Assembly: GCF_900176375.1 (NCBI RefSeq)
Contig: NZ_FWYF01000002.1
Coordinates: 346,161 to 410,160, forward strand
Direction: 5' to 3'
Length of the DNA: 64,000 bases
DNA from: Reichenbachiella faecimaris
GTDB taxonomy: Bacteria; Bacteroidota; Bacteroidia; Cytophagales; Cyclobacteriaceae
Part shown: positions 1 through 64,000 of the stretch, in pieces
How positions within the stretch are numbered: position 1 is the stretch's first letter
Layout: every line of letters starts with the position of its first letter
Made by a program: the position numbers and the translations under genes
Notes under the pieces: generated by a model
Database searches by the model: none
What the model was told of the DNA's origin: nothing
The model's input: the letters and a program-made list of their open reading frames with translations, nothing else

Positions 1-555
1 GGATTTGTCATTTTTTGCGTACTTGTATTTGTGGTTATCTCCTTAAATTTGGAGGTCATTGGATTAATTTTCTTCACTAATCCTGCTTATCGAGAAGGTC
101 TATATGTAGTTCCAGTTTTACTCATGGCATATTTATTTAATGGCATTTACTACAATCTCTCTGTGTGGTACAAGGTCACGGATCGAACCATTTATGGCGC
201 TGGAATTACTATTTTTGGGGCAATAGTTACCGTAGCGCTTAATTTCCTTCTGATACCTGTCATGGGATATTTTGGCAGTTCGATAGTGACGCTCATATCG
301 TACTTTCTTATGGCTGCAACTAGTTATCTCTTTGGTCAAAAATACTATCATGTCCCCTATCAAGTATTTGCAATAGGTAAGTACATATTACTCTCTTCGC
401 TACTTGTTTATGGTTTTTATCAATTCGACTCGGACAACTGGCGAATTAATTTTCTCATTAGAAACCTTGGTGTCCTCATTTTTGTTTTTGGCACATACAT
501 GGGCGAACGTAAGCATCTTTCGGGCAGAGTAGTTTTCGGTTTTAAAATTCCTTAA
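1..555 (+). CDS. Polysaccharide flippase, C-terminal part (5' end outside window)
   Basis: The reading frame is open from base 1, so the gene begins upstream; an internal ATG at 31 is not the true start. About 184 residues are visible. They are strongly hydrophobic, with at least four membrane segments alternating with short polar loops. The pattern fits the last helices of an oligosaccharide flippase of the Wzx/MATE-like superfamily, which moves lipid-linked sugar units across the inner membrane. In Bacteroidota a flippase is often found just before the TPR, DUF4292 and LytM genes that follow here. No catalytic motif is expected in this family, so the call rests on hydropathy, general resemblance and context. 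A different polytopic transporter is possible. Confidence 0.7.
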   Translation, partial: GFVIFCVLVFVVISLNLEVIGLIFFTNPAYREGLYVVPVLLMAYLFNGIYYNLSVWYKVTDRTIYGAGITIFGAIVTVALNFLLIPVMGYFGSSIVTLISYFLMAATSYLFGQKYYHVPYQVFAIGKYILLSSLLVYGFYQFDSDNWRINFLIRNLGVLIFVFGTYMGERKHLSGRVVFGFKIP

Positions 556-679
556 ATTATTTGTCAGTTTGGTCTTTTATTTGTTTAGGACTACCTCAAA
601 GGCATATATTAGTTTTGAGGAGATCGGCTCTTTTGAGCAAATGAATGATTGAAAACCAATAACGTATAGAGGTTTTCGT

Positions 680-687
680 TAAATTTG
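680..687 (+). promoter_or_regulatory. Candidate -7 element (TAnnTTTG) for the TPR operon
   Basis: TAAATTTG matches the Bacteroidota -7 consensus TAnnTTTG and lies 43 bases before the preferred ATG of the TPR gene. No clear TTTG -33 partner is seen, and the usual C after the final G is missing. Position relative to the gene is reasonable but the match is short. Confidence 0.35.
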
Positions 688-730
688 TCGAGCCCAAACT
701 ATAAATGCGACTGATCGTTTGACCAATACC

Positions 731-2476
731 ATGATGACAATATTTCGGATCATATTACTTTTAGTGCTATTGGCAGCCAGTAGTGAAGCTTCCTTTTCTC
801 AGAAGAAAAAGAACAAAAATAAGACGCAGACCAAGTTTGAAAGGGTTCAATTCCTCACAGACGAGGAAAAAGCTGAAGTAGACCATTATTTTTTAGAAGG
901 GGAAAAATATTTTCTTCTTCAAGATCTTTCAAAAGCCATGGGCGCTTTCCAAAAGGTACTTGAACTGGATCCTAAAAATGCTGCAGCACATTATAAAATT
1001 GGACAGATTTATAGTGAAAACAATGACATGAATAAGGCATTGCCACATGCCATTTTTGCTAAAAGTTTTAATCCAAAAAACAAATACTATTACTTACTAG
1101 TCACTCACGTGCAAACGAGTTTGGGCGATTTGAATGCGGCTGAAAAAACTTATACTGAAATGCTCAGCAATGTAGAAGGAACGGAAAATTATCTGTTTGA
1201 ATTAGCAGCTGTTCAGTTGTACCAGAAGAAATATGAGGAAGCATTGGGCTCCTATCAAAAGGCACAAGATCATTTCGGGCCTATGGAAGAAATCACCATC
1301 CAAAAACAGCAGATATATTTAAAGATGAATCGGCTTGATCTTGCCATTGAAGAAGGAAAACAACTCGTAGAGCTCTATCCTAACGAGCCGTCACATGCCT
1401 TATCGTTAGCACAAATGATGCTCTCTAATGACAAGTATGAAGAAGCCGAACAATTTATTCTATCTAAAATAAATCGCTATCAGAACAATGAAAGATTATA
1501 CATCTTCCTTTCAGAAGCCTACGGAAAGCAAAGCAAATATATTCAGGCTATAGAAGTGCTAGAAGTTCCTTTCGCCAGCACTACCCTGGATTTGACTAGA
1601 AAAATAAGAACCATGGCTGGATACTTAGCCATGCTACCCAATGACGAGCTCAACGAACCTCTTCTCAAATTATCTGAAAAATTAGTAGAAACACATCCGG
1701 ATTCCTATCAAGCTTTGGCGATGACAGGCGACTTATATTACAATCTAAATGATAGGCCAAAAGGCAGAAAATACTATCTCAAGGCTGTAAAAATCGATGG
1801 GTCAAATTACAATATCTGGCAAAATATTCTTTCACTTGATTTGGAACTAGAAGACTATGATGCGGTAATTGAACATTCCAAAATGGCAATTGAAAATTTT
1901 CCTAATCAGGCTACCTTATATTATTTTGAAGGAACCGCCCATTTGATAAAAAAAGATTATGAAAATGCGCTGAAAATTTTCAACACTGGGAAAGCTTATG
2001 CCGCTCGGGATTCCAATATGAAAAGCCTGTTTCATGGTCAGATTGGTGATGCATACAATAGTATTGGTGATCATAACAAATCAGACGAGGCTTATGAAAT
2101 CGCGCTGTCTGCCAAACCAGATAACGATCATGTACTCAACAATTACAGTTATTTTCTTTCGCTACGAAAAAAGGACTTGGACAAGGCGTTTGAGATGTCT
2201 TCTAAGCTGGTAAAAGATTATCCCGAAAATTCTACCTACTTAGATACCCACGCGTGGGTGTTGTACATGATGGGAGACTTTGAGGGAGCAGCACAAAATC
2301 TCCAACAAGCCTTGAAGTATGAACCAAGTGCTACAATTATTGAACACTATGGCGATGCACTTTTCCAACTCGGCAAAACTGATGAAGCCATTATCCAGTG
2401 GAAAACGGCACGTGATATGGCGGAAGACAACACCACATTAGACAAAAAAATAGCTGATAAGCAACTCTATGAATAG
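731..2476 (+). CDS. Secreted tetratricopeptide-repeat protein
   Basis: Preferred start is the ATG at 731, giving 581 residues. The frame can be extended to a TTG at 719, but the ATG places a standard signal peptide at the very N-terminus (hydrophobic run ending near ASFSQ, then a lysine-rich stretch). No lipobox cysteine is present, so the protein is probably periplasmic. From about residue 50 to the end there are repeated 34-residue helical pairs with A/G-x3-Y/F and P-spaced signatures of TPRs, about a dozen in all. The gene overlaps the next gene by 8 bases and forms a three-gene envelope operon with the DUF4292 lipoprotein and the LytM protein. A scaffolding role in outer-membrane or cell-wall assembly is inferred from this context only. 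Confidence 0.85.
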   Translation: MMTIFRIILLLVLLAASSEASFSQKKKNKNKTQTKFERVQFLTDEEKAEVDHYFLEGEKYFLLQDLSKAMGAFQKVLELDPKNAAAHYKIGQIYSENNDMNKALPHAIFAKSFNPKNKYYYLLVTHVQTSLGDLNAAEKTYTEMLSNVEGTENYLFELAAVQLYQKKYEEALGSYQKAQDHFGPMEEITIQKQQIYLKMNRLDLAIEEGKQLVELYPNEPSHALSLAQMMLSNDKYEEAEQFILSKINRYQNNERLYIFLSEAYGKQSKYIQAIEVLEVPFASTTLDLTRKIRTMAGYLAMLPNDELNEPLLKLSEKLVETHPDSYQALAMTGDLYYNLNDRPKGRKYYLKAVKIDGSNYNIWQNILSLDLELEDYDAVIEHSKMAIENFPNQATLYYFEGTAHLIKKDYENALKIFNTGKAYAARDSNMKSLFHGQIGDAYNSIGDHNKSDEAYEIALSAKPDNDHVLNNYSYFLSLRKKDLDKAFEMSSKLVKDYPENSTYLDTHAWVLYMMGDFEGAAQNLQQALKYEPSATIIEHYGDALFQLGKTDEAIIQWKTARDMAEDNTTLDKKIADKQLYE

Positions 2477-3218
2477 ATTTATCCTATGCCTTGCAGGTTT
2501 AGTGATGTTCACGGCCTGTAGTAAAAAATTGGCAATCTTCTCTTCCAAATCATCTCAACTCAATTTGAACAATCTAGATTATGACAATATTTCATTAAGG
2601 TCTAAAATCAAATACAAAGATGAGAACAGTGACCTTAAAGCGACAGCCAATATTCGGGTAAAAAAGGACAGTATCATCTGGTTTTCGCTCACACCAGGCC
2701 TAGGCATAGAAGCTGCAAGAGGAATCGTAACAAAAGATTCTATAGTGATTATTGATAAAATTCATAAAGAGTATCAAATATTGAAAGTATCAGAACTGTC
2801 AGAAAAATATCATTTCGATTTTGATCTCAAACTCTTAGAATCTATCATAATAGGTAATTTGATCTGGCCTATTACATCAAATGATGACATCAAAAAGGAA
2901 GAAGGATATTTTAAAGTACAAAAAACTGAAGGAGATTTAATGGTGATGAACTTCATCGGAACTAATTCAATGAAGCTTGAAAAAATTCAGGCGGTAAGTG
3001 ATACCAGCAGAAATGCCATGTTTATTGATTACTCTGAATTTTTAAAAGTTGAAAACAAAATAATGCCATCTGAAATCAACGCTCAGATCAACTACCGTTC
3101 TAAGAGAAATAAAGCTAAAAAAGTATCTAAGGTTCAAATCAGACATTCAAAAATTAGCATCAACAAAGAAGATTTGAATTTCTCATTTAGCATTCCAGAC
3201 AAGTATGAACCAATGTAA
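2469..3218 (+). CDS. DUF4292 family lipoprotein
   Basis: A protein of 249 residues that starts with a short lipoprotein signal peptide; Cys17, after Phe-Thr-Ala, is the likely lipidated residue. The rest is rich in beta strands and polar residues and resembles the DUF4292 family, known almost only in Bacteroidota. That fold is related to LolA/LolB-like lipoprotein carriers, so a role in handling lipoproteins or outer-membrane components is plausible but unproven. The start overlaps the end of the TPR gene by 8 bases, and its 3' end overlaps the next gene by 14 bases, so the three genes are almost certainly translated from one mRNA. Confidence 0.85.
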   Translation: MNRFILCLAGLVMFTACSKKLAIFSSKSSQLNLNNLDYDNISLRSKIKYKDENSDLKATANIRVKKDSIIWFSLTPGLGIEAARGIVTKDSIVIIDKIHKEYQILKVSELSEKYHFDFDLKLLESIIIGNLIWPITSNDDIKKEEGYFKVQKTEGDLMVMNFIGTNSMKLEKIQAVSDTSRNAMFIDYSEFLKVENKIMPSEINAQINYRSKRNKAKKVSKVQIRHSKISINKEDLNFSFSIPDKYEPM

Positions 3219-4413
3219 AATATTTGTATGGTTGTTTTTGATCGCAACCTTTCTTTGTGTCCCCGCCAGTTTTGCGCAAAAAAGTAAGTCTCAAATTGAA
3301 AAAGAGAAAAAGGAAAGCCTTGCCAAAATTTCGGAAGTCCAGAAAATCCTAAAAGAAACGGAAACCGAAAAGAAAGCATCCCTTGGTCAGCTCCAGGCGC
3401 TCAATAAGCAAATAGAGGTTCGACGATCGCTGATCTCCTCAATCACACAACAGATTGATCTGATCAGTGGAGAGATCAGCGATCTTTCCATTGTCGTAAA
3501 CGCACTACAGTCTGATTTAGGACATCTTAAGGAAGAATATGGTCAGATGATCTATGATGCCTACAAGGCCAATCAAGGATACAGTAAGCTCACTTTTCTT
3601 TTTTCTGCTCAAACCTTTAACCAATTATTTTTAAGACTCAAATATCTCGAACAATACACAAAAGCGAGAGAGGTACAAGTAGAGCAAATTGAAAAAGTCC
3701 GAGATGCACTCAATCATCAAATGGGCGTATTGGTTGTGAAAAAAGATGAGCAAGACGTCCTGCTCAAAGCAAAAATTAAAGAGAATGAAAACCTGATTTC
3801 ACTCAAATCCAAGCAAAGCAAAGTAGTACAAGAACTGAGCAAAAGAGAAAAAGAACTTCAAAGTGAAGTGGCCGAAACGAAAAAAGCACTTAAGAGACTG
3901 GATGATTTACTAGCCAAAATCATCAAAGCAGAAATAGAAAAATCTAACGCTGATAAAAATGCAAATACGATCAACTTAACTGTTGAAATGGCCAAAGTTT
4001 CCTCAGCGTTTGAAGGCAAAAGAAATCAATTGCCATGGCCCGTTCAGTCAGGATTCGTTTCCGAAAAATTCGGAAAACATCCACACCCTGTGTTGAAAAA
4101 CATCTGGGTTGAAAATCAAGGAGTGGATATTCAAACTCAAAAAAACGCTCAGGTAAAGGCTATATTTGAAGGCAAGGTGGCAACTACAGCATTTGTACCT
4201 GGCATGAATCGCGTGGTCATCATCCAACATGGAGATTATTATACGCTCTATGCAAAACTCAAAAGTGTGAATGTGAAGAAAGGGCAAATTCTCCAAGCCA
4301 ATGAAAGTGTAGGGGAAGTATTCACCAACTCAGATGGCATCTCTGAATTGCAATTTCAAGTCTGGAAAAATAATGTAAAGATGGATCCAGAAAAATGGTT
4401 GGCAAATAAATAA
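3205..4413 (+). CDS. EnvC-like murein hydrolase activator (degenerate LytM/M23)
   Basis: 402 residues. A signal peptide (cut near ASFAQ) is followed by a long coiled coil from about residue 25 to 260, then a LytM/M23 domain over the last 120 residues. In active M23 enzymes zinc is held by HxxxD and a later histidine. Here the first position is Asn304 (N-x3-D308) and the YAHL histidine is Lys351, while His342 remains. Loss of ligands plus the coiled coil is the pattern of EnvC/NlpD activators, which stimulate amidases during daughter-cell separation rather than cutting peptidoglycan themselves. The gene overlaps the DUF4292 gene by 14 bases and ends the operon. Confidence is high for the family, moderate for lack of catalysis. 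Confidence 0.88.
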   Translation: MNQCKIFVWLFLIATFLCVPASFAQKSKSQIEKEKKESLAKISEVQKILKETETEKKASLGQLQALNKQIEVRRSLISSITQQIDLISGEISDLSIVVNALQSDLGHLKEEYGQMIYDAYKANQGYSKLTFLFSAQTFNQLFLRLKYLEQYTKAREVQVEQIEKVRDALNHQMGVLVVKKDEQDVLLKAKIKENENLISLKSKQSKVVQELSKREKELQSEVAETKKALKRLDDLLAKIIKAEIEKSNADKNANTINLTVEMAKVSSAFEGKRNQLPWPVQSGFVSEKFGKHPHPVLKNIWVENQGVDIQTQKNAQVKAIFEGKVATTAFVPGMNRVVIIQHGDYYTLYAKLKSVNVKKGQILQANESVGEVFTNSDGISELQFQVWKNNVKMDPEKWLANK

Positions 4414-4458
4414 CCCTCTTTTTCCATTTTCAAATTTCGATATTTTCAACAAACAGGC

Positions 4459-4475
4459 ATTTCATTAAATGAAAT
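4459..4475. repeat. Short perfect inverted repeat upstream of gpmI
   Basis: ATTTCAT and ATGAAAT arms of 7 bases are separated by TAA, about 90 bases before the gpmI start and 75 bases before its -7 element. It could be an operator or chance in AT-rich DNA; no terminator-like T run follows. Confidence 0.3.
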
Positions 4476-4525
4476 TCAATGTTTGCAGTGATCAATTGAA
4501 AATTTCCTCCTTTTTTACGAATATA

Positions 4526-4557
4526 TTTCAATCAGCTGTAGAGTAAAACTATATTTG
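4526..4557 (+). promoter_or_regulatory. Candidate promoter of gpmI
   Basis: TATATTTG at 4550-4557, followed by C, is a full match to the -7 consensus, with TTTC at 4526-4529 as a weak -33 element and a 20-base spacer. The final G of this element usually lies about 7 bases before the transcription start, which would put the start at or next to the ATG at 4562, so the mRNA may be leaderless or nearly so. Confidence 0.6.
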
Positions 4558-4561
4558 CACC

Positions 4562-6082
4562 ATGGATAAAAAGGTAATACTAATGATTTTGGATGGGTGG
4601 GGCATTGGCACCAATCCAGAAGTATCTGCAATCAAAGCAGCTAAAACTCCCTTCGTAGATTCTTGCTACTCAAAATATGCACACAGTAAACTAGAAGCCT
4701 CTGGCTTGGCAGTAGGTCTGCCTGAGGGCCAAATGGGTAATTCTGAGGTAGGTCATATGAACATTGGTGCTGGACGAGTAGTTTATCAGGATTTAGTTAA
4801 ACTAAATCTGGCTGCAGAAGATGGTTCTCTTGCCAAAAACGAAACATTGCTAGAAACTTTTGATTACGCCAAAGCCAATGGCAAAGCTGTTCACTTCATT
4901 GGACTAGTATCAGACGGTGGAATTCATTCTCACATCAATCACCTCAAGGCGCTTTGTGATGGAGCTGCGGCACAGGGATTGGACAATGTATTGATTCATG
5001 CCTTTACAGATGGTCGTGACACAGATCCAAAAAGTGGCATAAAATATTTAACGGACCTTCAAAGTCACCTGGACAAAACTACTGGCAAAATCGCCTCTGT
5101 GACGGGACGCTACTATGCCATGGATAGGGACAAAAGATGGGAAAGAGTCAAACTTGCTTATGATGCTATGGTCAATGGTGAGGGATCTAAGACAACAGAT
5201 GTTTTGGGTGCTGTGAAAAAATCATACGCCGAAAATGTGACTGATGAATTCATCATGCCGATCGTACAAACGGATGATGCAGGCCAGTCACTTGGAACGA
5301 TCAAAGAGGGTGATGTTGTTGTTTGCTTCAACTTTAGAACGGACAGAGGAAGGCAAATCACAGAGGCACTGACGCAAGTAGATTTCCCGGAGCAGGGAAT
5401 GAAAAAACTGGCTTTGAAATATGTGACTATGACCAATTACGACAACACTTTCAATGGTGTAAAAGTCATGTATGACAAGGACAACCTGAAAAATACATTG
5501 GGTGAAGTCTTAGAAGCAGCAGGAAAAAAACAAATCAGAATTGCAGAAACCGAAAAGTATCCACACGTTACATTCTTCTTTTCAGGTGGCCGTGAAAAAG
5601 AATTTGAAGGAGAAAAAAGATTGCTTTGTCCATCTCCGAAAGTAGCCACCTACGATCTGCAGCCCGAAATGAGTGCTGGCGATATTCGTGATGCCATCAT
5701 CCCTGAACTGGAAAAAGGAGAAGTTCATTTTGTATGTTTGAATTTTGCCAATCCTGATATGGTAGGTCACACGGGCGTATTTGAAGCAGCAGTCAAAGCC
5801 TGTGAAACGGTTGACAGCTGCGCCCAAGCTGTAGTGGAGGCTGCAAGAGCCAATGGCTATACGCCTATTATCATTGCGGATCATGGCAACTCTGATATCA
5901 TGATGAACCCTGATGGATCTCCAAACACTGCGCACACCACCAATCTGGTGCCATGCATCTTTGCAGATGAGGATATCAAAGAGCCTGTAAAGGATGGAAA
6001 GCTTGGAGATTTAGCGCCAACGATTCTAACCATGATGGGCGTGGATATACCAAAAGAGATGACTGGAAATATTCTTATATAA
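4562..6082 (+). CDS. gpmI: 2,3-bisphosphoglycerate-independent phosphoglycerate mutase
   Basis: 506 residues, the normal length for GpmI. The protein interconverts 3-phosphoglycerate and 2-phosphoglycerate in glycolysis and gluconeogenesis using two Mn ions and a phosphoserine intermediate. The N-terminal metal motif ILDGWG contains Asp11, and the catalytic serine is Ser61 in GNSEVGH. The later metal-site signatures DGRDTDP, RYYAMDRDKRW, FRTDRGRQ, NFANPDMVGHTG and IIADHGNSD are all present in the expected order. The gene is monocistronic, with its own promoter upstream and a hairpin terminator downstream. The start at 4562 matches family N-termini and needs no extension. Confidence 0.98.
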   Translation: MDKKVILMILDGWGIGTNPEVSAIKAAKTPFVDSCYSKYAHSKLEASGLAVGLPEGQMGNSEVGHMNIGAGRVVYQDLVKLNLAAEDGSLAKNETLLETFDYAKANGKAVHFIGLVSDGGIHSHINHLKALCDGAAAQGLDNVLIHAFTDGRDTDPKSGIKYLTDLQSHLDKTTGKIASVTGRYYAMDRDKRWERVKLAYDAMVNGEGSKTTDVLGAVKKSYAENVTDEFIMPIVQTDDAGQSLGTIKEGDVVVCFNFRTDRGRQITEALTQVDFPEQGMKKLALKYVTMTNYDNTFNGVKVMYDKDNLKNTLGEVLEAAGKKQIRIAETEKYPHVTFFFSGGREKEFEGEKRLLCPSPKVATYDLQPEMSAGDIRDAIIPELEKGEVHFVCLNFANPDMVGHTGVFEAAVKACETVDSCAQAVVEAARANGYTPIIIADHGNSDIMMNPDGSPNTAHTTNLVPCIFADEDIKEPVKDGKLGDLAPTILTMMGVDIPKEMTGNILI

Positions 6083-6092
6083 AAATCTAATG

Positions 6093-6122
6093 GCTTAGGA
6101 CATGAACCCTAAGCTATTTTTA
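6093..6122 (+). terminator. Intrinsic terminator after gpmI
   Basis: GCTTAGG (6093-6099) and CCTAAGC (6108-6114) form a 7-bp stem with an 8-base loop, followed by TATTTTTAT. It lies 11 bases after the gpmI stop and before the tRNA promoter. Confidence 0.65.
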
Positions 6123-6130
6123 TATATTTG
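6123..6130 (+). promoter_or_regulatory. Candidate -7 element for tRNA-Ala
   Basis: TATATTTG followed by CC lies 16 bases before the tRNA 5' end, giving an expected short leader of about 8 bases. It is an exact match to TAnnTTTG. Confidence 0.55.
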
Positions 6131-6145
6131 CCAACCCCAAACCAT

Positions 6146-6219
6146 GGGGCATTAGCTCAGCTGGCTAGAGCACTACGCTGGCAGCGTAGGGGTCATCGGT
6201 TCGAATCCGATATGCTCCA
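6146..6219 (+). tRNA. tRNA-Ala, anticodon GGC
   Basis: A complete 74-base cloverleaf. The acceptor arms GGGGCAT and ATGCTCC pair with a G-U at the third pair, the classic alanine identity element. The D arm is GCTC/GAGC. The anticodon stem CTACG/CGTAG holds loop CTGGCAG with anticodon GGC, reading GCC and GCU codons. The T arm ATCGG/CCGAT carries loop TTCGAAT. The discriminator base is A, and the CCA end is not encoded. It sits alone between gpmI and the convergent histidine kinase operon, with a strong terminator right after. Confidence 0.97.
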
Positions 6220-6220
6220 C

Positions 6221-6250
6221 AAAAGGAAGCCCATTTGGCTTCCTTTTTTT
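6221..6250. terminator. Bidirectional intrinsic terminator
   Basis: A perfect 11-bp stem (6221-6231 with 6237-6247) and a 5-base loop, with A residues on the left arm and T residues on the right. It can end the tRNA transcript on the plus strand and the histidine kinase transcript, whose stop codon is at 6255, on the minus strand. Confidence 0.85.
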
Positions 6251-6254
6251 ATGG

Positions 6255-8174
6255 TTAAATATCTGATGAATTTGTCTTACTATTCAGCGGCAAATACACC
6301 TTAAAAACTGTCCCCTTCCCTTCTTCGCTTTCCACCTCTATGCGTCCATTGTTCAACTCTACAAATTCATGAACCAGAAGCAAGCCAAGTCCTATGCCTT
6401 TTTCCCCTTTAGTTCCCCACTGACTACGCGTGCCTTTCAGTGAAAAGAGATTCTCAAGTTTTTCATTTGAAATTCCTATACCACTATCCTTTACCTCGAT
6501 GATTCCGAACCCATCTTCTTCGGCAATAGAGAGCATAACATTACCCTGCTCTGGCGTGAATTTGATGGCGTTGCTCAGTAAATTTCTGATGATGGTAGAA
6601 ACACTGTTTTTGTCTACCAGTAATATCACGTCATTCGGCAAGTGACCGATCAAATCTATGTTTTTGGCTATAGCTAAGTTGAGCATAATGTTCAAATTGG
6701 ACTGGCATGTTTCTCTCAATGAAACCTCCTGTGGATAATAGGGAATTCGTCCTTCCTGACTCAATGCCCATTCGAGTAAATTATCGAGCAATTCTGATAC
6801 CTCCTTGGCAGAAGCTTCCATCATGCTTCCTAATTGCCTTAATCCATCTACATCATTACTATCTGCTAACACATTGATCAATCCTGATATGCCTTGAAAA
6901 TTGCTTATCGGGCCACGAATATCATGTGAAATAATAGAGAAAAAACGATCCTTAGTTTTATTGACCTCATCCAGCTTGTTTCGTTGAGCGGCAATCACTC
7001 GTCGTCGCTGTCTTACAATTCGAACGGCCCGGTCCTTAATTCTATAAATTTTTAATAACGCTACAGTGAGCACCAAGAGCAAAGCAATGATAAATACTGC
7101 ACTCCAGGCAATGATTCGGTTGAGTTTGGCCTGTTTGCTCAGCAAATCAACCTCTACTTGCTTTTTATTCACCTCATATTCTGTACGTAAATCGGCCATT
7201 TTTCTAATGGTCTCTTCACTATTGATACTGTCTCTGTAAGTGATATACTGCTTAAGATAAATATAAGCTTGATCTGAGCTTTTTGCTGATTTATAAAGTT
7301 CTGATAGCTTGAGACTGGCATCTCTTATTTGCTCCTTCAGACCTTCTTCGACACCAATATTCAGGCTGCTTCTAGCATATTTTACTGCCTTGTTGTATTC
7401 ACCTCTTTTTGCGTAAATATCAGCTAACGAGTTTTGATAAACTGCAATGGGGTAACGATCGCCTAACTCTTCCAGAATAGCGATGGCCTGATTCATGTTT
7501 TCTTCGGCTTGATTATCTGCCCCTTTTTCGGCCAAAACAAGCCCAATGTTACCTAGATTATATGCCGTTCCAATCGGATAATTTAGATTTTTAAAAATAA
7601 CTTTTGAGCGTTGGAAATAGATAAGAGCTGAGTCCAGTATGTGATATTCCCTGTATAGTTCACCAGTATTGAGAAGGGTAGTTGCCAAGCGGGTTGAGTC
7701 TTTTTCTTTTCGGAAAATTTCAATGGCTTTATGGAAGTAAATTTTTGAGTTTTCATAATTTCCTTCTGCCAAATAAACATTTCCAAGGTTTGAATATGCT
7801 GTGGATTCACCAATTACCTCCTCAAGAGAGGAATACTTCTCAGCTGATTTTAGATAAGATTCAATGGCCTTAGTCAAATCGCCTTTTAAACGATGTCCAT
7901 CTCCTAAGTACAGGTAACTAAGTGCAATTTGTTTTTGTAAGTTAATTTTTTCAGATAATTCCAACCCAAGTTCTGAATAGTGAATAGTTTGATCTGGTGA
8001 ACTCGAATTAAAGGCAATCTTATTATACAATATACATTTTACGGAATCAGACAGACGGCCAGAATTGACTTCATTTATAAGGCTATCAGCCAATTTTATA
8101 TTTTGACAATCAGCATTAAAAGAAAAAAAGCCTATGAGTACATAGGCTAAAAATATTTTTTGCATTTTGTTCAT
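6255..8174 (-). CDS. TPR-containing membrane sensor histidine kinase
   Basis: 639 residues. A signal peptide is followed by about six TPR units (residues 60-300), a helical linker, one membrane segment near 354-374, a coiled coil, and a complete kinase core. The H box has His417 in SIISHDIRGP, the N box has NLLSNAIKF near 531, and the ATP-lid motifs are DSGIGIS (563-569) and GIGLGL (593-598). This is the common Bacteroidota design in which periplasmic TPRs sense a protein or peptide signal. No response regulator is adjacent, so the partner is unknown. Its ATG overlaps the stop of the 120-residue gene upstream by one base (TAATG), which suggests translational coupling. Confidence 0.93.
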   Translation of the reverse strand: MNKMQKIFLAYVLIGFFSFNADCQNIKLADSLINEVNSGRLSDSVKCILYNKIAFNSSSPDQTIHYSELGLELSEKINLQKQIALSYLYLGDGHRLKGDLTKAIESYLKSAEKYSSLEEVIGESTAYSNLGNVYLAEGNYENSKIYFHKAIEIFRKEKDSTRLATTLLNTGELYREYHILDSALIYFQRSKVIFKNLNYPIGTAYNLGNIGLVLAEKGADNQAEENMNQAIAILEELGDRYPIAVYQNSLADIYAKRGEYNKAVKYARSSLNIGVEEGLKEQIRDASLKLSELYKSAKSSDQAYIYLKQYITYRDSINSEETIRKMADLRTEYEVNKKQVEVDLLSKQAKLNRIIAWSAVFIIALLLVLTVALLKIYRIKDRAVRIVRQRRRVIAAQRNKLDEVNKTKDRFFSIISHDIRGPISNFQGISGLINVLADSNDVDGLRQLGSMMEASAKEVSELLDNLLEWALSQEGRIPYYPQEVSLRETCQSNLNIMLNLAIAKNIDLIGHLPNDVILLVDKNSVSTIIRNLLSNAIKFTPEQGNVMLSIAEEDGFGIIEVKDSGIGISNEKLENLFSLKGTRSQWGTKGEKGIGLGLLLVHEFVELNNGRIEVESEEGKGTVFKVYLPLNSKTNSSDI

Positions 8175-8536
8175 TAGTCACCTGGACCTTCAATTTTCAA
8201 AACCGGATCAACCGTCACTTGCTCTGTACTTCCTTCTGCAATATAGGTAATACTATATTTAGCTTCACCAGATTGCTTATTGTCAATTTTGGATTCCCAA
8301 ACTCCCTTCTTTTCGTAAGGTAGCTTTTTGAAAATATCTTCACCAGAATCTACCTTAATTAAAGGAAGAGACGAAATCCCCTCGCCAGCTTTCCAGCCTG
8401 CTTTTCCGTTTGATTTTACCTTAGTGGTAAATTTTTCAGGATGTTTTGGGTCAAAAGGACTGCCTTCATTGTCTGATAATACCAGCTGACCATTTTCATA
8501 AGAAACCGTAATCACGGCATTTTCTTTTACGCTCAT
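8174..8536 (-). CDS. Small protein of unknown function coupled to the histidine kinase
   Basis: 120 residues, without signal peptide or membrane segment. The sequence is rich in short beta strands, Gly, Lys and Asp, with a DPVLKIEGPG tail, and looks like a compact cytoplasmic beta-sandwich. The ending recalls the small DP-EP family, but I cannot confirm this. It is the first gene of a two-gene operon; its stop and the kinase start share one base. Because the kinase sensor domain is outside the membrane and this protein is not secreted, it may act on the cytoplasmic side, as a modulator or output of the kinase. Function is not assigned. Confidence 0.75.
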   Translation of the reverse strand: MSVKENAVITVSYENGQLVLSDNEGSPFDPKHPEKFTTKVKSNGKAGWKAGEGISSLPLIKVDSGEDIFKKLPYEKKGVWESKIDNKQSGEAKYSITYIAEGSTEQVTVDPVLKIEGPGD

Positions 8537-8696
8537 TATTCAATGTTTAGATTATTAAATATTTGTCTACAGGTGAAACTTTAATATTACTAAAAGCGAT
8601 TGGATTATGGAAGACTATTGGATTAGCATTCTCTTCAAAAGGAATGAATCATCTTTTCAATGCAGCAAAATATGATGATTTGGCAATTAGATAGTA

Positions 8697-8972
8697 TTAT
8701 TCAGGTTTGAACTTCTTGTACAAATTGTCATTGTAGCAATAAGCCCAATACTCATTGGGCTCGGCAGAGGCTATCACAGCATGTTCGGTCTCTTCATGAT
8801 GGGCACGAGCGTGTCTATTTGTAGACGAATCACAACAAAGTGTAACTCCACAAGTCTGGCAAGTCCTTAGGTGCACCCATTCGTCTCCAGTCTTCACACA
8901 TTCCTCACAAACCCCTGCCCCAGATTTAATCTGATCAATGGCTTGTAAATGATTGCAGGACTTGGGATTCAT
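8697..8972 (-). CDS. UBP-type zinc finger protein
   Basis: 91 residues consisting almost entirely of one ZnF-UBP domain. The pattern is CNH near residue 6, CEEC near 18-22, CxxCG near 35-39, CC near 45, and a histidine series RHARAHHEETEH. In eukaryotes this domain binds the free C-terminus of ubiquitin; bacterial stand-alone copies exist in several phyla and their ligand is not known. No ubiquitin-like or protease gene lies next to it. The start ATG at 8972 follows an intergenic stretch with a long palindrome. High confidence in the fold, none in the role. Confidence 0.88.
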   Translation of the reverse strand: MNPKSCNHLQAIDQIKSGAGVCEECVKTGDEWVHLRTCQTCGVTLCCDSSTNRHARAHHEETEHAVIASAEPNEYWAYCYNDNLYKKFKPE

Positions 8973-9096
8973 AGTTGAGTTTGCGAGTGTTAGATTTAAG
9001 TTAGCTAATAATTCTGAATATCCATAAGCCTAAGCCATGCAACCATCCTCTGATACAGAGGTCTTTAAGTAAATAATCAAAAGCCTTATTTCCAAT

Positions 9097-9138
9097 AGTC
9101 TGATGGAGGCTAGAAGCGCTTCTAGCCAACGTCAGACT
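9097..9138. repeat. Long imperfect palindrome between divergent genes
   Basis: A perfect 20-base palindrome (9108-9127, GGCTAGAAGC then its complement) is enclosed by a second pair of arms, AGTCTGA at 9097-9103 and TCAGACT at 9132-9138, with 4 unpaired bases on each side. The run TATTTTTTG follows. The 268-base gap 8973-9240 holds nothing else I can identify. It could be a REP-like dispersed element or a terminator. Confidence 0.6.
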
Positions 9139-9240
9139 TATTTTTTGATCTTTCTTAAAAAAAGTATCACACAGATGTCCTAACTTATTGTACTTGTTCG
9201 TCATCCCATTGAAAAGCAAAAAAATTAAACTGAAAAAATT

Positions 9241-9711
9241 ATGAAAGTATTAAAAATTTCGGGAATTATAGTAGCAGTATTAGTAGTAGGAATTTTTGTC
9301 TTTGCCAAAACAAATCACGTGGCACCACTAGGCATGGTATCATCTGATGAATTTGACAACTATTCTGGTATAGCCATCAAAGGTTATGATCCAGTCAGCT
9401 ACTTTGTTTCAGATAAGGCACAGTTGGGAACTGAAGATTATCAATACGAATGGAAAGATGCAATTTGGTACTTTGTTTCTGAAGAAAACAAAAACAGCTT
9501 TATGGCCAACCCTGAAATGTACGCCCCACAATTCGGAGGTTATTGTGGGTTTGCGGTCAATGCGGGCTTCACTGCTGGTGCAGACCCTACTTCATATATG
9601 ATTAAGGATGAAAAGCTATATCTGTTTAACGGCGCAGATGTAAAAGCTGAAGCACAGGCTGGAGGTAAAGAATTCTTCGATAAGGCTAATGCAAACTGGA
9701 ACAAAAAATAA
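9241..9711 (+). CDS. YHS domain protein, membrane-anchored or secreted
   Basis: 156 residues. The N-terminus is one hydrophobic segment (about residues 4-22), acting as signal peptide or anchor. The YHS domain spans about 45-100, with the family signatures GYDPVSYF, a WYF strand and a GGYCGFAV strand with one cysteine. YHS domains are small metal- or heme-associated modules found with copper ATPases and in secreted single-domain proteins; the ligand here is unknown. The gene stands alone between a palindrome and a strong terminator. It is similar in size and layout to single-domain YHS proteins common in Proteobacteria and Bacteroidota. Confidence 0.88.
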   Translation: MKVLKISGIIVAVLVVGIFVFAKTNHVAPLGMVSSDEFDNYSGIAIKGYDPVSYFVSDKAQLGTEDYQYEWKDAIWYFVSEENKNSFMANPEMYAPQFGGYCGFAVNAGFTAGADPTSYMIKDEKLYLFNGADVKAEAQAGGKEFFDKANANWNKK

Positions 9712-9733
9712 GAAAATCTAACTATCTTGAACT

Positions 9734-9770
9734 CACCCATCTTTACTCTCGTAAGGATGGGTGTTTTTTT
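9734..9770 (+). terminator. Intrinsic terminator after the YHS gene
   Basis: CACCCATC and GATGGGTG form an 8-bp stem that can extend with an inner TTAC/GTAA pairing. Seven T residues follow. It lies 22 bases after the stop codon. Confidence 0.85.
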
Positions 9771-9787
9771 ATCTATAACCTGTTATT

Positions 9788-10477
9788 ATGCCCGCTTCTT
9801 CTTTGCTCGCTCAACCCTTTGAATTTCTTCATATTCTCAAGCTCAATAATAATCGCGAGTGGTTCAACAAAAATAAAGATCAATATTTAGAAGCACATCA
9901 ACAAGTCATCACGTTTGCAGATTTGCTTCTAGCTGAGTTGAACAAAACTGATGTGATCGAAACAGTTTCTGGCAAAAAGAGTCTCTATAGAATCTATCGA
10001 GATGTTCGTTTTTCAAAAGACAAGACACCTTACAGTCTCTATTTTGGCGGGGGATTTAGAAGAGCTACAGCAGAACGCAGAGGGGGTTACTATTTCCATT
10101 TAGAACCAGGCAATACCTATGTTGGTGGTGGTTTTTGGGGACCCAATTCGCAAGACATGATGCATATTCGAAAGCACTTACAGCAAGAGCCCGGCGTGCT
10201 CCGGGACATTATCGAACATAAAGATTTCAAAAAGAATTTTGGCGTACTCAGAGGTGATCAACTCAAACGAGCTCCCAAGGGGTTTGACGTAGATGATCCT
10301 GCTATAGAGCTTCTGAGATATAAGCAATATTGGGTAAGACATGAATTTGATATGAAAGAGGTTATGCAACCTAATTTTCATTTGAGTATAGTCAAACAAT
10401 TTCAACAGATGAGGCCGTTCTTTGACTATATGAGTGAAATATTGACTTCAAACTTGAATGGAGAGTCCATTCTATAA
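9788..10477 (+). CDS. DUF2461 family protein
   Basis: 229 residues, the usual length for this family. It shows the family's conserved order: an N-terminal FLxxLxxNNNREWFxxNK segment, then an IYRDVRFSKDKTPY segment near 65-80, then a GGGYYFHLEPGxxYVGGGFW-like stretch, then the RAPKGFDxDHP-like motif (here RAPKGFDVDDPA) near 160. It is a cytoplasmic protein of unknown biochemical role, found widely in Bacteroidota and Actinobacteria. The start ATG at 9788 comes 17 bases after the YHS terminator, so it probably has its own promoter, which I could not locate. Confidence 0.9.
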   Translation: MPASSLLAQPFEFLHILKLNNNREWFNKNKDQYLEAHQQVITFADLLLAELNKTDVIETVSGKKSLYRIYRDVRFSKDKTPYSLYFGGGFRRATAERRGGYYFHLEPGNTYVGGGFWGPNSQDMMHIRKHLQQEPGVLRDIIEHKDFKKNFGVLRGDQLKRAPKGFDVDDPAIELLRYKQYWVRHEFDMKEVMQPNFHLSIVKQFQQMRPFFDYMSEILTSNLNGESIL

Positions 10478-10540
10478 CAAAAAAATCCTAGGAAACCGCC
10501 CTTGGGATAAACTCAAAACGCAACCAATCAACCAATCTAC

Positions 10541-10616
10541 TTTCGACCTACTGCTGGCTCGTCGAAAACTGCTGATCAGCAAAGTTGCTGATCTAACCAA
10601 TACCACTGAAAGTGGT
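10541..10616. repeat. Three tandem hairpins downstream of the DUF2461 gene
   Basis: Arms TTTCGAC/GTCGAAA (10541-10547, 10561-10567), GATCAGCAA/TTGCTGATC (10574-10582, 10585-10593) and ACCACT/AGTGGT (10602-10607, 10611-10616) follow each other within 76 bases. None is followed by a T run. The 238-base gap has no other visible feature. Confidence 0.5.
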
Positions 10617-10715
10617 AACTAATCTCAATCTAAACTCGAAAAGTAATACTCATCTCTTATGCCAAAAGTGGAAATGGTGCGTGAAAATGGGTATTAGACC
10701 CAAAAGAAATGCGCG

Positions 10716-11210
10716 TTATACTCTAGTGAGTGCTATAATCAAATCTTTGTGTAGTGGAAACTGTTCGACTAATAGATCTCTGTTAGCCATTTCGAAATCC
10801 TCGAAGTCAAATCCAGGCGCTACAGTACAACCTACCAATCCATAGTCACCCCCATCTTTTACCTCAGTGGCAAACCAGCTATTAGCGCTCACCACAGCTT
10901 GTGGAACTTCACCTTTATCTAGATCAAGCCCAAGCGTGATACATTCCTCATTTCCATTTTCATGGATAACATAAATGCTCAAAGGATCTCCAGCATAGAA
11001 ATGCCACATTTCATCTGATTTAATTCGATGAAATGCAGAAAAATTTTCAGCAGTAAGCAAGAAATAAATGCCAGTAGATATATTTCTTTCAGAAGGAAAT
11101 TGCCCAAGAGTAGTGGTCAGCAAAGATCGATAGGTCTCCTTGAAAAATCCTCCCTCAGGATGTGGCTCTAGTTTTAGTCGTTCAACCCAATATGCTGAAG
11201 CCCTCTTCAT
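10716..11210 (-). CDS. Cupin_5 (DUF985) family protein
   Basis: 164 residues from the ATG at 11210; a TTG one codon upstream is also in frame but the ATG is better. The N-terminal signature LxLxPHPEGGFFKETYRS and the cupin core strands with HRIKSDEMWHFY (metal-type histidines) and the later GCTVAPGFDFEDFEMA region are all present. It is a small cytoplasmic beta-barrel of unknown substrate; relatives include proteins called epimerase-like. The ATG shares its A with the TGA of the helicase (TGATG), so it is translated behind the helicase in one operon. Confidence 0.9.
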   Translation of the reverse strand: MKRASAYWVERLKLEPHPEGGFFKETYRSLLTTTLGQFPSERNISTGIYFLLTAENFSAFHRIKSDEMWHFYAGDPLSIYVIHENGNEECITLGLDLDKGEVPQAVVSANSWFATEVKDGGDYGLVGCTVAPGFDFEDFEMANRDLLVEQFPLHKDLIIALTRV

Positions 11211-12322
11211 CAATCCTTGATGCGTGTCATTTTGATTTTAAGGTTTTGCTCATAAAACCGAATACTTTTCAATTCTGGTTCAGACACCAAGCATAATGAC
11301 AACCCGTTCAATCCCGCTCTACCCGTACGGCCACTTCTATGCGTAAAGTATTCCAAATGCTCTGGAACTTGGTAATGAACCACATAAGACAACCCTTTGA
11401 CATCAATGCCACGAGCGGCCACATCTGTCGAAACCAAGATTTGTAAACTTTCATTTTTGAAAGCACGCATTACTTTGTCTCGCTCCTTTTGTTTCATGTC
11501 ACCTTCCAGTGCATCAGTTGCGATGTTTTTGGCTTGCAATTGCTGGCTCAATGTTTTGGCAGCTGCCTTCGTATTGCAAAATATTAATCCTCTATTTTCT
11601 TTTTGAGATCTCAGGAAAGACAACAAGACTTTTACTTTATCATTTGGATCACAAACTACATACTGGTATTCAATATTTTCATTTGCCCCTTTCTTCTTAA
11701 GCTCAACACGTTGTGCATTTTGAGAAAGATAAGTTCGAATCATCTTTTTAACGCCTTCTGGCATAGTGGCAGAAAAAAGCCATTTGTTACTTTTAGCGGC
11801 TGTCTCGTCCAAAATCTTATTCAAGTCCTGTTTGAAACCCATACTCAACATTTCATCAGCCTCATCTAATACTACGGTCTGCACATGATCGAGAGAAACT
11901 GCTTTGCGCTGAATTAAATCAACCAGACGGCCTGGTGTTGCCACTAATATTTGAGTGGGGCGCTGAAGCCGACTAATCTGCTCCTCAATCTTTGCACCAC
12001 CAAAAACAGCTTCTGTAAAAACTTTGTCTGAGTACTTTGTGAATTTGAATAGTTGTTTGGCAATCTGCTGACACAGTTCTCTAGTTGGTGCCAAAACTAA
12101 CGCTTGAATATGTTTTTCGTTAGGGTCTACAATCTCAAGAAGAGGTAAACCAAAGGCAGCTGTTTTTCCAGTCCCGGTTTGGGCTTGACCCACAAAGTCT
12201 GTTTGTCCTTGAACCAATATTGGAATGGTTCTCTCTTGAATTTCTGAGGGGTTTTTGATTCCCATTTCATCCAATCCTTTGATTAATGATTTGGAAATAC
12301 CTAAAGCTGAAAATGTAGACAC
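11210..12322 (-). CDS. DEAD-box RNA helicase
   Basis: 370 residues, a bare helicase core without the basic C-terminal tail of RhlE or DeaD. The Q motif (GIKNPSEIQ, near 21-29), Walker A AQTGTGKT (47-54), PTREL, TPGRL, the DEAD box, SAT, and motif VI HRSGRTGRAG are present. It unwinds short RNA duplexes and probably acts in ribosome assembly, mRNA decay or cold adaptation. The gene is first in an operon with the cupin gene. A promoter is visible 26-33 bases upstream. The exact subfamily cannot be fixed by eye. Confidence 0.93.
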   Translation of the reverse strand: MSTFSALGISKSLIKGLDEMGIKNPSEIQERTIPILVQGQTDFVGQAQTGTGKTAAFGLPLLEIVDPNEKHIQALVLAPTRELCQQIAKQLFKFTKYSDKVFTEAVFGGAKIEEQISRLQRPTQILVATPGRLVDLIQRKAVSLDHVQTVVLDEADEMLSMGFKQDLNKILDETAAKSNKWLFSATMPEGVKKMIRTYLSQNAQRVELKKKGANENIEYQYVVCDPNDKVKVLLSFLRSQKENRGLIFCNTKAAAKTLSQQLQAKNIATDALEGDMKQKERDKVMRAFKNESLQILVSTDVAARGIDVKGLSYVVHYQVPEHLEYFTHRSGRTGRAGLNGLSLCLVSEPELKSIRFYEQNLKIKMTRIKD

Positions 12323-12347
12323 GATGTGCTGAATTTATGTGAGGCTG

Positions 12348-12375
12348 CAAAGATAGGAAGCCCATAGCACACAAA
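12348..12375 (-). promoter_or_regulatory. Candidate promoter of the DEAD helicase operon
   Basis: On the minus strand, TATCTTTG (12355-12348), followed by C, is a -7 match, and TTTG at 12375-12372 is a -33 candidate with a 16-base spacer. The expected leader is about 20 bases. Confidence 0.5.
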
Positions 12376-12427
12376 GCTTGAAAATGACTGTTAGTTATTA
12401 AGGTGATACAAAGAGCATCTAATTTTT

Positions 12428-12709
12428 CTACTTCACTATTTCTACACCTTTCCAAAAGGCCACATATCCTTCTATATTTTTCGCCAAGTCTGAAGCCAAC
12501 GGGTAATACCAGGCAGCATCTTTATTATTTTGGCCATCTACTTCCACTGTATAGTAGCTTGCCACTCCTTTCCAGGGACATCTGGTATGTGTAGCGCTTT
12601 CTTTAAAATAGTCTTTATTAATTGAGTCTGCCGGGAAATAGTGATTGTTTTCCACTATAAGTGTGTCTTCACTCTCTGCTATTACCTGTCCGTTCCAAAT
12701 TGCCTTCAT
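12428..12709 (-). CDS. DUF427 family protein
   Basis: 93 residues, the full length of a single-domain DUF427 protein. Family signatures are the N-terminal WNGxVIAES strand, the ENNHYFP turn near 21-27, the CPWKGxASYY segment near 43-53 and the DAAWYYPxP-like strand. The cysteine and the aromatic cluster are conserved. The fold is a small beta barrel; its biochemical role is unknown. It is monocistronic on the minus strand, upstream of and separate from the helicase operon. Confidence 0.92.
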   Translation of the reverse strand: MKAIWNGQVIAESEDTLIVENNHYFPADSINKDYFKESATHTRCPWKGVASYYTVEVDGQNNKDAAWYYPLASDLAKNIEGYVAFWKGVEIVK

Positions 12710-12947
12710 ATCTATATTTTGATTTTTGATGATAACCAGATTAGGGGTAGTGCAGTTCCATTATTGTCTTATTAATCGAAAGTACACCTACTTTGATCGA
12801 ATTTTATAGCAATATGCTTATATAAAATAGAACTTTCAAAAGATTTAATTTTTGCAAGTCGTCGAAGTTTGAGTACATTTGAGATACTGCCTTTCACTTA
12901 AAACTCAATTCTTTAACCAAACTCGACAATATGGATTAGACAAGTAC

Positions 12948-12968
12948 GTTAAACAAAAGTGTTAAACA
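12948..12968. repeat. Direct repeat GTTAAACA just before the sigma factor start
   Basis: Two copies of GTTAAACA (12948-12955 and 12961-12968) lie 13 bases apart, and the second ends one base before the ATG at 12970. They might be a binding site acting on translation or transcription of the sigma factor gene. The gap 12710-12969 also holds a near-miss -7 element (TAATTTTTGC, 12846-12855). Confidence 0.3.
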
Positions 12969-12969
12969 G

Positions 12970-13569
12970 ATGAATAATTTTGGTGTTAGTGATAGCTTAT
13001 TAGTATCACATTACAAAAACGGTAGCGAAGAGGCGTTTGAAGAGTTGGTGGCTCGACATAAGTCTCGTGTTTTCACTACTATTTATTTGATTGTCAAAGA
13101 TAAATATGTGGCTGAAGATCTTCTTCAGGAAACATTTATCAAAGTCGTGAAAACGGTTAAATCAGGTAAATACAATGAGGAAGGCAAGTTCTTACCATGG
13201 GTGCTGCGCATCGCACACAACTTGGCGATTGACTTTTTTAGAAAAGACAAACGCTACCCGACTATTGTAATGGAAGATGGAAGTGGTGTATTTAATACGC
13301 TGGCTTTCGCGGAAGATTCTGTAGAATCAGTCCAAATCAAACAAGATACTAATGCGTTGTTAAAAAAACTTGTACAGGAATTGCCCGAGGTACAAAAGGA
13401 AGTTTTAATAATGAGACACTATATGCAAATGAGTTTTCAAGACATTGCAGAGTCCACTAACGTCAGTATCAATACAGCTTTAGGTCGGATGAGATATGCC
13501 TTGATCAATTTGCGTAAAAAAATGCAAAAATTGAACATCGCTTATGATCACCACTTTTACCGAAAATGA
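12970..13569 (+). CDS. ECF-type RNA polymerase sigma factor
   Basis: 199 residues. Region 2 spans about 10-85, with the core-binding AEDLLQETFIKV helix and the LPWVLRIAHNLAIDFFRK stretch characteristic of 2.3-2.4. Region 4 is near 130-185, with RHYMQMSFQDIAESTNVSI as the promoter -35 binding helix-turn-helix. No region 3 is present, as in ECF sigma factors. It directs RNA polymerase to a specific regulon, likely a general envelope or growth regulon in this phylum, but the target is not deducible. The following small gene overlaps its 3' end by 26 bases. Confidence 0.93.
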   Translation: MNNFGVSDSLLVSHYKNGSEEAFEELVARHKSRVFTTIYLIVKDKYVAEDLLQETFIKVVKTVKSGKYNEEGKFLPWVLRIAHNLAIDFFRKDKRYPTIVMEDGSGVFNTLAFAEDSVESVQIKQDTNALLKKLVQELPEVQKEVLIMRHYMQMSFQDIAESTNVSINTALGRMRYALINLRKKMQKLNIAYDHHFYRK

Positions 13570-13774
13570 CTTGCTTCGCTATTTGTACGACGAATCAAGT
13601 GACAATGAAAAAACCGACATTGAAAACGCATTAGTTTGCGACTCTGAACTCGAAGCTAGATTTTTTGATTTAAAATTAGACAGCACTTTGCTAGACGAAT
13701 TGTTTTTTGATCCTGCTGATTTTACACTGGAAAAAATATTTAGCTTTTCATCTAATTATTCATCAAGTCGATAA
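13544..13774 (+). CDS. Small acidic protein overlapping the sigma factor, possible regulator
   Basis: 76 residues, strongly acidic, without membrane segment or zinc motif. The N-terminal part (NDLLRYLYDESS...EIENAL-like) resembles the short zinc-less leader region of anti-sigma factors in Bacteroidota, where an LxxYLYxE motif is common. It starts inside the sigma factor gene (26-base overlap), so the two are co-translated. An anti-sigma or sigma-binding function is inferred from overlap and this resemblance only. The tail is Ser-rich. Confidence 0.65.
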   Translation: MITTFTENDLLRYLYDESSDNEKTDIENALVCDSELEARFFDLKLDSTLLDELFFDPADFTLEKIFSFSSNYSSSR

Positions 13775-13810
13775 TTAAGATTTGCTGCTTCTTTTTGTAG
13801 ATTCGAACTT

Positions 13811-14464
13811 ATGAATAAAAAAGAGCGGTATCAATTTTTTATTGACTATTTCAGTCAAAATCAGCCAGAGGCCGAAACAGAACTTCACTACGAAAACCCC
13901 TATCAACTTATTGTTGCTGTCGCACTTAGTGCGCAGTGCACAGACAAGCGAGTGAACATGGTCACTCCAGCCATCTTCGAAACTTTCCCAACTCCTGAGG
14001 CCTTGGCTGCCTCCAATTTTGATGAGTTGTTTCCTTATATCCGATCCATTTCCTACCCTAATAATAAAACCAAACACCTGCTTGGCATGGCTCAAATGTT
14101 GGTTGAAGATTTTAACTCAGAAATACCTTCTGATCTCAATGACCTGCAGAAGCTTCCTGGGGTTGGCAGAAAAACAGCCAATGTAATCGCATCAGTGATT
14201 TTTAACCAGCCCACTATGGCAGTGGACACCCATGTTTTCCGAGTTTCAAAGCGCCTAGGCCTTGTGACTCAAACTGCCAAGACTCCTTTGGAGGTAGAGA
14301 AGCAATTAGTCAGATACATACCCGAGGAACACATTCCCAAAGCGCATCACTGGCTTATTTTGCATGGCAGATACATCTGTTTGGCAAGAAAGCCACAATG
14401 TGATCAGTGTAATATTGCTTTGATGTGTCGCTATTACGAAAAAAATATAGAGACTAAGGATTAG
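13811..14464 (+). CDS. nth: Endonuclease III, DNA glycosylase/AP lyase
   Basis: 217 residues. It removes oxidized pyrimidines from DNA and cuts the abasic site in base excision repair. The helix-hairpin-helix LPGVGRKTANV near 114-124 contains the catalytic lysine, and the catalytic aspartate is in AVDTHVFRVSKRLGL. The C-terminal 4Fe-4S loop has the correct spacing C-x6-C-x2-C-x5-C. The gene follows the sigma factor block by 36 bases. Its 3' end overlaps the convergent 501-residue gene by 11 bases. There is no strong promoter, only the near-match TAAGATTTGC at 13777-13786. Confidence 0.96.
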   Translation: MNKKERYQFFIDYFSQNQPEAETELHYENPYQLIVAVALSAQCTDKRVNMVTPAIFETFPTPEALAASNFDELFPYIRSISYPNNKTKHLLGMAQMLVEDFNSEIPSDLNDLQKLPGVGRKTANVIASVIFNQPTMAVDTHVFRVSKRLGLVTQTAKTPLEVEKQLVRYIPEEHIPKAHHWLILHGRYICLARKPQCDQCNIALMCRYYEKNIETKD

Positions 14465-15959
14465 CCAACTTCATTTTCTCAACCGTATGCAACACCACTT
14501 CCCACAAATGCTCATACGGCAAAATTTCAAAATCAGAGAAAGGAGCTTGAGTACGTTTTTCTCCAAGCTTGGATAAATATTTCTCCGTTTTTGATTTCGT
14601 TTTTTCTACATCAAAATCTGCCGTCTTGAGTGTTTTGAGCATTTTATAAAATTGCTTTTCTCTGGGATTTTTCCCTGGTTCATTCAGATGTTTGAAGAAA
14701 TAGTTTTCCACCTCATCCAATTTATTCATCGCTAAATCAAGTCTATCTTTATTGATGTGGTGAATGAATTCTAACAATGGCAAAGTGAAATAATAGCCTT
14801 TGGATTCCACGTAGTAATATTCTGCAGCTTCATACACATCACTAAATCGAACACGTTTCAGCATATCCTTACCAGGTGTGGCAAAATTCAAATAAATCCT
14901 AAACACCTTCCATCTCCCAACAGTGACCTCGGGTGCTCTAGAATAGTTAGGGTTTTTGATCACATCTTCAAGGACTCTCTTGGCCAATTTATAATCTTGG
15001 TTGTGCATGGCTAGCAAAAAATAAGTCTCAGAATGATCAAACCACCTTTCGGTTGACTTATCCATAAATTTGTATCCAGCTTTTGCTTCAGCATAGCCTT
15101 CCTTATACTTTTCTGCAGCCAACAAGGCCCTACTGGCAAGGTAACTATTGTAGCCTTGATCAAATCGATCAGTTTCCACTTTGGCCTTTGACACTATTTT
15201 AGAAGCTTCTATAGTAAATTTATACAAACCATTGTAGTCTCTGTTTAATAACAGCAGCCAGGTTTTGAGTTGGTAGTAGTTCAGAAATACATTGATTGAT
15301 TGAATAGACTTCCATAACTTTTCGGTACTGTCAGCTGCCTTTTTCAAGTGATCTTGACAGGTATTTCGCGAATGAATTGATTTTGACATCAACATTCTCA
15401 TCCTCAAAAAGAGATCTCGATTTTCTTTTTCTTTATGATTTAAGACTCTTAAGTCACTTATGGTTTTTATAGTCAACTCGAAATCAGTCGGCTTGCACTC
15501 ATGAGATAATATGTCACTCTTCAATTCGTACGCCTCCAACAATGCTTGAGTAATTTGATTTTCTTCTGCCAGTGTGATGCACTTATTCAATTGCTTATCG
15601 GACATCGCGTACTCACCCAATTTGAACAGGATATGAGCCTTGTGAATATACTCCTTGCATTCAAGCTCTACCTTAGTTGTATGGGTAAAGCCTGGTTCGT
15701 CAAAATTGATATGATAGAGTAAGTCGTAAAGCTTATGCCTCAATCTAGACTTGAGCATTCTGAAGCGCTGGTCGTAGATGTCTGACTGATACATGCCGTC
15801 AGCCGCGCTCTCGTCAGTGGGGTACTGTCCGTTAAGAACCCCGTTGTAAAGTAACTGCTCTTTTCCCGGGTTTTCTACATCACCAGTTAGGTTGATTACA
15901 TCAAAGTTGCTTTTTAGACCATACGTTACCAGGTCGACTAACTTATTAATCTCTTTCAT
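14454..15959 (-). CDS. Helical protein of unknown function, 501 residues
   Basis: A 501-residue protein without signal peptide or membrane segment. Most of it is alpha-helical with repeated leucine, alanine and aromatic positions at TPR-like spacing (for example A-x2-L-x7-A patterns near 130-180 and 270-330), so it is probably a solenoid. I do not recognise a catalytic motif. It ends by overlapping nth by 11 bases in convergent orientation. The upstream region (15960-16295) has no clear promoter. Proteins of this kind occur in Cytophagia as unnamed families; no function is claimed. Confidence 0.8.
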   Translation of the reverse strand: MKEINKLVDLVTYGLKSNFDVINLTGDVENPGKEQLLYNGVLNGQYPTDESAADGMYQSDIYDQRFRMLKSRLRHKLYDLLYHINFDEPGFTHTTKVELECKEYIHKAHILFKLGEYAMSDKQLNKCITLAEENQITQALLEAYELKSDILSHECKPTDFELTIKTISDLRVLNHKEKENRDLFLRMRMLMSKSIHSRNTCQDHLKKAADSTEKLWKSIQSINVFLNYYQLKTWLLLLNRDYNGLYKFTIEASKIVSKAKVETDRFDQGYNSYLASRALLAAEKYKEGYAEAKAGYKFMDKSTERWFDHSETYFLLAMHNQDYKLAKRVLEDVIKNPNYSRAPEVTVGRWKVFRIYLNFATPGKDMLKRVRFSDVYEAAEYYYVESKGYYFTLPLLEFIHHINKDRLDLAMNKLDEVENYFFKHLNEPGKNPREKQFYKMLKTLKTADFDVEKTKSKTEKYLSKLGEKRTQAPFSDFEILPYEHLWEVVLHTVEKMKLANP

Positions 15960-16295
15960 GCTGCTAATACGTTTAGATTTGGTGTCCTATATCGAACGAG
16001 GCTGCTGACACCTGGTTCTAAATTGGCTCAACCAAAAGGATATTATTTTTCTCAATATGCAATATAAAATATTGCCTTCGTTTTTCCGCCCTTTTTAAGT
16101 TAAATGCCCCGTGCAATGGGTACGTTGCCATTAAATCAAAGAATAATTCAAAACTCAAAAAGGAATAGGACGCATTGATAGATAAAAATTAATTTAATAA
16201 TTAAATTAGTCTAACGATTGCAAGGCTGTCCATTGCTACAAAAGTTATTTTGCAATTATTATTAATCAGCTATAATACATACAACATAAAAACGC
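15960..16295. other. 336-base intergenic region with an AT-rich palindrome
   Basis: This divergent spacer holds no ORF or RNA I can support. It is AT-rich and contains a perfect palindrome with 9-base arms, TAATTTAAT/ATTAAATTA, around one A (16190-16208). It lies about 90 bases before the start of the 123-residue membrane protein. I found no TAnnTTTG element on either strand. Confidence 0.5.
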
Positions 16296-16667
16296 ATGAA
16301 AAAATTCAAAACCTTTTTCTACGGCATCTACATTTTATATTTTGCTTTCTCTGCTTTCATTGCGTTTAATTACGAAAAAATTGTTCTTCACTGGGATTGG
16401 GATTGGATCAGTACCTGGACTGGACTCATTAGGTTAGTCCTACAAATGGGAGGCATTGGAACCATTTTATTTATTACAGAAATTATTGTGGAAAACATTC
16501 ACCTGATTTCAAAAAGAAGCAAGATCAAAGCACTAGAAAATGAGGTCACAGATTTGAAAGCCAAATTATACGACAAATCAAACACCCAACCAGTGACTCC
16601 TCAAGTTTCTGAGCCCCCTATAATTGAAAAGAAAGAGGAAGAAGATAAGTCTCAAGAGCCTTCATAA
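16296..16667 (+). CDS. Small two-helix membrane protein with coiled-coil tail
   Basis: 123 residues. Two hydrophobic segments lie at about 7-25 and 45-65, separated by a short loop containing a repeated WDWD. A predicted coiled coil follows (about 75-95, KIKALENEVTDLKAKL), then a Pro-, Glu- and Lys-rich tail. The layout resembles LapA-type or phage-shock-like small membrane proteins, but no family signature is clear. It is upstream of the comM-like gene by 42 bases and may share its transcript. Function unknown. Confidence 0.7.
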   Translation: MKKFKTFFYGIYILYFAFSAFIAFNYEKIVLHWDWDWISTWTGLIRLVLQMGGIGTILFITEIIVENIHLISKRSKIKALENEVTDLKAKLYDKSNTQPVTPQVSEPPIIEKKEEEDKSQEPS

Positions 16668-16709
16668 GGTTAATTATTAACTCATTTTTTTATCGGACAA
16701 CCAATCTAA

Positions 16710-18248
16710 ATGTTAGCCAAAACTTTCGGGAGTGCAGTATATGGAGTTGACGCACATATCATCACAATAGAAGCCAATGTCATAGCGGGCACTAAATTTT
16801 TTATGGTTGGATTGCCAGATTCAGCAGTGAAAGAAAGTGAGCACAGAGTAGAATCCGCCTTGAAGCAAAATGGGTACTTTATGCCCAGGCAGAAGGTCAT
16901 AGTGAACCTGGCACCAGCCGATATCAAAAAGGAAGGCTCGTCTTATGACCTGCCCATTGCCCTTGGTATTCTCAATGCTTCTGGCCAAACAGAATTGACC
17001 AATTTGGATGAGTTCATCATTATGGGAGAATTATCTCTTGATGGAACCATCAGACCAATTAAGGGTGCGCTACCTATTGCCATAGAAGCAAGAAAAAGAG
17101 GCTTCAAGTCATTTATTCTACCAAAGGACAATGCATCTGAGGCAGCCATTGTTGACAACCTTCAAGTGATAGGCGTAGAATCATTGCAAGAAGCCATTAA
17201 TCATTTATCTGGAGAAAAAGTCATCGAGCCTCTTCAGTATGATACAAGAGACATGTTTCAAACACAAGTCAATGAATATGCTGCTGATTTTGCGAATGTG
17301 CAAGGACAGGAAAACATCAAAAGATCATTAGAAATAGCAGCAGCAGGTGGTCATAACGTTATTATGATTGGACCTCCTGGAGCAGGAAAGACCATGCTAG
17401 CCAAACGTTTGCCATCAATATTGCCTCCTCTCTCTCTTCAGGAATCACTAGAAACTACCAAAATTCATTCCGTCTCTGGCCATCTAAAGGAAAACTCTTC
17501 ACTTATTGCGACACGACCATTTAGGGCTCCTCATCATACTATTTCTGATGTAGCCTTGGTAGGTGGTGGTGGAATTCCCCAGCCAGGAGAAATCTCATTA
17601 GCCAACAATGGTGTTTTGTTTCTAGATGAATTACCTGAATTCAAACGCACCGTATTGGAAGTAATGCGTCAGCCTCTGGAAGAAAGAAAAGTCACTATAT
17701 CTAGAGCAAAAATATCCATTGAATTTCCAGCCAATTTTATGCTGATCGCGAGCATGAACCCATGTCCTTGTGGTTATTATAACCACCCAGAAAAAGAATG
17801 TGTCTGTGCGCCTGGAGTAGTTCAAAAATATCTCAACAAGGTAAGTGGCCCACTGCTCGACCGTATTGATCTGCATGTTGAGGTGACGCCTGTCTCATTT
17901 GATCAGCTGACTGAAGATCGCAAAACGGAAAGCAGTGAAGTCATTAGAGACAGAGTCATAGCAGCACGTATGATTCAGCTGGAAAGATTCAAGGATAATC
18001 CTGAAATTTTCAACAATGCTATGATGAATTCTCAGATGGTCAAGTCCATTTGTCAGATCAATGCTGCAGGAAAAAATCTATTGAAGACAGCCATGGAAAA
18101 GTTAGGTTTATCCGCCCGTGCTTATGACCGCATTCTTAAAGTAGCTCGTACCATAGCTGATCTTGCGGGCAAAGATGACATCCAAATTGAACATTTGGCT
18201 GAGGCGATACAGTATAGAAGTCTTGATCGCGAAGGCTGGGCAGCTTAA
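16710..18248 (+). CDS. YifB/ComM family AAA ATPase with Mg-chelatase-like domain
   Basis: 512 residues. An N-terminal S5-like domain with Lon-type fold (about 1-170, including VGLPDSAVKESEHRVE) is followed by an AAA+ core with Walker A GPPGAGKT near 223 and Walker B LFLDELPE near 305. A C-terminal Mg-chelatase-type domain includes the cysteine group CPCGYYNHPEKECVC. ComM in Vibrio and Haemophilus is a hexameric helicase that helps branch migration during natural transformation. Here the gene is single, with no neighbouring com genes, and its role in DNA uptake is inferred from homology only. Its 3' end overlaps the convergent asparaginase gene by 4 bases. Confidence 0.95.
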   Translation: MLAKTFGSAVYGVDAHIITIEANVIAGTKFFMVGLPDSAVKESEHRVESALKQNGYFMPRQKVIVNLAPADIKKEGSSYDLPIALGILNASGQTELTNLDEFIIMGELSLDGTIRPIKGALPIAIEARKRGFKSFILPKDNASEAAIVDNLQVIGVESLQEAINHLSGEKVIEPLQYDTRDMFQTQVNEYAADFANVQGQENIKRSLEIAAAGGHNVIMIGPPGAGKTMLAKRLPSILPPLSLQESLETTKIHSVSGHLKENSSLIATRPFRAPHHTISDVALVGGGGIPQPGEISLANNGVLFLDELPEFKRTVLEVMRQPLEERKVTISRAKISIEFPANFMLIASMNPCPCGYYNHPEKECVCAPGVVQKYLNKVSGPLLDRIDLHVEVTPVSFDQLTEDRKTESSEVIRDRVIAARMIQLERFKDNPEIFNNAMMNSQMVKSICQINAAGKNLLKTAMEKLGLSARAYDRILKVARTIADLAGKDDIQIEHLAEAIQYRSLDREGWAA

Positions 18249-19270
18249 TGCTCTATTTTATAAATAAAAGTTCTTGGTTTTCCCTCCTTTTGAATATAGC
18301 CTCGATACATGCCAGGCGTATTAAAAGTCATAGAAATATTTCCTTTGGCGTCGAGCGCAATGACCCCACCATCGCCGCCAATCGTTTTCAATTTGCCCAT
18401 AATCACTTCTTCGGCCGCCAATTCTAATGACACGTTTTTATATTCCATTCTAGCTGCAATATCGTAAGCCACCACGTTTCGAATAAAATACTCGCCGTGC
18501 CCAGTAGCCGATACACCACAGACTTCACTGGCAAATGTACCAGCGCCAATAACTGGCGAATCTCCTATTCTCCCATACTTTTTATTGGTCATACCACCTG
18601 TAGAAGTAGCAGCACAGATATTTCCATTTTTATCTAAAGCCACAGCGCCAACAGTTCCGTATTTAGAATCCTTCCACTTTTCAATACTTCCTTGTTCTTT
18701 TGCATTTTCAGCCTTCTGCAATTTTTCAAGCTGCTGTTTTCTTCCTTCTGTATAAAAATAAGTAGGGTCAACCACCTCAAGGTTTTGATCTTCAGCAAAT
18801 TGCTCTGCTCCAGCACCTGACATCATTACATGAGTTGAATTGTTCTTTACAGCTTGAGCCGCGAGGATCGGGTTTTTTATGATCTTCACTCCTGCTATAG
18901 CACCTGCTGATCCATCTCCACCGTTCATAATGGAGGCGTCCATTTCATTGTGTCCTTCATTAGTAAATACAGCTCCCTTCCCTGCATTGAACAAAGGCGA
19001 ATCCTCCATGATTATGATAGCAGCAATCACTGCCTGCTCAGAAGTGCCTCCTTCATTCAAAATTTTATACCCAGCATTCAAGGCCTCTTCCAATTTGGAA
19101 TGATACGCTTGCTCGTCTTCAGGTGTCATGTTCTCTTTCAGAATCGTCCCTGCTCCCCCATGAATGACTAGCGTAGGCATATTTGAAGTTCTAACATTCT
19201 GAGCCTTCAGAATACAATGACCTGAGGCAAAAATGGACAGGAATAAGAAAAATAAAATACACTTTTTCAT
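18245..19270 (-). CDS. Isoaspartyl peptidase / L-asparaginase, secreted
   Basis: 341 residues with an N-terminal signal peptide, so the protein is probably periplasmic. It belongs to the plant-type (Ntn-hydrolase) asparaginases, which split themselves to expose a threonine nucleophile. The threonine is in SKYGTVGAVALD near 207, and the glycine-rich signatures HGGAG, NAGKGAVF, DASIM and GTFA are in the proper order. These enzymes remove beta-aspartyl dipeptides and L-asparagine. The gene is monocistronic and convergent with the comM-like gene. No promoter matching TAnnTTTG was seen upstream. Confidence 0.95.
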   Translation of the reverse strand: MKKCILFFLFLSIFASGHCILKAQNVRTSNMPTLVIHGGAGTILKENMTPEDEQAYHSKLEEALNAGYKILNEGGTSEQAVIAAIIIMEDSPLFNAGKGAVFTNEGHNEMDASIMNGGDGSAGAIAGVKIIKNPILAAQAVKNNSTHVMMSGAGAEQFAEDQNLEVVDPTYFYTEGRKQQLEKLQKAENAKEQGSIEKWKDSKYGTVGAVALDKNGNICAATSTGGMTNKKYGRIGDSPVIGAGTFASEVCGVSATGHGEYFIRNVVAYDIAARMEYKNVSLELAAEEVIMGKLKTIGGDGGVIALDAKGNISMTFNTPGMYRGYIQKEGKPRTFIYKIEH

Positions 19271-19414
19271 CGTAGGGTTGCGTTTAGAAGTCGTAAGCTA
19301 AGCTAACTAAACAGTGCTGAATTAAATATTTTGAGTGACTACATTTTTTCCTTTTGTTTTTAATTACGTTCCAGTAGATTGCGCAAAATATCCTTGGATT
19401 AAAATGCTATAAAT

Positions 19415-19801
19415 ATGAGCAATGGAGAGAAAACAAGATATTCCCAAGAAGAGCTTGCTGAATTCGAAGAGTTGATCGTTGGAAAACTTGATAAGGCGAA
19501 GAGCGAATTGAAATATATCAAGGAGTCTTTGACTAGAAGTGGAGACTCAGGTACAGACAGTACTTTCGGGAATGTTAAAACATTGGAAGATGGCGCAGAT
19601 ACTGCCGAAAAAGAAAGCTTGAACCAGCTAGCTGCCAGACAACAAAAATTTATCACAAACCTTGAGAATGCATTGATTCGCATCAAAAACGGAACTTACG
19701 GCATCTGCAAAGAAAGTGGCAAGTTGATCAGTAAAGAGAGACTACGCGCGGTACCACATACTACCTTGTCTATTGATTCTAAATTGAAGCAAAGCAGCTA
19801 A
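19415..19801 (+). CDS. DksA/TraR-like protein with degenerate zinc finger
   Basis: 128 residues. An N-terminal coiled coil (about 10-40) is followed by a linker and a C-terminal module similar to the DksA/TraR zinc finger. In DksA four cysteines hold zinc; here only Cys98 remains. The CxxC partner is Ser101, and the second pair is replaced in PHTTLSI. This loss is usual in Bacteroidota homologs. The protein probably still binds near the RNA polymerase secondary channel, but the zinc-dependent structure is gone. The stop TAA is directly followed by the TTG start of scpB, so the two are translated together. Confidence 0.88.
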   Translation: MSNGEKTRYSQEELAEFEELIVGKLDKAKSELKYIKESLTRSGDSGTDSTFGNVKTLEDGADTAEKESLNQLAARQQKFITNLENALIRIKNGTYGICKESGKLISKERLRAVPHTTLSIDSKLKQSS

Positions 19802-20362
19802 TTGGATTTTTTGGCTAATCATATTGAAGCACTCATTTTTTGTTCGCAAAAACCAATTACGGACAAGGAAGTAAAAGACTGCCTGACAGAAATGTTTGAA
19901 GCAGAGGTGCCTTTGAAAGATATACATGACGCCATAACCAAACTGCAAGAAAAGTACAAAAGCGACGAATACGCCTTTGAGCCAGTGCAAAGTGGTGGTG
20001 GTTTCCAATTTTTAACCAAACCCGCCTATCAAGCCAGTATTGGCATTCTGCTTAAGCAACAATCCAAGAAACGACTATCAAATTCAGCCCTTGAGACTTT
20101 GTCGATCATTGCCTATCGACAGCCCATCACCAAGGGCGAGATGGAGCAGATTCGTGGCGTCAACTGTGACTACTCAGTACATAAACTTTTAGAGAAGGAG
20201 CTCATCGAAATCAAAGGCAAGTCAGATGCAGTAGGCAGACCACTTATTTATGGAACTAGTCAGAACTTCATAGACTACTTTGGCATCAATGATTTGAGTG
20301 AATTACCAACACTCAAGGATTTCGAAAATAAAGAAAACGAGATTGGAGAGGAAAATGAATAG
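19802..20362 (+). CDS. scpB: Segregation and condensation protein B
   Basis: 186 residues, the usual length. The start is TTG immediately after the dksA-like stop; the N-terminus DFLANHIEALIF matches family N-termini, which supports it. ScpB is the winged-helix kleisin partner of the SMC condensin: signatures LSNSALETLSIIAYRQPITKGEMEQIRGV near 98-126 and the GRPLIYGTS strand near 156 are present. It acts in chromosome condensation and segregation. scpA is not in this window, which differs from the scpAB pairing in Firmicutes but is common in Bacteroidota. Confidence 0.95.
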   Translation: MDFLANHIEALIFCSQKPITDKEVKDCLTEMFEAEVPLKDIHDAITKLQEKYKSDEYAFEPVQSGGGFQFLTKPAYQASIGILLKQQSKKRLSNSALETLSIIAYRQPITKGEMEQIRGVNCDYSVHKLLEKELIEIKGKSDAVGRPLIYGTSQNFIDYFGINDLSELPTLKDFENKENEIGEENE

Positions 20363-20411
20363 ACCTATTGGGTAAATTCAAAACCAACTTATAAGCCCCA
20401 ATTCTAAAAAT

Positions 20412-20450
20412 CAAAATACTACTAACCTGGTAAAAACCAATAGTATTTTG
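20412..20450 (+). terminator. Hairpin after scpB, possible terminator
   Basis: CAAAATACTA (20412-20421) and TAGTATTTTG (20441-20450) form a 10-bp stem around a 19-base loop that can form an inner TGGT/ACCA pair. Only four T residues occur in the right arm, so terminator activity is uncertain. Confidence 0.5.
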
Positions 20451-20460
20451 AGATTTGGTA

Positions 20461-20488
20461 TTTGATAATTTGGTTTTCGATACTTTTG
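20461..20488 (+). promoter_or_regulatory. Candidate promoter of the rRNA pseudouridine synthase gene
   Basis: TTTG (20461-20464) and TACTTTTG (20481-20488, followed by C) match -33 and -7 elements with a 16-base spacer. The ATG at 20506 lies 17 bases further on. The longer reading frame starting at 20455 would begin inside the promoter, which argues for 20506 as the start. Confidence 0.55.
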
Positions 20489-20505
20489 CAGGAATTATTA
20501 TTACC

Positions 20506-21279
20506 ATGCGAAAGAGAACAAACCCCAAAGGCCGTCAAAACAAACCTGAACCTCAACATGCAGCGCTAAGCTACCCAGCCAGGTTAAACAAATTCATATC
20601 AAATGCAGGTATTTGCTCTAGACGTGATGCTGATCTCTTGATAGCCGAAGGTAAAATCAAAATCAATGATAAGGTCGTGACCGAACTCGGCACTAAAGTA
20701 GAGCACGGTGACGAAGTGAAATTCAATGGCAAGGTGATCAAGCCACAGAGCTACGCTTACATTCTGCTTAACAAGCCCAAAGACTACATCACAACCATGG
20801 ACGATCCCGAAAATCGTAAAACCGTGATGCAATTGATCAAAGGAGCTACCGAGTCTAGAATATATCCAGTAGGTAGACTAGACAGAAACACAACAGGCCT
20901 TTTGCTATTCACTAATGATGGTGATCTATCTCAGAAACTCACCCACCCTTCTTACAAGATCAAAAAGATCTACCAAGTAGAGCTAGATAAGCCGATCACA
21001 GCCTATCACCTTGAGCAAATTGCCAATGGTATTAAACTAGAAGATGGAGAGGTAACTGTCGATGACATTGCCGTTCTCACGCCAGACAAAAAATCCATAG
21101 GCATACAAATCCATGTGGGCAAAAACAGAATCGTAAGAAGAATATTTGAGCATTTCGAATACGAGGTAGTAAAGCTCGACCGAACCATGTATGGTCAGCT
21201 CACCAAAAAGGAATTGCCTAAAGGAAAATGGAGAAATCTGACGGAGAGAGAAGTGGTGGTACTAAAGAATTTAACTTAA
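20506..21279 (+). CDS. rRNA large/small-subunit pseudouridine synthase, RsuA/RluB family
   Basis: 257 residues from the ATG at 20506. The N-terminus is basic (RKRTNPKGRQNK), then an S4 RNA-binding domain (RLNKFISNAGICSRRDAD), then the catalytic domain with the aspartate in GRLDRNTTGLLLFTND. The enzyme isomerizes a uridine in rRNA; whether it is RluB, RluE, RluF or RsuA cannot be decided by eye, but the basic N-terminal tail and S4 domain favour RluB. It follows scpB after an intrinsic hairpin and has its own promoter. No oddities. Confidence 0.93.
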   Translation: MRKRTNPKGRQNKPEPQHAALSYPARLNKFISNAGICSRRDADLLIAEGKIKINDKVVTELGTKVEHGDEVKFNGKVIKPQSYAYILLNKPKDYITTMDDPENRKTVMQLIKGATESRIYPVGRLDRNTTGLLLFTNDGDLSQKLTHPSYKIKKIYQVELDKPITAYHLEQIANGIKLEDGEVTVDDIAVLTPDKKSIGIQIHVGKNRIVRRIFEHFEYEVVKLDRTMYGQLTKKELPKGKWRNLTEREVVVLKNLT

Positions 21280-21411
21280 GCGAAGAAAGTCATCTCGTAG
21301 CCCTGCGAGGGGATCTCCTTATTGACTTGCAGACTACCAGAAACTAGCAAGATTTCTCCAGTCATCCAACTGTCTTTGAATTTTTTGCGAAATGACAGCT
21401 AACTTTATAGT

Positions 21412-22071
21412 TTATTTCAAAGTAGCAATCACAGTCCTACCGCCCTTAGTCACCTCTCCAATTTTTACATTGATCTCTGCATCTACTGGGAGGAATACAT
21501 CCAATCTAGATCCGAACTTGATAAAGCCGTATTCCTGGCCTTGCTGTAGCTTTTGATCTTCAGCTACGTACCATTTTATTCTACGGGCTACGGCACCAGC
21601 AATCTGCCGAACCAGGATTTCTACGCCACTGGTCAGTTCTACCACCATGGTGGTTCGCTCGTTTTCTGTGCTTGACTTGGGATGCCAGGCTACTAGATAT
21701 TTACCTGCGTGGTATTTGAAAAACTTTACTAACCCTGCTGCAGGTGTTCTACAAACGTGAACATTTAGGGGAGACATAAAAATCGAAATTTGCTTGCGCT
21801 CAGACTTGAAATACTCCCCTTCTTCTGTGTTTTCAATTACCACTACTTTACCATCCGCAGGTGCCAGGATTACATTTTCGTTGACCTCCACTGTAATTCT
21901 TGGGTTTCTAAAAAATTGTAACACCAAGAGGTAAACAATCAAGCTGGCTATCAAAGCCAACTGCTGTACTAACTCATTGGCTGGCATATAATACCTTATG
22001 GTATAATTGGCCAATGCCAATACGCACAACAGCACGAACAAAATTTTGTATCCTTCCTTGTGAATGGTCAT
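21412..22071 (-). CDS. psd: Phosphatidylserine decarboxylase, short (archaeal-type) form
   Basis: 219 residues, the usual length of the short form. It makes phosphatidylethanolamine from phosphatidylserine with a pyruvoyl group produced by self-cleavage. The cleavage site is Gly187-Ser188 in IKFGSRLDVF. Two membrane segments are near 8-25 and 35-55. The early signature APADGKVV and the SIFMSPLNVHVCRTP stretch are conserved. It lies in an operon-like run with the glutamate dehydrogenase gene (22-base gap) and cdsA, so phospholipid synthesis genes are close to each other here. Confidence 0.95.
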   Translation of the reverse strand: MTIHKEGYKILFVLLCVLALANYTIRYYMPANELVQQLALIASLIVYLLVLQFFRNPRITVEVNENVILAPADGKVVVIENTEEGEYFKSERKQISIFMSPLNVHVCRTPAAGLVKFFKYHAGKYLVAWHPKSSTENERTTMVVELTSGVEILVRQIAGAVARRIKWYVAEDQKLQQGQEYGFIKFGSRLDVFLPVDAEINVKIGEVTKGGRTVIATLK

Positions 22072-22093
22072 GGTAATGAAAAAGGGAGGAGGC

Positions 22094-23368
22094 TTAGAAT
22101 CCTCCTCTATATTTATATGTTGTCGATACTTTTTCGATGGCCACGATATAGGCCGCTATCCTCAATGATACTTTATATTCTTGAGATATTTCGTACACTT
22201 TATTGAAAGATGTCTTCATGATCCTGTCTGATCTACGGTTCACTCTCTCCCGTGTCCACTTGTATCCTAGTCTGTTCTGTACCCATTCGAAATAAGATAC
22301 CGTCACTCCACCAGCATTCGCTAGAATATCAGGAACGGCTAATACATCATTTTCTTGTAGAATGGCATCTGCTCTGGCGGATGTAGGCCCATTAGCTCCT
22401 TCTACGATCAATTTTGCTTTGATCTTAGCTGCGTTATCAAAAGTGATCACATCCTCTTTTGCTGCAGGAATCAATACATCCACATCTAGCAACAATAATT
22501 CGTCAGGATTGATTTTCTCAGCACCTGGGAATCCCTCTAACTGCCCATTGTTTTTATCTCTGTAGGCAATGGCCTCGTTCATGTTGATGCCACCATCATT
22601 GAAGTAAGCACCAGATACATCACTGATCGCAACGACACTTACACCTCGTTCTTCAAGCAATTTACCTGCCCAAGAACCTACATTACCAAATCCTTGGATC
22701 GCACACTTCGCGTTAAAAGGATTGATTTTCATTTTTTCCATTGCTGCCAAGGCAGAGATCATCACGCCACGACCAGTCGCTTCAGTTCTTCCTAAAGAGC
22801 CACCCAATACAATTGGCTTACCCGTTACAACAGCATTTACCGTCATCCCCTGAGCACGAGAGTACTCATCCATCATCCAAGCCATTTCTCTTGGCCCTGT
22901 ACCCATATCTGGAGCAGGAATATCTCTGTCTGGCCCAAAGATTTCATGCATATTTTGCGTATATGCTCTAGTTAATCTTTCGATTTCACCTGGAGACATT
23001 TCACGAGGATTACATTTGATCCCACCTTTAGCACCGCCATAAGGAATATCCACAACTGCACACTTCCAAGTCATCCAGGCTGCCAAAGCTTTCACTTCGT
23101 CCAGATTCACGCCCATGTCATATCTCACGCCACCTTTAGATGGCCCAAGAATATTGGAGTGAATGACTCGATAACCCTCGAAAACTTTAATTGAACCGTC
23201 ATCCATAGTGACAGGCAACGAAACGATGGCCTGCTTATATGGAGACTTTAATACATTGTAAATTTCGTCGTCAAGCCCTAATGCTTGTGCCGCGATATGA
23301 AATCTCGACATCATTGACTCGAAAGGATTCTCTTTATCCTTAATTGGAGCCGGTTCTATATATCCCAT
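22094..23368 (-). CDS. gdhA: Glutamate dehydrogenase (Glu/Leu/Phe/Val family)
   Basis: 424 residues, matching hexameric glutamate dehydrogenases of about 420 residues. The substrate lysine is in KCAVVDIPYGGAKGGI near 105-120, and a second family signature GPSKGGVRYD is near 76. The Rossmann fingerprint is in AIQGFGNVGSWAG near 225. It deaminates glutamate to 2-oxoglutarate with NAD or NADP; the coenzyme choice is not clear from sequence. A -7 element is 34 bases upstream. It separates cdsA (83 bases upstream) and psd (22 bases downstream) and probably shares a transcript with psd. Confidence 0.94.
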   Translation of the reverse strand: MGYIEPAPIKDKENPFESMMSRFHIAAQALGLDDEIYNVLKSPYKQAIVSLPVTMDDGSIKVFEGYRVIHSNILGPSKGGVRYDMGVNLDEVKALAAWMTWKCAVVDIPYGGAKGGIKCNPREMSPGEIERLTRAYTQNMHEIFGPDRDIPAPDMGTGPREMAWMMDEYSRAQGMTVNAVVTGKPIVLGGSLGRTEATGRGVMISALAAMEKMKINPFNAKCAIQGFGNVGSWAGKLLEERGVSVVAISDVSGAYFNDGGINMNEAIAYRDKNNGQLEGFPGAEKINPDELLLLDVDVLIPAAKEDVITFDNAAKIKAKLIVEGANGPTSARADAILQENDVLAVPDILANAGGVTVSYFEWVQNRLGYKWTRERVNRRSDRIMKTSFNKVYEISQEYKVSLRIAAYIVAIEKVSTTYKYRGGF

Positions 23369-23401
23369 TTTAAGTGTTTTGTGTTGTCATTTTTCGGTAT
23401 G

Positions 23402-23409
23402 CAAAATTA
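23402..23409 (-). promoter_or_regulatory. Candidate -7 element for the gdhA-psd operon
   Basis: On the minus strand the sequence is TAATTTTG followed by C, an exact -7 match. The ATG of gdhA is 34 bases downstream. TTTG at 23427-23424 is upstream, but with a short 14-base spacer. Confidence 0.45.
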
Positions 23410-23451
23410 CACATTCATCCAATCAAAACAGGATTTACCCTCAATATTCGC

Positions 23452-24291
23452 TCATTCTTGCACAAAAAACTTCAAGAAAATGATGATGAAAGGAATGGAT
23501 AACAACAAACCGTCGAATCTATCTAGAAAGCCACCATGGCCTGGTAATTTTCTACCTGAGTCTTTGATATCCATACTTCTTTTAAACAGCGATTCGACCA
23601 GATCCCCATAGGTACCCGTAACGACCGTAATCACAGATATGACTATCCAATGCCAAAGTGCCAAATCCGTAAAATAGTATGACATACCTATGGCAAAAGC
23701 AAGAGAGAGACATGCACCACCAACGCTGCCTTCCCAGGATTTTTTGGGAGATACTCGTTCAAATAATTTTCTTTTTCCAAACTGAATCCCCGCAAAATAA
23801 GCTCCAGTATCACTTGCCCATAGAATCAGGAAAATGCCAATAATGATTTGATAGCTGTAATGATCCAGTATGAAAGCTGCTACGCTCAAAAGCGAAAAAG
23901 GCAATGCCACATAGATAATACCCAAAAAAGTAAAGGCGATATTGGTGAAGGGCTTCTTTTCGTCTTTTTTATACAACTTGATAAAAAAAATGGTAGAACT
24001 AAAGGGCAAAATCATAAAAAAGGCATCGAAATGAATGGTTCCTTTTTCTACCAGATAAATCATGGTATATAGGATCACTCCCATGATTGTACCGAATGTC
24101 CTTAACGGCACGATGCCATTCGCTATGATGAGTTTATAAAATTCCCATTGTGTGAAGACACATAAAAAAAGAAAAACAGCAAAAAAGCCGTACTCATGAT
24201 AGGCTATGGCAAACAAGACAACGAACGCACCTATTAACCCTGTGACTAGCCTTTTTGCTAGGTCTGAAAACTTACTTGAACTCGATGTCAT
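23452..24291 (-). CDS. cdsA: Phosphatidate cytidylyltransferase
   Basis: 279 residues with about eight membrane segments. It makes CDP-diacylglycerol from phosphatidic acid and CTP, the entry to phospholipid synthesis. The conserved C-terminal signature runs from FKRSMDIKDSGRKLPGHGG through FLDRFD near 240-265. Its start overlaps the DUF2007 gene by 20 bases, so the order of transcription is CPBP protease, DUF2007, cdsA. It is close to psd, and together these two genes supply the CDP-diacylglycerol to phosphatidylethanolamine route. Confidence 0.96.
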   Translation of the reverse strand: MTSSSSKFSDLAKRLVTGLIGAFVVLFAIAYHEYGFFAVFLFLCVFTQWEFYKLIIANGIVPLRTFGTIMGVILYTMIYLVEKGTIHFDAFFMILPFSSTIFFIKLYKKDEKKPFTNIAFTFLGIIYVALPFSLLSVAAFILDHYSYQIIIGIFLILWASDTGAYFAGIQFGKRKLFERVSPKKSWEGSVGGACLSLAFAIGMSYYFTDLALWHWIVISVITVVTGTYGDLVESLFKRSMDIKDSGRKLPGHGGFLDRFDGLLLSIPFIIIFLKFFVQE

Positions 24292-24478
24292 TCTCTATGA
24301 TCTTAATTGCCCTGAGTACATGATCAGGGGCTACCAATACTTCAAAATGACCAAACTGGTAGGCAGCGTCTTTTTTGTTGACCATCACTGGCTGAAGTCC
24401 AGAATCCTGAAGCACCGCAATGACAATCTCTGCACGATATTCGTTCTTATCTGAAAATACTTTTTGCCAGTTACTCAT
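24272..24478 (-). CDS. DUF2007 family protein (putative signal-transducing)
   Basis: 68 residues from the ATG at 24478; the frame extends 15 codons further upstream but the ATG gives the family N-terminus (MSNWQKVFS). The sequence pattern of a short beta-alpha-beta domain with EYRAEIVIAVLQDSGLQPVMVNKKD matches DUF2007, small cytoplasmic proteins of unknown role often found in Bacteroidota. It overlaps the CPBP gene by 8 bases and cdsA by 20 bases, a tight translational arrangement. Confidence 0.88.
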   Translation of the reverse strand: MSNWQKVFSDKNEYRAEIVIAVLQDSGLQPVMVNKKDAAYQFGHFEVLVAPDHVLRAIKIIENDIEFK

Positions 24479-25394
24479 TTCCCAAATTATCTGTAATATG
24501 AAATTGTTTTCTGAACAAAACAAACAGAATTGCGCCTATAATTGCGAAGGCCAAGGTTGACCATATTGACACGGTTTCAGTACTTTCAATATCGTATTCT
24601 ACGATCTCTTGTTGGAATAGATAAATCATAAACAAGGTGAAACCATTGTTTACAAAGTGTGCAATTGACGCATACCACAAGTTCCCAGAATAATAGAAAA
24701 GATAACCAAAGAATGCCCCTAAGGCCATTCTGGGCATGAAACCGTAAAACTGCATGTGAAATGCGCTGAAAAACATGGCTGTTGCCCAAATAGCAACATG
24801 TGGATTACCCCAAATTTTTTGCAAATACTCTTGTATCAATCCTCTGAATAGCAACTCTTCTCCGATAGCAGGCACGACGGCCACCACTACCATTACCAAG
24901 AGAAAATATGGAAAGGAATAAAAATCCGTTAAATATTCCGTCATCAATCTCCCCTGCTCCTCCATTTGATCAAAAGTAGCAGCGAGGCTCTCGGGAAACT
25001 CAATACTCCTATTCCATTCAATCAGCCAGCCATTGACTATCATCAAGGACAGGGTTAACCCAATGGTAGTCACCATGGCATTGAGGTTAATACTACTGGA
25101 ATGAAAATAATTAGCAAGACTTCCAGACTCGAATCTTCGGACAAATATGGCTGGTACAATAATGAAACTCAATATGGCTGATGCGCCTTGAACGAATACC
25201 AACACCAACTGTCCTGAAGGATCTGGATTATCTGACCCTATATCTCTCATAAACTGATCAAACGTAATACCCAACGTCTCTATCCCAACAAGCATGAAAA
25301 GCATAGGGGCTACCAGATACGTCCCAAGGCTAAGCAATACGAGTAACAACAATAATGAGAGTGGGCTTCGATAGCTTTGTAGTGAATTGGGCAT
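24471..25394 (-). CDS. CPBP family intramembrane glutamic endopeptidase
   Basis: 307 residues with about eight membrane segments. The CPBP (Abi) signatures are EExxxRG in GEELLFRGLIQ near 180, FxxxH in FSAFHMQ near 214, and HxxxN in AHFVNNG near 250. Members cut prenylated proteins or act in bacteriocin immunity; the substrate here is unknown. It is the first gene of a run with DUF2007 and cdsA. The divergent dusB gene shares the upstream spacer. Confidence 0.92.
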   Translation of the reverse strand: MPNSLQSYRSPLSLLLLLVLLSLGTYLVAPMLFMLVGIETLGITFDQFMRDIGSDNPDPSGQLVLVFVQGASAILSFIIVPAIFVRRFESGSLANYFHSSSINLNAMVTTIGLTLSLMIVNGWLIEWNRSIEFPESLAATFDQMEEQGRLMTEYLTDFYSFPYFLLVMVVVAVVPAIGEELLFRGLIQEYLQKIWGNPHVAIWATAMFFSAFHMQFYGFMPRMALGAFFGYLFYYSGNLWYASIAHFVNNGFTLFMIYLFQQEIVEYDIESTETVSIWSTLAFAIIGAILFVLFRKQFHITDNLGNE

Positions 25395-25402
25395 AAATGG
25401 AT

Positions 25403-25410
25403 TAAATTTG
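25403..25410 (+). promoter_or_regulatory. Candidate -7 element for dusB
   Basis: TAAATTTG followed by C, an exact match to the consensus, located 65 bases before the dusB ATG in the spacer with the divergent CPBP gene. The expected leader is about 60 bases. Confidence 0.5.
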
Positions 25411-25475
25411 CAGCAAAAATGATCGGATAATTGGAATAAACAAAAATAACCATCCGATTGCCCAAAGAAAGTACA

Positions 25476-26474
25476 ATGGTAAAAATTGGCGACATAGAAT
25501 TAGGAGACTTCCCGCTTTTACTGGCACCTATGGAAGACGTGAGTGATCCTCCATTTCGAGCAGTATGTAAAGAGAACGGAGCAGACCTGATGTATACAGA
25601 GTTTATTTCCTCAGAAGCACTTATCCGTGACGCTGCTAAAAGTATTCAAAAGCTCGACATCTATGACTATGAGCGCCCCATTGGCATTCAAATCTTTGGC
25701 GAAAAAATAGAATCCATGCGCGAAGCTGCAGCCATTGCAGAAGAAGCTAATCCTGAATTGGTGGATATCAACTACGGTTGCCCAGTTAAGAAAGTAGCCT
25801 GTAAAGGTGCTGGGGCAGGTATCTTGCTCGACATCCCTAAGATGCAGAAAATGACTGAGGAGATCGTGAAGCGAGTAAGCAAGCCAGTGACCGTTAAAAC
25901 TCGTCTCGGCTGGGATCACGACACTATTAAAATCGTAGAAGTGGCTAAACGCCTACAAGACGTGGGTATTCAAGCGCTCAGCATTCACGGAAGAACTCGT
26001 CAGCAAATGTACAAGGGTGAGGCAGATTGGAATCCTATTGCCGAAGTCAAGAATCATCCAGATATTCATATTCCTATTTTTGGCAATGGAGACATAGACT
26101 CTCCTCAAAAAGCCAAACAATATCGCGAACAATATGGTGTGGATGGCATCATGATTGGCCGAGCGGCTATTGGTAATCCCTGGATTTTCAACCAAATCAA
26201 GCACTACTTTAAAACAGGAGAAGAACTAGCACCCCCCACTTTGTCTGAAAGAATGAACGCGGTTCGTAGCCATTTGAAATTCTCTATAGAATGGAAAGGA
26301 GAAAAAAAGGGAATTTTTGAAATGAGAAGACACTACACCAACTATTTCAGAGGGATTCCAGGATTCAAACCTTTCAGAGCACGGCTGGTAGAGTCCCCCA
26401 CCTTCGAAGCCACTTCAGACATATTGAATGAAGTGGAAGATGTCTTTCAAAATGCAAGCCTAATGATTCAATGA
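25476..26474 (+). CDS. dusB: tRNA-dihydrouridine synthase
   Basis: 332 residues from the ATG at 25476; a TTG at 25458 is in frame but gives an unusual leader. The enzyme uses FMN to reduce specific uridines in tRNA. The catalytic cysteine is in NYGCPVKKVACKGAGAGIL near 96-114, and the FMN-binding signatures LAPMEDVSDPPFRA, HGRTRQQMYKG and GNGDIDSP are in order. Length and N-terminus match DusB. Its last bases overlap the EamA transporter start by 4 (ATGA), so the two are co-translated. Confidence 0.95.
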   Translation: MVKIGDIELGDFPLLLAPMEDVSDPPFRAVCKENGADLMYTEFISSEALIRDAAKSIQKLDIYDYERPIGIQIFGEKIESMREAAAIAEEANPELVDINYGCPVKKVACKGAGAGILLDIPKMQKMTEEIVKRVSKPVTVKTRLGWDHDTIKIVEVAKRLQDVGIQALSIHGRTRQQMYKGEADWNPIAEVKNHPDIHIPIFGNGDIDSPQKAKQYREQYGVDGIMIGRAAIGNPWIFNQIKHYFKTGEELAPPTLSERMNAVRSHLKFSIEWKGEKKGIFEMRRHYTNYFRGIPGFKPFRARLVESPTFEATSDILNEVEDVFQNASLMIQ

Positions 26475-27358
26475 GTGACGAACAAAACTCGCCAGGACTG
26501 GTCTCTTGGCTGTTACTCGTTTTATTGGCACTGGTTTGGGGCAGCTCATTTATCCTCATCAAAAAAAGCCTATTGACCTTCTCGGCAGGCGAAGTTGGGA
26601 CGCTAAGAATGTTTATTGCGTTTTTGGGATTATCTCCATTTGCACTTCCTGTGCTCAAAAAGATAGAAAGAAAAAGACTCCCCGTACTTTTCTTAGTAGG
26701 ATTCGTAGGCAGTTTGCTTCCTGCTATTCTTTTTGCTATTGCTCAAACGCAACTCGAAAGTGCAATTACAGGAGTGATTAATGCCATGACACCCGTTTTT
26801 GTCTTGTTGATTGGATTAATATTCTTTCATCACAAAATCAAAACAATCAATGCCATTGGTATAACTATTGGATTTATTGGTTGCTCATTCATCATGCTGG
26901 GAGGCGCATATTTCGATTTGTCAGGAGTCAATTTATACGCCCTGTTTGTAATTGCAGCTACAGTCATGTATGGCACAAGTGTCAACCTGATCAAACATTA
27001 TTTGACTGACATTCGCTCCTTGCATATTACAGCTATATCATTTACGCTTGTCAGCCCAATCAGCCTGGGATATCTGCTTATCGCAACAGATTTTTTGGAT
27101 AAAGCAGCCTCAGACCCAAATTTCTTGCCTGGCTTGGCCTACGTGTCTACTCTTGCGTTAGTCGGCACGGCCATGGCCTTAGTTATTTTCAATAAATTGG
27201 TAAAAACAGCTTCCCCCATTTTTGCTAGTTCCGTCACTTATGTCATCCCTATTGTGGCTATTGGCTGGGGGTTGGTAGATGATGAAGTGCTCAATGCCTA
27301 TCAAATTTTTGGAATTGGGATTGTATTGGCGGGTGTCTATCTTGCCAACAAAAAGTAA
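26471..27358 (+). CDS. EamA/DMT superfamily transporter
   Basis: 295 residues with ten predicted membrane segments arranged as two EamA repeats (about 10-140 and 150-290). The N-terminal signature VWGSSFILIK is typical of drug/metabolite exporters. The substrate cannot be deduced; small metabolites or amino acids are usual. It is coupled to dusB by an ATGA overlap, and the next gene starts 5 bases after it, so the three form an operon. Confidence 0.93.
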   Translation: MSDEQNSPGLVSWLLLVLLALVWGSSFILIKKSLLTFSAGEVGTLRMFIAFLGLSPFALPVLKKIERKRLPVLFLVGFVGSLLPAILFAIAQTQLESAITGVINAMTPVFVLLIGLIFFHHKIKTINAIGITIGFIGCSFIMLGGAYFDLSGVNLYALFVIAATVMYGTSVNLIKHYLTDIRSLHITAISFTLVSPISLGYLLIATDFLDKAASDPNFLPGLAYVSTLALVGTAMALVIFNKLVKTASPIFASSVTYVIPIVAIGWGLVDDEVLNAYQIFGIGIVLAGVYLANKK

Positions 27359-27363
27359 TCTCA

Positions 27364-28197
27364 ATGGAGGAAATAGAAAATTTCACCCTTACGGCTAAAG
27401 ATGGCACTTCTCTATATGGTCGCGAGTGGCTGATCGAAAACCCTAAAGCTGCCATTTGCCTCGTACACGGTCTGGGTGAACACATAGGACGATACGAGCA
27501 CGTTGCTGAATTTTTCAACTCCCATCAAATTTCTTTTTTTGCTTTTGACCTCCGCGGACATGGTAGATCAGAAGGCAAACGTGGTCACACTCCCTCCCAT
27601 TATATGCTAGTTGACGACGTAGAAGAATTGCTAATGTTCGCGCGTGCGGAATACAATGACGTACCACTTTTTTTATACGGTCATAGTTTGGGTGGTAATA
27701 TTGCAACCAATTATGTGCTCAAAAAGAACATCAATGAACTGACTGGTGCCATCATCTCCTCACCTTGGTTGGCACTGGCATTAGAGCCTCCTGCATTCCA
27801 GATGAAGCTGGCCAAATTCGTTTCAGGTTTCTTACCCTCTCTGACCCAATCCAACGGGCTTGACGTAAAACATCTCACCAATGATGATGCAATTAATCAG
27901 GCTTATAAAAAGGATCCTTTGGTTCATGATAAAATCTCCACAAAGCTATTTACAGAGTGCTATAGAGAAGGGCTATGGGCATTGGAAAATTCGCAAAAGA
28001 ATAAGATTCCTCTTTTGATCTTTCATGGCACTGAAGACCGAATCACTTCACCAGATGCATCAAAAACATTCGCAGAAAACATTGGCGAACTAGCCACTTA
28101 TCATCAATGGCCTGGCATCAAACACGAGCCACATAATGATGTGAAAAAAGAGGAGGTCCTAGAAACGATTTTTAAGTGGGTCAAGGAGCAGGTTTGA
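27364..28197 (+). CDS. Alpha/beta hydrolase, monoacylglycerol-lipase-like
   Basis: 277 residues without signal peptide. The fold signatures are the oxyanion strand VHGLGEHIGRYEHV near 36, the nucleophile elbow GHSLGG near 107, the acid in HGTEDRITSP near 222, and the histidine in GIKHEPHND near 251. The pattern HGLGEHxxRY is typical of monoglyceride lipases and lysophospholipases (Hydrolase_4), which cut fatty acids from glycerides. Co-transcription with dusB and the EamA gene is likely from a 5-base gap, but gives no functional hint. Confidence 0.9.
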   Translation: MEEIENFTLTAKDGTSLYGREWLIENPKAAICLVHGLGEHIGRYEHVAEFFNSHQISFFAFDLRGHGRSEGKRGHTPSHYMLVDDVEELLMFARAEYNDVPLFLYGHSLGGNIATNYVLKKNINELTGAIISSPWLALALEPPAFQMKLAKFVSGFLPSLTQSNGLDVKHLTNDDAINQAYKKDPLVHDKISTKLFTECYREGLWALENSQKNKIPLLIFHGTEDRITSPDASKTFAENIGELATYHQWPGIKHEPHNDVKKEEVLETIFKWVKEQV

Positions 28198-28208
28198 ATT
28201 GACTGACC

Positions 28209-28331
28209 CGTCATTACCCGACGACAGTTCGGGTAATCCCTTTCGGATCGCTGAATAACCGAGCTACAGCTTTTTGCCTCAAGAGATTACCCGAATGTGA
28301 TTTTCTCCGTCTATCCCATCGGGTAATGACG
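28209..28331. repeat. Large imperfect palindrome, repeat-element candidate
   Basis: Outer arms of 13 bases, CGTCATTACCCGA (28209-28221) and its complement (28319-28331), are perfect. Inside, the 9-base core ATTACCCGA appears again in both directions (28229-28237 inverted and 28286-28294 direct), so alternative local or long-range hairpins are possible. Nine or more T residues follow at 28333, giving a terminator on the plus strand. The body of about 100 bases between the arms has no ORF. It looks like a small dispersed palindromic element. Confidence 0.55.
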
Positions 28332-28379
28332 TGTTTTTTTTTGGATAGCCAGAGCTTGCTAAGTCTAAGCACGATATCC

Positions 28380-28733
28380 TCATAATTTGTCACTTTTGTA
28401 AATCATAGTCTTAACCCAATCTAATTCCGCTCTATAATAATTGATTGTTGAGTGATTGGTATTTAATACTTTGGTTTCCATTGATATACCTGCTAAGATT
28501 CCAGACAAATAGGTTTCATATCTCCGAAATGCAGATTTTGCACCCTCTGAATCATTCATCCTTAACATAATTAAACCTTGCTGTTTATCTGCCAAGGAAG
28601 AAGGCAGGACATTCAGTTTCTTTGCTCTTTCAATAAAGCCTAACGCATTTCTATTCATTAACGGGGTATTATGCATTCTCATAATTAGCATTGCTTTATC
28701 GCCATCGTTGGTGTTGTCACCAACGAGCCTCAA
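28380..28733 (-). CDS. Hypothetical protein, possibly truncated
   Basis: 117 residues starting with TTG at 28733, 10 bases after the mazG stop. The first ATG in frame would be residue 15 (28691). The N-terminal half reads like two helices of a TPR-like repeat (KAMLIMRMHNTP...ALGFIERAKKL), and the C-terminal part is amphipathic. The protein starts abruptly, without a natural N-terminal cap, so it may be the remnant of a longer gene or an independent small helical protein. No family recognised. Confidence 0.45.
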   Translation of the reverse strand: MRLVGDNTNDGDKAMLIMRMHNTPLMNRNALGFIERAKKLNVLPSSLADKQQGLIMLRMNDSEGAKSAFRRYETYLSGILAGISMETKVLNTNHSTINYYRAELDWVKTMIYKSDKL

Positions 28734-28743
28734 CCGCTCTAGT

Positions 28744-29088
28744 CTAATTCTCCGGCGGCTTCTGCTTCCAGAGCTTTTTGTTTTCCTTGTGGCGGGTGGA
28801 GTCGCGTTTGGTTTTCTTTTGGACGTTTTTTTCTAGAGCCTGAGTCAAATCTATCCCTGTTTGATTAGCCAGGCACATGACTACCCAGAGTACGTCGGCT
28901 AGTTCGTCACCCAAATCAGCTTCTGCTTCTTTATCTTTGAAAGACTGATCCCCATATTTTCGAGAAATGATCCTTGCCAGCTCACCTACCTCCTCTGTAA
29001 GTACAGCCAAATTGGTGAGTTCACTGAAGTAGCCTCCGTGCTTCTTGATCCAATCATCTACCAGCGCCTGTGCATCCTCAATCGTCAT
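28744..29088 (-). CDS. MazG-like nucleotide pyrophosphohydrolase
   Basis: 114 residues, a single all-alpha MazG/NTP-PPase domain. The metal-binding pattern ExxE is in TEEVGELARII near 29-39, and the second pair is in ADLGDELADVLW near 57-68. Such enzymes hydrolyse non-canonical nucleoside triphosphates to the monophosphate and protect the nucleotide pool. It overlaps the dtd stop by one base (TAATG), so translation is coupled to dtd. Confidence 0.93.
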   Translation of the reverse strand: MTIEDAQALVDDWIKKHGGYFSELTNLAVLTEEVGELARIISRKYGDQSFKDKEAEADLGDELADVLWVVMCLANQTGIDLTQALEKNVQKKTKRDSTRHKENKKLWKQKPPEN

Positions 29089-29540
29089 TACTGTTTGTTT
29101 TTAGAATCTATCATAATAGTCACCGGACCATCATTGGTCAGACTCACTTTCATATCAGCACCAAATTCTCCTGTCTGAATCGACTTGCCCAGCTCTGTTT
29201 CCAGCTGCTCAATAAACTTCTCATACAACGGGATGGCTATCTCTGGCTTGGCTGCTTTGATGTAAGATGGGCGATTGCCTTTCTTGGTACTTGCATGCAA
29301 AGTAAACTGGCTAATCAACAAAATGTCACCCTCTACGTCCAACACACTTTTGTTCATGATGCCAAACTCATCATCGAAAATCCTCAGATTACAAACCTTG
29401 CGCGTAAGCCAGTCTATGTCTTCTTGATCATCAGCTTCTTCGATACCAAGTAGAATCATCAAGCCCATGTCAATTTGCCCTACTATTTCCTGATTGATTT
29501 TTACTGACGCCTCAGACGTCCGCTGTAACACTGTTATCAC
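29088..29540 (-). CDS. dtd: D-aminoacyl-tRNA deacylase
   Basis: 150 residues, the normal length. It removes D-amino acids and wrongly charged glycine from tRNA. The two active-site motifs are present: SQFTLHA near 77-83 and the NxGPVT motif as NDGPVTIM near 136. The start overlaps the upstream NAD-binding gene by 29 bases, and the stop overlaps mazG by one base, so all three genes form a compact operon. Confidence 0.96.
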   Translation of the reverse strand: MITVLQRTSEASVKINQEIVGQIDMGLMILLGIEEADDQEDIDWLTRKVCNLRIFDDEFGIMNKSVLDVEGDILLISQFTLHASTKKGNRPSYIKAAKPEIAIPLYEKFIEQLETELGKSIQTGEFGADMKVSLTNDGPVTIMIDSKNKQ

Positions 29541-30219
29541 CTTTGTATTCTTTGGTGTGTGCTATTCTTTTCATTTCTAGTGGCTTGTGTACATGTGTAC
29601 CAGTCTCTCCGCTCAATGCCACGTAGAACATAGACCTCGCTACTTCGCTCCCCTCAATGGCCCAGAATTTTAATCTCGAACCAATGATAAAAAAGGACAA
29701 TACGCCAGAAGCCACTTTGGCAAGTTCTTCCCAAAGTCTAAAGTTCTTTCGATACCCCAAAAGCAATGACGGTTGGAATATATGAAGTGCTCTTAGGTTC
29801 AATTCTTTTAACGCATCTTCTACTTGACCTTTTACGGCATTGTAAAAAAGTCCTGATTGTGCATTGGCACCGTAAGAAGAGACGATATGAAACTGATCAC
29901 ACATACTATCCTCTTTAGACATTTTAGCCAATTCCATGGTGTAGGTAAAATCGACTCTATAGAAAGCCTCTTTAGATTTGGCCATCTCCATGGTGGTACC
30001 TATGCAGCAGTAATAATCGTTTGCCGAAATCTGATCTTTGTAATTGGCTAAGTCATCAAAATTGATGAGCAATTCTTCGATTCGATTGTCTTTTACACTT
30101 GGAGAACTTCTCCCAACAATTAATATTTTCGAGTAATGATCATTTTCCAAAAGCACATTTAAGAGCTCTCTTCCAACCAATCCTGTGGCACCTACGATCA
30201 ATGCTGTTCTGCTTGACAT
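29512..30219 (-). CDS. NAD(P)-binding short-chain-like protein (HTATIP2-type)
   Basis: 235 residues. The N-terminus is a Rossmann fold with ALIVGATGLVGRELL near 6-20. A central segment, AKMSKEDSMCDQFHIVSSYGANAQS, and a YNAVKGQVEDAL helix carry the Tyr-x3-Lys pair. The pattern resembles NAD(P)H-binding proteins related to human TIP30/HTATIP2 and bacterial YbjT-like proteins; substrates are not known. It is first in the operon with dtd and mazG (29-base overlap). Confidence 0.88.
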   Translation of the reverse strand: MSSRTALIVGATGLVGRELLNVLLENDHYSKILIVGRSSPSVKDNRIEELLINFDDLANYKDQISANDYYCCIGTTMEMAKSKEAFYRVDFTYTMELAKMSKEDSMCDQFHIVSSYGANAQSGLFYNAVKGQVEDALKELNLRALHIFQPSLLLGYRKNFRLWEELAKVASGVLSFFIIGSRLKFWAIEGSEVARSMFYVALSGETGTHVHKPLEMKRIAHTKEYKGDNSVTADV

Positions 30220-30324
30220 GTATTTCTAATTAGAAGTCGTTTAAATTAGATAGTTAGCCAACAAGATACAAAAAAATTCATAAACTCGCCGCCAATTTTA
30301 GTGCCTGTCAAAATAGACTAGACA

Positions 30325-30357
30325 CAAAAAAAGCCATGAATTAAAATTCATGGCTTT
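30325..30357 (-). terminator. Intrinsic terminator of the atpDC operon
   Basis: AAAGCCATGAAT (30330-30341) and ATTCATGGCTTT (30346-30357) form a perfect 12-bp stem with a TAAA loop. On the minus strand the stem is followed by a run of T residues (the A run 30325-30331 on the plus strand). It lies 23 bases after the atpC stop. Confidence 0.9.
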
Positions 30358-30379
30358 CCCTATATTTTTACACCTGACT

Positions 30380-30637
30380 TTACTCCCCGATTGACTCGGC
30401 TAGTACTAAAATTTTATTGTTTAGCACTTCTACGACTCCACCATCTATACTAAAATGTATTTCTTCGGTTTTCTTGTCATGCAGTCTCAAAATCTTCACA
30501 TCACCTTTCCCTACAGAACTAACCAAAGGGGCGTGATCGTTAAGAACCTGAAACGAACCATCGCTTCCAGGAAACATGGCAGATTCTACCTCTCCTTCAA
30601 AAACGTTTTCGTCTGGTGTGATTATTTCTAAATACAT
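30380..30637 (-). CDS. atpC: F1F0 ATP synthase epsilon subunit
   Basis: 85 residues: only the N-terminal beta-sandwich domain of epsilon, without the C-terminal helical hairpin found in E. coli (about 139 residues). This short form is usual in Bacteroidota. Signatures are EIITPDENVFEGEVESAMFPGSDG and the LNDHAPLVSSVGKGDV segment. It couples rotation of the central stalk to the catalytic head. It follows atpD after 8 bases. The other ATP synthase genes are not in this window. Confidence 0.95.
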   Translation of the reverse strand: MYLEIITPDENVFEGEVESAMFPGSDGSFQVLNDHAPLVSSVGKGDVKILRLHDKKTEEIHFSIDGGVVEVLNNKILVLAESIGE

Positions 30638-30645
30638 AGTGTGAA

Positions 30646-32193
<1,548 letters not shown>

Positions 32194-32256
32194 TCAAAGT
32201 GCGAAGTTAAGGTAATAATTGAGTTTTCGCCAAGTATCCGACTTCTTTTTACGTAG

Positions 32257-33474
32257 TTAGGATTTAAGCGAAATGCGAAAGGTAGTTCCACGATTCACAT
32301 CCGAACGCTTCACATAGATTTTCCCTTTATGATAGTTTTCTATAATTCGTTTGACCAAAGTTAATCCTAGTCCCCATCCGCGTTTTTTGGTCGTATAGCC
32401 TGGTTGGAATATTTTCTGAATACCAGCCTTGGTCATGCCCTTGCCAGTATCTGAAATGTCTATGATGACATGGCCTTCGTTAGCCTTCAAAACTTTGATG
32501 TGTATCTTGCCTTCTCCTCCCATGGCATCCACTGCATTTTTGCAAAGATTCTCTATTACCCATTCAAAAAGTGGTTTATTGATATTGGCCTCAAGCTCTC
32601 TATTGGGAAAACAAACCAAGGTGAATTCCACTCGGGTAGAAATTCTCCTTTTGAGATAATTCAACGTTTCTTCAATCAGGTTATAAACATTGGTGCTTTC
32701 AAGAATGGGCTCTGACCCAATATTTGAAAATCTAGAGGTGATCATATTCAGACGCTCGACATCTTTCTCCAGTTCTACAATCATATCCATGTCTTTGAGC
32801 TTTTCGTCAGACTTGAGATATTCTACCCATGCCATCAAAGAAGATAGTGGGGTTCCCAGTTGGTGGGCTGTTTCTTTGGCCAGGCCAACCCAGACTTTAT
32901 TTTGCTCTGCTGCCTTTGAATAGTTGAAAACCAAAAAGGCAATCATTCCAAAAATACCTATCACAAATAGCTGTGTTATGGGATAGTACTTCAACTGAGT
33001 AAGAAGCAAAGAATTTTTATAGTAAATGAATTGATAGCCTGTAATACTTCCATCCCTACGTAGTGTGACCAACAGGGGCTCATGTTCCTCCTCCATTTCT
33101 CGAATTTCAGTAAGCAAAATTCGATTGCGTTCTTTTCTAGTAGCCGCTCTATCTGCCGCTGGGATATTCTTATACTCCAGAGGGTTCCCCAGCTCGTCAG
33201 CCATAACTACAGGAATAGACTTATTCGAAAGAATTATCTCATCAAAAATGAAATTGAGATCTGTATTGTTTTCCTGATTGGCAAAGTATTCAAGCGTATT
33301 TGCATAAAGAGCAATCAATTTTTCTTCACGCGCCTTGATCTGCTCAACTAAAACATTGGTATAGTAAATGGAGACGATACTAATGACTATTGATATGGCT
33401 AAAACCACCCATTTGAATTTGGATCGGTTTCTGTACAAATCGAGTTGGGTGCTGTCGTATAATTTGGAAGCCAT
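32257..33474 (-). CDS. Membrane sensor histidine kinase
   Basis: 405 residues from the ATG at 33474. A TTG at 33498 is in frame, but it overlaps the -7 element, so it cannot be the start. Two membrane segments (about 20-40 and 155-175 from the ATG) enclose a periplasmic sensor domain. The H box is KETAHQLGTPLSSL, followed by an N box NLCKNAVDAM, G1 DTGKGM and G2 GWGLGLTLV. The H box variant AHQLGTPLSS is a Bacteroidota subtype. No response regulator is adjacent, so the partner is unknown. Its neighbour atpD ends more than 100 bases away and is not coupled. Confidence 0.92.
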   Translation of the reverse strand: MASKLYDSTQLDLYRNRSKFKWVVLAISIVISIVSIYYTNVLVEQIKAREEKLIALYANTLEYFANQENNTDLNFIFDEIILSNKSIPVVMADELGNPLEYKNIPAADRAATRKERNRILLTEIREMEEEHEPLLVTLRRDGSITGYQFIYYKNSLLLTQLKYYPITQLFVIGIFGMIAFLVFNYSKAAEQNKVWVGLAKETAHQLGTPLSSLMAWVEYLKSDEKLKDMDMIVELEKDVERLNMITSRFSNIGSEPILESTNVYNLIEETLNYLKRRISTRVEFTLVCFPNRELEANINKPLFEWVIENLCKNAVDAMGGEGKIHIKVLKANEGHVIIDISDTGKGMTKAGIQKIFQPGYTTKKRGWGLGLTLVKRIIENYHKGKIYVKRSDVNRGTTFRISLKS

Positions 33475-33495
33475 ATAGAATGAGTACCTATGCGG

Positions 33496-33503
33496 CAAAT
33501 ATA
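33496..33503 (-). promoter_or_regulatory. Candidate -7 element for the histidine kinase gene
   Basis: On the minus strand TATATTTG followed by CC lies 22 bases before the ATG at 33474. It overlaps the in-frame TTG at 33498 and so decides the start. Confidence 0.55.
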
Positions 33504-33597
33504 GGATTTGAAATAACTTTGACTCGTTTATTTTAAAATTTTCGGCCTGCGTTCCAATGGTTTAAGATATTTTTAGGCAAGCCAATTGAAATCAACT

Positions 33598-35889
33598 ATG
33601 TATTCACTTTCTGTGAAACCTTATCTATTTTACCTCCTTCTACTAGTCTCCGTGTCAGTAAATGGTCAAAAGGTAGCCTTGGTTTTAAGTGGGGGCGGTG
33701 CAAAGGGAATTGCTCATGCAGGTGTTTTAAAAGCACTTGAAGAGCATAATATCCCCGTTGACTATGTGGTTGGTACTTCTATGGGCAGTATTGTTGGGGG
33801 ATTTTATGCTGCAGGTTATACGCCAGAGCAAATTAAGAATCTGGCATTATCTCAGGATTTGCAGGATTGGGTAGATGGCATCATTGATGAAAAATATCAA
33901 TACAGCTTTCATGAAAACCCTCCAGATCCTTCATGGCTCACTGTGAAATTGGATTTTGATTCAGCCTTTGAGTCTAGTTTTGACCCGTCTCTAGATAGAG
34001 ATTTTGTTTTAAATATTAATCTAGCCCAGCGACTGCAACATGCCTCGTATGTCTGTGATGGAAACTATGACAGTTTATTTGTGCCATTCAGAGCTATAGC
34101 TTCCAACATTTTTATGGAAGAACAAGTGATTCTTGACAGTGGGGTGCTTTATGAGTCCATACGCTCTTCCATGGCTATTCCTTTACTTTATCGACCCGTG
34201 CGGATCAATGGTGAACTACTTTTTGATGGTGGCGTTTACAACAATTTCCCAATCGTACCTGCAAAAAAAGAATTCAACCCTGATGTCACTATAGGGGTGA
34301 ATGTGGGGAGTAAGGTTTTAAAAAAATATCCTAAAGATGACGATGAGAAATTGTTGGCTGAATCTTTACTCTTTTTTATGCTAAACAAAGGAGACCCTTC
34401 GAAACTGGACAGTTCTGATGTTTTTATAGATGTAAATCTTTCAAAATATAGTACACTGGATTTTGAAAAGGCTAATGAAATCTATGAGATTGGGTATCAA
34501 ACTGCTCTTAGTCAAATTGATGAAATTCAAAGTAAAATCAAACGTCGAGTAGCAGCCGACAGCTTGCAAGAAAGAAGAGTAGCATTCTTAAACCGGCAAA
34601 TGCGGCATTATTTTGACACGGTTCAAGTTGATGGGTTTAGTAAGAAAACATCTCAATACATTACCAACGTCTTTGATAAGGACAAATCCTTTGAGTTTGA
34701 ACAGGCCAAAAGAGCATACTACAGGCTGATTGACAATGACTATTTCATTAACATATTTCCCAGCTATTCTAAGGACGAGCACTATGCATTTCGCCTATCT
34801 GGCAATCCCAACCCAAGACTCAAAGCCAAAATAGGTGGCAGTCTAACTTCACGCAATATCTCTTACATGTACCTGGGATTTGATTTCAAAAGACTTACTC
34901 GCATACTGGAGGAATATGAACTGAAACTCTTTGCTGGGCCTTTTTATGAGTCTATGTACTTCAAGAACAGATTTACACTCCCGGGCAAACGGCCTTTTTC
35001 TTTTGGCCCTACGATAGTTCTCAACCATCGAGATTATTTGAATTTAGCCGATTATTTGCTTGGCGAACCCGACCTGACCATTCTCGATAGAGTGGATAGA
35101 AAATTGGGACTTTTTTTTGGCTTCCCGCTAAATAGGAAATATGGTCTAAGTGCCGAAGTTTCGTATCTTTTAAACAAAGATAAATTTAGCAACCGACCGC
35201 AAATCAACACAAACGAAAACTTTGATGAACTACAATTGAAGGGCTTGCGGCTTGAAGCAAATCTATTCCACGACAACCTAAATTATCCACAGTTTGCTTC
35301 TGAAGGATCCAAGTTTGAATTCGCAATCAATCAATTTATTATAGAAAGTAGCTACACTCCAGGAGCAACTTCGGCAATCATAGCTTCAAAAAATGACAGG
35401 CAGTGGTTTACGACTAAGGTAGCTTCTGAAAGATATTACGCATTCAGTCGGAAATTCAGCTTAGGGACTATTGTAGAGATTCAATATTCTAATCAGCCTG
35501 TTTTAGGAACTACGAGAAGTACTGTCATAAACGCTACAGGGTTTTACCCTTTGCAAGACAGTAAAACTGTCTTATTAGAAAATTTCAGAGCTCGTCAATT
35601 TATTGCTGTTGGTTTAAAGAACGTGTGGTCCCCTACCAAAAATTTGCAGTTTCGGCTGGAGGGATACGTTTTTAATGCCACAGAAAATGTAGTAGGAGCA
35701 AATGGTGAAGTCCCAAAATTCGAAAGAGACTGGATAAACCCATCTTATGCGGCTACAACTGGGCTCGTATACCACTCCCTGATAGGTGCTGTAGGTTTTC
35801 ATATCAACTATTATGATGACCCCCAACATCAGTGGGGAGCCTTGCTGCATTTTGGTTACTTATTATTCAATGATCATTCATTAGAGTAA
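33598..35889 (+). CDS. Patatin-like phospholipase fused to an outer-membrane barrel
   Basis: 763 residues from the ATG at 33598; a TTG 4 codons upstream is less likely. After the signal peptide (ending near SVNGQ), the patatin domain carries GGGAKG (oxyanion) near 32, the nucleophile GTSMGS near 61, and the partner aspartate in FDGGVYNNFP near 210. The remaining 450 residues are beta-rich, with an end strand typical of an outer-membrane barrel of the BamA/D15 type. This is the PlpD-like arrangement, in which the barrel exports or anchors the lipase. The lipase acts on phospholipid, probably at the cell surface. The gene stands alone, 61 bases before the first OmpA-like gene. Confidence 0.92.
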   Translation: MYSLSVKPYLFYLLLLVSVSVNGQKVALVLSGGGAKGIAHAGVLKALEEHNIPVDYVVGTSMGSIVGGFYAAGYTPEQIKNLALSQDLQDWVDGIIDEKYQYSFHENPPDPSWLTVKLDFDSAFESSFDPSLDRDFVLNINLAQRLQHASYVCDGNYDSLFVPFRAIASNIFMEEQVILDSGVLYESIRSSMAIPLLYRPVRINGELLFDGGVYNNFPIVPAKKEFNPDVTIGVNVGSKVLKKYPKDDDEKLLAESLLFFMLNKGDPSKLDSSDVFIDVNLSKYSTLDFEKANEIYEIGYQTALSQIDEIQSKIKRRVAADSLQERRVAFLNRQMRHYFDTVQVDGFSKKTSQYITNVFDKDKSFEFEQAKRAYYRLIDNDYFINIFPSYSKDEHYAFRLSGNPNPRLKAKIGGSLTSRNISYMYLGFDFKRLTRILEEYELKLFAGPFYESMYFKNRFTLPGKRPFSFGPTIVLNHRDYLNLADYLLGEPDLTILDRVDRKLGLFFGFPLNRKYGLSAEVSYLLNKDKFSNRPQINTNENFDELQLKGLRLEANLFHDNLNYPQFASEGSKFEFAINQFIIESSYTPGATSAIIASKNDRQWFTTKVASERYYAFSRKFSLGTIVEIQYSNQPVLGTTRSTVINATGFYPLQDSKTVLLENFRARQFIAVGLKNVWSPTKNLQFRLEGYVFNATENVVGANGEVPKFERDWINPSYAATTGLVYHSLIGAVGFHINYYDDPQHQWGALLHFGYLLFNDHSLE

Positions 35890-35915
35890 ATTTTTAAAAA
35901 ATTGTAAATTACAGG

Positions 35916-35933
35916 TTATCAAACCTTTGATAA
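35916..35933. promoter_or_regulatory. Perfect palindrome upstream of an OmpA-like gene, operator candidate
   Basis: TTATCAAA and TTTGATAA arms surround CC, an 18-base perfect palindrome, 17 bases before the ATG at 35951. It is not followed by a strong T run, so it may be a protein-binding site rather than a terminator for the patatin gene. Confidence 0.4.
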
Positions 35934-35950
35934 AAAGATCTACTTGAACT

Positions 35951-36670
35951 ATGAAAATAACAGGCTTTCTATTTTCGCTTTGTTTCTTTATTTCTAACCT
36001 ACTTTTATTATCCCATCAGAATGCCCTTGCACAGGCGCATGAGGAAGGTACGCTTATTCGAGTCACGGGTACTGTTCTCGATAATGAATCCAAGTCCCCA
36101 CTCATTGCAAACGTATTTTATGAAAAATTGCCTTACTACGACGACATGGGAATTGCGGCTACTAATCAGCAAAACGGTGTGTACGAACTCTATATGTTAG
36201 CAAATCTCAAGTACATTATCAATGTAAAAGCTGATGGGTTCAAAACGATAAGTGAAGAAATTGAAATTGTGGATAATGGCACTCAGTTGATAGAAAAGAA
36301 CTTCATTATGGAGCCAGACGCTGCTCATGAAAAATTTGACCTGCATAATCTAATTTTTGCAAGAGGTCGAGCGGTTATAGATGAATCTTCCTATGCTGAA
36401 CTCAACGATTTTGTGCTTTGGCTTGACCAGCGGCCGACCGTAAATATTCAACTAGAAGGACATACCGATTTTCAGGGTAATGCTGATGCCAACTTGCAAT
36501 TGTCTCAGCAGCGAGTAGATGCGGTAAAAGATTACCTGGTGAAAAAAGGTGTGAAAAAAGCCCGAATACTAACCAAAGCCTTTGGCGGAACTCAACCTTT
36601 GAGCAGAGAAAGAACTGATGAAGCCCGTACGGCAAATCGACGTGTTGAAGTTAGAATCCTGAAGCAATAA
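35951..36670 (+). CDS. OmpA family protein with N-terminal carboxypeptidase-regulatory-like domain
   Basis: 239 residues with a signal peptide (cut near ALAQA). A beta domain follows at about 35-110, with VTGTVLDNESKSPLIANVFYEKLP, resembling the carboxypeptidase-regulatory-like (CarboxypepD_reg) fold. The C-terminal domain is an OmpA peptidoglycan-binding module with LEGHTDFQGNADANLQLSQ and the QRVDAVKDYL helix near 170-190; the key aspartate and arginine that bind diaminopimelate are present. It should sit in the periplasm or outer membrane and bind the cell wall. It is followed by a second OmpA-like gene, with no shared promoter in between, so they form an operon. Confidence 0.9.
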   Translation: MKITGFLFSLCFFISNLLLLSHQNALAQAHEEGTLIRVTGTVLDNESKSPLIANVFYEKLPYYDDMGIAATNQQNGVYELYMLANLKYIINVKADGFKTISEEIEIVDNGTQLIEKNFIMEPDAAHEKFDLHNLIFARGRAVIDESSYAELNDFVLWLDQRPTVNIQLEGHTDFQGNADANLQLSQQRVDAVKDYLVKKGVKKARILTKAFGGTQPLSRERTDEARTANRRVEVRILKQ

Positions 36671-36716
36671 AAAATTGAATATATTTATTACTACCTATAA
36701 TAAATTATCATCCTCA

Positions 36717-38753
36717 ATGAGAAACATTATCACTTTATTCGTTGCTGGCCTAATCTCCTGTAATCTATACGCACAAGAAACCGTCAAATGGGCATCAGAA
36801 GTGATGCATGTAACCTCCGAGACCACGGCACTACAGTATGCGGCCAGTCAGGCTTTGCATGCACCAAATGTGTATCCAAAAGGTGGGGAAAGTCCAAATG
36901 CCTGGAGGCCTGCTCAGCCAGACAATAATGAGTACATAGTGGTAAAATTCGACGCTCCCATTCGAGCACAACAAATCGCTATTGCAGAGACAGAAAACCC
37001 AGGTGCCATCTCCAAAGTATTTGCCTATGATTCACTGGATAATGAATACTTAATATTTGACCTTAACCCTCGTCCAATCCCGCTTCAGAGCAGACTGCTA
37101 AACTTATTTTTTGAAAAAACCCCATATCGAATCGCCTACATTAGGGTAGATATCAAAGGCGGAAACGTACCAGGTTTCAACAGTATTGATGCTATTGGGC
37201 TCTCCTCTTCCAATATTCCCATTAGTGTATTAATTGATTTGGCGAAAAACGTAAATCAACAATTGGTTACCGAGCGACTAGGGGAAAACGTGAACAGTCA
37301 ATATTTGGAACAAAGTCCCATACTTTCTCCAGACGGGAAAACCTTGTACTTCAGCCGAAGAGCTCACCCTGACAATGTGGGAGGAGTAGATGACTATGAA
37401 GACATTTGGTATTCGGAATTGGATGAAGAAACGCAAGAATGGCTTCCAGCAAAAAATCTAGGCCCGCCACTGAATACGCCAGGCCCCAACTTCATTTGCT
37501 CCATTACACAAGTCGGCGACGAAACCGTTCTTCTTCTTGGCAATAGGTATGAAAAAAGGGGTCGCATGGCGCAAGGCGTGTCGATGAGTAGAAGTAAGGG
37601 AGATGGAAAATGGGATAAACCCTCAAACCTTAACATTGAAAATGACTATAACTATTCTGAAAAGGTAGATTACTATATGAGTACAGATACAAAAGTTATT
37701 TTGATGGCCATAGAGCGAGATGATACTTATGGGGATAGAGATATTTATGTGTCATTTGTTCAGCCAAATGGTGATTTCAGTGAACCCAAAAATCTTGGTA
37801 ATGTAGTCAACTCTGCTGATGTAGAAAGTGGCCCTTTCCTGCATCATGATGGTGAGACGCTTTACTTTTCATCAAAAGGTTTTAGAGGATATGGAGGAGC
37901 AGATATTTATGTATCCAAACGTCTCGACGACACCTGGACTAACTGGTCTAAACCTGAAAACTTGGGCAAAGGGGTGAATGGCTCAGACGACGATACATAC
38001 TTTAATATCCCAGCCACTGGAAGCCATGCCTATTTCACAAGAGGCCGAGCTGATGAGAATACTGATGTATTCAGATTTCGTATAGACGAGTTGTTTGTAG
38101 AGCCTACTGATGAACCAGTACTTGACCCCACTGAAATATTCGTGACGATTCATGGAAAAGTATTTGACTCTAAAACAACTCAACCCATTATGAGCAGTGT
38201 TTTAGTGGAGCGGTTGCCAGATGGAATAACAGTAGGAAACGCAGATACTAACGAATACGGAGAGTTTGTATTTAAAGTAAGGCCTGGCGCCACTTATGGA
38301 GTTATTGCTGAAAAAGAAGGCTACCTTTCGCAAAGTGAAAATATAGATTTGAATGAAGTGACCGAAACCACAGATATTCAAAAGGATCTTTTCTTATCTC
38401 CAATCGAAAAAGGGGCAGCTATTGCGCTAAACAACATTTTCTTCGAATTTGATAAATCAGATCTGAGAACCTCGTCTTATGCTGAATTGGATAGGGTGTT
38501 GAAACTGCTTCAAACCAATAAGATTAACAGCATTGAGATTTCAGGACATACAGACGCTGTAGGCGATGACGACTATAATTTGGACTTGTCTCAAAGACGG
38601 GCTTGGTCTGTCTACAGTTATTTCATTGCCAATGGAATCAGCGCTTCCAGGCTTGAATCTGTGGGCTATGGAGAAACCCTACCCGTAGCACCCAATGACA
38701 CCGCCGACAATCGAAAAAAGAATAGGCGCGTAGAATTTAAAATTATTGAATGA
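36717..38753 (+). CDS. OmpA family protein with PD40-like repeats
   Basis: 678 residues from the ATG at 36717, which begins a signal peptide (ending near NLYAQ). A TTG at 36675 in the same frame would put 14 extra residues ahead. Domains in order: an N-terminal region of about 170 residues, several PD40-type beta-propeller strands with the SPDGKTLYFSR and DGETLYFSSKGFRGYGGADIYVS repeats (about 190-430), a regulatory-like beta domain (VHGKVFDSKTTQPI-type, near 470), and a C-terminal OmpA module with ISGHTDAVGDDDYNLDLSQRRA. It is a cell-wall-bound outer-membrane protein, of the type common in Bacteroidota near gliding and secretion genes. The two adjacent OmpA-like proteins share the same beta-plus-OmpA ending. 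Confidence 0.92.
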   Translation: MRNIITLFVAGLISCNLYAQETVKWASEVMHVTSETTALQYAASQALHAPNVYPKGGESPNAWRPAQPDNNEYIVVKFDAPIRAQQIAIAETENPGAISKVFAYDSLDNEYLIFDLNPRPIPLQSRLLNLFFEKTPYRIAYIRVDIKGGNVPGFNSIDAIGLSSSNIPISVLIDLAKNVNQQLVTERLGENVNSQYLEQSPILSPDGKTLYFSRRAHPDNVGGVDDYEDIWYSELDEETQEWLPAKNLGPPLNTPGPNFICSITQVGDETVLLLGNRYEKRGRMAQGVSMSRSKGDGKWDKPSNLNIENDYNYSEKVDYYMSTDTKVILMAIERDDTYGDRDIYVSFVQPNGDFSEPKNLGNVVNSADVESGPFLHHDGETLYFSSKGFRGYGGADIYVSKRLDDTWTNWSKPENLGKGVNGSDDDTYFNIPATGSHAYFTRGRADENTDVFRFRIDELFVEPTDEPVLDPTEIFVTIHGKVFDSKTTQPIMSSVLVERLPDGITVGNADTNEYGEFVFKVRPGATYGVIAEKEGYLSQSENIDLNEVTETTDIQKDLFLSPIEKGAAIALNNIFFEFDKSDLRTSSYAELDRVLKLLQTNKINSIEISGHTDAVGDDDYNLDLSQRRAWSVYSYFIANGISASRLESVGYGETLPVAPNDTADNRKKNRRVEFKIIE

Positions 38754-38760
38754 TATTTGA

Positions 38761-38784
38761 GGCTCGAATTTCGAGCCTTTTTTT
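38761..38784 (+). terminator. Intrinsic terminator after the OmpA-like operon
   Basis: GGCTCGAA and TTCGAGCC arms surround one T (38761-38777), followed by seven T residues (38778-38784). The stop codon is at 38751-38753. Confidence 0.9.
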
Positions 38785-38805
38785 CACCTTATACTTTCTG
38801 ATCCA

Positions 38806-39741
38806 TTGACATTAGTACAACTCGAATACATAATTGCTCTAGATAATTACAGGCATTTCGCAATTGCGGCGGAAAAATGTTTTGTGACTCAACCCACGCT
38901 TAGTATGCAAATACAAAAGCTGGAAGATACCTTAGGAATCATTCTATTTGACAGAAGTAAACACCCCATAGAGCCCACAGAGATTGGTGTGCAAATTCTA
39001 GAGCAGGCAAGAAAAATTATTGCCGAGTCTAAAAAAGTAAGTGAAATCATTGATGACGAAAAACACGAAATCCGAGGTGACATTAAAATTGGTGTAATAC
39101 CCACATTGGCTCCTTATTTGGTTCCTTTGTTTATTTCGTCTTTTGTGGAAAAGTATCCAAAGATAAATCTTCAGGTCAGTGAGCACATGACTGGCAACAT
39201 GCTGGATCTATTGAAAAAAGATCAAATTGACATTGGGCTCATGGTGACACCTTTGAATGAAGAAAGCATGAAAGAAAGCCCTTTGTTTTACGAGGAATTT
39301 TTCGCTTATGTATCTCACAGACATCCCTTGTATGATCACAAAAAAGTGGCCTCATCAGAACTAAACAATGAAGGCTTGTGGATTCTAGACGAGGGTCATT
39401 GTTACAGAAGTCAAATGCTTAATATCTGTAATGCTAAAAAGGCCGACCGATATAATAATCGGGTGCTATATGAAAGCGGCTCTCTAGAATCACTGAAAAA
39501 GCTCGTTGATCGTCGTGGTGGGTACACACTCTTACCCGAGTTATTCACTCTGGATCTCACCAAAGATGAGCAAACAAAACTTCGGAAATTTTCTGATCCT
39601 GTTCCTACCAGGGAAGTGGGTCTTGTGGTAAAGAAAAGTTATGCCAAAAAGAAGCTTTTAGAAGCCATGCATAAAGAAATACTTGCCAACCTCCCCCCTG
39701 TAATGGTCAGTAGAAAAAACACCAATGTCATAAAATTATAA
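38806..39741 (+). CDS. oxyR: LysR-type hydrogen peroxide sensor
   Basis: 311 residues from a TTG start at 38806; the N-terminus TLVQLEYIIALDNYRHFAIA is exactly what OxyR proteins begin with. The winged helix (residues 5-65) contains AAEKCFVTQPTLSMQIQKLE. The two redox cysteines that form the disulfide on peroxide exposure are Cys199 (in EGHCYRSQ) and Cys208 (LNICN), at the same numbers as in E. coli. OxyR activates catalase, Dps and peroxidase genes. The gene follows a strong terminator and must have its own promoter; I could not find a clear one. The regulon is not visible in this window. Confidence 0.96.
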   Translation: MTLVQLEYIIALDNYRHFAIAAEKCFVTQPTLSMQIQKLEDTLGIILFDRSKHPIEPTEIGVQILEQARKIIAESKKVSEIIDDEKHEIRGDIKIGVIPTLAPYLVPLFISSFVEKYPKINLQVSEHMTGNMLDLLKKDQIDIGLMVTPLNEESMKESPLFYEEFFAYVSHRHPLYDHKKVASSELNNEGLWILDEGHCYRSQMLNICNAKKADRYNNRVLYESGSLESLKKLVDRRGGYTLLPELFTLDLTKDEQTKLRKFSDPVPTREVGLVVKKSYAKKKLLEAMHKEILANLPPVMVSRKNTNVIKL

Positions 39742-39800
39742 GACGCTCTCCTAAATCCGTGCAATTTGGGTTGCTAGTTCTTTTCCGCTAAATTTTAGCT

Positions 39801-40637
39801 ATGGAAAAGTATATCTGGATTGGACTCGGCCTTTACCTATTCCTCTCTATCCTAGTTTTTTTGGTTCAAGAATATTTTATGTTTCATCCAGAGAAGCTGC
39901 CTGAAGACTTTGAGTACAAATACGATGAGCCCTTCCAAGAACACTTTTTTGACGTAGAAGAAGGGGTAAGAATAAATGGCCTTCACTTTACGGTCAAGGA
40001 TTCAAAAGGTATTGTCATATATTTTCATGGCAATACCAGAAGTATCAAAGGCTGGAGCAAATATGCTCGAGACTTCACAAGGAGCGATTATGAAGTTCTG
40101 CTGATCGACTATAGAGGCTTTGGAAAGAGCACAGGAAAACGTGCTGAGAAAGCCATTTATAAGGACAGCCAGTTTGTTTACAATCAGGTCAGAGCATGGT
40201 ATCCAGAGAAAAAAATTATAATCTATGGACGATCCATGGGTTCTGGGTTTGCTGCTAAACTAGCTTCTAAAAACCGACCCAAAATGCTTATCCTAGATGC
40301 ACCATATTATAGCCTTTCTCAACTGACCTCGCGTTGGTTGTTTTTCCTTCCATTGTCGATTTTACTCAAGTATCATATACGAACTGACATCTGGATTAAG
40401 TATGTAAGGTGTCCAATTTACATTATTCATGGCACAAAAGATGGGTTAATTCCATACCGATCAAGCGTCAGATTACGTAAGGAAGCTCCATTGACCACTC
40501 GATTGATACCCATCCATGGAGGAAAGCACAACAATCTCACTTCTTTCAGTGAATATCACAACCATTTGGATGAAATACTACAGGGGAAACACGATTTAAT
40601 ATTCGATAAATCGCTAAAAGATTTTCTGGATTTTTAA
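39801..40637 (+). CDS. Alpha/beta hydrolase with N-terminal membrane anchor
   Basis: 278 residues. One membrane segment (about 5-25) is followed by a hydrolase fold. Signatures are YFHGNTRSIKGW near 74, DYRGFGKSTG near 104, the nucleophile elbow GRSMGSGFA near 145, the aspartate in HGTKDGLIP near 212, and histidine in HGGKHNNL near 236. The pattern resembles the ABHD13/YfhR group, membrane-tethered hydrolases with poorly known substrates. The gene stands between oxyR and a small hypothetical gene and has no visible functional link to either. Confidence 0.87.
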   Translation: MEKYIWIGLGLYLFLSILVFLVQEYFMFHPEKLPEDFEYKYDEPFQEHFFDVEEGVRINGLHFTVKDSKGIVIYFHGNTRSIKGWSKYARDFTRSDYEVLLIDYRGFGKSTGKRAEKAIYKDSQFVYNQVRAWYPEKKIIIYGRSMGSGFAAKLASKNRPKMLILDAPYYSLSQLTSRWLFFLPLSILLKYHIRTDIWIKYVRCPIYIIHGTKDGLIPYRSSVRLRKEAPLTTRLIPIHGGKHNNLTSFSEYHNHLDEILQGKHDLIFDKSLKDFLDF

Positions 40638-40667
40638 GTATATTGAAATCAACAACATTATGATAAA

Positions 40668-40919
40668 ATGACCCAGGTGCAATTTCTGAACATGTCCCTA
40701 GGGGAGCAGGTTCAACATATTTACAAAAATGGAGCTTTCATTACCGACATTAGGTACTATGAATATAAGGTGAATCTGTTTTTATTAAATGGAAATTATT
40801 TTGAAGTTTTCATCAATCACAAATCGGTTGAGATAACTAAAATTTCTCCGCTCAACTATAAATCGAATCGCATACTTTTCTACCTAGATCAGGTGAAACT
40901 TCCTAAGCCTCAGTTATGA
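40668..40919 (+). CDS. Small conserved hypothetical protein, 83 residues
   Basis: No signal peptide or membrane segment. The sequence is rich in beta strands and aromatic residues (LGEQVQHIYKNGAFITDIRYYEYKVNLFLLNGNYFEVFIN), a pattern like other small Bacteroidota proteins. It begins 30 bases after the hydrolase gene and overlaps the convergent TerB-like gene by 10 bases. Function is unknown. Confidence 0.75.
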   Translation: MTQVQFLNMSLGEQVQHIYKNGAFITDIRYYEYKVNLFLLNGNYFEVFINHKSVEITKISPLNYKSNRILFYLDQVKLPKPQL

Positions 40920-41356
40920 TCTATTTCCAATCTATGAGCTAATTTTTTAATTGCTTCTTCCTCTTCATCCGATATACCATCTGTGATATTGGCAAATAGA
41001 TACATTGTTTCCATAATAAACTCTTGATCGATTTTATTGCCTTGAATGGAAGCGTGAAGGGCATTTAAAAATTTCTTGTTCCATTTATCCACATTGTCGA
41101 GCAAATATCTGATTTCAGTCCTGAATGACATGGCAATTCTATCACGATCATCATCTGGCGACTTCACAAATTCTGCAGAAAGCCCGCGAGTCGCCATCAC
41201 AATACCATCCCATTCTTCTTTATCTAGCACTCCATCACTCATGCAGACCAGCAGCGCAGGGTATAATTTGGCCAGATAGTTAAATTGATCTTCAGGAATT
41301 TTGATCTTTCTGGCTTTGATGTATTCGATGTAGAGTTGATGAAGTTGTGGAGTCAT
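40910..41356 (-). CDS. TerB-like helical protein
   Basis: 148 residues from the ATG at 41356; the frame extends 13 codons upstream to a TTG, but the ATG gives a compact start. The all-alpha pattern with acidic pairs, CMSDGVLDKEEWDGIVMA near 38-55 and NITDGISDEEEEAIKKLAHRL near 122-142, matches TerB/DjlA-type helical domains, where Asp and Glu residues form metal sites. The role in tellurite resistance is named after distant homologs and should not be assumed. Convergent with the 83-residue gene by a 10-base overlap. Confidence 0.7.
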   Translation of the reverse strand: MTPQLHQLYIEYIKARKIKIPEDQFNYLAKLYPALLVCMSDGVLDKEEWDGIVMATRGLSAEFVKSPDDDRDRIAMSFRTEIRYLLDNVDKWNKKFLNALHASIQGNKIDQEFIMETMYLFANITDGISDEEEEAIKKLAHRLEIDHN

Positions 41357-41435
41357 AGTGATATGCAAACAATTTAAGAATTCTAAAGATAGCACCTAAA
41401 TATAAAATTTCGGGTATCAATTAGAAGTATTCCAA

Positions 41436-42932
41436 TTATCCTCCTGGTTCTACAGCCTGAGAAACACTCTGATCCAACTGCAAGTAGCGACTGTATCTAT
41501 ACAAAATATCAGCTACATAATCCACTGGTTCATCTCCCCGGCAGTAACCAAATTTTACTACTGGATCAGTGTAATATTTTTTCTTTGATTTTAATCTCAA
41601 ATATTTAGCCACGTCTTCCCAGTCTTCAGAATCAGCGCTGTATTTTTCTGCTAATCTCACCGCATCTTGTACGTGCCCCTGACCTACATTATATGAGGCC
41701 AAAACAAATTTGGCTTTCTCTTCTTCATCATCAATATCCTTCCAAACGTCCTGTAACCATAAGATGTGCCTAATTCCCGCTTTCAGGTTTTGGGAAGGAT
41801 TGAACAAGTTTCTAACACCATAAGACTTACCAGTCTTTGGCATGACTTGCATTAAACCTCTTGCCCCAACCCATGACTCAGCTCGTGGATCAAAACGAGA
41901 TTCTTTAGATATCTGAGCAGCTAGAAGCTGCCAGTCCCAGTTTATTTTTGCTGCACTCAATTTGATGATACTATCGTAAGGAGATATTCGTTCTGAGTTT
42001 TTAGAAAAGAAATCGCTCTCTACCATCTCTTTACTCTTTCGTGTGCTTTTGAAATATTTGTCGTATAGCGCATAGTATTCGGTTGTTCTCTTCATTTCGC
42101 CAATCCATGCATTTAAGGTATCGAGCCATTGGGGAGCATTTTTTCTTACACCCCAAGCAATTTGCTGGGGAAAACTAATGGCTGTCTTTACATCCAATAT
42201 CGGAAAATATCTTGCGTTCACCAATGCCACATCCTCGTCTGCAACTGTGAAGTCTATATTGCCTTCTACGACCAATTCAATGAGGGCTTCAGTTTCCAAT
42301 TCATCAAACTCCTCCACGATTAGGATGTCTCCGCCTATTTCTTCAGCTAAATGCTTCAGGCGGTTGGTATAGGCAGAACCTTTTCTTACATAGACCTCTT
42401 TCCCAATTAGTTCAATGGGATTGCGTAATAGTGTCTTTTCAATTTCATGGAGTTTCATGTCTCTCCAGTTATTTGGTTTTCTCTGCACCAACACTTGTCG
42501 AACAAAGTTGTGCGGCGTCGTAAATTCCATAAACCGCTGACGTTCTTTGGTTACGGATAGGTTATAAGCCAAAATGTCACCTTGACCTGTATTTAACTTT
42601 CGAAAACCATCTTCAAGACTAGGCGTGATATCAAATCGAATTTCTATGCCTATACTTTGGGCAAAAAGGGTGAGCAGTTCATATTCATAGCCCATGGGCT
42701 CTCCACGATAAAGAAACATGCCAGTAGAGCTGTTATCAACTATAGCCGTGAAATACCCTCTTTCTTTAATTTGCTCAAAATCCACTTGGGTCATTTGTTC
42801 TGGATCATACCCAAATGTAGAGTCTGCAGTTTGTGGAACATCCTCCAGAGCAGTCATTTCTAAATTTGATCGTTTGCAAGAGGGTAGGCTCATGAGTAGA
42901 GCCAGTAAACAAGCAAACAAATATCTATTCAT
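41436..42932 (-). CDS. mltF: Membrane-bound lytic murein transglycosylase F, lipoprotein
   Basis: 498 residues from the ATG at 42932; an ATG three codons upstream is also in frame. A lipoprotein signal (LLMSLPSC) puts Cys19 as the anchor. The periplasmic part has a solute-binding-like regulatory domain (about 50-290) and a C-terminal SLT transglycosylase domain with the catalytic glutamate in SKESRFDP near 345, GARGLMQVMP near 362 and LASYNVGQGHV near 410. It cleaves the glycan strands of peptidoglycan, forming 1,6-anhydro ends. Neighbouring genes do not suggest a specific process. Confidence 0.94.
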   Translation of the reverse strand: MNRYLFACLLALLMSLPSCKRSNLEMTALEDVPQTADSTFGYDPEQMTQVDFEQIKERGYFTAIVDNSSTGMFLYRGEPMGYEYELLTLFAQSIGIEIRFDITPSLEDGFRKLNTGQGDILAYNLSVTKERQRFMEFTTPHNFVRQVLVQRKPNNWRDMKLHEIEKTLLRNPIELIGKEVYVRKGSAYTNRLKHLAEEIGGDILIVEEFDELETEALIELVVEGNIDFTVADEDVALVNARYFPILDVKTAISFPQQIAWGVRKNAPQWLDTLNAWIGEMKRTTEYYALYDKYFKSTRKSKEMVESDFFSKNSERISPYDSIIKLSAAKINWDWQLLAAQISKESRFDPRAESWVGARGLMQVMPKTGKSYGVRNLFNPSQNLKAGIRHILWLQDVWKDIDDEEEKAKFVLASYNVGQGHVQDAVRLAEKYSADSEDWEDVAKYLRLKSKKKYYTDPVVKFGYCRGDEPVDYVADILYRYSRYLQLDQSVSQAVEPGG

Positions 42933-43038
42933 TATTATCATAAAAGCGATGGACGCTGAAATACAATATACGTATTTTGAAACACTCCAAGATTAGAATT
43001 TTTGTGATAATGAAAATAGAGAAGGAAAATACTATGGA

Positions 43039-44952
43039 TTATGCAGTCTGTAGAACCAGTAATTTTTTTGCAGATAGATATAGACCCTCTGGGTCAAATC
43101 CACACTCCTGATGCAATTCCAATTGCGTACCATGCTCTACTACCTCGTCAGGAATACCAAGTCTCAACACCTTGCTTTGGTAGCCTTGATCTGCCATGAA
43201 TTCCAGAACGGCACTTCCAAACCCGCCCTGAAGGCAGCCATCTTCAACTGTGATGACGTATTTATATTTTTTGAAAACTTCATGAAGCATCTCCTCATCA
43301 AGGGGCTTGACAAATCGCATATCAAAATGACCTGCATTCAATCTTTCTTTTGACAGTCTTTCGCACGCTTCTGTAGCATAATTACCAACATGACCCAATG
43401 TCAAGAAAGCCAACTCACCACCATCTCGAAGTTTTCTCCCCTTCCCTACTTCAATTTCCTCAAAGGGCGTTTTCCAGTCTGGCATCACGCCATTTCCTCT
43501 TGGGTACCTAATGGAGAAAGGCCCTTGGTCTGGCAATTGTGCAGTGTACATCAAATTTCTCAACTCCTCCTCATTCATAGGAGCAGATACCACCATATTT
43601 GGAATGCATCTAAAATATGAAAGATCATAATTTCCATGATGAGTGGGCCCATCTGCGCCAGCAAACCCTGCCCTGTCTAAGCAGAATACAACATTCAAAT
43701 TTTGAATAGCAACGTCATGTATTACTTGATCGTAGGCGCGCTGCATGAAAGTAGAGTAGATATTACAGAACGGCACCAAGCCCTGAGTCGCCAAGCCTGC
43801 TGAAAAAGTGACTGCATGCTGCTCGGCAATACCTACGTCATACGCTCGATCAGGCATGGCCTTCATCATAATATTCAATGAAGAGCCAGACGGCATGGCT
43901 GGGGTGATTCCCATTATTTTGTCATTCTTTTCCGCCAGTTCTACAATGGTGTGGCCAAAGACCTCCTGATATTTTGGCGGTTGAGGTGTTTCGTAAACCT
44001 TTTTATGAATCTCCCCAGTAAACTTATCAAAAGTGCCAGGAGCATGCCACTTGGTTTGATCCTTTTCTGCCAAAGAATAACCCTTCCCTTTCTTGGTCAG
44101 GCAATGCAATATTTTAGGGCCTGAAATGTCTTTTAAATCATTCAACACACTCACCAAATGATTGACATCATGGCCATCAATTGGCCCAAAGTATCTTAAA
44201 TTGAGAGACTCAAAAAGATTGCTTTGCTTGAGTAAGAATGACTTTACACTGCTTTCAACTTTGGAGCCTATTTCTTGAGCATTAGGGCCAAATTTGCTGA
44301 TTTTCCCTAAAATATTCCAGACCTCATCACGCATCTTATTGTACGTTTTGGAAGTTGTAATATCCGTTAGGTAATCCCTAAGAGCACCTACATTGGGATC
44401 GATCGACATACAATTGTCGTTGAGTATGATCAGCAAATTTGAATTAGAAACTCCTGCATGATTCATAGCTTCAAATGCCATTCCTCCTGTCATGGCACCA
44501 TCTCCAATTACAGCAATATGTTGTTTATTCGTTTCGTTTTTATGACGAGATGCTTCCGCCATGCCAAGTGCCGCAGAGATTGAGGTTGAAGAATGTCCAA
44601 CTCCAAAAGAATCGTATTCACTTTCTTTCCTTTTAGGGAAACCTGAAAGTCCCTTGTAGAATCTATTGGTATGAAATTGTTCTCTACGCCCAGTTAATAT
44701 TTTATGACCATACGCCTGATGTCCTACATCCCAGACCAACTGATCTTCTGGCGTATTGAAAACATGATGAAGTGCAACAGTGAGCTCAACAACTCCTAGG
44801 CTGGCGCCAAAATGCCCGCCATAAACAGACACTACGTCTACAATATATTGACGAAGCTCCTCAGACAACTTGACCAATTGGACAGCATCTAAGTCCTTCA
44901 TGTCCGCGGGAGAGTTGATTTGGGCGAGTAACTTACCGGGCTCGATTTGCAT
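43039..44952 (-). CDS. dxs: 1-deoxy-D-xylulose-5-phosphate synthase
   Basis: 637 residues, the family length. It condenses pyruvate and glyceraldehyde 3-phosphate, with thiamine diphosphate, at the first step of the MEP isoprenoid route. The TPP site is IGDGAMTGGMAFEAMNHAG with NDN downstream near 150-178; the second half has the catalytic glutamate in DVGIAEQHAVTFSAGLA near 375 and the transketolase-like DRAGFAGADGPTHHG stretch near 430. A -7 element, TACTTTTG, lies 73 bases upstream. The gene is monocistronic. Confidence 0.97.
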   Translation of the reverse strand: MQIEPGKLLAQINSPADMKDLDAVQLVKLSEELRQYIVDVVSVYGGHFGASLGVVELTVALHHVFNTPEDQLVWDVGHQAYGHKILTGRREQFHTNRFYKGLSGFPKRKESEYDSFGVGHSSTSISAALGMAEASRHKNETNKQHIAVIGDGAMTGGMAFEAMNHAGVSNSNLLIILNDNCMSIDPNVGALRDYLTDITTSKTYNKMRDEVWNILGKISKFGPNAQEIGSKVESSVKSFLLKQSNLFESLNLRYFGPIDGHDVNHLVSVLNDLKDISGPKILHCLTKKGKGYSLAEKDQTKWHAPGTFDKFTGEIHKKVYETPQPPKYQEVFGHTIVELAEKNDKIMGITPAMPSGSSLNIMMKAMPDRAYDVGIAEQHAVTFSAGLATQGLVPFCNIYSTFMQRAYDQVIHDVAIQNLNVVFCLDRAGFAGADGPTHHGNYDLSYFRCIPNMVVSAPMNEEELRNLMYTAQLPDQGPFSIRYPRGNGVMPDWKTPFEEIEVGKGRKLRDGGELAFLTLGHVGNYATEACERLSKERLNAGHFDMRFVKPLDEEMLHEVFKKYKYVITVEDGCLQGGFGSAVLEFMADQGYQSKVLRLGIPDEVVEHGTQLELHQECGFDPEGLYLSAKKLLVLQTA

Positions 44953-45024
44953 AAACTAAATGTACTGTTATAATTTCAAAGCACCAAAAAGTGGCATTAA
45001 ATGTGCCATTAGGCAAAGTGCCTG

Positions 45025-45032
45025 CAAAAGTA
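45025..45032 (-). promoter_or_regulatory. Candidate -7 element for dxs
   Basis: On the minus strand TACTTTTG followed by C is an exact match. The predicted leader of about 66 bases contains a short hairpin, TGGCA/TGCCA (44992-44996 and 45004-45008). No -33 partner at normal spacing is seen. Confidence 0.4.
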
Positions 45033-45078
45033 AACAGAATTACTTACTTATATTGCATCCAAATTTTACCTTGAAAAT

Positions 45079-46185
45079 ATGAATAAAGTTTTTGCGCTCC
45101 TCATTTTGTTTCTGTCTGATACACTTGCTTTTGCACAAGTCGAAGCAGATAGTCAAGACACTGTGAGTCTCGATATTATGATTGGTCAGATGATTCTGAC
45201 CGGGATTGGGGATTTTTCCTACATGCCGAAAGACGCAGAAATTTTGGATGAAATAAAAACTGGTAAAGTTGGTGGTGTCATTCTATTTGAAAAAAATATC
45301 AATGCAGAACATCCGAAAAAGCAACTCAAACGAACAATTGAGATGCTCAAAGCGGTTGCAAATATTCCTCTTTTTATAAGCATAGATGAAGAGGGGGGTA
45401 GGGTAAATAGGCTCAAAACTAAGTATGGATTCCCTGCCACGAAACAGGCTGGAGACTTGGGTAAACTGAATAATCTGGATACGACAGGATTCTATGCCAA
45501 TAACACGGCATCAACACTAAACGAATATGGTTTTAACGTGAACTATGCGCCAGATGTGGATGTCGCTATCAATCCCGCAAATCCTGTGATTGCCCAATTA
45601 GGCAGAAGTTATTCAAGTGATCCCAAACTTGTAGCCAGTCATGCACAAAAAGTAATTGATATACACAGAGACCACAACGTATTGACAGTAATCAAACACT
45701 TCCCGGGTCACGGCAGTTCACAGAATGATTCACATTTAGGAGTGGCTGATGTCAGCAACACTTGGCAATTCTCAGAACTTATGCCCTACAAATGGTTGCT
45801 AGACTCGGGGCGGGTAGACGGAATCATGACTGCTCACATTGTGAATGAACATTTAGATCCATCCAAGCTGCCTGCTACCCTATCTCCATATATTATAAGT
45901 AATATCCTGAGAGACATATTAGGCTATCAAGGTGTTGTGTTTACAGATGACATGCAAATGCACGCTATTTCAAAAAATTACGGGTTTGAAGAGTCTATTA
46001 AGATGGCTATCAATGCTGGAGTGGATGTGATGTTATTTTGTAATAACGTACCTGGAAATGAAAGAAGAACTCCTTCGCAAATCCATGCTATCATCAGTAA
46101 ATTTGTAGCTGATGGAGATATCTCAGAATCCCGAATCAAAGAATCCTACAATCGAATCATGCAACTCAAATCCAAACTCCAATGA
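45079..46185 (+). CDS. Glycoside hydrolase family 3 enzyme, beta-N-acetylhexosaminidase-like
   Basis: 368 residues with a signal peptide (cut near AFAQV), so it is secreted. The single GH3 N-terminal barrel carries ISIDEEGGRVNRL near 95, the general-acid/base histidine in KHFPGHGSSQNDSH near 208, and the nucleophile aspartate in VVFTDDMQMHAI near 292. This layout is that of NagZ-type enzymes that remove N-acetylglucosamine from muropeptides, though a periplasmic version may act on other beta-linked sugars. The 3' end overlaps the DUF4920 gene by 4 bases, so they form an operon. Confidence 0.9.
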   Translation: MNKVFALLILFLSDTLAFAQVEADSQDTVSLDIMIGQMILTGIGDFSYMPKDAEILDEIKTGKVGGVILFEKNINAEHPKKQLKRTIEMLKAVANIPLFISIDEEGGRVNRLKTKYGFPATKQAGDLGKLNNLDTTGFYANNTASTLNEYGFNVNYAPDVDVAINPANPVIAQLGRSYSSDPKLVASHAQKVIDIHRDHNVLTVIKHFPGHGSSQNDSHLGVADVSNTWQFSELMPYKWLLDSGRVDGIMTAHIVNEHLDPSKLPATLSPYIISNILRDILGYQGVVFTDDMQMHAISKNYGFEESIKMAINAGVDVMLFCNNVPGNERRTPSQIHAIISKFVADGDISESRIKESYNRIMQLKSKLQ

Positions 46186-46658
46186 AAAATATTGTCATAA
46201 TTTCCATTTTATGTATTTCCCTGTTTGCCTGTGGCAAGAAGAATGCAACACAAGAGCCTCAAAACTTTCAGACCTACGGAGAGAGTTTTGACCAAACTAC
46301 AGTTACAGACCTGTCCACTTTTGCTTCTCTAACCAGTGCACCAGATTCAGTTATGGTGACCATTAAAGGTGAAATAGAAAAAACATGTGCAGTAAAGGGA
46401 TGTTGGATGCAGCTAAAAGCAAATAATGATCATTCGATGCGCGTTACATTTAAAGACTATGGTTTTTTTGTGCCTAAATCTGGGGCAGAAGGAAAAACCG
46501 CAATTGTAAATGGGTATTGCGTGAAACAAGAGACGTCTGTTGACGAACTACGCCATTATGCTCAAGATGCAGGTGAGTCAGAAGAGTATATTAATTCCAT
46601 TACGACGCCAAAAACTGAATATAATTTTGTTGCCAGTGGTGTAATCATTGAGGATTAA
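46182..46658 (+). CDS. DUF4920 family lipoprotein
   Basis: 158 residues. A lipoprotein signal peptide (SLFACGK) puts Cys17 as anchor. The domain has the OB-fold-like pattern of DUF4920: the strand TIKGEIEKTCAVKGCWMQLKA with a conserved CxxxGCW motif near 68-82, and the later KDYGFFVPKSGAEGKTAIVNGYC. The two cysteines in the CAVKGCW motif could bind metal or a disulfide. Found in Bacteroidota envelopes; the role is unknown. It is coupled to the GH3 gene by 4 bases. Confidence 0.88.
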   Translation: MKNIVIISILCISLFACGKKNATQEPQNFQTYGESFDQTTVTDLSTFASLTSAPDSVMVTIKGEIEKTCAVKGCWMQLKANNDHSMRVTFKDYGFFVPKSGAEGKTAIVNGYCVKQETSVDELRHYAQDAGESEEYINSITTPKTEYNFVASGVIIED

Positions 46659-46681
46659 TTCCCTTTTAATATTGTAATACC

Positions 46682-46689
46682 TAATTTTG
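46682..46689 (+). promoter_or_regulatory. Candidate -7 element for the small lipoprotein gene
   Basis: TAATTTTG followed by G lies 36 bases before the ATG at 46725. Exact match to TAnnTTTG, without the usual C. Confidence 0.4.
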
Positions 46690-46724
46690 GCTATTCATTA
46701 TTTAACCTTCCTTGAACAAAAGAT

Positions 46725-47150
46725 ATGAAACGTTATTTGCTAGGGCTGATCTTGGTTAGTCAATTTATTTTGATCAGTTGTGGAGAAGATAGTACCGAAA
46801 GTGTCATATTGGGAACCTGGCTTGGAACTAATATCGTTCGAGAAGACTGTGATGATCCACTGAATAACGGAGGGCTCAATTGTGTTAATAATCTGGATCA
46901 ATGTTTTTCCTGTATTCAGTTCGAGCTTGGACGAGATGGTTCTTATACTCTTACAGCCAATTTTGAAGCCAGTCCTAATAACGAATCAGGTGAATACGAA
47001 GCCAAGAATAGCGTGATAAGATTAAAACCTACAGGTGGTGATGCTTACAACCTTCCGATCTCTAATGTATCTGAATCTACCATGACCATAGATTTGCTTC
47101 TTACTAATGGATGTACAGCTGTTATCACACTGAAAAATACGGATTGCTAG
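46725..47150 (+). CDS. Lipocalin-like lipoprotein
   Basis: 141 residues. A lipoprotein signal peptide ends in LISCGED (Cys19). The rest is beta-rich with an N-terminal WLGTNIV strand and a FELGRDGSYTLT strand, like the small lipocalin-like lipoproteins of Bacteroidota. Five more cysteines occur, mostly in a CVNNLDQCFSC cluster near 56-66 and at the end, which suggests disulfides. No catalytic motif. It precedes the sugar-nucleotide operon by 35 bases and may not be part of it. Confidence 0.75.
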   Translation: MKRYLLGLILVSQFILISCGEDSTESVILGTWLGTNIVREDCDDPLNNGGLNCVNNLDQCFSCIQFELGRDGSYTLTANFEASPNNESGEYEAKNSVIRLKPTGGDAYNLPISNVSESTMTIDLLLTNGCTAVITLKNTDC

Positions 47151-47185
47151 AAATGGCACAATTACTCTACTAGCATAAATAAACT

Positions 47186-48046
47186 ATGAAAGGTATCATT
47201 TTGGCGGGAGGTTCTGGCACTCGACTGCACCCATTGACAGTGGCTGTAAGCAAACAGATATTGCCCGTGTTTGATAAGCCAATGATATACTATCCGCTTT
47301 CTACTCTGATGCTTGCTGGAATCAGAGATATTCTTATCATATCTACCCCAAGAGATTTACCCATGTTCGAAATGCTTTTGGGAGATGGTAGTCAAATTGG
47401 ATGCAACTTTCAATATGCCATTCAAGAAAAGCCAGAGGGACTTGCTCAGGCTTTTTTGATAGGAAAGAAGTTTATTGGCAAAGATAAAGTTGCCTTAATT
47501 TTAGGAGATAACATTTTTTACGCCTCGGGCATATCGAAAAAACTACAGCAATGTATTGACCCTAATGGAGGCATTGTATTTGCCTATCATGTGCAAGATC
47601 CAGAAAGATATGGCGTAGTTGAATTTGATCAGTTACATCAGGCACTCTCGATTGAAGAAAAACCAGATAAACCCAAGTCAAACTATGCTGTTCCTGGTCT
47701 TTATTTCTATGACAATCAAGTGATCCAAATCAGCGAGTCCATCAAGCCAAGTGCCAGAGGAGAACTGGAAATCACTGAAGTGAACAATCAATATCTTAAA
47801 CTAAAAAAATTAAGTGTTCAAATCTTGGATCGCGGAACAGCCTGGCTGGATACTGGGACTTTTTCCTCACTAAACGAGGCAAGTTCTTTTGTGCAAATCA
47901 TTGAAGAGCGACAAGGCCTGAAAATTGGATGCATTGAGGAAGTTGCATTCAAAATGAAATACATTGATTCTGGTCAACTGGAAAAAGTTGCCTCTTCATT
48001 GGTCAAGAGCGGTTATGGGGAGTACCTTTTAAATTTATTGAAATAA
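47186..48046 (+). CDS. rfbA: Glucose-1-phosphate thymidylyltransferase
   Basis: 286 residues, the usual length. It makes dTDP-glucose from dTTP and glucose 1-phosphate. The nucleotide-binding signature [11 protein letters not shown] lies at 8-18, and LGDNIFY near 109 and [10 protein letters not shown] near 214-223 are active-site segments. It starts the surface polysaccharide locus. rfbB (dehydratase) and rfbD (reductase) are missing here, so dTDP-rhamnose is not made by this block alone; the dehydratase may be elsewhere. It precedes rfbC by one base. Confidence 0.95.
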
Positions 48047-48047
48047 A

Positions 48048-48599
48048 ATGAAAATAGAAGCACTCCCATTGTCAGGCGCATTTCAAATAAGTCCTAAGAT
48101 ACATATAGACAATCGCGGATACTTTTTTGAGTGGTTTAATCAGGAAGGATTTAAAAAAGAAACAGGCGTATCATTTCAACCCGTACAGTTTAATGCCTCA
48201 AAATCTACCAAAGGAGTCCTAAGAGGAATGCATTTTCAAGTTGCGCCTCACGCGCAGGCCAAATTGGTTACGGCTACAAAAGGAGAAATTCAAGATGTCA
48301 TTATCGATGTCAGAAAGGATTCACCTACATTTGGCCAACATTATTCTATGATACTATCTGAAAGTAAAAAAAACCAACTTTACGTTCCCAAGGGATTTGC
48401 TCACGGTTTTCTAGTGCTTTCAGAAGAAGCCGAAATTTTTTACGCAATTGATAATTTCTATGCACCTCAATATGAAGATGGCATTTGCCATGATGACCAA
48501 GAGCTAAAAATTGACTGGCTGTTAGATAAAAATGAAATTATTTTATCCGACAGAGACAAAAAATATGGCGCATTCAAAAGTGCCATTTTAGAATTTTAA
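48048..48599 (+). CDS. rfbC: dTDP-4-dehydrorhamnose 3,5-epimerase
   Basis: 183 residues, the family length. The cupin-type beta barrel has the catalytic histidine in RGMHFQ near 63 and the conserved FNQEGF and [10 protein letters not shown] near 120. It epimerizes dTDP-4-keto-6-deoxyglucose at C3 and C5 on the way to dTDP-L-rhamnose. It lies directly after rfbA, and the UXS-type gene follows after 5 bases, so it belongs to the same operon. Confidence 0.95.
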
Positions 48600-48604
48600 A
48601 TACA

Positions 48605-49549
48605 ATGACTAAAAAAAGAGTATTAATTACTGGAGGAGCCGGATTCCTTGGCTCGCATCTTTGCGATAGATTTTTGAAAGAAGGATGCCATGTGATAGCC
48701 ATGGATAATCTGATAACAGGATCTCTAGACAATATCGAGCACTTGTTTCATCGCGATGACTTCGAGTTTTATAATCATGATGTTTCTAAGTTTGTTCATG
48801 TTTCTGGTGACTTAGACTATATCATGCATTTTGCTTCACCTGCCAGTCCAATTGACTATCTCAAAATGCCTATTCAGACATTAAAGGTTGGGTCATTGGG
48901 CACACACAACCTCTTAGGTTTAGCAAAGGCGAAAAAAGCAAGAATGCTAATTGCTTCGACTTCCGAAGTTTATGGAGATCCTCTGGTACACCCTCAAACG
49001 GAAGATTATTGGGGCAATGTGAATCCTGTGGGCCCAAGAGGGGTTTATGATGAAGCGAAAAGATTTCAAGAAGCTATGACCATGGCTTATCATACATTTC
49101 ATGGGGTTGAAACAAGAATCGTGAGGATTTTCAACACTTACGGTCCAAGAATGCGATTGGATGATGGTAGGGTATTGCCTGCTTTCATTGGTCAGGCATT
49201 GAGAGGTGAAGATTTAACAGCATTCGGAGATGGCTCACAAACCCGTTCATTTTGTTATGTAGATGATTTGGTTGAAGGTATTTATCGTCTACTATTGAGT
49301 GATTGTGCTGACCCAATCAATGTTGGCAACCCAAGCGAAATTACAATTAATCAGTTTGCTGAAGAAATATTGAAGCTTACAGGTAGCAAATCAAAAATTG
49401 CTTATAAGCCTTTGCCAAAAGATGACCCTAAACAGCGTCAACCAAATATTAATAAAGCAAAAGAAGTCTTGGATTGGGAACCTAAATTTTCCAGAAGCGA
49501 AGGGTTAAAGCCAACACTAGATTACTTTATAAAAAAGGTAAAAGGTTAG
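48605..49549 (+). CDS. UDP-glucuronate decarboxylase (UXS-like)
   Basis: 314 residues, the length of UDP-xylose synthase. It is an extended SDR with Rossmann [11 protein letters not shown] at 9-19, the catalytic Tyr-x3-Lys in [10 protein letters not shown] near 148-157, an [10 protein letters not shown] stretch, and [18 protein letters not shown] near 209-226, the hallmark of UXS-type enzymes. It converts UDP-glucuronic acid into UDP-xylose through a 4-keto intermediate. The following gene, a nucleotide-sugar dehydrogenase, could provide its substrate if it oxidizes UDP-glucose. The start is preceded by 5 bases after rfbC. Confidence 0.9.
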
Positions 49550-49554
49550 TTTCT

Positions 49555-50805
49555 ATGGAACATAAAGTAGCAATTATTGGTCTTGGATATGTGGGTTTGC
49601 CCTTAGCCATTGCTGCCGCTGAAAAATACAATGTTACTGGCTTTGATATCAATGCAAAAAGAATAGAAGAGCTAAACACTGGCTTTGATAGAACGAATGA
49701 GGTAGAATCGTCAGCTTTGGCTTCTAGTCCAAATTTGAATTTCACCAGTGAAGCACAAGATTTAGCTCATGCAAATTTCTATATTGTTACGGTTCCTACT
49801 CCAATAGACCAAAATAATAATCCTGACTTATCCTTACTGAAGCGAGCCTCAGGCCTTATTGGCAAATACCTCAAAAAGGACGATATCGTAGTTTATGAAT
49901 CTACAGTATTTCCTGGGTGTACTGAGGACGAATGTGTTCCAGTGCTTGAGGAGGTTTCAGGTTTAACATTTAATAAAGAATTCTATTGTGGCTATTCTCC
50001 AGAGAGGATAAACCCAGGCGATAAAGATAGAGGAGTAAAGGATATTCTAAAGGTGACCAGCGGAAGCACTGTAAAAATCGCCAATACTGTCGACAAGTTT
50101 TATGCTTCTATTATTACTGCAGGTACGCACAAAGCATCTTCCATTCAAGTGGCAGAAGCTGCCAAGGTGATCGAAAATGCCCAACGTGATATCAACATTG
50201 CCTTTGTGAATGAATTGGCACTGATATTTAGCAGACTTGGAATCAACACACATGAAGTACTTGAAGCAGCCGCAACTAAATGGAATTTTCTACCATTCAA
50301 GCCTGGCTTAGTTGGAGGTCATTGTATAGGTGTAGATCCATATTACCTTACTCATAAGGCAGAGAATGTAGGATATTTGCCAGAGGTCATTCTTGCTGGT
50401 AGAAGAATTAATGACAACATGGGAAAGCACGTAGCTCAAGAGGTGCTTAAGTTGATGGCAAGCAAAGAACTAGAAATAGTCAATTCAAAAGTTTTAATAC
50501 TTGGTTTGACTTTCAAAGAAAATTGCCCAGACATAAGAAACACTAAAGTTATTGACATCGCAAAAGAATTAGAACAATACAATGTTCAAGTCTCTGTTCA
50601 TGACCCTCTAGCAAATGCACAGGAAGTAAAAATTGAATACGGATATGATCTGATCCAAGAAATAACCCCTGACTATTCCGCTTACATACTTGCTGTGGCA
50701 CATGATGAATTTCAAACTATCAATTGGAGTGACATAAGTAAGAATTCCGTAATCTACGATGTGAAAGGCATTCTGCCATCAGGTATTTCTGATGATTCCT
50801 TATAG
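49555..50805 (+). CDS. Nucleotide sugar dehydrogenase (TviB/WbpO-like)
   Basis: 416 residues. It oxidizes a UDP-hexose or UDP-N-acetylhexosamine at C6 to the uronate with two NAD. The NAD-binding Rossmann [10 protein letters not shown] is at 9-18, and the catalytic cysteine is in [17 protein letters not shown] near 260. The stretch [18 protein letters not shown] near 116-133 is like the TviB/WbpO/VipA subgroup (UDP-N-acetylgalactosamine or UDP-N-acetylglucosamine) rather than UDP-glucose dehydrogenase, so the substrate is uncertain. It follows the UXS gene by 5 bases and ends the operon. Confidence 0.9.
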
Positions 50806-50842
50806 TTTTTAGGTCAAGATGCTTTTCCATTTAACTTTTGTG

Positions 50843-50855
50843 ACTAAGTTTGCGC
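50843..50855 (+). promoter_or_regulatory. Candidate promoter core for the DUF2061-cys operon
   Basis: ACTAAGTTTGCGC contains the -7 element TAAGTTTG (50845-50852) followed by C. The same 13 bases appear upstream of the SLBB export gene (56013-56025). The predicted leader to the ATG at 51002 is about 140 bases long. Confidence 0.55.
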
Positions 50856-50944
50856 CTCATTTAACCCTACAGATAGGATATTGAAAACACTATTTACATA
50901 CAAAACACACCAATCAACTACTTGCTGTTGAAGTTTTGTCTATT

Positions 50945-50971
50945 GCTCGATGTAAGATCGAGTGCGTTTTT
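50945..50971 (+). promoter_or_regulatory. Attenuator-like hairpin in the leader of the cys operon
   Basis: CTCGAT (50946-50951) and ATCGAG (50957-50962) form a 6-bp stem with a GTAAG loop, followed by TGCGTTTTT. It lies inside the predicted 140-base leader, 30 bases before the DUF2061 start. It could be a weak intrinsic terminator or attenuator. Confidence 0.4.
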
Positions 50972-51001
50972 CAATAATTCTTATCTAATATTTCGACAAT
51001 C

Positions 51002-51436
51002 ATGGACAGTAGGGTCAGACATATCACAAAATCAGTTACTTGGCGCATCATCGCATCTGCGACAACTTTTTCTCTTACTTTAGCCTTTTTTGGTAAGGCA
51101 GAACTAGCGATGGCTTCTTGGCTGACTGCTATAGAAACCTCAGTTAAAATCGTCATCTATTACTTTCATGAAAGAATTTGGTTTAAGCTAAGCACAAATC
51201 TCAATTCAAAAATGAGACACATAGCCAAAGCCTTAACTTGGCGTATCATTGCTTCCGGCACTACTTTTATACTAGCGTTGTTGCTTTTCGGAGGACATGA
51301 TGATGCACTTGAAAAAGCGACTTGGATAGCATTAATAGAATCCATTCTTAAAATGGCATTTTATTACGCACATGAAGAGTTCTGGTATAGGATAAATCTT
51401 GGGTTGGATGATAGACAAAAAGAATCAACACCATGA
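51002..51436 (+). CDS. Tandem DUF2061 membrane protein, leader gene of the sulfate activation block
   Basis: 144 residues made of two DUF2061 repeats (about 5-60 and 68-130). Each begins with RHIxKxxTWRIIASxTTF and ends in an IYYFHERxW or FYYAHEEFW box. Two predicted membrane hairpins result, with one helix pair per repeat. Single and tandem DUF2061 proteins are often next to sulfate activation genes in Bacteroidota and Proteobacteria, but their function is not known; a link with sulfate or sulfite handling is inferred from neighbours. The stop overlaps cysC by 4 bases (ATGA), so translation is coupled. Confidence 0.9.
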   Translation: MDSRVRHITKSVTWRIIASATTFSLTLAFFGKAELAMASWLTAIETSVKIVIYYFHERIWFKLSTNLNSKMRHIAKALTWRIIASGTTFILALLLFGGHDDALEKATWIALIESILKMAFYYAHEEFWYRINLGLDDRQKESTP

Positions 51437-52062
51437 CTAAAAATATAATCCCACATGATCACACCGTCAAGCAGGCTGATAGAATCAAAAGGTTAGGCTA
51501 TCGCCCCATTTTGATATGGTTTGTTGGACTTTCAGGATCTGGGAAATCAACACTCGCTAGTGGGCTAGAAACACGTCTTTTCAATGAAGGAATTAATACT
51601 TACATTTTAGACGGTGATAATATTCGGAGTGGACTTAATAGAGATTTGGATTTTTCAGACGATAGTCGAAAAGAAAATCTTAGGAGAATTACTGAGGTGT
51701 CTAATTTATTTGTTGACGCTGGTACAGTGGTGCTCACGGCCTTCATCACTCCATTCAAAGAAGAGCGTGATAAGGTTCGCAAAATGATGGGTGACAACTA
51801 CGTAGAAGTATTTGTTAATTGCCCACTAGAGGAATGTGAAAAAAGAGATGTAAAAGGGCTATATCAAAAAGCTCGTGAAGGTAAAATTAAAAATTTCACA
51901 GGAATTGATTCACCCTTTGAAGAACCCACATCAGCTGATATAGAAGTGCGCTCTCATCAAATTTCTATTGAAGAAGGCGTTCAACGTATATATGACATTG
52001 TTATTGGAAAAATAAGAAAAGTCAGAAGTCTGGAGTCAGAAGCTGGAAGACTAAAGCCATGA
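51433..52062 (+). CDS. cysC: Adenylylsulfate (APS) kinase
   Basis: 209 residues; the kinase domain ends near residue 195, so the last 14 residues (VRSLESEAGRLKP tail) are extra. It phosphorylates APS at the 3' position to give PAPS. The P-loop is GLSGSGKST near 31-39, DGDNIRSGLNRDL near 58-70 is the APS-binding part, and the RDVKGLYQKAREG segment near 135-147 is present. The tail is encoded by the left arm of the inverted repeat around the first four-helix-bundle gene. The stop overlaps the next start by 4 bases (ATGA). Confidence 0.95.
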   Translation: MTKNIIPHDHTVKQADRIKRLGYRPILIWFVGLSGSGKSTLASGLETRLFNEGINTYILDGDNIRSGLNRDLDFSDDSRKENLRRITEVSNLFVDAGTVVLTAFITPFKEERDKVRKMMGDNYVEVFVNCPLEECEKRDVKGLYQKAREGKIKNFTGIDSPFEEPTSADIEVRSHQISIEEGVQRIYDIVIGKIRKVRSLESEAGRLKP

Positions 52063-52457
52063 AGTTCAAATTTGAAACGTTGTTGATTTGGCAAAAAGCC
52101 ATGGATTTGGGAGAGGAACTAAATGTGTTATCCGAAGCCTTTCCTACAAAGGAAAAATTCAATCTTTCTTCACAAATTTGCAGAGCGGTTGACTCTATTG
52201 CTTTGAATATTTCAGAAGGTTCAATCGGTCAATCTAATGCTGAGTTTAGGAAATTCATGAGTTATTCGATTAGATCGTTAGCCGAAGTAGTTACATGTTT
52301 ACACAAAGCACAAAGAAGAAAATATATTTCCGATGTAGAATTTGAAAAATATTACAGCGATTCATTCAATTTAATGAACATGATGATTGCTTTCAAAAAG
52401 AATATTAAATGAATAAGATGTACATAGACTCCTGACTTAGGTCTTCAGTCTACTGAC
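52021..52457 (+). mobile_element. Candidate element 1: four-helix-bundle gene with inverted repeats
   Basis: Left arm 52021-52056 (GTCAGAAGTCTGGAGTC...) and right arm 52426-52457 are imperfect inverted repeats of one another, with 21 of 32 positions matching by hand alignment. The arms are low-complexity, built of short GTC/GAC and AGA/TCT words. They enclose the four-helix-bundle gene 52059-52412. The left arm lies inside the 3' end of cysC and alters its C-terminus. No target-site duplication or transposase is seen. Mobile status is inferred from layout. Confidence 0.35.
52059..52412 (+). CDS. Four-helix-bundle protein (S23/IVS-encoded family), copy 1
   Basis: 117 residues, the typical size of the TIGR02436/S23 family. 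The N-terminus FETLLIWQKAMDLGEEL and the segment FNLSSQICRAVDSIALNISEGS near 36-57 are characteristic. Relatives are encoded by intervening sequences in 23S rRNA genes of Leptospira and Coxiella, and the diversity-generating-retroelement accessory protein Avd has the same fold. The bundle forms a pentamer in some members and binds nucleic acids. Here it lies between cysC and cysD with its ATG inside the cysC stop. It differs clearly from copy 2 in sequence, so the two are not recent duplicates. Confidence 0.92.
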   Translation: MKFKFETLLIWQKAMDLGEELNVLSEAFPTKEKFNLSSQICRAVDSIALNISEGSIGQSNAEFRKFMSYSIRSLAEVVTCLHKAQRRKYISDVEFEKYYSDSFNLMNMMIAFKKNIK

Positions 52458-52482
52458 AATTAAATAAATGATTAGTTAAACT

Positions 52483-53388
52483 ATGTCAAACTATAATCTC
52501 ACACACATCAAAGAACTTGAAGCGGAGGCAATATATATCCTAAGGGAGGTTTTTGCACAATTCGAGAACCCTGCCATCTTATTCTCAGGCGGCAAAGATT
52601 CAATTTGCGTGGCTCATTTGGCAAGAAAAGCATTTTTTCCCTCAAAAATCCCCTTTCCATTCGTTCATGTAGATACGGGCCACAATTTTCCAGAGACTAT
52701 GGACTTTAGAAATAAATACGTGGAAGAGCTCGGCGTAAAACTCATTGTAGGATCAGTTCAAAAGTCTATAGATGATGGAGCCGCCGCGGAAGAAAAAGGA
52801 AAAAATGCAAATCGAAATGCCATTCAAACAGTTACTCTTTTAGACACAATAGAAGAATATGGATTTGATGCTTGTATTGGTGGTGCAAGACGTGATGAGG
52901 AAAAAGCCAGAGCAAAAGAGCGCTTCTTCTCTCATCGTGATGAATTTGGACAATGGGATCCAAAAAATCAAAGGCCTGAGCTTTGGAATATTTTCAACGG
53001 CAGATGTCACCAAGGAGAAAATTTCAGAGTTTTCCCATTGAGCAACTGGACAGAGATGGATGTCTGGCAATATATTCTATCAGAAAACATTGCACTTCCT
53101 AGTCTCTATTTCGCACACGAAAGACAAGTCATTAGAAGAAACAACACTTGGTTGCCTGTTTCAGATTATATACAGATAGCAGAAGACGAAGAAATAGTAA
53201 CTAAGAAGATTAGATTCAGAACATTAGGAGATATAACTATCACTGGTGGTGATGAGTCTGATGCGGATACGCTTGAAAAAATTGTTGATGAAGTCGCTTC
53301 AGCTAGACAAACTGAACGGGGCAATCGAGAAGATGACAAGCGATCGGAAACTTCAATGGAAGACAGAAAAAAACAAGGATATTTTTAG
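52483..53388 (+). CDS. cysD: Sulfate adenylyltransferase subunit 2
   Basis: 301 residues, normal length. It is the catalytic ATP-pyrophosphatase part of the ATP sulfurylase heterodimer, making APS from sulfate and ATP. The PP-loop is LFSGGKDS near 34-41, and the ARRDEEKARAKER segment near 130 and NGRCHQGENFRVFPLSNWTE near 165-185 match CysD. Between cysC and this gene sit the four-helix-bundle gene and its right repeat arm. The downstream partner cysN is separated by the second four-helix-bundle gene. Confidence 0.97.
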   Translation: MSNYNLTHIKELEAEAIYILREVFAQFENPAILFSGGKDSICVAHLARKAFFPSKIPFPFVHVDTGHNFPETMDFRNKYVEELGVKLIVGSVQKSIDDGAAAEEKGKNANRNAIQTVTLLDTIEEYGFDACIGGARRDEEKARAKERFFSHRDEFGQWDPKNQRPELWNIFNGRCHQGENFRVFPLSNWTEMDVWQYILSENIALPSLYFAHERQVIRRNNTWLPVSDYIQIAEDEEIVTKKIRFRTLGDITITGGDESDADTLEKIVDEVASARQTERGNREDDKRSETSMEDRKKQGYF

Positions 53389-53410
53389 AGAATTAACAAG
53401 AACTCTTAAC

Positions 53411-53801
53411 ATTGACCATTAACTAAAGTGAGGGATTATACTAAATATCAAGTTTGGACTGATGCTGTAGAATTTACGGTTAAAATTTATACACTGACTA
53501 AATCATTCCCTTCTGATGAGAAGTATGGATTAATTTCCCAAATGAGACGAGCTTCGGTATCGATTTCTTCTAATATTGCTGAAGGAGCCAGCAGAACTTC
53601 TGAAAAAGAATTCTCAAGATTTATTGAAATTTCTTTGGGGTCGGCCTTCGAGTTAAAAACACATATGATAGTGGCTGAAAAATTAGCCTATTTAGATAAA
53701 GAAGTTTTTGATAAGACCATACCTGAGTTGAATGAAATATGTAAACAATTGAACGGATTGCGTAATTCACTAAAGAAATAAGTTAATAGCTAATGGTCAA
53801 T
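53411..53801 (+). mobile_element. Candidate element 2: four-helix-bundle gene with inverted repeats
   Basis: Left arm 53411-53425 (ATTGACCATTAACTA) and right arm 53787-53801 (TAGCTAATGGTCAAT) match at 14 of 15 positions in inverted orientation, inside longer low-complexity arms of TTAAC/GTTAA words. They enclose the gene 53428-53781. The arms differ in sequence from those of element 1 but have the same low-complexity, repeated-word style. No transposase or direct target repeat is seen. Confidence 0.38.
53428..53781 (+). CDS. Four-helix-bundle protein (S23/IVS-encoded family), copy 2
   Basis: 117 residues from a GTG start; the frame gives the family N-terminus RDYTKYQVWTDAVEFTVKIY. The most conserved segment, YGLISQMRRASVSISSNIAEGASR, is near 35-58. 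It has the same length as copy 1 but only the family core in common, and belongs to a different subgroup (the KxxVWxxA type). The gene is located between cysD and cysN in a 450-base insertion; the genes on both sides are complete. Function unknown; binding of RNA or a protein partner is suggested by the family. Confidence 0.9.
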   Translation: MRDYTKYQVWTDAVEFTVKIYTLTKSFPSDEKYGLISQMRRASVSISSNIAEGASRTSEKEFSRFIEISLGSAFELKTHMIVAEKLAYLDKEVFDKTIPELNEICKQLNGLRNSLKK

Positions 53802-53841
53802 AGTTACGGTTGAACATGAAAATTGAAAAACTCTGCAAATT

Positions 53842-55134
53842 ATGACAGAACAGAATAATATCACTCCCCACGACAACAAAGGCTACCTCGACATGGAACT
53901 TCTTCGTTTTACTACAGCAGGTAGTGTAGACGATGGTAAGAGCACATTGATTGGTCGCTTACTCTATGATTCAAAATCGATCTTTGAAGATCAAATGGAT
54001 CAAGTGGCTAAATCCAGTGAAAGAAAGGGGTTAGAACATACAGACTTGGCCTTGCTTACGGATGGACTAAAAGACGAGCGCGAACAAGGGATTACCATTG
54101 ATGTCGCCTATAGATACTTTGCAACACCTAAAAGAAAATTTATTATTGCCGACACCCCCGGCCATATTCAATATACACGGAATATGGTGACAGGTGCTTC
54201 TACAGCTAACTGTGCTTTACTATTAGTAGATGCTCGAAAAGGTGTGATCGAACAAACACAAAGGCACTCAATCATTGCTTCGCTTTTACAAATCCCCCAT
54301 GTGGTTGTTTGTGTCAACAAGATGGACTTAGTCGATTACAGTCAAGAAGTCTTTGGAAAAATCAAAGAGGAATATGAGGCATTCGCATCTAAGTTGGAAG
54401 TAAAAGATATCCGCTTCATTCCCATCTCAGCTTTGAATGGTGACAATGTGGTGAATAGAAGTGAGAATATGTCTTGGTATGAGGGATCTACTCTTCTTTA
54501 TACCTTAGAAAACATCCATATAGGAAGTGATCACAATCATATCGATTGTAGGTTCCCAGTACAAACAGTCATTCGACCAAAAAATGACAAGTATCATGAT
54601 TATCGCGGATATGCAGGACGAATTGCCAGTGGCGTATTCAAACCAGGTGATGAGGTAACAGTTATTCCTTCTGGCTTCAGTTCAAAAATTAAATCTATTG
54701 ATACATTCAATGGTGAACTGGAAGAAGCTTTTGCTCCAATGTCTGTTTCCATTCAACTAGAAGATGAAATTGATATTGGACGCGGAGACATGATTGTTCG
54801 AACAAATAATAAGCCTGAACCCATTCAGGATATCGAGGCTATGATCTGCTGGCTAAATCCTCAAGGACCAAGACCTAGAGCAAAATACATCCTTAGACAC
54901 ACTACAGCTGAAACTAAGACGATGATCAAAGAAATCTGCTATAAACTCGACATTAGTACGCTTCATAGAAACGAAGAAGATAAGGAGATCAAAGCGAATG
55001 ACATTTGTAAAATGAAATTGCGAACAACCAAGCCATTGCTGGCAGACTCTTACAAGAAAAATAGAATAACAGGAAGTCTAATTCTTGTAGATGAAGCTAC
55101 TAATGAAACTGTAGCTGCAGGAATGATTGTTTAA
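53842..55134 (+). CDS. cysN: Sulfate adenylyltransferase subunit 1
   Basis: 430 residues: the GTPase subunit without the C-terminal CysC fusion found in some bacteria. Signatures are GSVDDGKSTLIGRLLYD near 27-43 (G1), DTPGH near 99 (G3), and NKMD near 154 (G4). GTP hydrolysis drives APS formation by CysD. It is separated from cysD by the second four-helix-bundle element. The downstream gap to cysQ is 99 bases and holds a further inverted repeat. Confidence 0.97.
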   Translation: MTEQNNITPHDNKGYLDMELLRFTTAGSVDDGKSTLIGRLLYDSKSIFEDQMDQVAKSSERKGLEHTDLALLTDGLKDEREQGITIDVAYRYFATPKRKFIIADTPGHIQYTRNMVTGASTANCALLLVDARKGVIEQTQRHSIIASLLQIPHVVVCVNKMDLVDYSQEVFGKIKEEYEAFASKLEVKDIRFIPISALNGDNVVNRSENMSWYEGSTLLYTLENIHIGSDHNHIDCRFPVQTVIRPKNDKYHDYRGYAGRIASGVFKPGDEVTVIPSGFSSKIKSIDTFNGELEEAFAPMSVSIQLEDEIDIGRGDMIVRTNNKPEPIQDIEAMICWLNPQGPRPRAKYILRHTTAETKTMIKEICYKLDISTLHRNEEDKEIKANDICKMKLRTTKPLLADSYKKNRITGSLILVDEATNETVAAGMIV

Positions 55135-55143
55135 AAAAACACT

Positions 55144-55230
55144 AACCTTTAACATTAACCGTTGAATTCAACCAAATACGAATTGGTTCGAAAATCATAA
55201 GTTAAAGGTCAACGGTTAAAAGTTAATGTT
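55144..55230. repeat. Inverted repeat between cysN and cysQ without a gene
   Basis: TTAACCGTTGA (55155-55165) and TCAACGGTTAA (55209-55219) are perfectly complementary, and CCTTTAAC (55146-55153) pairs with GTTAAAGG (55201-55208) nearby; inner arms AACCAA (55170-55175) and TTGGTT (55183-55188) form a further stem. The words (TTAAC, GTTAA) are those seen in the arms of element 2. No ORF is enclosed. It may be a solo or deleted form of the same element. Confidence 0.45.
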
Positions 55231-55233
55231 ACA

Positions 55234-56007
55234 ATGGATTTACAACCACAACTTGAAGTAGCCAAGATAGCTGCCAAAAAAGCCGCACAAGAAATTCTCA
55301 AGATTTATGAAAGTGGCGATTTTTCAATAGAAGCAAAAGCGGATAACTCTCCCTTAACAAAAGCAGATCGAGCCGCACATTTGGCAATTGTTGCTGAATT
55401 AGAAAAAACCAACTTGCCAATATTGAGCGAAGAAGGTCGAGATATTTCATATGAAGAACGAAAAGACTGGGAATATTTCTGGATGATTGATCCTTTGGAT
55501 GGCACTAAAGAATTCATCAAAAGGAATGGCGAGTTTACAGTCAATATTGCTCTTATCCATAAAAACCAACCTATACTCGGTGTGGTGCAGGTGCCTGTGA
55601 CTCGAAAGTTATACTATGCTTCGGAAGGTGAAGGTTCATTTGTGATCTCCGAAGAAGGGAGTCAAAGGTTAAAGGTTAATGGTAAAAAGTTATCAGAAAA
55701 AGGAATGAAAATTGTTGCTTCCAGATCACACCTGAATGAAGATACAGAGAAATTTATGAGCCAGTTTAGTAACCCTGAAATTGTAAGTATGGGAAGTTCA
55801 TTGAAATTGCTAGCTGTAGCAGAAGGATTGGCTGATCTTTACCCTCGTTTCGCACCAACTATGGAATGGGATACTGCCGCTGCACATGCCATCGTTACAG
55901 AAGCAGGAGGTACGGTCTCAATAAAAGAAAGCAATCAATCCGTTCACTACAATAAACCTAACTTACTGAACCCACATTTTCTTGTTAGCGGTAGCATCAC
56001 AATGTAG
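55234..56007 (+). CDS. cysQ: 3'(2'),5'-bisphosphate nucleotidase (PAP phosphatase)
   Basis: 257 residues, the family length. It degrades PAP, the by-product of sulfotransferases, to AMP. The inositol-monophosphatase-type metal motif is DPLDGTKEFI near 89-98, and EWDTAAAHAI near 214-223 is the second motif. It completes the block and is the gene expected when PAPS is used by sulfotransferases. Inside the gene, 55660-55692 contains a run of TTAA/GGTTAA words like those in the intergenic arms, but the protein length is normal and the frame is intact. Confidence 0.95.
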   Translation: MDLQPQLEVAKIAAKKAAQEILKIYESGDFSIEAKADNSPLTKADRAAHLAIVAELEKTNLPILSEEGRDISYEERKDWEYFWMIDPLDGTKEFIKRNGEFTVNIALIHKNQPILGVVQVPVTRKLYYASEGEGSFVISEEGSQRLKVNGKKLSEKGMKIVASRSHLNEDTEKFMSQFSNPEIVSMGSSLKLLAVAEGLADLYPRFAPTMEWDTAAAHAIVTEAGGTVSIKESNQSVHYNKPNLLNPHFLVSGSITM

Positions 56008-56012
56008 ATTTC

Positions 56013-56025
56013 ACTAAGTTTGCGC
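56013..56025 (+). promoter_or_regulatory. Candidate promoter core for the SLBB export gene
   Basis: ACTAAGTTTGCGC includes TAAGTTTG (56015-56022) as -7 element followed by C. It lies 20 bases before the ATG at 56042 and is identical over 13 bases to the candidate promoter of the cys block. The -33 region is not clear. Confidence 0.55.
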
Positions 56026-56041
56026 AAAATTTGTGCTGTTT

Positions 56042-58585
56042 ATGAAAAATAATTCTTTCATTTTGTTAGTCCTAGTGCTAACATTTTTTTTCTCTGGCTA
56101 TAATACATTATTCGCTCAACAAGAGCTTAACGTGAACAATATTGCGAGTATCAATATTGATGACTTATCTGATGCTCAAATCCAGAAGTTCATAACTAAA
56201 GTTGAGGAGAGTGGCTACACCGAGGATCAGCTAATCATGATGGCGAAGTCACGCGGAATGAGTGAACTTCAAATTCAAAAGCTGAGAGCTAGAATCATGC
56301 AAGTTCGTTCAGGCAAAACTTCAAATGAGCAAAATTCCACACTAACAAATTTAAGACAGTCTAAACTTCAGCAAAAAAAGGAACTTGATAAAGAAGCAGG
56401 ATTTGATTTAGATCCAAACGATCCGTTTTTTAATCTATTGGGAGATTCTACAGAAGTAGAAGATGAAGGGCTTAAAGTTTTTGGACTTGAATTTTTCAAA
56501 AATAGCACCCTAACTTTTGAGCCAGGACTAAATATGCCAACTCCCAAGAATTATGTAGTTGGCCCTGGAGATGAAATGATCATTGATATTTGGGGAGCCT
56601 CCGAACAAACTTATCAGCTGATGGTTTCACCAGAAGGCTCTATTCGAGTACCAAATCTAGGCCCAATTTATGTATCAGGTCTCACGGTTGAAGCCTTAAA
56701 ATCGAAAGTCATCTCAAGGCTAAAAAAGATTTACAGCACCATAGGGAGAGGCTCCTATGCAGACGTCACACTCGGTCAAATTCGTTCAACAAATGTACAT
56801 GTGATTGGAGAAGTGAAGAAGCCAGGCACCTACACGCTCTCTTCATTCGGGACTGTATTTAACGCATTGTATAGTGCAGGTGGGCCTACTGAAGACGGTT
56901 CCTTCAGAAAAATAGAAATTTACCGTTCGCGCGAATTGATATCAACCCTTGATGCTTATAAATTTTTAGTGGAAGGAACAGGAGAAAATATCACATTGCA
57001 AGATCAGGATGTGGTAATCGTCAGACCTTATACCAATCGTATCATTTTTGACGGAGAAGTAAAAAATCCTGCCATTTACGAAATATTAGATGACGAAACC
57101 TTTGAAGACCTTTTGTTGTACTCTGGTGGTTTTACGGATAAGGCCTATAGGGGTGTAGTCAATTTAAGAAGAGTAGAAAAAAACCGTAAAACAGTTCGTT
57201 CCATTGACCTAGACAGTGTCGGCAACTTCAACATGAAGAATGGAGATGAAATCTATGTAAGTAAAATTACTAATGAATTCATTGATCGTGTCACGCTGGA
57301 AGGCCCAGTAATGAATCCAGGAGAATATGAACTGCGTGAAGAAATGACTTTGTTGCAACTGATCAATAAGGCTGATGGTCTAAAAGGGGATGTCTTTATG
57401 GAACGTGGAGTCATCATCAGACAGAACACTGACTTTACGCTCGCAAGTACTGCTTTCGACCCTAAGAAAATTTTAAGTGGGGAAGAATCAATAGTTCTTG
57501 AAAATAATGACATCGTAAAATTCCAATCCATCTATGACCTACGAGAAGAGTATCATATCACAATTGAAGGCGAAGTGCAAAGGCCTGGGAAATTTTCGTA
57601 CGCCTCAGGTATGACTGTTGAAAATCTTATCTTTCTAGCAGGTGGCTTCAAAGAATCTGCTTCGAAGTCGTTTGTAGAAGTTGCACGTAGAATTAACCCA
57701 GACAGCGCCAAAGATTTTAACAACACCGCTGAGATATTCAATTTTAGCATCAGCAAAAACCTTTCCCTTTCACGCGAAGTCTCTCAGTTTACTTTAGAGC
57801 CTTTCGACCTGGTAGTAATTAGACGAAGCCCATTCTTCGACGATCAAGAAGTGATTAGAATTGAGGGAGAAGTTAAATACCCAGGTATGTATGCCCTCGA
57901 CCAGAAGGATGAGAGAATTTCTTCTGTACTTAAACGATCTGGCGGCTTAACCAATTTTGCTTATTCAAAGGGAGCTACTTTAATTAGAAGAACAGAATTT
58001 TATATTCCTCCTGAGTTCCTTTCAGAGGATGATGAGGGTAATGTAATTGTGAAAAAAGCCGATGGGGGTGATGCTTCCAAAATTAGAAGAGAAGATCTTA
58101 CTTATCTTTTTAAGAGAGATACACTGTTTGCAGATAGTGCTCAAATTTTTAGACAGCAAGAATCAATAGGGATTGAGTTGGACAAAGTTTTGAAGGATCC
58201 AGGGGGTAAGTTTGATTTAATTCTCAGAGAAGGGGATATATTAAGTATTCCTAGAGCACTTCAGACCGTTCGAGTCCGAGGTGAGGTACTATACCCAAGT
58301 AACGTAAGGCATGACAACAATTATGGATTTAAGAAATTTGTTGCCTCAGCTGGAGGCTTTGACCAAGATGCTAAAAAGTCTAAATCCTACGTCATTTATG
58401 CCAATGGTCTATCTGCACAAACCAAGAGTTTTCTGTTCTTTAAGTCATACCCCAAAGTAGAACCAGGAGCAGAAATCGTAGTTCCACGTAAACCAGAAAA
58501 GACTCCTTTAACTGCTCAAGCATGGGTAGCGATGGCTTCAAGTATAGCTACACTGGCTTTGGTAATAGACAGGTTGGTAAATTAA
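56042..58585 (+). CDS. Multi-SLBB polysaccharide export outer-membrane protein (Wza-like)
   Basis: 847 residues from the ATG at 56042; a GTG three codons upstream is in frame. A signal peptide (ending near LFAQQ) is followed by a helical region and a polysaccharide export domain, NYVVGPGDEMIIDIWGASEQTY near 175-196. Repeated SLBB domains follow, marked by V-x-GEVxxPGxY-like motifs (for example near 260, 345, 425, 515, 615, 750). A final membrane segment ends the protein. It forms the outer-membrane channel for the exported polysaccharide. It comes right before the Wzz-like gene (7-base gap), so the two form an export operon. Confidence 0.94.
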   Translation: MKNNSFILLVLVLTFFFSGYNTLFAQQELNVNNIASINIDDLSDAQIQKFITKVEESGYTEDQLIMMAKSRGMSELQIQKLRARIMQVRSGKTSNEQNSTLTNLRQSKLQQKKELDKEAGFDLDPNDPFFNLLGDSTEVEDEGLKVFGLEFFKNSTLTFEPGLNMPTPKNYVVGPGDEMIIDIWGASEQTYQLMVSPEGSIRVPNLGPIYVSGLTVEALKSKVISRLKKIYSTIGRGSYADVTLGQIRSTNVHVIGEVKKPGTYTLSSFGTVFNALYSAGGPTEDGSFRKIEIYRSRELISTLDAYKFLVEGTGENITLQDQDVVIVRPYTNRIIFDGEVKNPAIYEILDDETFEDLLLYSGGFTDKAYRGVVNLRRVEKNRKTVRSIDLDSVGNFNMKNGDEIYVSKITNEFIDRVTLEGPVMNPGEYELREEMTLLQLINKADGLKGDVFMERGVIIRQNTDFTLASTAFDPKKILSGEESIVLENNDIVKFQSIYDLREEYHITIEGEVQRPGKFSYASGMTVENLIFLAGGFKESASKSFVEVARRINPDSAKDFNNTAEIFNFSISKNLSLSREVSQFTLEPFDLVVIRRSPFFDDQEVIRIEGEVKYPGMYALDQKDERISSVLKRSGGLTNFAYSKGATLIRRTEFYIPPEFLSEDDEGNVIVKKADGGDASKIRREDLTYLFKRDTLFADSAQIFRQQESIGIELDKVLKDPGGKFDLILREGDILSIPRALQTVRVRGEVLYPSNVRHDNNYGFKKFVASAGGFDQDAKKSKSYVIYANGLSAQTKSFLFFKSYPKVEPGAEIVVPRKPEKTPLTAQAWVAMASSIATLALVIDRLVN

Positions 58586-58592
58586 TTAAGCT

Positions 58593-59684
58593 ATGTCAGA
58601 AGAAAACAAAAGCCACATAGTACAAGATGATGAAATTGACTTGGTTGAATTAGCCAAGACCATTTGGTCAGGGCGTAAGTTTATTGCTAAAGTAACTGGT
58701 GTTTTCATTATTTTAGGACTGGTCATTGCATTTACTAGTCCTGTAGAATATGAAGCTTCTTGTAAACTACTACCAGAATCTACGGAAGGATCTATGCCGA
58801 ACCTTGGTGGCCTAGGTGGTTTGGCCGGATTGGCTGGTATCGACATAGGAGGCATGGCAGGCGGAGGAGGCACGCTTTCACCTCAGTTGTATCCTGAAAT
58901 TGTCAATAGTTTACCATTCATACTTGACGTAATGAATGATACTATATACTTTGAAAGCATTGACCTTAGAACAACATCGTTTGACTATTTTGAGAATATC
59001 GCTAAGCCTTCGTTGTTTGGGTATGTTTTAAAGTACACGATTGGGCTACCTGGTGTCCTCAAGTCTGCTTTGACCATAGAGAAGCTGCCCGAAGATCAAA
59101 GCAATACACAGGAATTCTACCGTTTATCCAAGAAGGAATGGAAAATCATTGAGAAGTTTAAGGACAGAATTGCCCTTAGTATCGAAGAAGAGACAGGATT
59201 GATTGCGATCAAAGTAGAAATGCCGGATCCGTACGCAGCAGCTCAGGTTGCCAAAAAAATCGAACAAGAGGTGACGAAAGCCGTGATTCAATACAAAACG
59301 AATAAAGCAAAAGATAACCTACAATTTGTAACCGAATCCTTTAAAGACGCAAAAGCAGAATTTGAGTCTCAACAACTTCGCATGGCTCGAGTTACCGACC
59401 GAAACATGAACGTATCATCAGCCACTGCCCAGATCGAGTTGCGCAGGATTGAAAATGAATACAATGTAGCCTTTGAGGTGTACAAAGGGCTAGCTTCTCA
59501 AGTAGAACAAGCCAAAATTAAATTAAAGGAGGAGACACCGGTTTTTACCATTTTTGAACCCTTAAGAATTCCTGAGGATAAGAGCAGTCCGAACAGAATA
59601 ATGATCGTAATTTTGTGCTGCCTCATTGGTGTTTTTACAGGAATTACGGTTTCCATGGCAAAATATTTATTCCCTACTCATTAA
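58593..59684 (+). CDS. Wzz/chain-length determinant family protein
   Basis: 363 residues with the two terminal membrane segments of Wzz proteins (about 28-50 and 335-355) and a large periplasmic middle with coiled coil near 235-285. An unusual glycine-rich loop (LGGLGGLAGLAGIDIGGMAGGGG) lies near 71-93. The C-terminal proline-rich signature EPLRIPEDKSSPNR is near 318. No kinase domain is fused to it. It controls chain length or couples synthesis and export of the polysaccharide. It is paired with the SLBB gene. Confidence 0.92.
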   Translation: MSEENKSHIVQDDEIDLVELAKTIWSGRKFIAKVTGVFIILGLVIAFTSPVEYEASCKLLPESTEGSMPNLGGLGGLAGLAGIDIGGMAGGGGTLSPQLYPEIVNSLPFILDVMNDTIYFESIDLRTTSFDYFENIAKPSLFGYVLKYTIGLPGVLKSALTIEKLPEDQSNTQEFYRLSKKEWKIIEKFKDRIALSIEEETGLIAIKVEMPDPYAAAQVAKKIEQEVTKAVIQYKTNKAKDNLQFVTESFKDAKAEFESQQLRMARVTDRNMNVSSATAQIELRRIENEYNVAFEVYKGLASQVEQAKIKLKEETPVFTIFEPLRIPEDKSSPNRIMIVILCCLIGVFTGITVSMAKYLFPTH

Positions 59685-59685
59685 T

Positions 59686-60708
59686 ATGAAAAAAATACTC
59701 ATTACTGGTGCTGCAGGGTTTATCGGCTTCCATTTAAGCAGAAAGTTTAGTTCTCTCGGCTTTAATGTTGTTGGTATAGATAGTCTCAATGATTATTATG
59801 ATACACAATTAAAAAATGATCGCTTAGAACAACTTAGCTCAATAAATAATTTTACCTTTTTACAAATCTCCATTACTGATAAAGAGAAAATTGATCAACT
59901 TTTTAAATGCGAAAATTTTGAATATGTCATCAACCTCGCAGCTCAGGCAGGTGTGCGTTATAGCATTGATCACCCTTATAAGTATATAGATGCCAATCTG
60001 GTTGGATTCATAAATATTCTTGAAGCTTGTAGAGCTTTCCCAGTGAAGCACCTGATTTTTGCATCTTCTAGTTCGGTATATGGAGCAAATAGAAAAATAC
60101 CATTTGCTGAATCTGACCATGCAGACCATCCTGTTTCCTTATATGCCGCAACTAAAAAAGCGAATGAAATGATGGCTCACTCGTACTCTTCTTTATATAA
60201 TATTTCTTGTACTGGTCTAAGATTTTTTACAGTATATGGGCCGTGGGGAAGACCAGATATGGCCTATTTCAAATTTGCGCAATCTATAATTGAAGGAAAG
60301 GTGATCAAAGTATTTAACAATGGAGATATGGGAAGAGACTTTACCTTCATTGACGATATCGTTGAAAGTATAAGTCGCCTCCTTGATTGCTTACCTAAAA
60401 AAGTTGAAAACTTAAATAGTAGCCCACACATAAGTCAAGTAGCACCATTTGCCGTTTATAATATTGGAAATAACACGCCAGTTAGACTATTAGATTTTAT
60501 CGAAATACTAGAAAAACACCTGGGCATTAAAGCTGTTAAAGAGTTTCTACCAATGCAGCCTGGAGATGTAAAAGAAACCTTTGCAGACATTGAAAGATTG
60601 TCCTCAGTTGTAAATTTTTACCCAAACACAACCCTAAACGATGGACTTGATAGTTTTGTTAAATGGTTCAAGGAATACTACCAAATTAAACAACTAAGAC
60701 CTGATTAA
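59686..60708 (+). CDS. UDP-glucuronate 4-epimerase-like NAD-dependent epimerase
   Basis: 340 residues from the ATG at 59686, directly after the Wzz stop; a longer frame from 59626 overlaps the Wzz gene and is unlikely. The Rossmann fingerprint is TGAAGFIGFHLS at 7-18, the SSS motif is near 124, and the catalytic Tyr-x3-Lys is in YAATKKANE near 150. SLNDYYDTQLK near 38 is typical of UDP-glucuronate 4-epimerases, which yield UDP-galacturonic acid. It begins a second sugar block. Confidence 0.9.
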   Translation: MKKILITGAAGFIGFHLSRKFSSLGFNVVGIDSLNDYYDTQLKNDRLEQLSSINNFTFLQISITDKEKIDQLFKCENFEYVINLAAQAGVRYSIDHPYKYIDANLVGFINILEACRAFPVKHLIFASSSSVYGANRKIPFAESDHADHPVSLYAATKKANEMMAHSYSSLYNISCTGLRFFTVYGPWGRPDMAYFKFAQSIIEGKVIKVFNNGDMGRDFTFIDDIVESISRLLDCLPKKVENLNSSPHISQVAPFAVYNIGNNTPVRLLDFIEILEKHLGIKAVKEFLPMQPGDVKETFADIERLSSVVNFYPNTTLNDGLDSFVKWFKEYYQIKQLRPD

Positions 60709-60732
60709 CATCAAAAAAATATTTATTGGATA

Positions 60733-61359
60733 ATGGAAAACGTATATGAACAAAATTATTTGGCTACATTTTCACAACTGCTAAAAACTTCCGAGTGTAA
60801 TGAAAGTGGGGTTGTTGTAGAACTTTCTGAATTTATGGATAAGTTGGTCAAAAGAACAACAGAAATACAAGTCGATGGAGGAAGAATGTTTATCCTTGGC
60901 AATGGTGCAAGCGCTGCATTCGCGAATCACATGGCACTAGACTGGTCGAAAAATGGAAAAGTAAATACATACTCGCTGAGCGACAGCGCATTATTGACCG
61001 CATTGGCCAATGATTTTTCGTATGAGTCAGCATTTAGTGAATTCCTGAAAATTGAAAAAGCAACAAATAAGGATATTGTTGTTACAATAAGCAGTAGTGG
61101 AAATAGCCCTAACATTGTAAAAACCTTGGAATATTGTAAGGAGAATCAAGTCCAGACTATAGGATTTTCAGGACTTAAAAGCGATAATAAGACAAGAGAC
61201 CTTTCGACTTTTTCCCTCTACGTACCGGCAAAGACATATGGTATGGTAGAATGTATTCATCAAGTATTCCTGCATTTATGGATAGATAAGTTTATGGGCA
61301 TATTCGAATGGGATAGGAATTCAATACAAAACATGAACAATAGCGAATTTAACTTGTAG
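60733..61359 (+). CDS. SIS domain sugar isomerase (GmhA-like)
   Basis: 208 residues. The SIS domain has FILGNGASAAFANHMALDW near 56-74, SDSALLTALANDFSYESAF, and ISSSGNSPNIVKTL near 117-130. It resembles sedoheptulose 7-phosphate isomerases (GmhA) and related capsule-cluster proteins. The glutamate-histidine pair in VECIHQVFLHLW near 175-185 is like the GmhA active site. The product may be a heptose phosphate or another phospho-sugar; it is not decided here. It is followed by the oxidoreductase gene after 9 bases. Confidence 0.87.
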   Translation: MENVYEQNYLATFSQLLKTSECNESGVVVELSEFMDKLVKRTTEIQVDGGRMFILGNGASAAFANHMALDWSKNGKVNTYSLSDSALLTALANDFSYESAFSEFLKIEKATNKDIVVTISSSGNSPNIVKTLEYCKENQVQTIGFSGLKSDNKTRDLSTFSLYVPAKTYGMVECIHQVFLHLWIDKFMGIFEWDRNSIQNMNNSEFNL

Positions 61360-61368
61360 GTAAGAATT

Positions 61369-62367
61369 ATGATCAAGATAGGAATAGCTGGTTTTGGGAA
61401 AATCGGGCAAGTGCGTGCAAATCAAATTGCAAATGATACCAGAGCTAAATTGGTAGCTATCTACGACCTAAAGAAACCAAAACATCTGAATGAAAAGATA
61501 AAGTTCTGCTCATCATTTGAATCGCTTTTGGAGCTAGATTTGGATGCTATATTTGTCTGCGCATACAACAATGTATTGGCTGATTATACCGTAAAAGCGC
61601 TCAATTCCGGATTACATGTTTTTTGTGAAAAACCACCTGCGCGAACTACAACAGAATTGAAGGAGGTCATGCTAGCTGAAAAAGAATCGGGTAAAACGCT
61701 GAAATATGGATTTAATCACAGATATCATTATTCAGTGATGGAAGCCAAAAAAATAATTGACTCAGGCGTAATGGGGAAGTTATTATGGCTAAGAGGAGTT
61801 TACGGAAAAGCTGGCAGTATTGACTACAATAAAAATTGGCGAAACTACAAGAACTATTCGGGGGGAGGAATTCTAATTGACCAGGGCATTCATATGCTGG
61901 ATTTAATGAGATATTTCTCAAAACAAAAATTCACTAAGATTAATAGCTTTGTAACCACTTCTTATTGGGATATTGAGGCCGAAGATAATGCGTTCGCCAT
62001 TATGCAATCAGAAGAAAAAGTGACTGCCACTTTACATTCCAGTGCAACACAATGGAGCCATAAATTTCTTTTGGAAATGTGCTTCGAAGAAGGCTACATA
62101 AATTTGGATGGCATCCTGTCCAACACACGCAGCTACGCACCAGAAAAGCTCATTATAGGAAGGCGTGAATTCGAAGATATTACATTTGCAATGGGTAAAC
62201 CAAAGGAGACCACCACCTATTTTGAAAATGATGATTCATGGAGATTGGAAGTTGAAGAATTTCTCGATGCAATAGAGGGTGTGGGAATTATTGCCAATGG
62301 CACTAGTCAAGATGCATATGATACATTGAGGCTAGTTGAAAATATTTATGAAAATTCTGGATTCTAG
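61369..62367 (+). CDS. Gfo/Idh/MocA family oxidoreductase
   Basis: 332 residues. The N-terminal Rossmann fold is GIAGFGKIGQVRANQI, with the family signature CEKPPARTT near 91-99 and GGGILIDQGIHMLDLM near 164-179, the usual catalytic histidine region. It oxidizes or reduces a sugar, sugar nucleotide or inositol at a carbonyl. The position between a SIS isomerase and a D-2-hydroxyacid dehydrogenase points to a multi-step sugar conversion whose product is unknown. Its stop is 4 bases before the next ATG. Confidence 0.93.
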   Translation: MIKIGIAGFGKIGQVRANQIANDTRAKLVAIYDLKKPKHLNEKIKFCSSFESLLELDLDAIFVCAYNNVLADYTVKALNSGLHVFCEKPPARTTTELKEVMLAEKESGKTLKYGFNHRYHYSVMEAKKIIDSGVMGKLLWLRGVYGKAGSIDYNKNWRNYKNYSGGGILIDQGIHMLDLMRYFSKQKFTKINSFVTTSYWDIEAEDNAFAIMQSEEKVTATLHSSATQWSHKFLLEMCFEEGYINLDGILSNTRSYAPEKLIIGRREFEDITFAMGKPKETTTYFENDDSWRLEVEEFLDAIEGVGIIANGTSQDAYDTLRLVENIYENSGF

Positions 62368-62371
62368 CAAC

Positions 62372-63307
62372 ATGAAAGGAATTAAGGTCGCAGTCACCAC
62401 AGTGGCATTCTCAAAGAACGAACAACTGGTAAATCAGCTGAATCAATCTGGATTTGAAAGTATAAAAACAAATACTGCAGGCAAAAGATTTGAAAGAGAT
62501 GAATTGATTGATTATCTCTCCGACTGCGATGCTGCAATTGTGGGTTTGGATAAAATTGACGATGAATTGTTGAAAATGCTGCCAAAACTGAAGGTTATAT
62601 CCAAATATGGGGTAGGCCTTGACAATATAGACCTCAAATCCTGCGAAAGTCGTGATATTACTGTATTGCACACACAAGGAGTTAATCGAAGATCAGTTTC
62701 AGAAATGGCGCTTGGCTTTATGATATGTTTAAGTAGAAATCTTTATACAGGATCCAATGAATTAAAATTAGGCTTATGGAATAAGAATGGAGGTCAACAA
62801 ATTTCAGGTAAGACCATTGGCATAATCGGAGTGGGTAATATTGGCAAAGACCTAATCGCTCTCCTGAAACCGTTTAACTGTACCATTCTTGTAAATGACA
62901 TAATTGATCAAGCTGATTATTATGCAGAAAACAATCTGGAAGAGGTTTCAAAAAGCGAACTGATCAGGCGTAGCGATATTATCAGTATTCATACCCCTCT
63001 AACTGAGGAAACTATGTATCTGATAAATAAAGATCGACTTGCAGAGATGAAGCCCTCTGCTATAGTTATTAACACAGCACGTGGAGGTATAATAAATCAA
63101 AACGATCTTAAAAATGCATTGAAAAATAAATTGATAGCAGGTGCGGCTATAGACGCATATGAAACCGAACCACCTGAGGATTCTGATTTACTCGCAATAC
63201 CAAACCTAATGAATACACCGCATATCGGCGGTAATGCAAGGGAGGCAGTTATTGCCATGGGACATTCAGCAATAGACAATTTGACCAAATTTTACAGAAA
63301 AAATTAA
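62372..63307 (+). CDS. D-2-hydroxyacid dehydrogenase (phosphoglycerate dehydrogenase-like)
   Basis: 311 residues from the ATG at 62372; an ATG at 62336 is in frame but overlaps the upstream gene by 32 bases. The catalytic triad is present: Arg in the NTARGG motif near 228-233, Glu near 256 in YETEPPE, and His in TPHIGG near 285. The NAD-binding fold is GIIGVGNIGKDL near 149-160. Substrate may be a 2-keto acid or a sugar-derived acid. In this position it is probably part of the sugar block rather than serine synthesis. Confidence 0.9.
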   Translation: MKGIKVAVTTVAFSKNEQLVNQLNQSGFESIKTNTAGKRFERDELIDYLSDCDAAIVGLDKIDDELLKMLPKLKVISKYGVGLDNIDLKSCESRDITVLHTQGVNRRSVSEMALGFMICLSRNLYTGSNELKLGLWNKNGGQQISGKTIGIIGVGNIGKDLIALLKPFNCTILVNDIIDQADYYAENNLEEVSKSELIRRSDIISIHTPLTEETMYLINKDRLAEMKPSAIVINTARGGIINQNDLKNALKNKLIAGAAIDAYETEPPEDSDLLAIPNLMNTPHIGGNAREAVIAMGHSAIDNLTKFYRKN

Positions 63308-63807
63308 TGGCTATTATTGGGAATCTATATAGTATAGAAGAGTTGCTCAAGGATAAAGAACTGACAATTGTCTTTAGTTATCTTAGGGAAGCTGCAAAAA
63401 TAGGGTCTGAAATACACCAAAGGATATTTTCACTACCAATAGGCTCCTTTGAAAGAGTGCAATTGACCGAAGATATTTTCGCGTTAGAACAAGTATACAA
63501 TACTAAGAATAGAGATGAATGCTTTATTGAATCACATCTCAAATATATTGATTTTCAACTGCAACTTAGTGGAGAAGAGCAGATGGAAACTATAGACAAA
63601 AACTTCTTGACGGTGAAGAATAAATATGACAAGGATAAGGATCTTATTATTTATGAGGCCAATGACGATATGTCCAAGATAGTTATGAAACAAAACAGCC
63701 TTTCCATTTACTTTCCTGAAGATGCCCACATGGGATTGCCTAGGTATAATGGAATTGAAAGCTTAATTTACAAAACAGTGGTTAAACTACCGATAGAGCA
63801 ATATTGA
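63307..63807 (+). CDS. YhcH/YjgK/YiaL family protein
   Basis: 166 residues. The beta-rich cupin-like fold has LEQVYNTKNRDECFIESHLKYIDFQ near 58-82 and YFPEDAHMGLPRY near 134-146, with the histidines of the family's metal site. Members occur next to sialic acid, rhamnose and other sugar catabolism or synthesis genes and are thought to act on sugar anomers; the reaction is not proven. Its start overlaps the previous stop by one base (TAATG), and its stop shares one base with the next start. Confidence 0.9.
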   Translation: MAIIGNLYSIEELLKDKELTIVFSYLREAAKIGSEIHQRIFSLPIGSFERVQLTEDIFALEQVYNTKNRDECFIESHLKYIDFQLQLSGEEQMETIDKNFLTVKNKYDKDKDLIIYEANDDMSKIVMKQNSLSIYFPEDAHMGLPRYNGIESLIYKTVVKLPIEQY

Positions 63808-64000
63808 TGTATACTGAGGAGTTCAAGTTGGCCAAAGAATTGGCGAAGGAAGTCGGAAGTTTCTTGTTGAAGCAAGAATCCAAGCATATTGATAGCCTAG
63901 AAGGAAAAGACATTAAATTAAAACTTGATAAAGAAGCAGAAAAGAAAATAATTGAGAGTCTCCAATCAAAGTTTGACTACTCAATATTATCTGAAGAAGT
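63807..64000 (+). CDS. Inositol-monophosphatase-like protein, N-terminal part (cut by window end)
   Basis: Begins with ATG at 63807, sharing its A with the stop of the YhcH gene (TGATG). About 64 residues are visible. They contain KLKLDKEAEKKIIESLQ and end at SILSEE, the first metal-site glutamates of inositol-monophosphatase-type phosphatases (compare LSEEGRD in cysQ). It is a phosphosugar or PAP-like phosphatase; substrate unknown. If it acts after the SIS isomerase, it could remove phosphate from the new sugar. The rest of the gene is outside the window. Confidence 0.8.
   Translation, partial: MYTEEFKLAKELAKEVGSFLLKQESKHIDSLEGKDIKLKLDKEAEKKIIESLQSKFDYSILSEE

Follow-up and report, generated by a model that had tools for sequence, protein, structure and literature searches.

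S23-family genes between complementary heptamer arms at operon joints: a probable class of mobile element resembling rRNA intervening sequences

The window analysed here, that is, the whole stretch of 64,000 nucleotides from Reichenbachiella faecimaris, contains a cys operon in which two of the joints between genes are occupied by small genes of the S23/IVP family, each lying between two arms built of heptamers. The S23 gene together with its two arms is quite probably a mobile element of operons of the intervening sequence (IVS) type, in which the S23 protein would read the heptamers. An earlier note on this DNA had proposed such an IVS-like class, consisting of an S23 open reading frame (ORF) and complementary arms at the joints of protein-coding operons, and the proposal is supported by a sample of 207 S23 genes from the genus, the family and other phyla. 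That note's further idea, insertion of the element into mRNA, is no more than a conjecture.

All of the genes and arms concerned lie on the forward (+) strand. cysC (adenylyl-sulfate kinase, 51433-52062) is followed by S23/IVP gene copy 1 (52059-52412, ATG start), cysD (52483-53388), copy 2 (53428-53781, GTG start), cysN (53842-55134) and cysQ (55234-56007); copy 1 is inserted at the cysC|cysD joint and copy 2 at the cysD|cysN joint, not inside 23S rRNA. Both copies encode 117 amino acids and belong to the S23 family as had been claimed, with PF05635 scores of 102.1 bits (copy 1) and 132.6 bits (copy 2) against a cut-off of 33.8, and both also pass the cut-off of TIGR02436. To call them unrelated-looking was too strong, since they share 34% identity over 88 residues (E 5e-16) and are divergent but related. 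In profile searches of the PF05635/TIGR02436 kind, S23 matches no nuclease or transposase family, and no mechanism by which the element might move can be seen. The start of copy 1 overlaps the cysC stop (ATGA), and this stop is provided by the left arm of element 1, which holds about the last 19 codons of cysC; the match to the CysC profile extends no further than residue 190 of 209, and in insert-free relatives the cysC stop comes earlier and in three of four overlaps cysD (ATGA). A known RNA family was ruled out for the cys elements, as an Rfam search of 51300-55400 gave zero matches up to E 1. An insertion within cysQ, at a heptamer stretch (55656-55701), was also rejected, because at that place the CysQ proteins of the seven other genomes carry, as judged by eye, a comparably long variable stretch.

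The left arm of element 1 (51990-52056; duplex partner 51990-52038, outer part cysC coding sequence) consists at about 52018-52052 of heptamer quasi-repeats (aagtcag/aagtctg/gagtcag/aagctgg/aagact) with a lag-7 self-match of 14/21, and its right arm lies at 52416-52467. The left arm of element 2 (53361-53426) has its best-paired core at 53411-53425 and its outer pairing part in the end of cysD, and the right arm occupies 53786-53837. The complementary positions counted earlier, 21 of 32 for copy 1 and 14 of 15 for copy 2, were exact on recount, and the arms do differ among copies as described, but they are heptamer quasi-repeats rather than low-complexity sequence. When the 70-nt flanks are paired as an RNA duplex with G-U allowed, copy 1 gives -28.4 kcal (9/1000 shuffles as good) and copy 2 -23.5 kcal (1/1000), and in folds of the whole elements the arms are joined by 31 and 30 pairs, respectively. 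When scored by gapped local alignment with G-U pairs left out, copy 1 is weaker (15/200 shuffles as good) than copy 2 (0/200). Of the eight loci of genome G000, four were correctly oriented in this shuffle test, and only L002, L004 and L007 were beaten by one or none of 200 shuffles (L001 and L003 being unoriented), so single loci vary. Chance pairing was rejected by shuffles for the window arms, and for the whole class by swapped-arm and outer-flank controls. Missing from the earlier list was a solo, S23-less heptamer hairpin at cysN|cysQ (55137-55232; fold z -3.18, 0/200 shuffles as good), whose heptamers belong by eye to the same family as the arms of element 2.

In the genus loci (n = 31), self-match of the flanks is raised at lag 7 (z 13.5), lag 14 (z 9.0) and lag 21 (z 6.6). 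Over the 207 genes, the lag-7 self-match is 0.35-0.39 in the near flanks as against 0.24-0.26 in flanks further out, and the signal begins at the stop codon of the upstream gene; 119 ordinary co-directional S23-free spacers of this genome, in 464 kb with about 14 kb counted twice, give 0.286 and no lag-7 excess. Complementarity beyond chance had been expected of the arms in other S23 loci, and matched arms do beat swapped arms, although not at every locus: the 95th percentile of swapped arms is exceeded by 19/30, 51/92 and 58/85 genes in the genus, family and other-phyla sample, respectively, and by outer control flanks in only 0/29, 3/92 and 0/79. It is not exceeded at 11/30, 41/92 and 27/85 loci, including that of the copy 1 ortholog (L025), where 13/30 swaps were as good. 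Furthermore, the RNA duplex test was passed by only 10/30, 22/92 and 34/85 genes, and both arrays of locus L303 are direct, not inverted. A blind scan for lag-7 arrays is too noisy as a stand-alone finder, giving 40 segments (including two runs of masked N and one duplicate) versus 27 in shuffles.

S23 genes occupy operons of unrelated function (cys, suf, met, leu, odh, fad and paa), and both neighbours are co-directional with the S23 gene in 188 of 201 cases versus 179 of 335 ORF triples; this is a strong bias and no rule, 13/201 S23 genes not being co-directional with both. A promoter or terminator of the element's own was rejected for want of any excess over shuffles, a simple scan finding 7 promoter-like sites versus 6.1, so the element is taken to be read from the operon. 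The dN/dS ratio, computable in only 3/11 ortholog pairs, is 0.04-0.12 in these three.

Turnover of the operon-joint units is well supported. Presence or absence in the cys operons of relatives, which the earlier note had pointed to, varies at both joints among eight genomes of the genus: S23 is full in two, a remnant in two and absent in four at cysC|cysD, and full in four, a remnant or possible trace in two and absent in two at cysD|cysN, with remnants judged by eye. Joints within the genus are thus full, decayed, occupied by an S23-less hairpin, or empty. The element model survives the refutation test set in the earlier note, which required the same two genes at the same positions in all relatives and arms no more complementary than chance. 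Moreover, in two genomes that are 98.1% identical (G001 and G004), the gene flanks at odhB|lpd are 97-100% identical and the interval between stop and start codon only 44-68%; the difference at cysD|cysN is likewise restricted to what lies between the two genes, and fadJ|thiolase and leuC|leuD agree throughout. Interval-confined exchange was found in a second genus, too. Comparison of empty and full joints by eye, with very diverged spacers, revealed no clean target-site duplication, and no S23 remnant could be recognised in G007 within the fadJ|thiolase spacer (227 nt). On the S23 tree the joint changes 25 times (minimum 11; shuffled 56-65, mean 60.7), and this fidelity of S23 lineages to their joints would, alone, also fit vertical inheritance.

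That S23 type and arm motif are linked is also well supported. Arm motif tracks S23 identity across different joints (34.6 in 46 pairs versus permuted 26.9; 0/1000), and 18 of 138 other spacers in S23 loci match the arms of the resident S23, where 4.5 are expected. In genome G077, 71 matches to heptamer arrays fall at 34 places (reversed-pattern control, 0), and 17 of 20 examined places are single arrays and not inverted pairs, so forms other than hairpins also occur.

In the model that we propose, each element is a unit of about 450 nt, in which the S23 ORF stands between degenerate heptamer arrays, with the right one complementary to the left. It settles in short spacers of co-transcribed genes, usually in the sense orientation, and fills the space from one gene's stop codon to the following start. 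In the RNA the arms can pair to form a hairpin whose loop holds the S23 ORF; like an IVS, the unit may therefore be cut out, putatively by RNase III, or be tolerated. The S23 protein, whose two solved relatives each have five chains, probably binds and reads the heptamers. This would account for the concerted change of S23 type and heptamer motif, and also for the fact that S23-less arrays in the vicinity of a resident S23 can bear its motif. Units are swapped between species at the same joint, presumably by transfer at the DNA level; they decay, through internal deletions, into solo hairpins, and they are lost.

According to PMC4990558, the Coxiella 23S rRNA IVS has tandem heptamers directly before the S23p start and a 28-bp stem, is cut by RNase III in vitro, and shows ORF deletions and a sporadic distribution, with horizontal transfer suggested; the same paper describes function and origin of IVSs as unclear. 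The operon-joint S23 elements have the same build as the Coxiella IVS, the published heptamers included. A sense S23-family ORF, complementary terminal arms, ORF deletions and a sporadic distribution are common to the operon elements and the 23S rRNA IVSs of Coxiella and Leptospira, and heptamers beside the S23 start have a match in print for Coxiella only (PMC4990558). However, the operon elements lie in spacers of protein-coding operons and not in rRNA, their arms are less perfect than the 28-bp stem, and their S23 genes have low dN/dS in the three tested pairs; the ORF of Coxiella, by contrast, is described as expendable (PMC4990558).

Instead, S23 might reside in its operon as a specific regulator: as an RNA-binding ring it would bind heptamer hairpins at that operon's joints and tune the translation or decay of the segments, and the arms would be its operators rather than the ends of an element. 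The joint fidelity on the S23 tree, the low dN/dS, the resident motif in other spacers of the same locus and the five chains in each of the solved relatives (2gsc and 2rld) are consistent with this, as is the overlap of the S23 start with the cysC stop, by which translation may be coupled. We nevertheless consider a regulator rather unlikely: hosts lose S23, as remnants and empty joints within a single genus show, the operons occupied are unrelated, near-identical genomes show exchange confined to the interval between genes, and arrays are spread genome-wide in G077. A passive origin, in which polymerase slippage grows the heptamers, template switching keeps them complementary and recombination of operon segments between species carries S23 along, is less likely still, because the 7-nt period goes with S23 flanks and is not seen in the ordinary spacers of this genome, S23 lineage predicts arm motif across unrelated joints, and exchanged stretches end at stop and start codons with the flanks untouched, unlike what is expected of flank-driven recombination. 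On its side stand the variable make-up of arms among close species as well as heptamer numbers that differ among Coxiella strains (PMC4990558) and over-represented heptameric repeats without known agent in several bacterial genomes (PMC4692102).

Movement of a non-autonomous element in trans by a standard transposase or reverse transcriptase, for which the inverted arms and a resemblance of S23 to Avd could speak, is the most improbable. The similarity of copy 2 to Avd of diversity-generating retroelements (DGRs) is distant and below both curated cut-offs (28.9 bits versus 40 for bAvd, 21 bits versus 80 for Avd), and, unlike in DGRs, no PF00078 reverse transcriptase is present in G000. The family is absent from 5/8 genus genomes, including G000 with its eight copies and G001 and G004 with their exchanged units; dependence on a reverse transcriptase of the same genome is therefore unsupported. 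In addition, the arms differ from copy to copy and thus offer no fixed ends: unlike insertion sequences or MITEs, the eight S23 copies of G000 share no constant terminal inverted repeats, which bears out the earlier remark that the arms are not normal transposon ends. In REP/RAYT systems, units that encode a protein are accompanied by many repeats that share their motif but lack the gene. G077 is like them in having S23 plus many protein-less arrays that share its motif, but S23 is a helix bundle without a tyrosine transposase match and most of the G077 places hold single arrays.

To return to S23 as the reader of the heptamers in an IVS-type element, the operon-joint elements provide several natural insertions per genome, which are empty, full, decayed or exchanged in related, partly cultured, species, so that direct tests of mobility, RNA processing and S23 binding become possible. 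Consequences would follow also for annotation, as small "four helix bundle protein" genes within operons are not to be taken for pathway genes. Heptamer repeats without known agent are described as GGGAATC in Xanthomonas (one genome has 70 inverted pairs) and GGGGATT in Nostoc, both mostly intergenic as S23 arrays are (PMC4692102), and as TAACTGA, with stop codons in all frames, in Beggiatoaceae (PMC4679880); 7-nt repeats also occur in P6b of Nostoc trnL (PMC4476775). They are like S23 arrays in having 7-nt units, which are sometimes stem-paired and often lie between aligned ORFs, and term searches of PMC4692102 and PMC4679880 found no mention of S23 or four helix. We suggest tentatively, and with some doubt, that S23/IVP proteins are the agents behind bacterial heptanucleotide repeats at large, in that a ring would read arrays at about one unit per subunit and each lineage would maintain and spread its own arrays, with or without the gene, via operon joints, rRNA, introns and whole genomes. 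If true, S23 and heptamers would be a transposase-free mobile system, and rRNA IVSs, the heptamers of cyanobacteria, Xanthomonas and Beggiatoaceae and the operon-joint genes would form one class; the S23-heptamer link points to a candidate for the agent that published intergenic heptamer repeats lack.

Left arms have stops in all three frames in 66/169 cases versus 22% in shuffles, and heptamers as three-frame stop devices are given little weight, because any 7-nt repeat that holds a stop does so. Carriage by phages was rejected, copy 2 having no match in a phage collection at E 1e-4. In a search of a plasmid collection, 22 records match; among the matches listed (12) all are cyanobacterial, and in 3 of the 10 loci examined S23 is antisense to both annotated neighbours.

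The sulfate-activation operon in the window comprises, by profile scores, the genes for adenylyl-sulfate kinase (cysC), CysD, CysN and CysQ. Two S23 genes of 117 residues each, copy 1 between cysC and cysD and copy 2 between cysD and cysN, match PF05635/TIGR02436 above the curated cut-offs. They are 34% identical across 88 residues, the best named match of copy 2 is from Reichenbachiella (67% identity), and the genome (G000) contains eight S23 genes. The earlier note had counted 21 of 32 complementary arm positions around copy 1 and 14 of 15 around copy 2, and a recount reproduced both figures exactly. The arms of both copies pair more strongly than shuffled arms, since by RNA duplex energy 9 of 1000 shuffles were equally good for copy 1 and 1 of 1000 for copy 2; when local alignments are scored with G-U pairs disallowed, copy 1 taken by itself does not stand out (15 of 200 shuffles as good). 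The cysC frame of the window enters the left arm, and the cysC profile stops at residue 190 of 209. Among the other genomes of the genus (G001-G007), cysC and cysD overlap via ATGA in G001, G004 and G007 and nearly touch in G006.

S23 genes were co-directional with both neighbours in 188 of the 201 cases with two called neighbours, compared with 179 among the 335 ORF triples of this genome. Of ten S23 genes on cyanobacterial plasmids, for which the gene table is incomplete, six run in the direction of both annotated neighbours, three are antisense to both and one is mixed. The antisense cases are L302, L304 and L307, in which the two neighbours point the same way; the sense bias therefore has exceptions. 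The recurring joints are 3-hydroxyacyl-CoA dehydrogenase|thiolase (32), thiolase|next gene (19), odhB|lpd (11), metH|metF (7) and cysD|cysN (5), plus others. Profile checks cover the names cysC, cysD, cysN, cysQ, thiolase, odhB, FadB-like dehydrogenase, sufB, sufC, metH, metF, leuC, PaaZ, PaaY and lpd; leuD, acyl-CoA dehydrogenase, trpE|trpG, thrB|thrC, argC and pyrF were assigned by sequence reading alone. In two of the plasmids (L303, L311), S23 separates cas6 from cas4 in a CRISPR operon.

Eight genomes of the genus were compared. At cysC|cysD, G000 and G005 have a full unit, that is, an S23 ORF with two flanking arms; G003 and G002 retain a remnant left by deletion, and G001, G004, G006 and G007 lack an insert. 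At cysD|cysN, the full unit is present in four genomes (G000, G005, G001, G004), G003 has a remnant and G002 possibly a trace, and G006 and G007 again have no insert. The fadJ|thiolase joint measures 413-434 nt in five genomes, and G005 and G003 have some 40 nt of spacer there; in the 227 nt of G007, S23 was not recognisable. Five genomes have the full odhB|lpd unit, and G003 has an apparent remnant (340 nt), G006 a 77-nt S23-less hairpin and G007 a 25-nt spacer. At pyrF|peptidase, S23 is shortened in G004, internally deleted with its arms kept in G002, and missing in G001. Broken S23 copies are common. In three of 11 same-joint pairs dN/dS was 0.06, 0.04 and 0.12, rough values at dS 1.0 to 2.7 (dS was saturated in seven pairs, and one was near-identical); therefore, the S23 protein is conserved for as long as the units persist.

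G001 and G004 are 98.1% identical across cysD, thiolase and lpd. At odhB|lpd their flanks agree at 97-100% up to the stop and from the start codon, stretch ends excepted, and between these codons at 44-68%. At cysD|cysN the corresponding values are 86-100% over at least 900 flanking nt and 48-72% between, the difference extending into the first cysN codons. The two genomes agree throughout at fadJ|thiolase (91-100%) and leuC|leuD (91-100% where both are covered). In a tree from a short, weakly resolved alignment, the odhB|lpd unit of G001 groups with G000/G005 (support 85) and that of G004 with G002 (support 99). The same exchange pattern was seen among 11 genomes of a second genus, in which 28 of 30 loci were usable and gave 91 same-joint pairs: L282 versus L284 and L285 versus L290 have flanks of 88-89%, S23 identities of 0.68 and 0.56 and arm similarities of 30 and 27, and at a neighbouring joint of those genomes the values are 0.96 and 0.99 for S23 and 203 and 186 for the arms. 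Because the exchange is confined between stop and start codons and S23-less copies exist, these data argue for a DNA transfer driven by the element itself. By eye, L284 has at about 1385-1425 (S23 forward) an apparent left-arm remnant of another element type, which lies upstream of its own arm and possibly records a replacement.

For wider comparison, 207 S23 genes (genus 30, family 92, broad set 85) were left from 237 profile hits after removal of 13 partial genes, duplicates, genes with flanks below 110 nt and N-containing ones. The broad set lies on 80 named loci from 502 relatives of copy 2. The family loci are 29 (one per genome) and 60 regions chosen from among the matches listed, and entries that held stops or lay at contig ends were largely passed over, so that this sample is not random and favours well-scoring S23. 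At the 31 genus loci, the mean score was 26.0 for matched arms and 16.1 once arms had been swapped among loci. Matched arms exceeded the swapped 95th percentile in 19/30 genus, 51/92 family and 58/85 broad genes, compared with 0/29, 3/92 and 0/79 outer control flanks; an RNA-energy test was less sharp (below the swapped 5th percentile in 10/30, 22/92 and 34/85). The broad genes above threshold were Bacteroidota 34/53, Balneolota 7/7, Ignavibacteriota 4/5, Campylobacterota 3/3, Omnitrophota 2/3, Pseudomonadota 2/2, Chloroflexota 1/2, Planctomycetota 1/2 and four of eight single-gene groups (Nomurabacteria, Campbellbacteria, Thermodesulfobacteriota and Melainabacteria; Kerfeldbacteria is among the four below). 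Six of the 10 plasmid loci passed; matched against swapped arms, L303, L304 and L306 among the plasmid loci and L025, L022 and L011 among the genus loci were clearly negative. Since many loci miss the threshold in each test, complementarity characterises the class but not every locus.

The flanks of the 31 genus loci (two of 33 fetched, L015 and L030, were dropped as divergent or fragmentary) also carry quasi-tandem 7-nt units. Self-match gave z values of 13.5 at lag 7, 9.0 at lag 14 and 6.6 at lag 21, and at most 2.5 at all remaining lags from 2 to 21. The lag-7 match was 0.35-0.39 in genus, family and broad set versus 0.24-0.26 in control flanks lying some 450 nt farther from the gene, and was strongest, 0.466, in the plasmid loci (10 of 22 matching plasmid records). 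No lag-7 excess was found in 119 co-directional spacers of this genome, S23 loci excluded, drawn from 464 kb (the window and 20 stretches, about 14 kb overlapping), and the single Kerfeldbacteria gene had no 7-nt period. The signal has two peaks, one directly past the stop codon of the upstream gene and one about 15-40 nt ahead of the downstream start. Among individual loci, the metH|metF element L028 has long flank arrays of an 8-nt unit, tggtctgc, another, L032, has self-complementary long arrays on both sides of S23, and the long heptamer arrays of L303 are in direct orientation (agctaaa on the left, agccaaa on the right).

Among pairs of S23 genes located at different joints, the similarity of the arms increases with S23 identity, reaching 34.6 for the 46 pairs at 60% identity or more; permuted labels gave 26.9 (sd 1.1, max 33.3). 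None of 1000 permutations reached 34.6, which is a strong sign of real covariation rather than an exact probability, because pairs share loci and the permutation does not preserve relatedness.

TRAP reads repeats. The S23 fold is represented by two solved structures of five chains each (2gsc, E 4.7e-23; 2rld, E 5.3e-5), and the 2gsc protein is described as a homopentamer in PMC4990558. On the TRAP analogy, an S23 ring may read the repeated 7-nt units, which would explain both the heptamer period and the S23-arm covariation. In RNA, the arms can pair into a hairpin around the S23 ORF, resembling the 23S rRNA intervening sequences (IVS) which RNase III cuts. The build is alike, but the units stand at operon joints and not in rRNA, the location defining an IVS, and hence are not filed as 23S IVS. 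Taken as a whole, the reading as a mobile IVS-type element is considered likely; taken alone, binding of S23 to heptamers would be somewhat probable, and RNA cutting by RNase III may be given about the same modest preference. In the open full-text literature, most subscription papers being outside this scope, none of the matches listed, as judged by titles and abstract openings, described S23 elements in operons or a link between S23 and heptamers, and PMC4990558 was the sole match for heptameric repeats with intervening sequences.

Heptamer arrays also occur without S23. At cysN|cysQ in the window (55137-55232) an S23-less heptamer hairpin matches, by eye, the motif of element 2 (copy 2 with its arms), and by the same reading such hairpins share the motif of the same genome's cysD|cysN unit most clearly in G004, and also in G000 and G005. 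In G003 the hairpin stands beside a mere remnant, in G001 it is short and in G007 terminator-like; by eye none was found in G002 and G006. Of 138 other same-strand spacers, 18 (expected 4.5) fit the S23 arms of their own locus above all 30 foreign arms, including some decayed S23 units, e.g., L077. L164 comes from the genome G077, where one of five S23 units has a heptamer that forms arrays at 34 places, one being the unit itself, with 71 matches against 0 for a reversed-pattern control; G078 gave 0 but is uninformative, since this pattern is foreign to it. The 20 places fetched are 17 single arrays and three inverted pairs, the S23 unit counted. Several of these arrays (L329-L348) adjoin a second heptamer type, gaggggcg, resembling the arms of the S23 unit L326.
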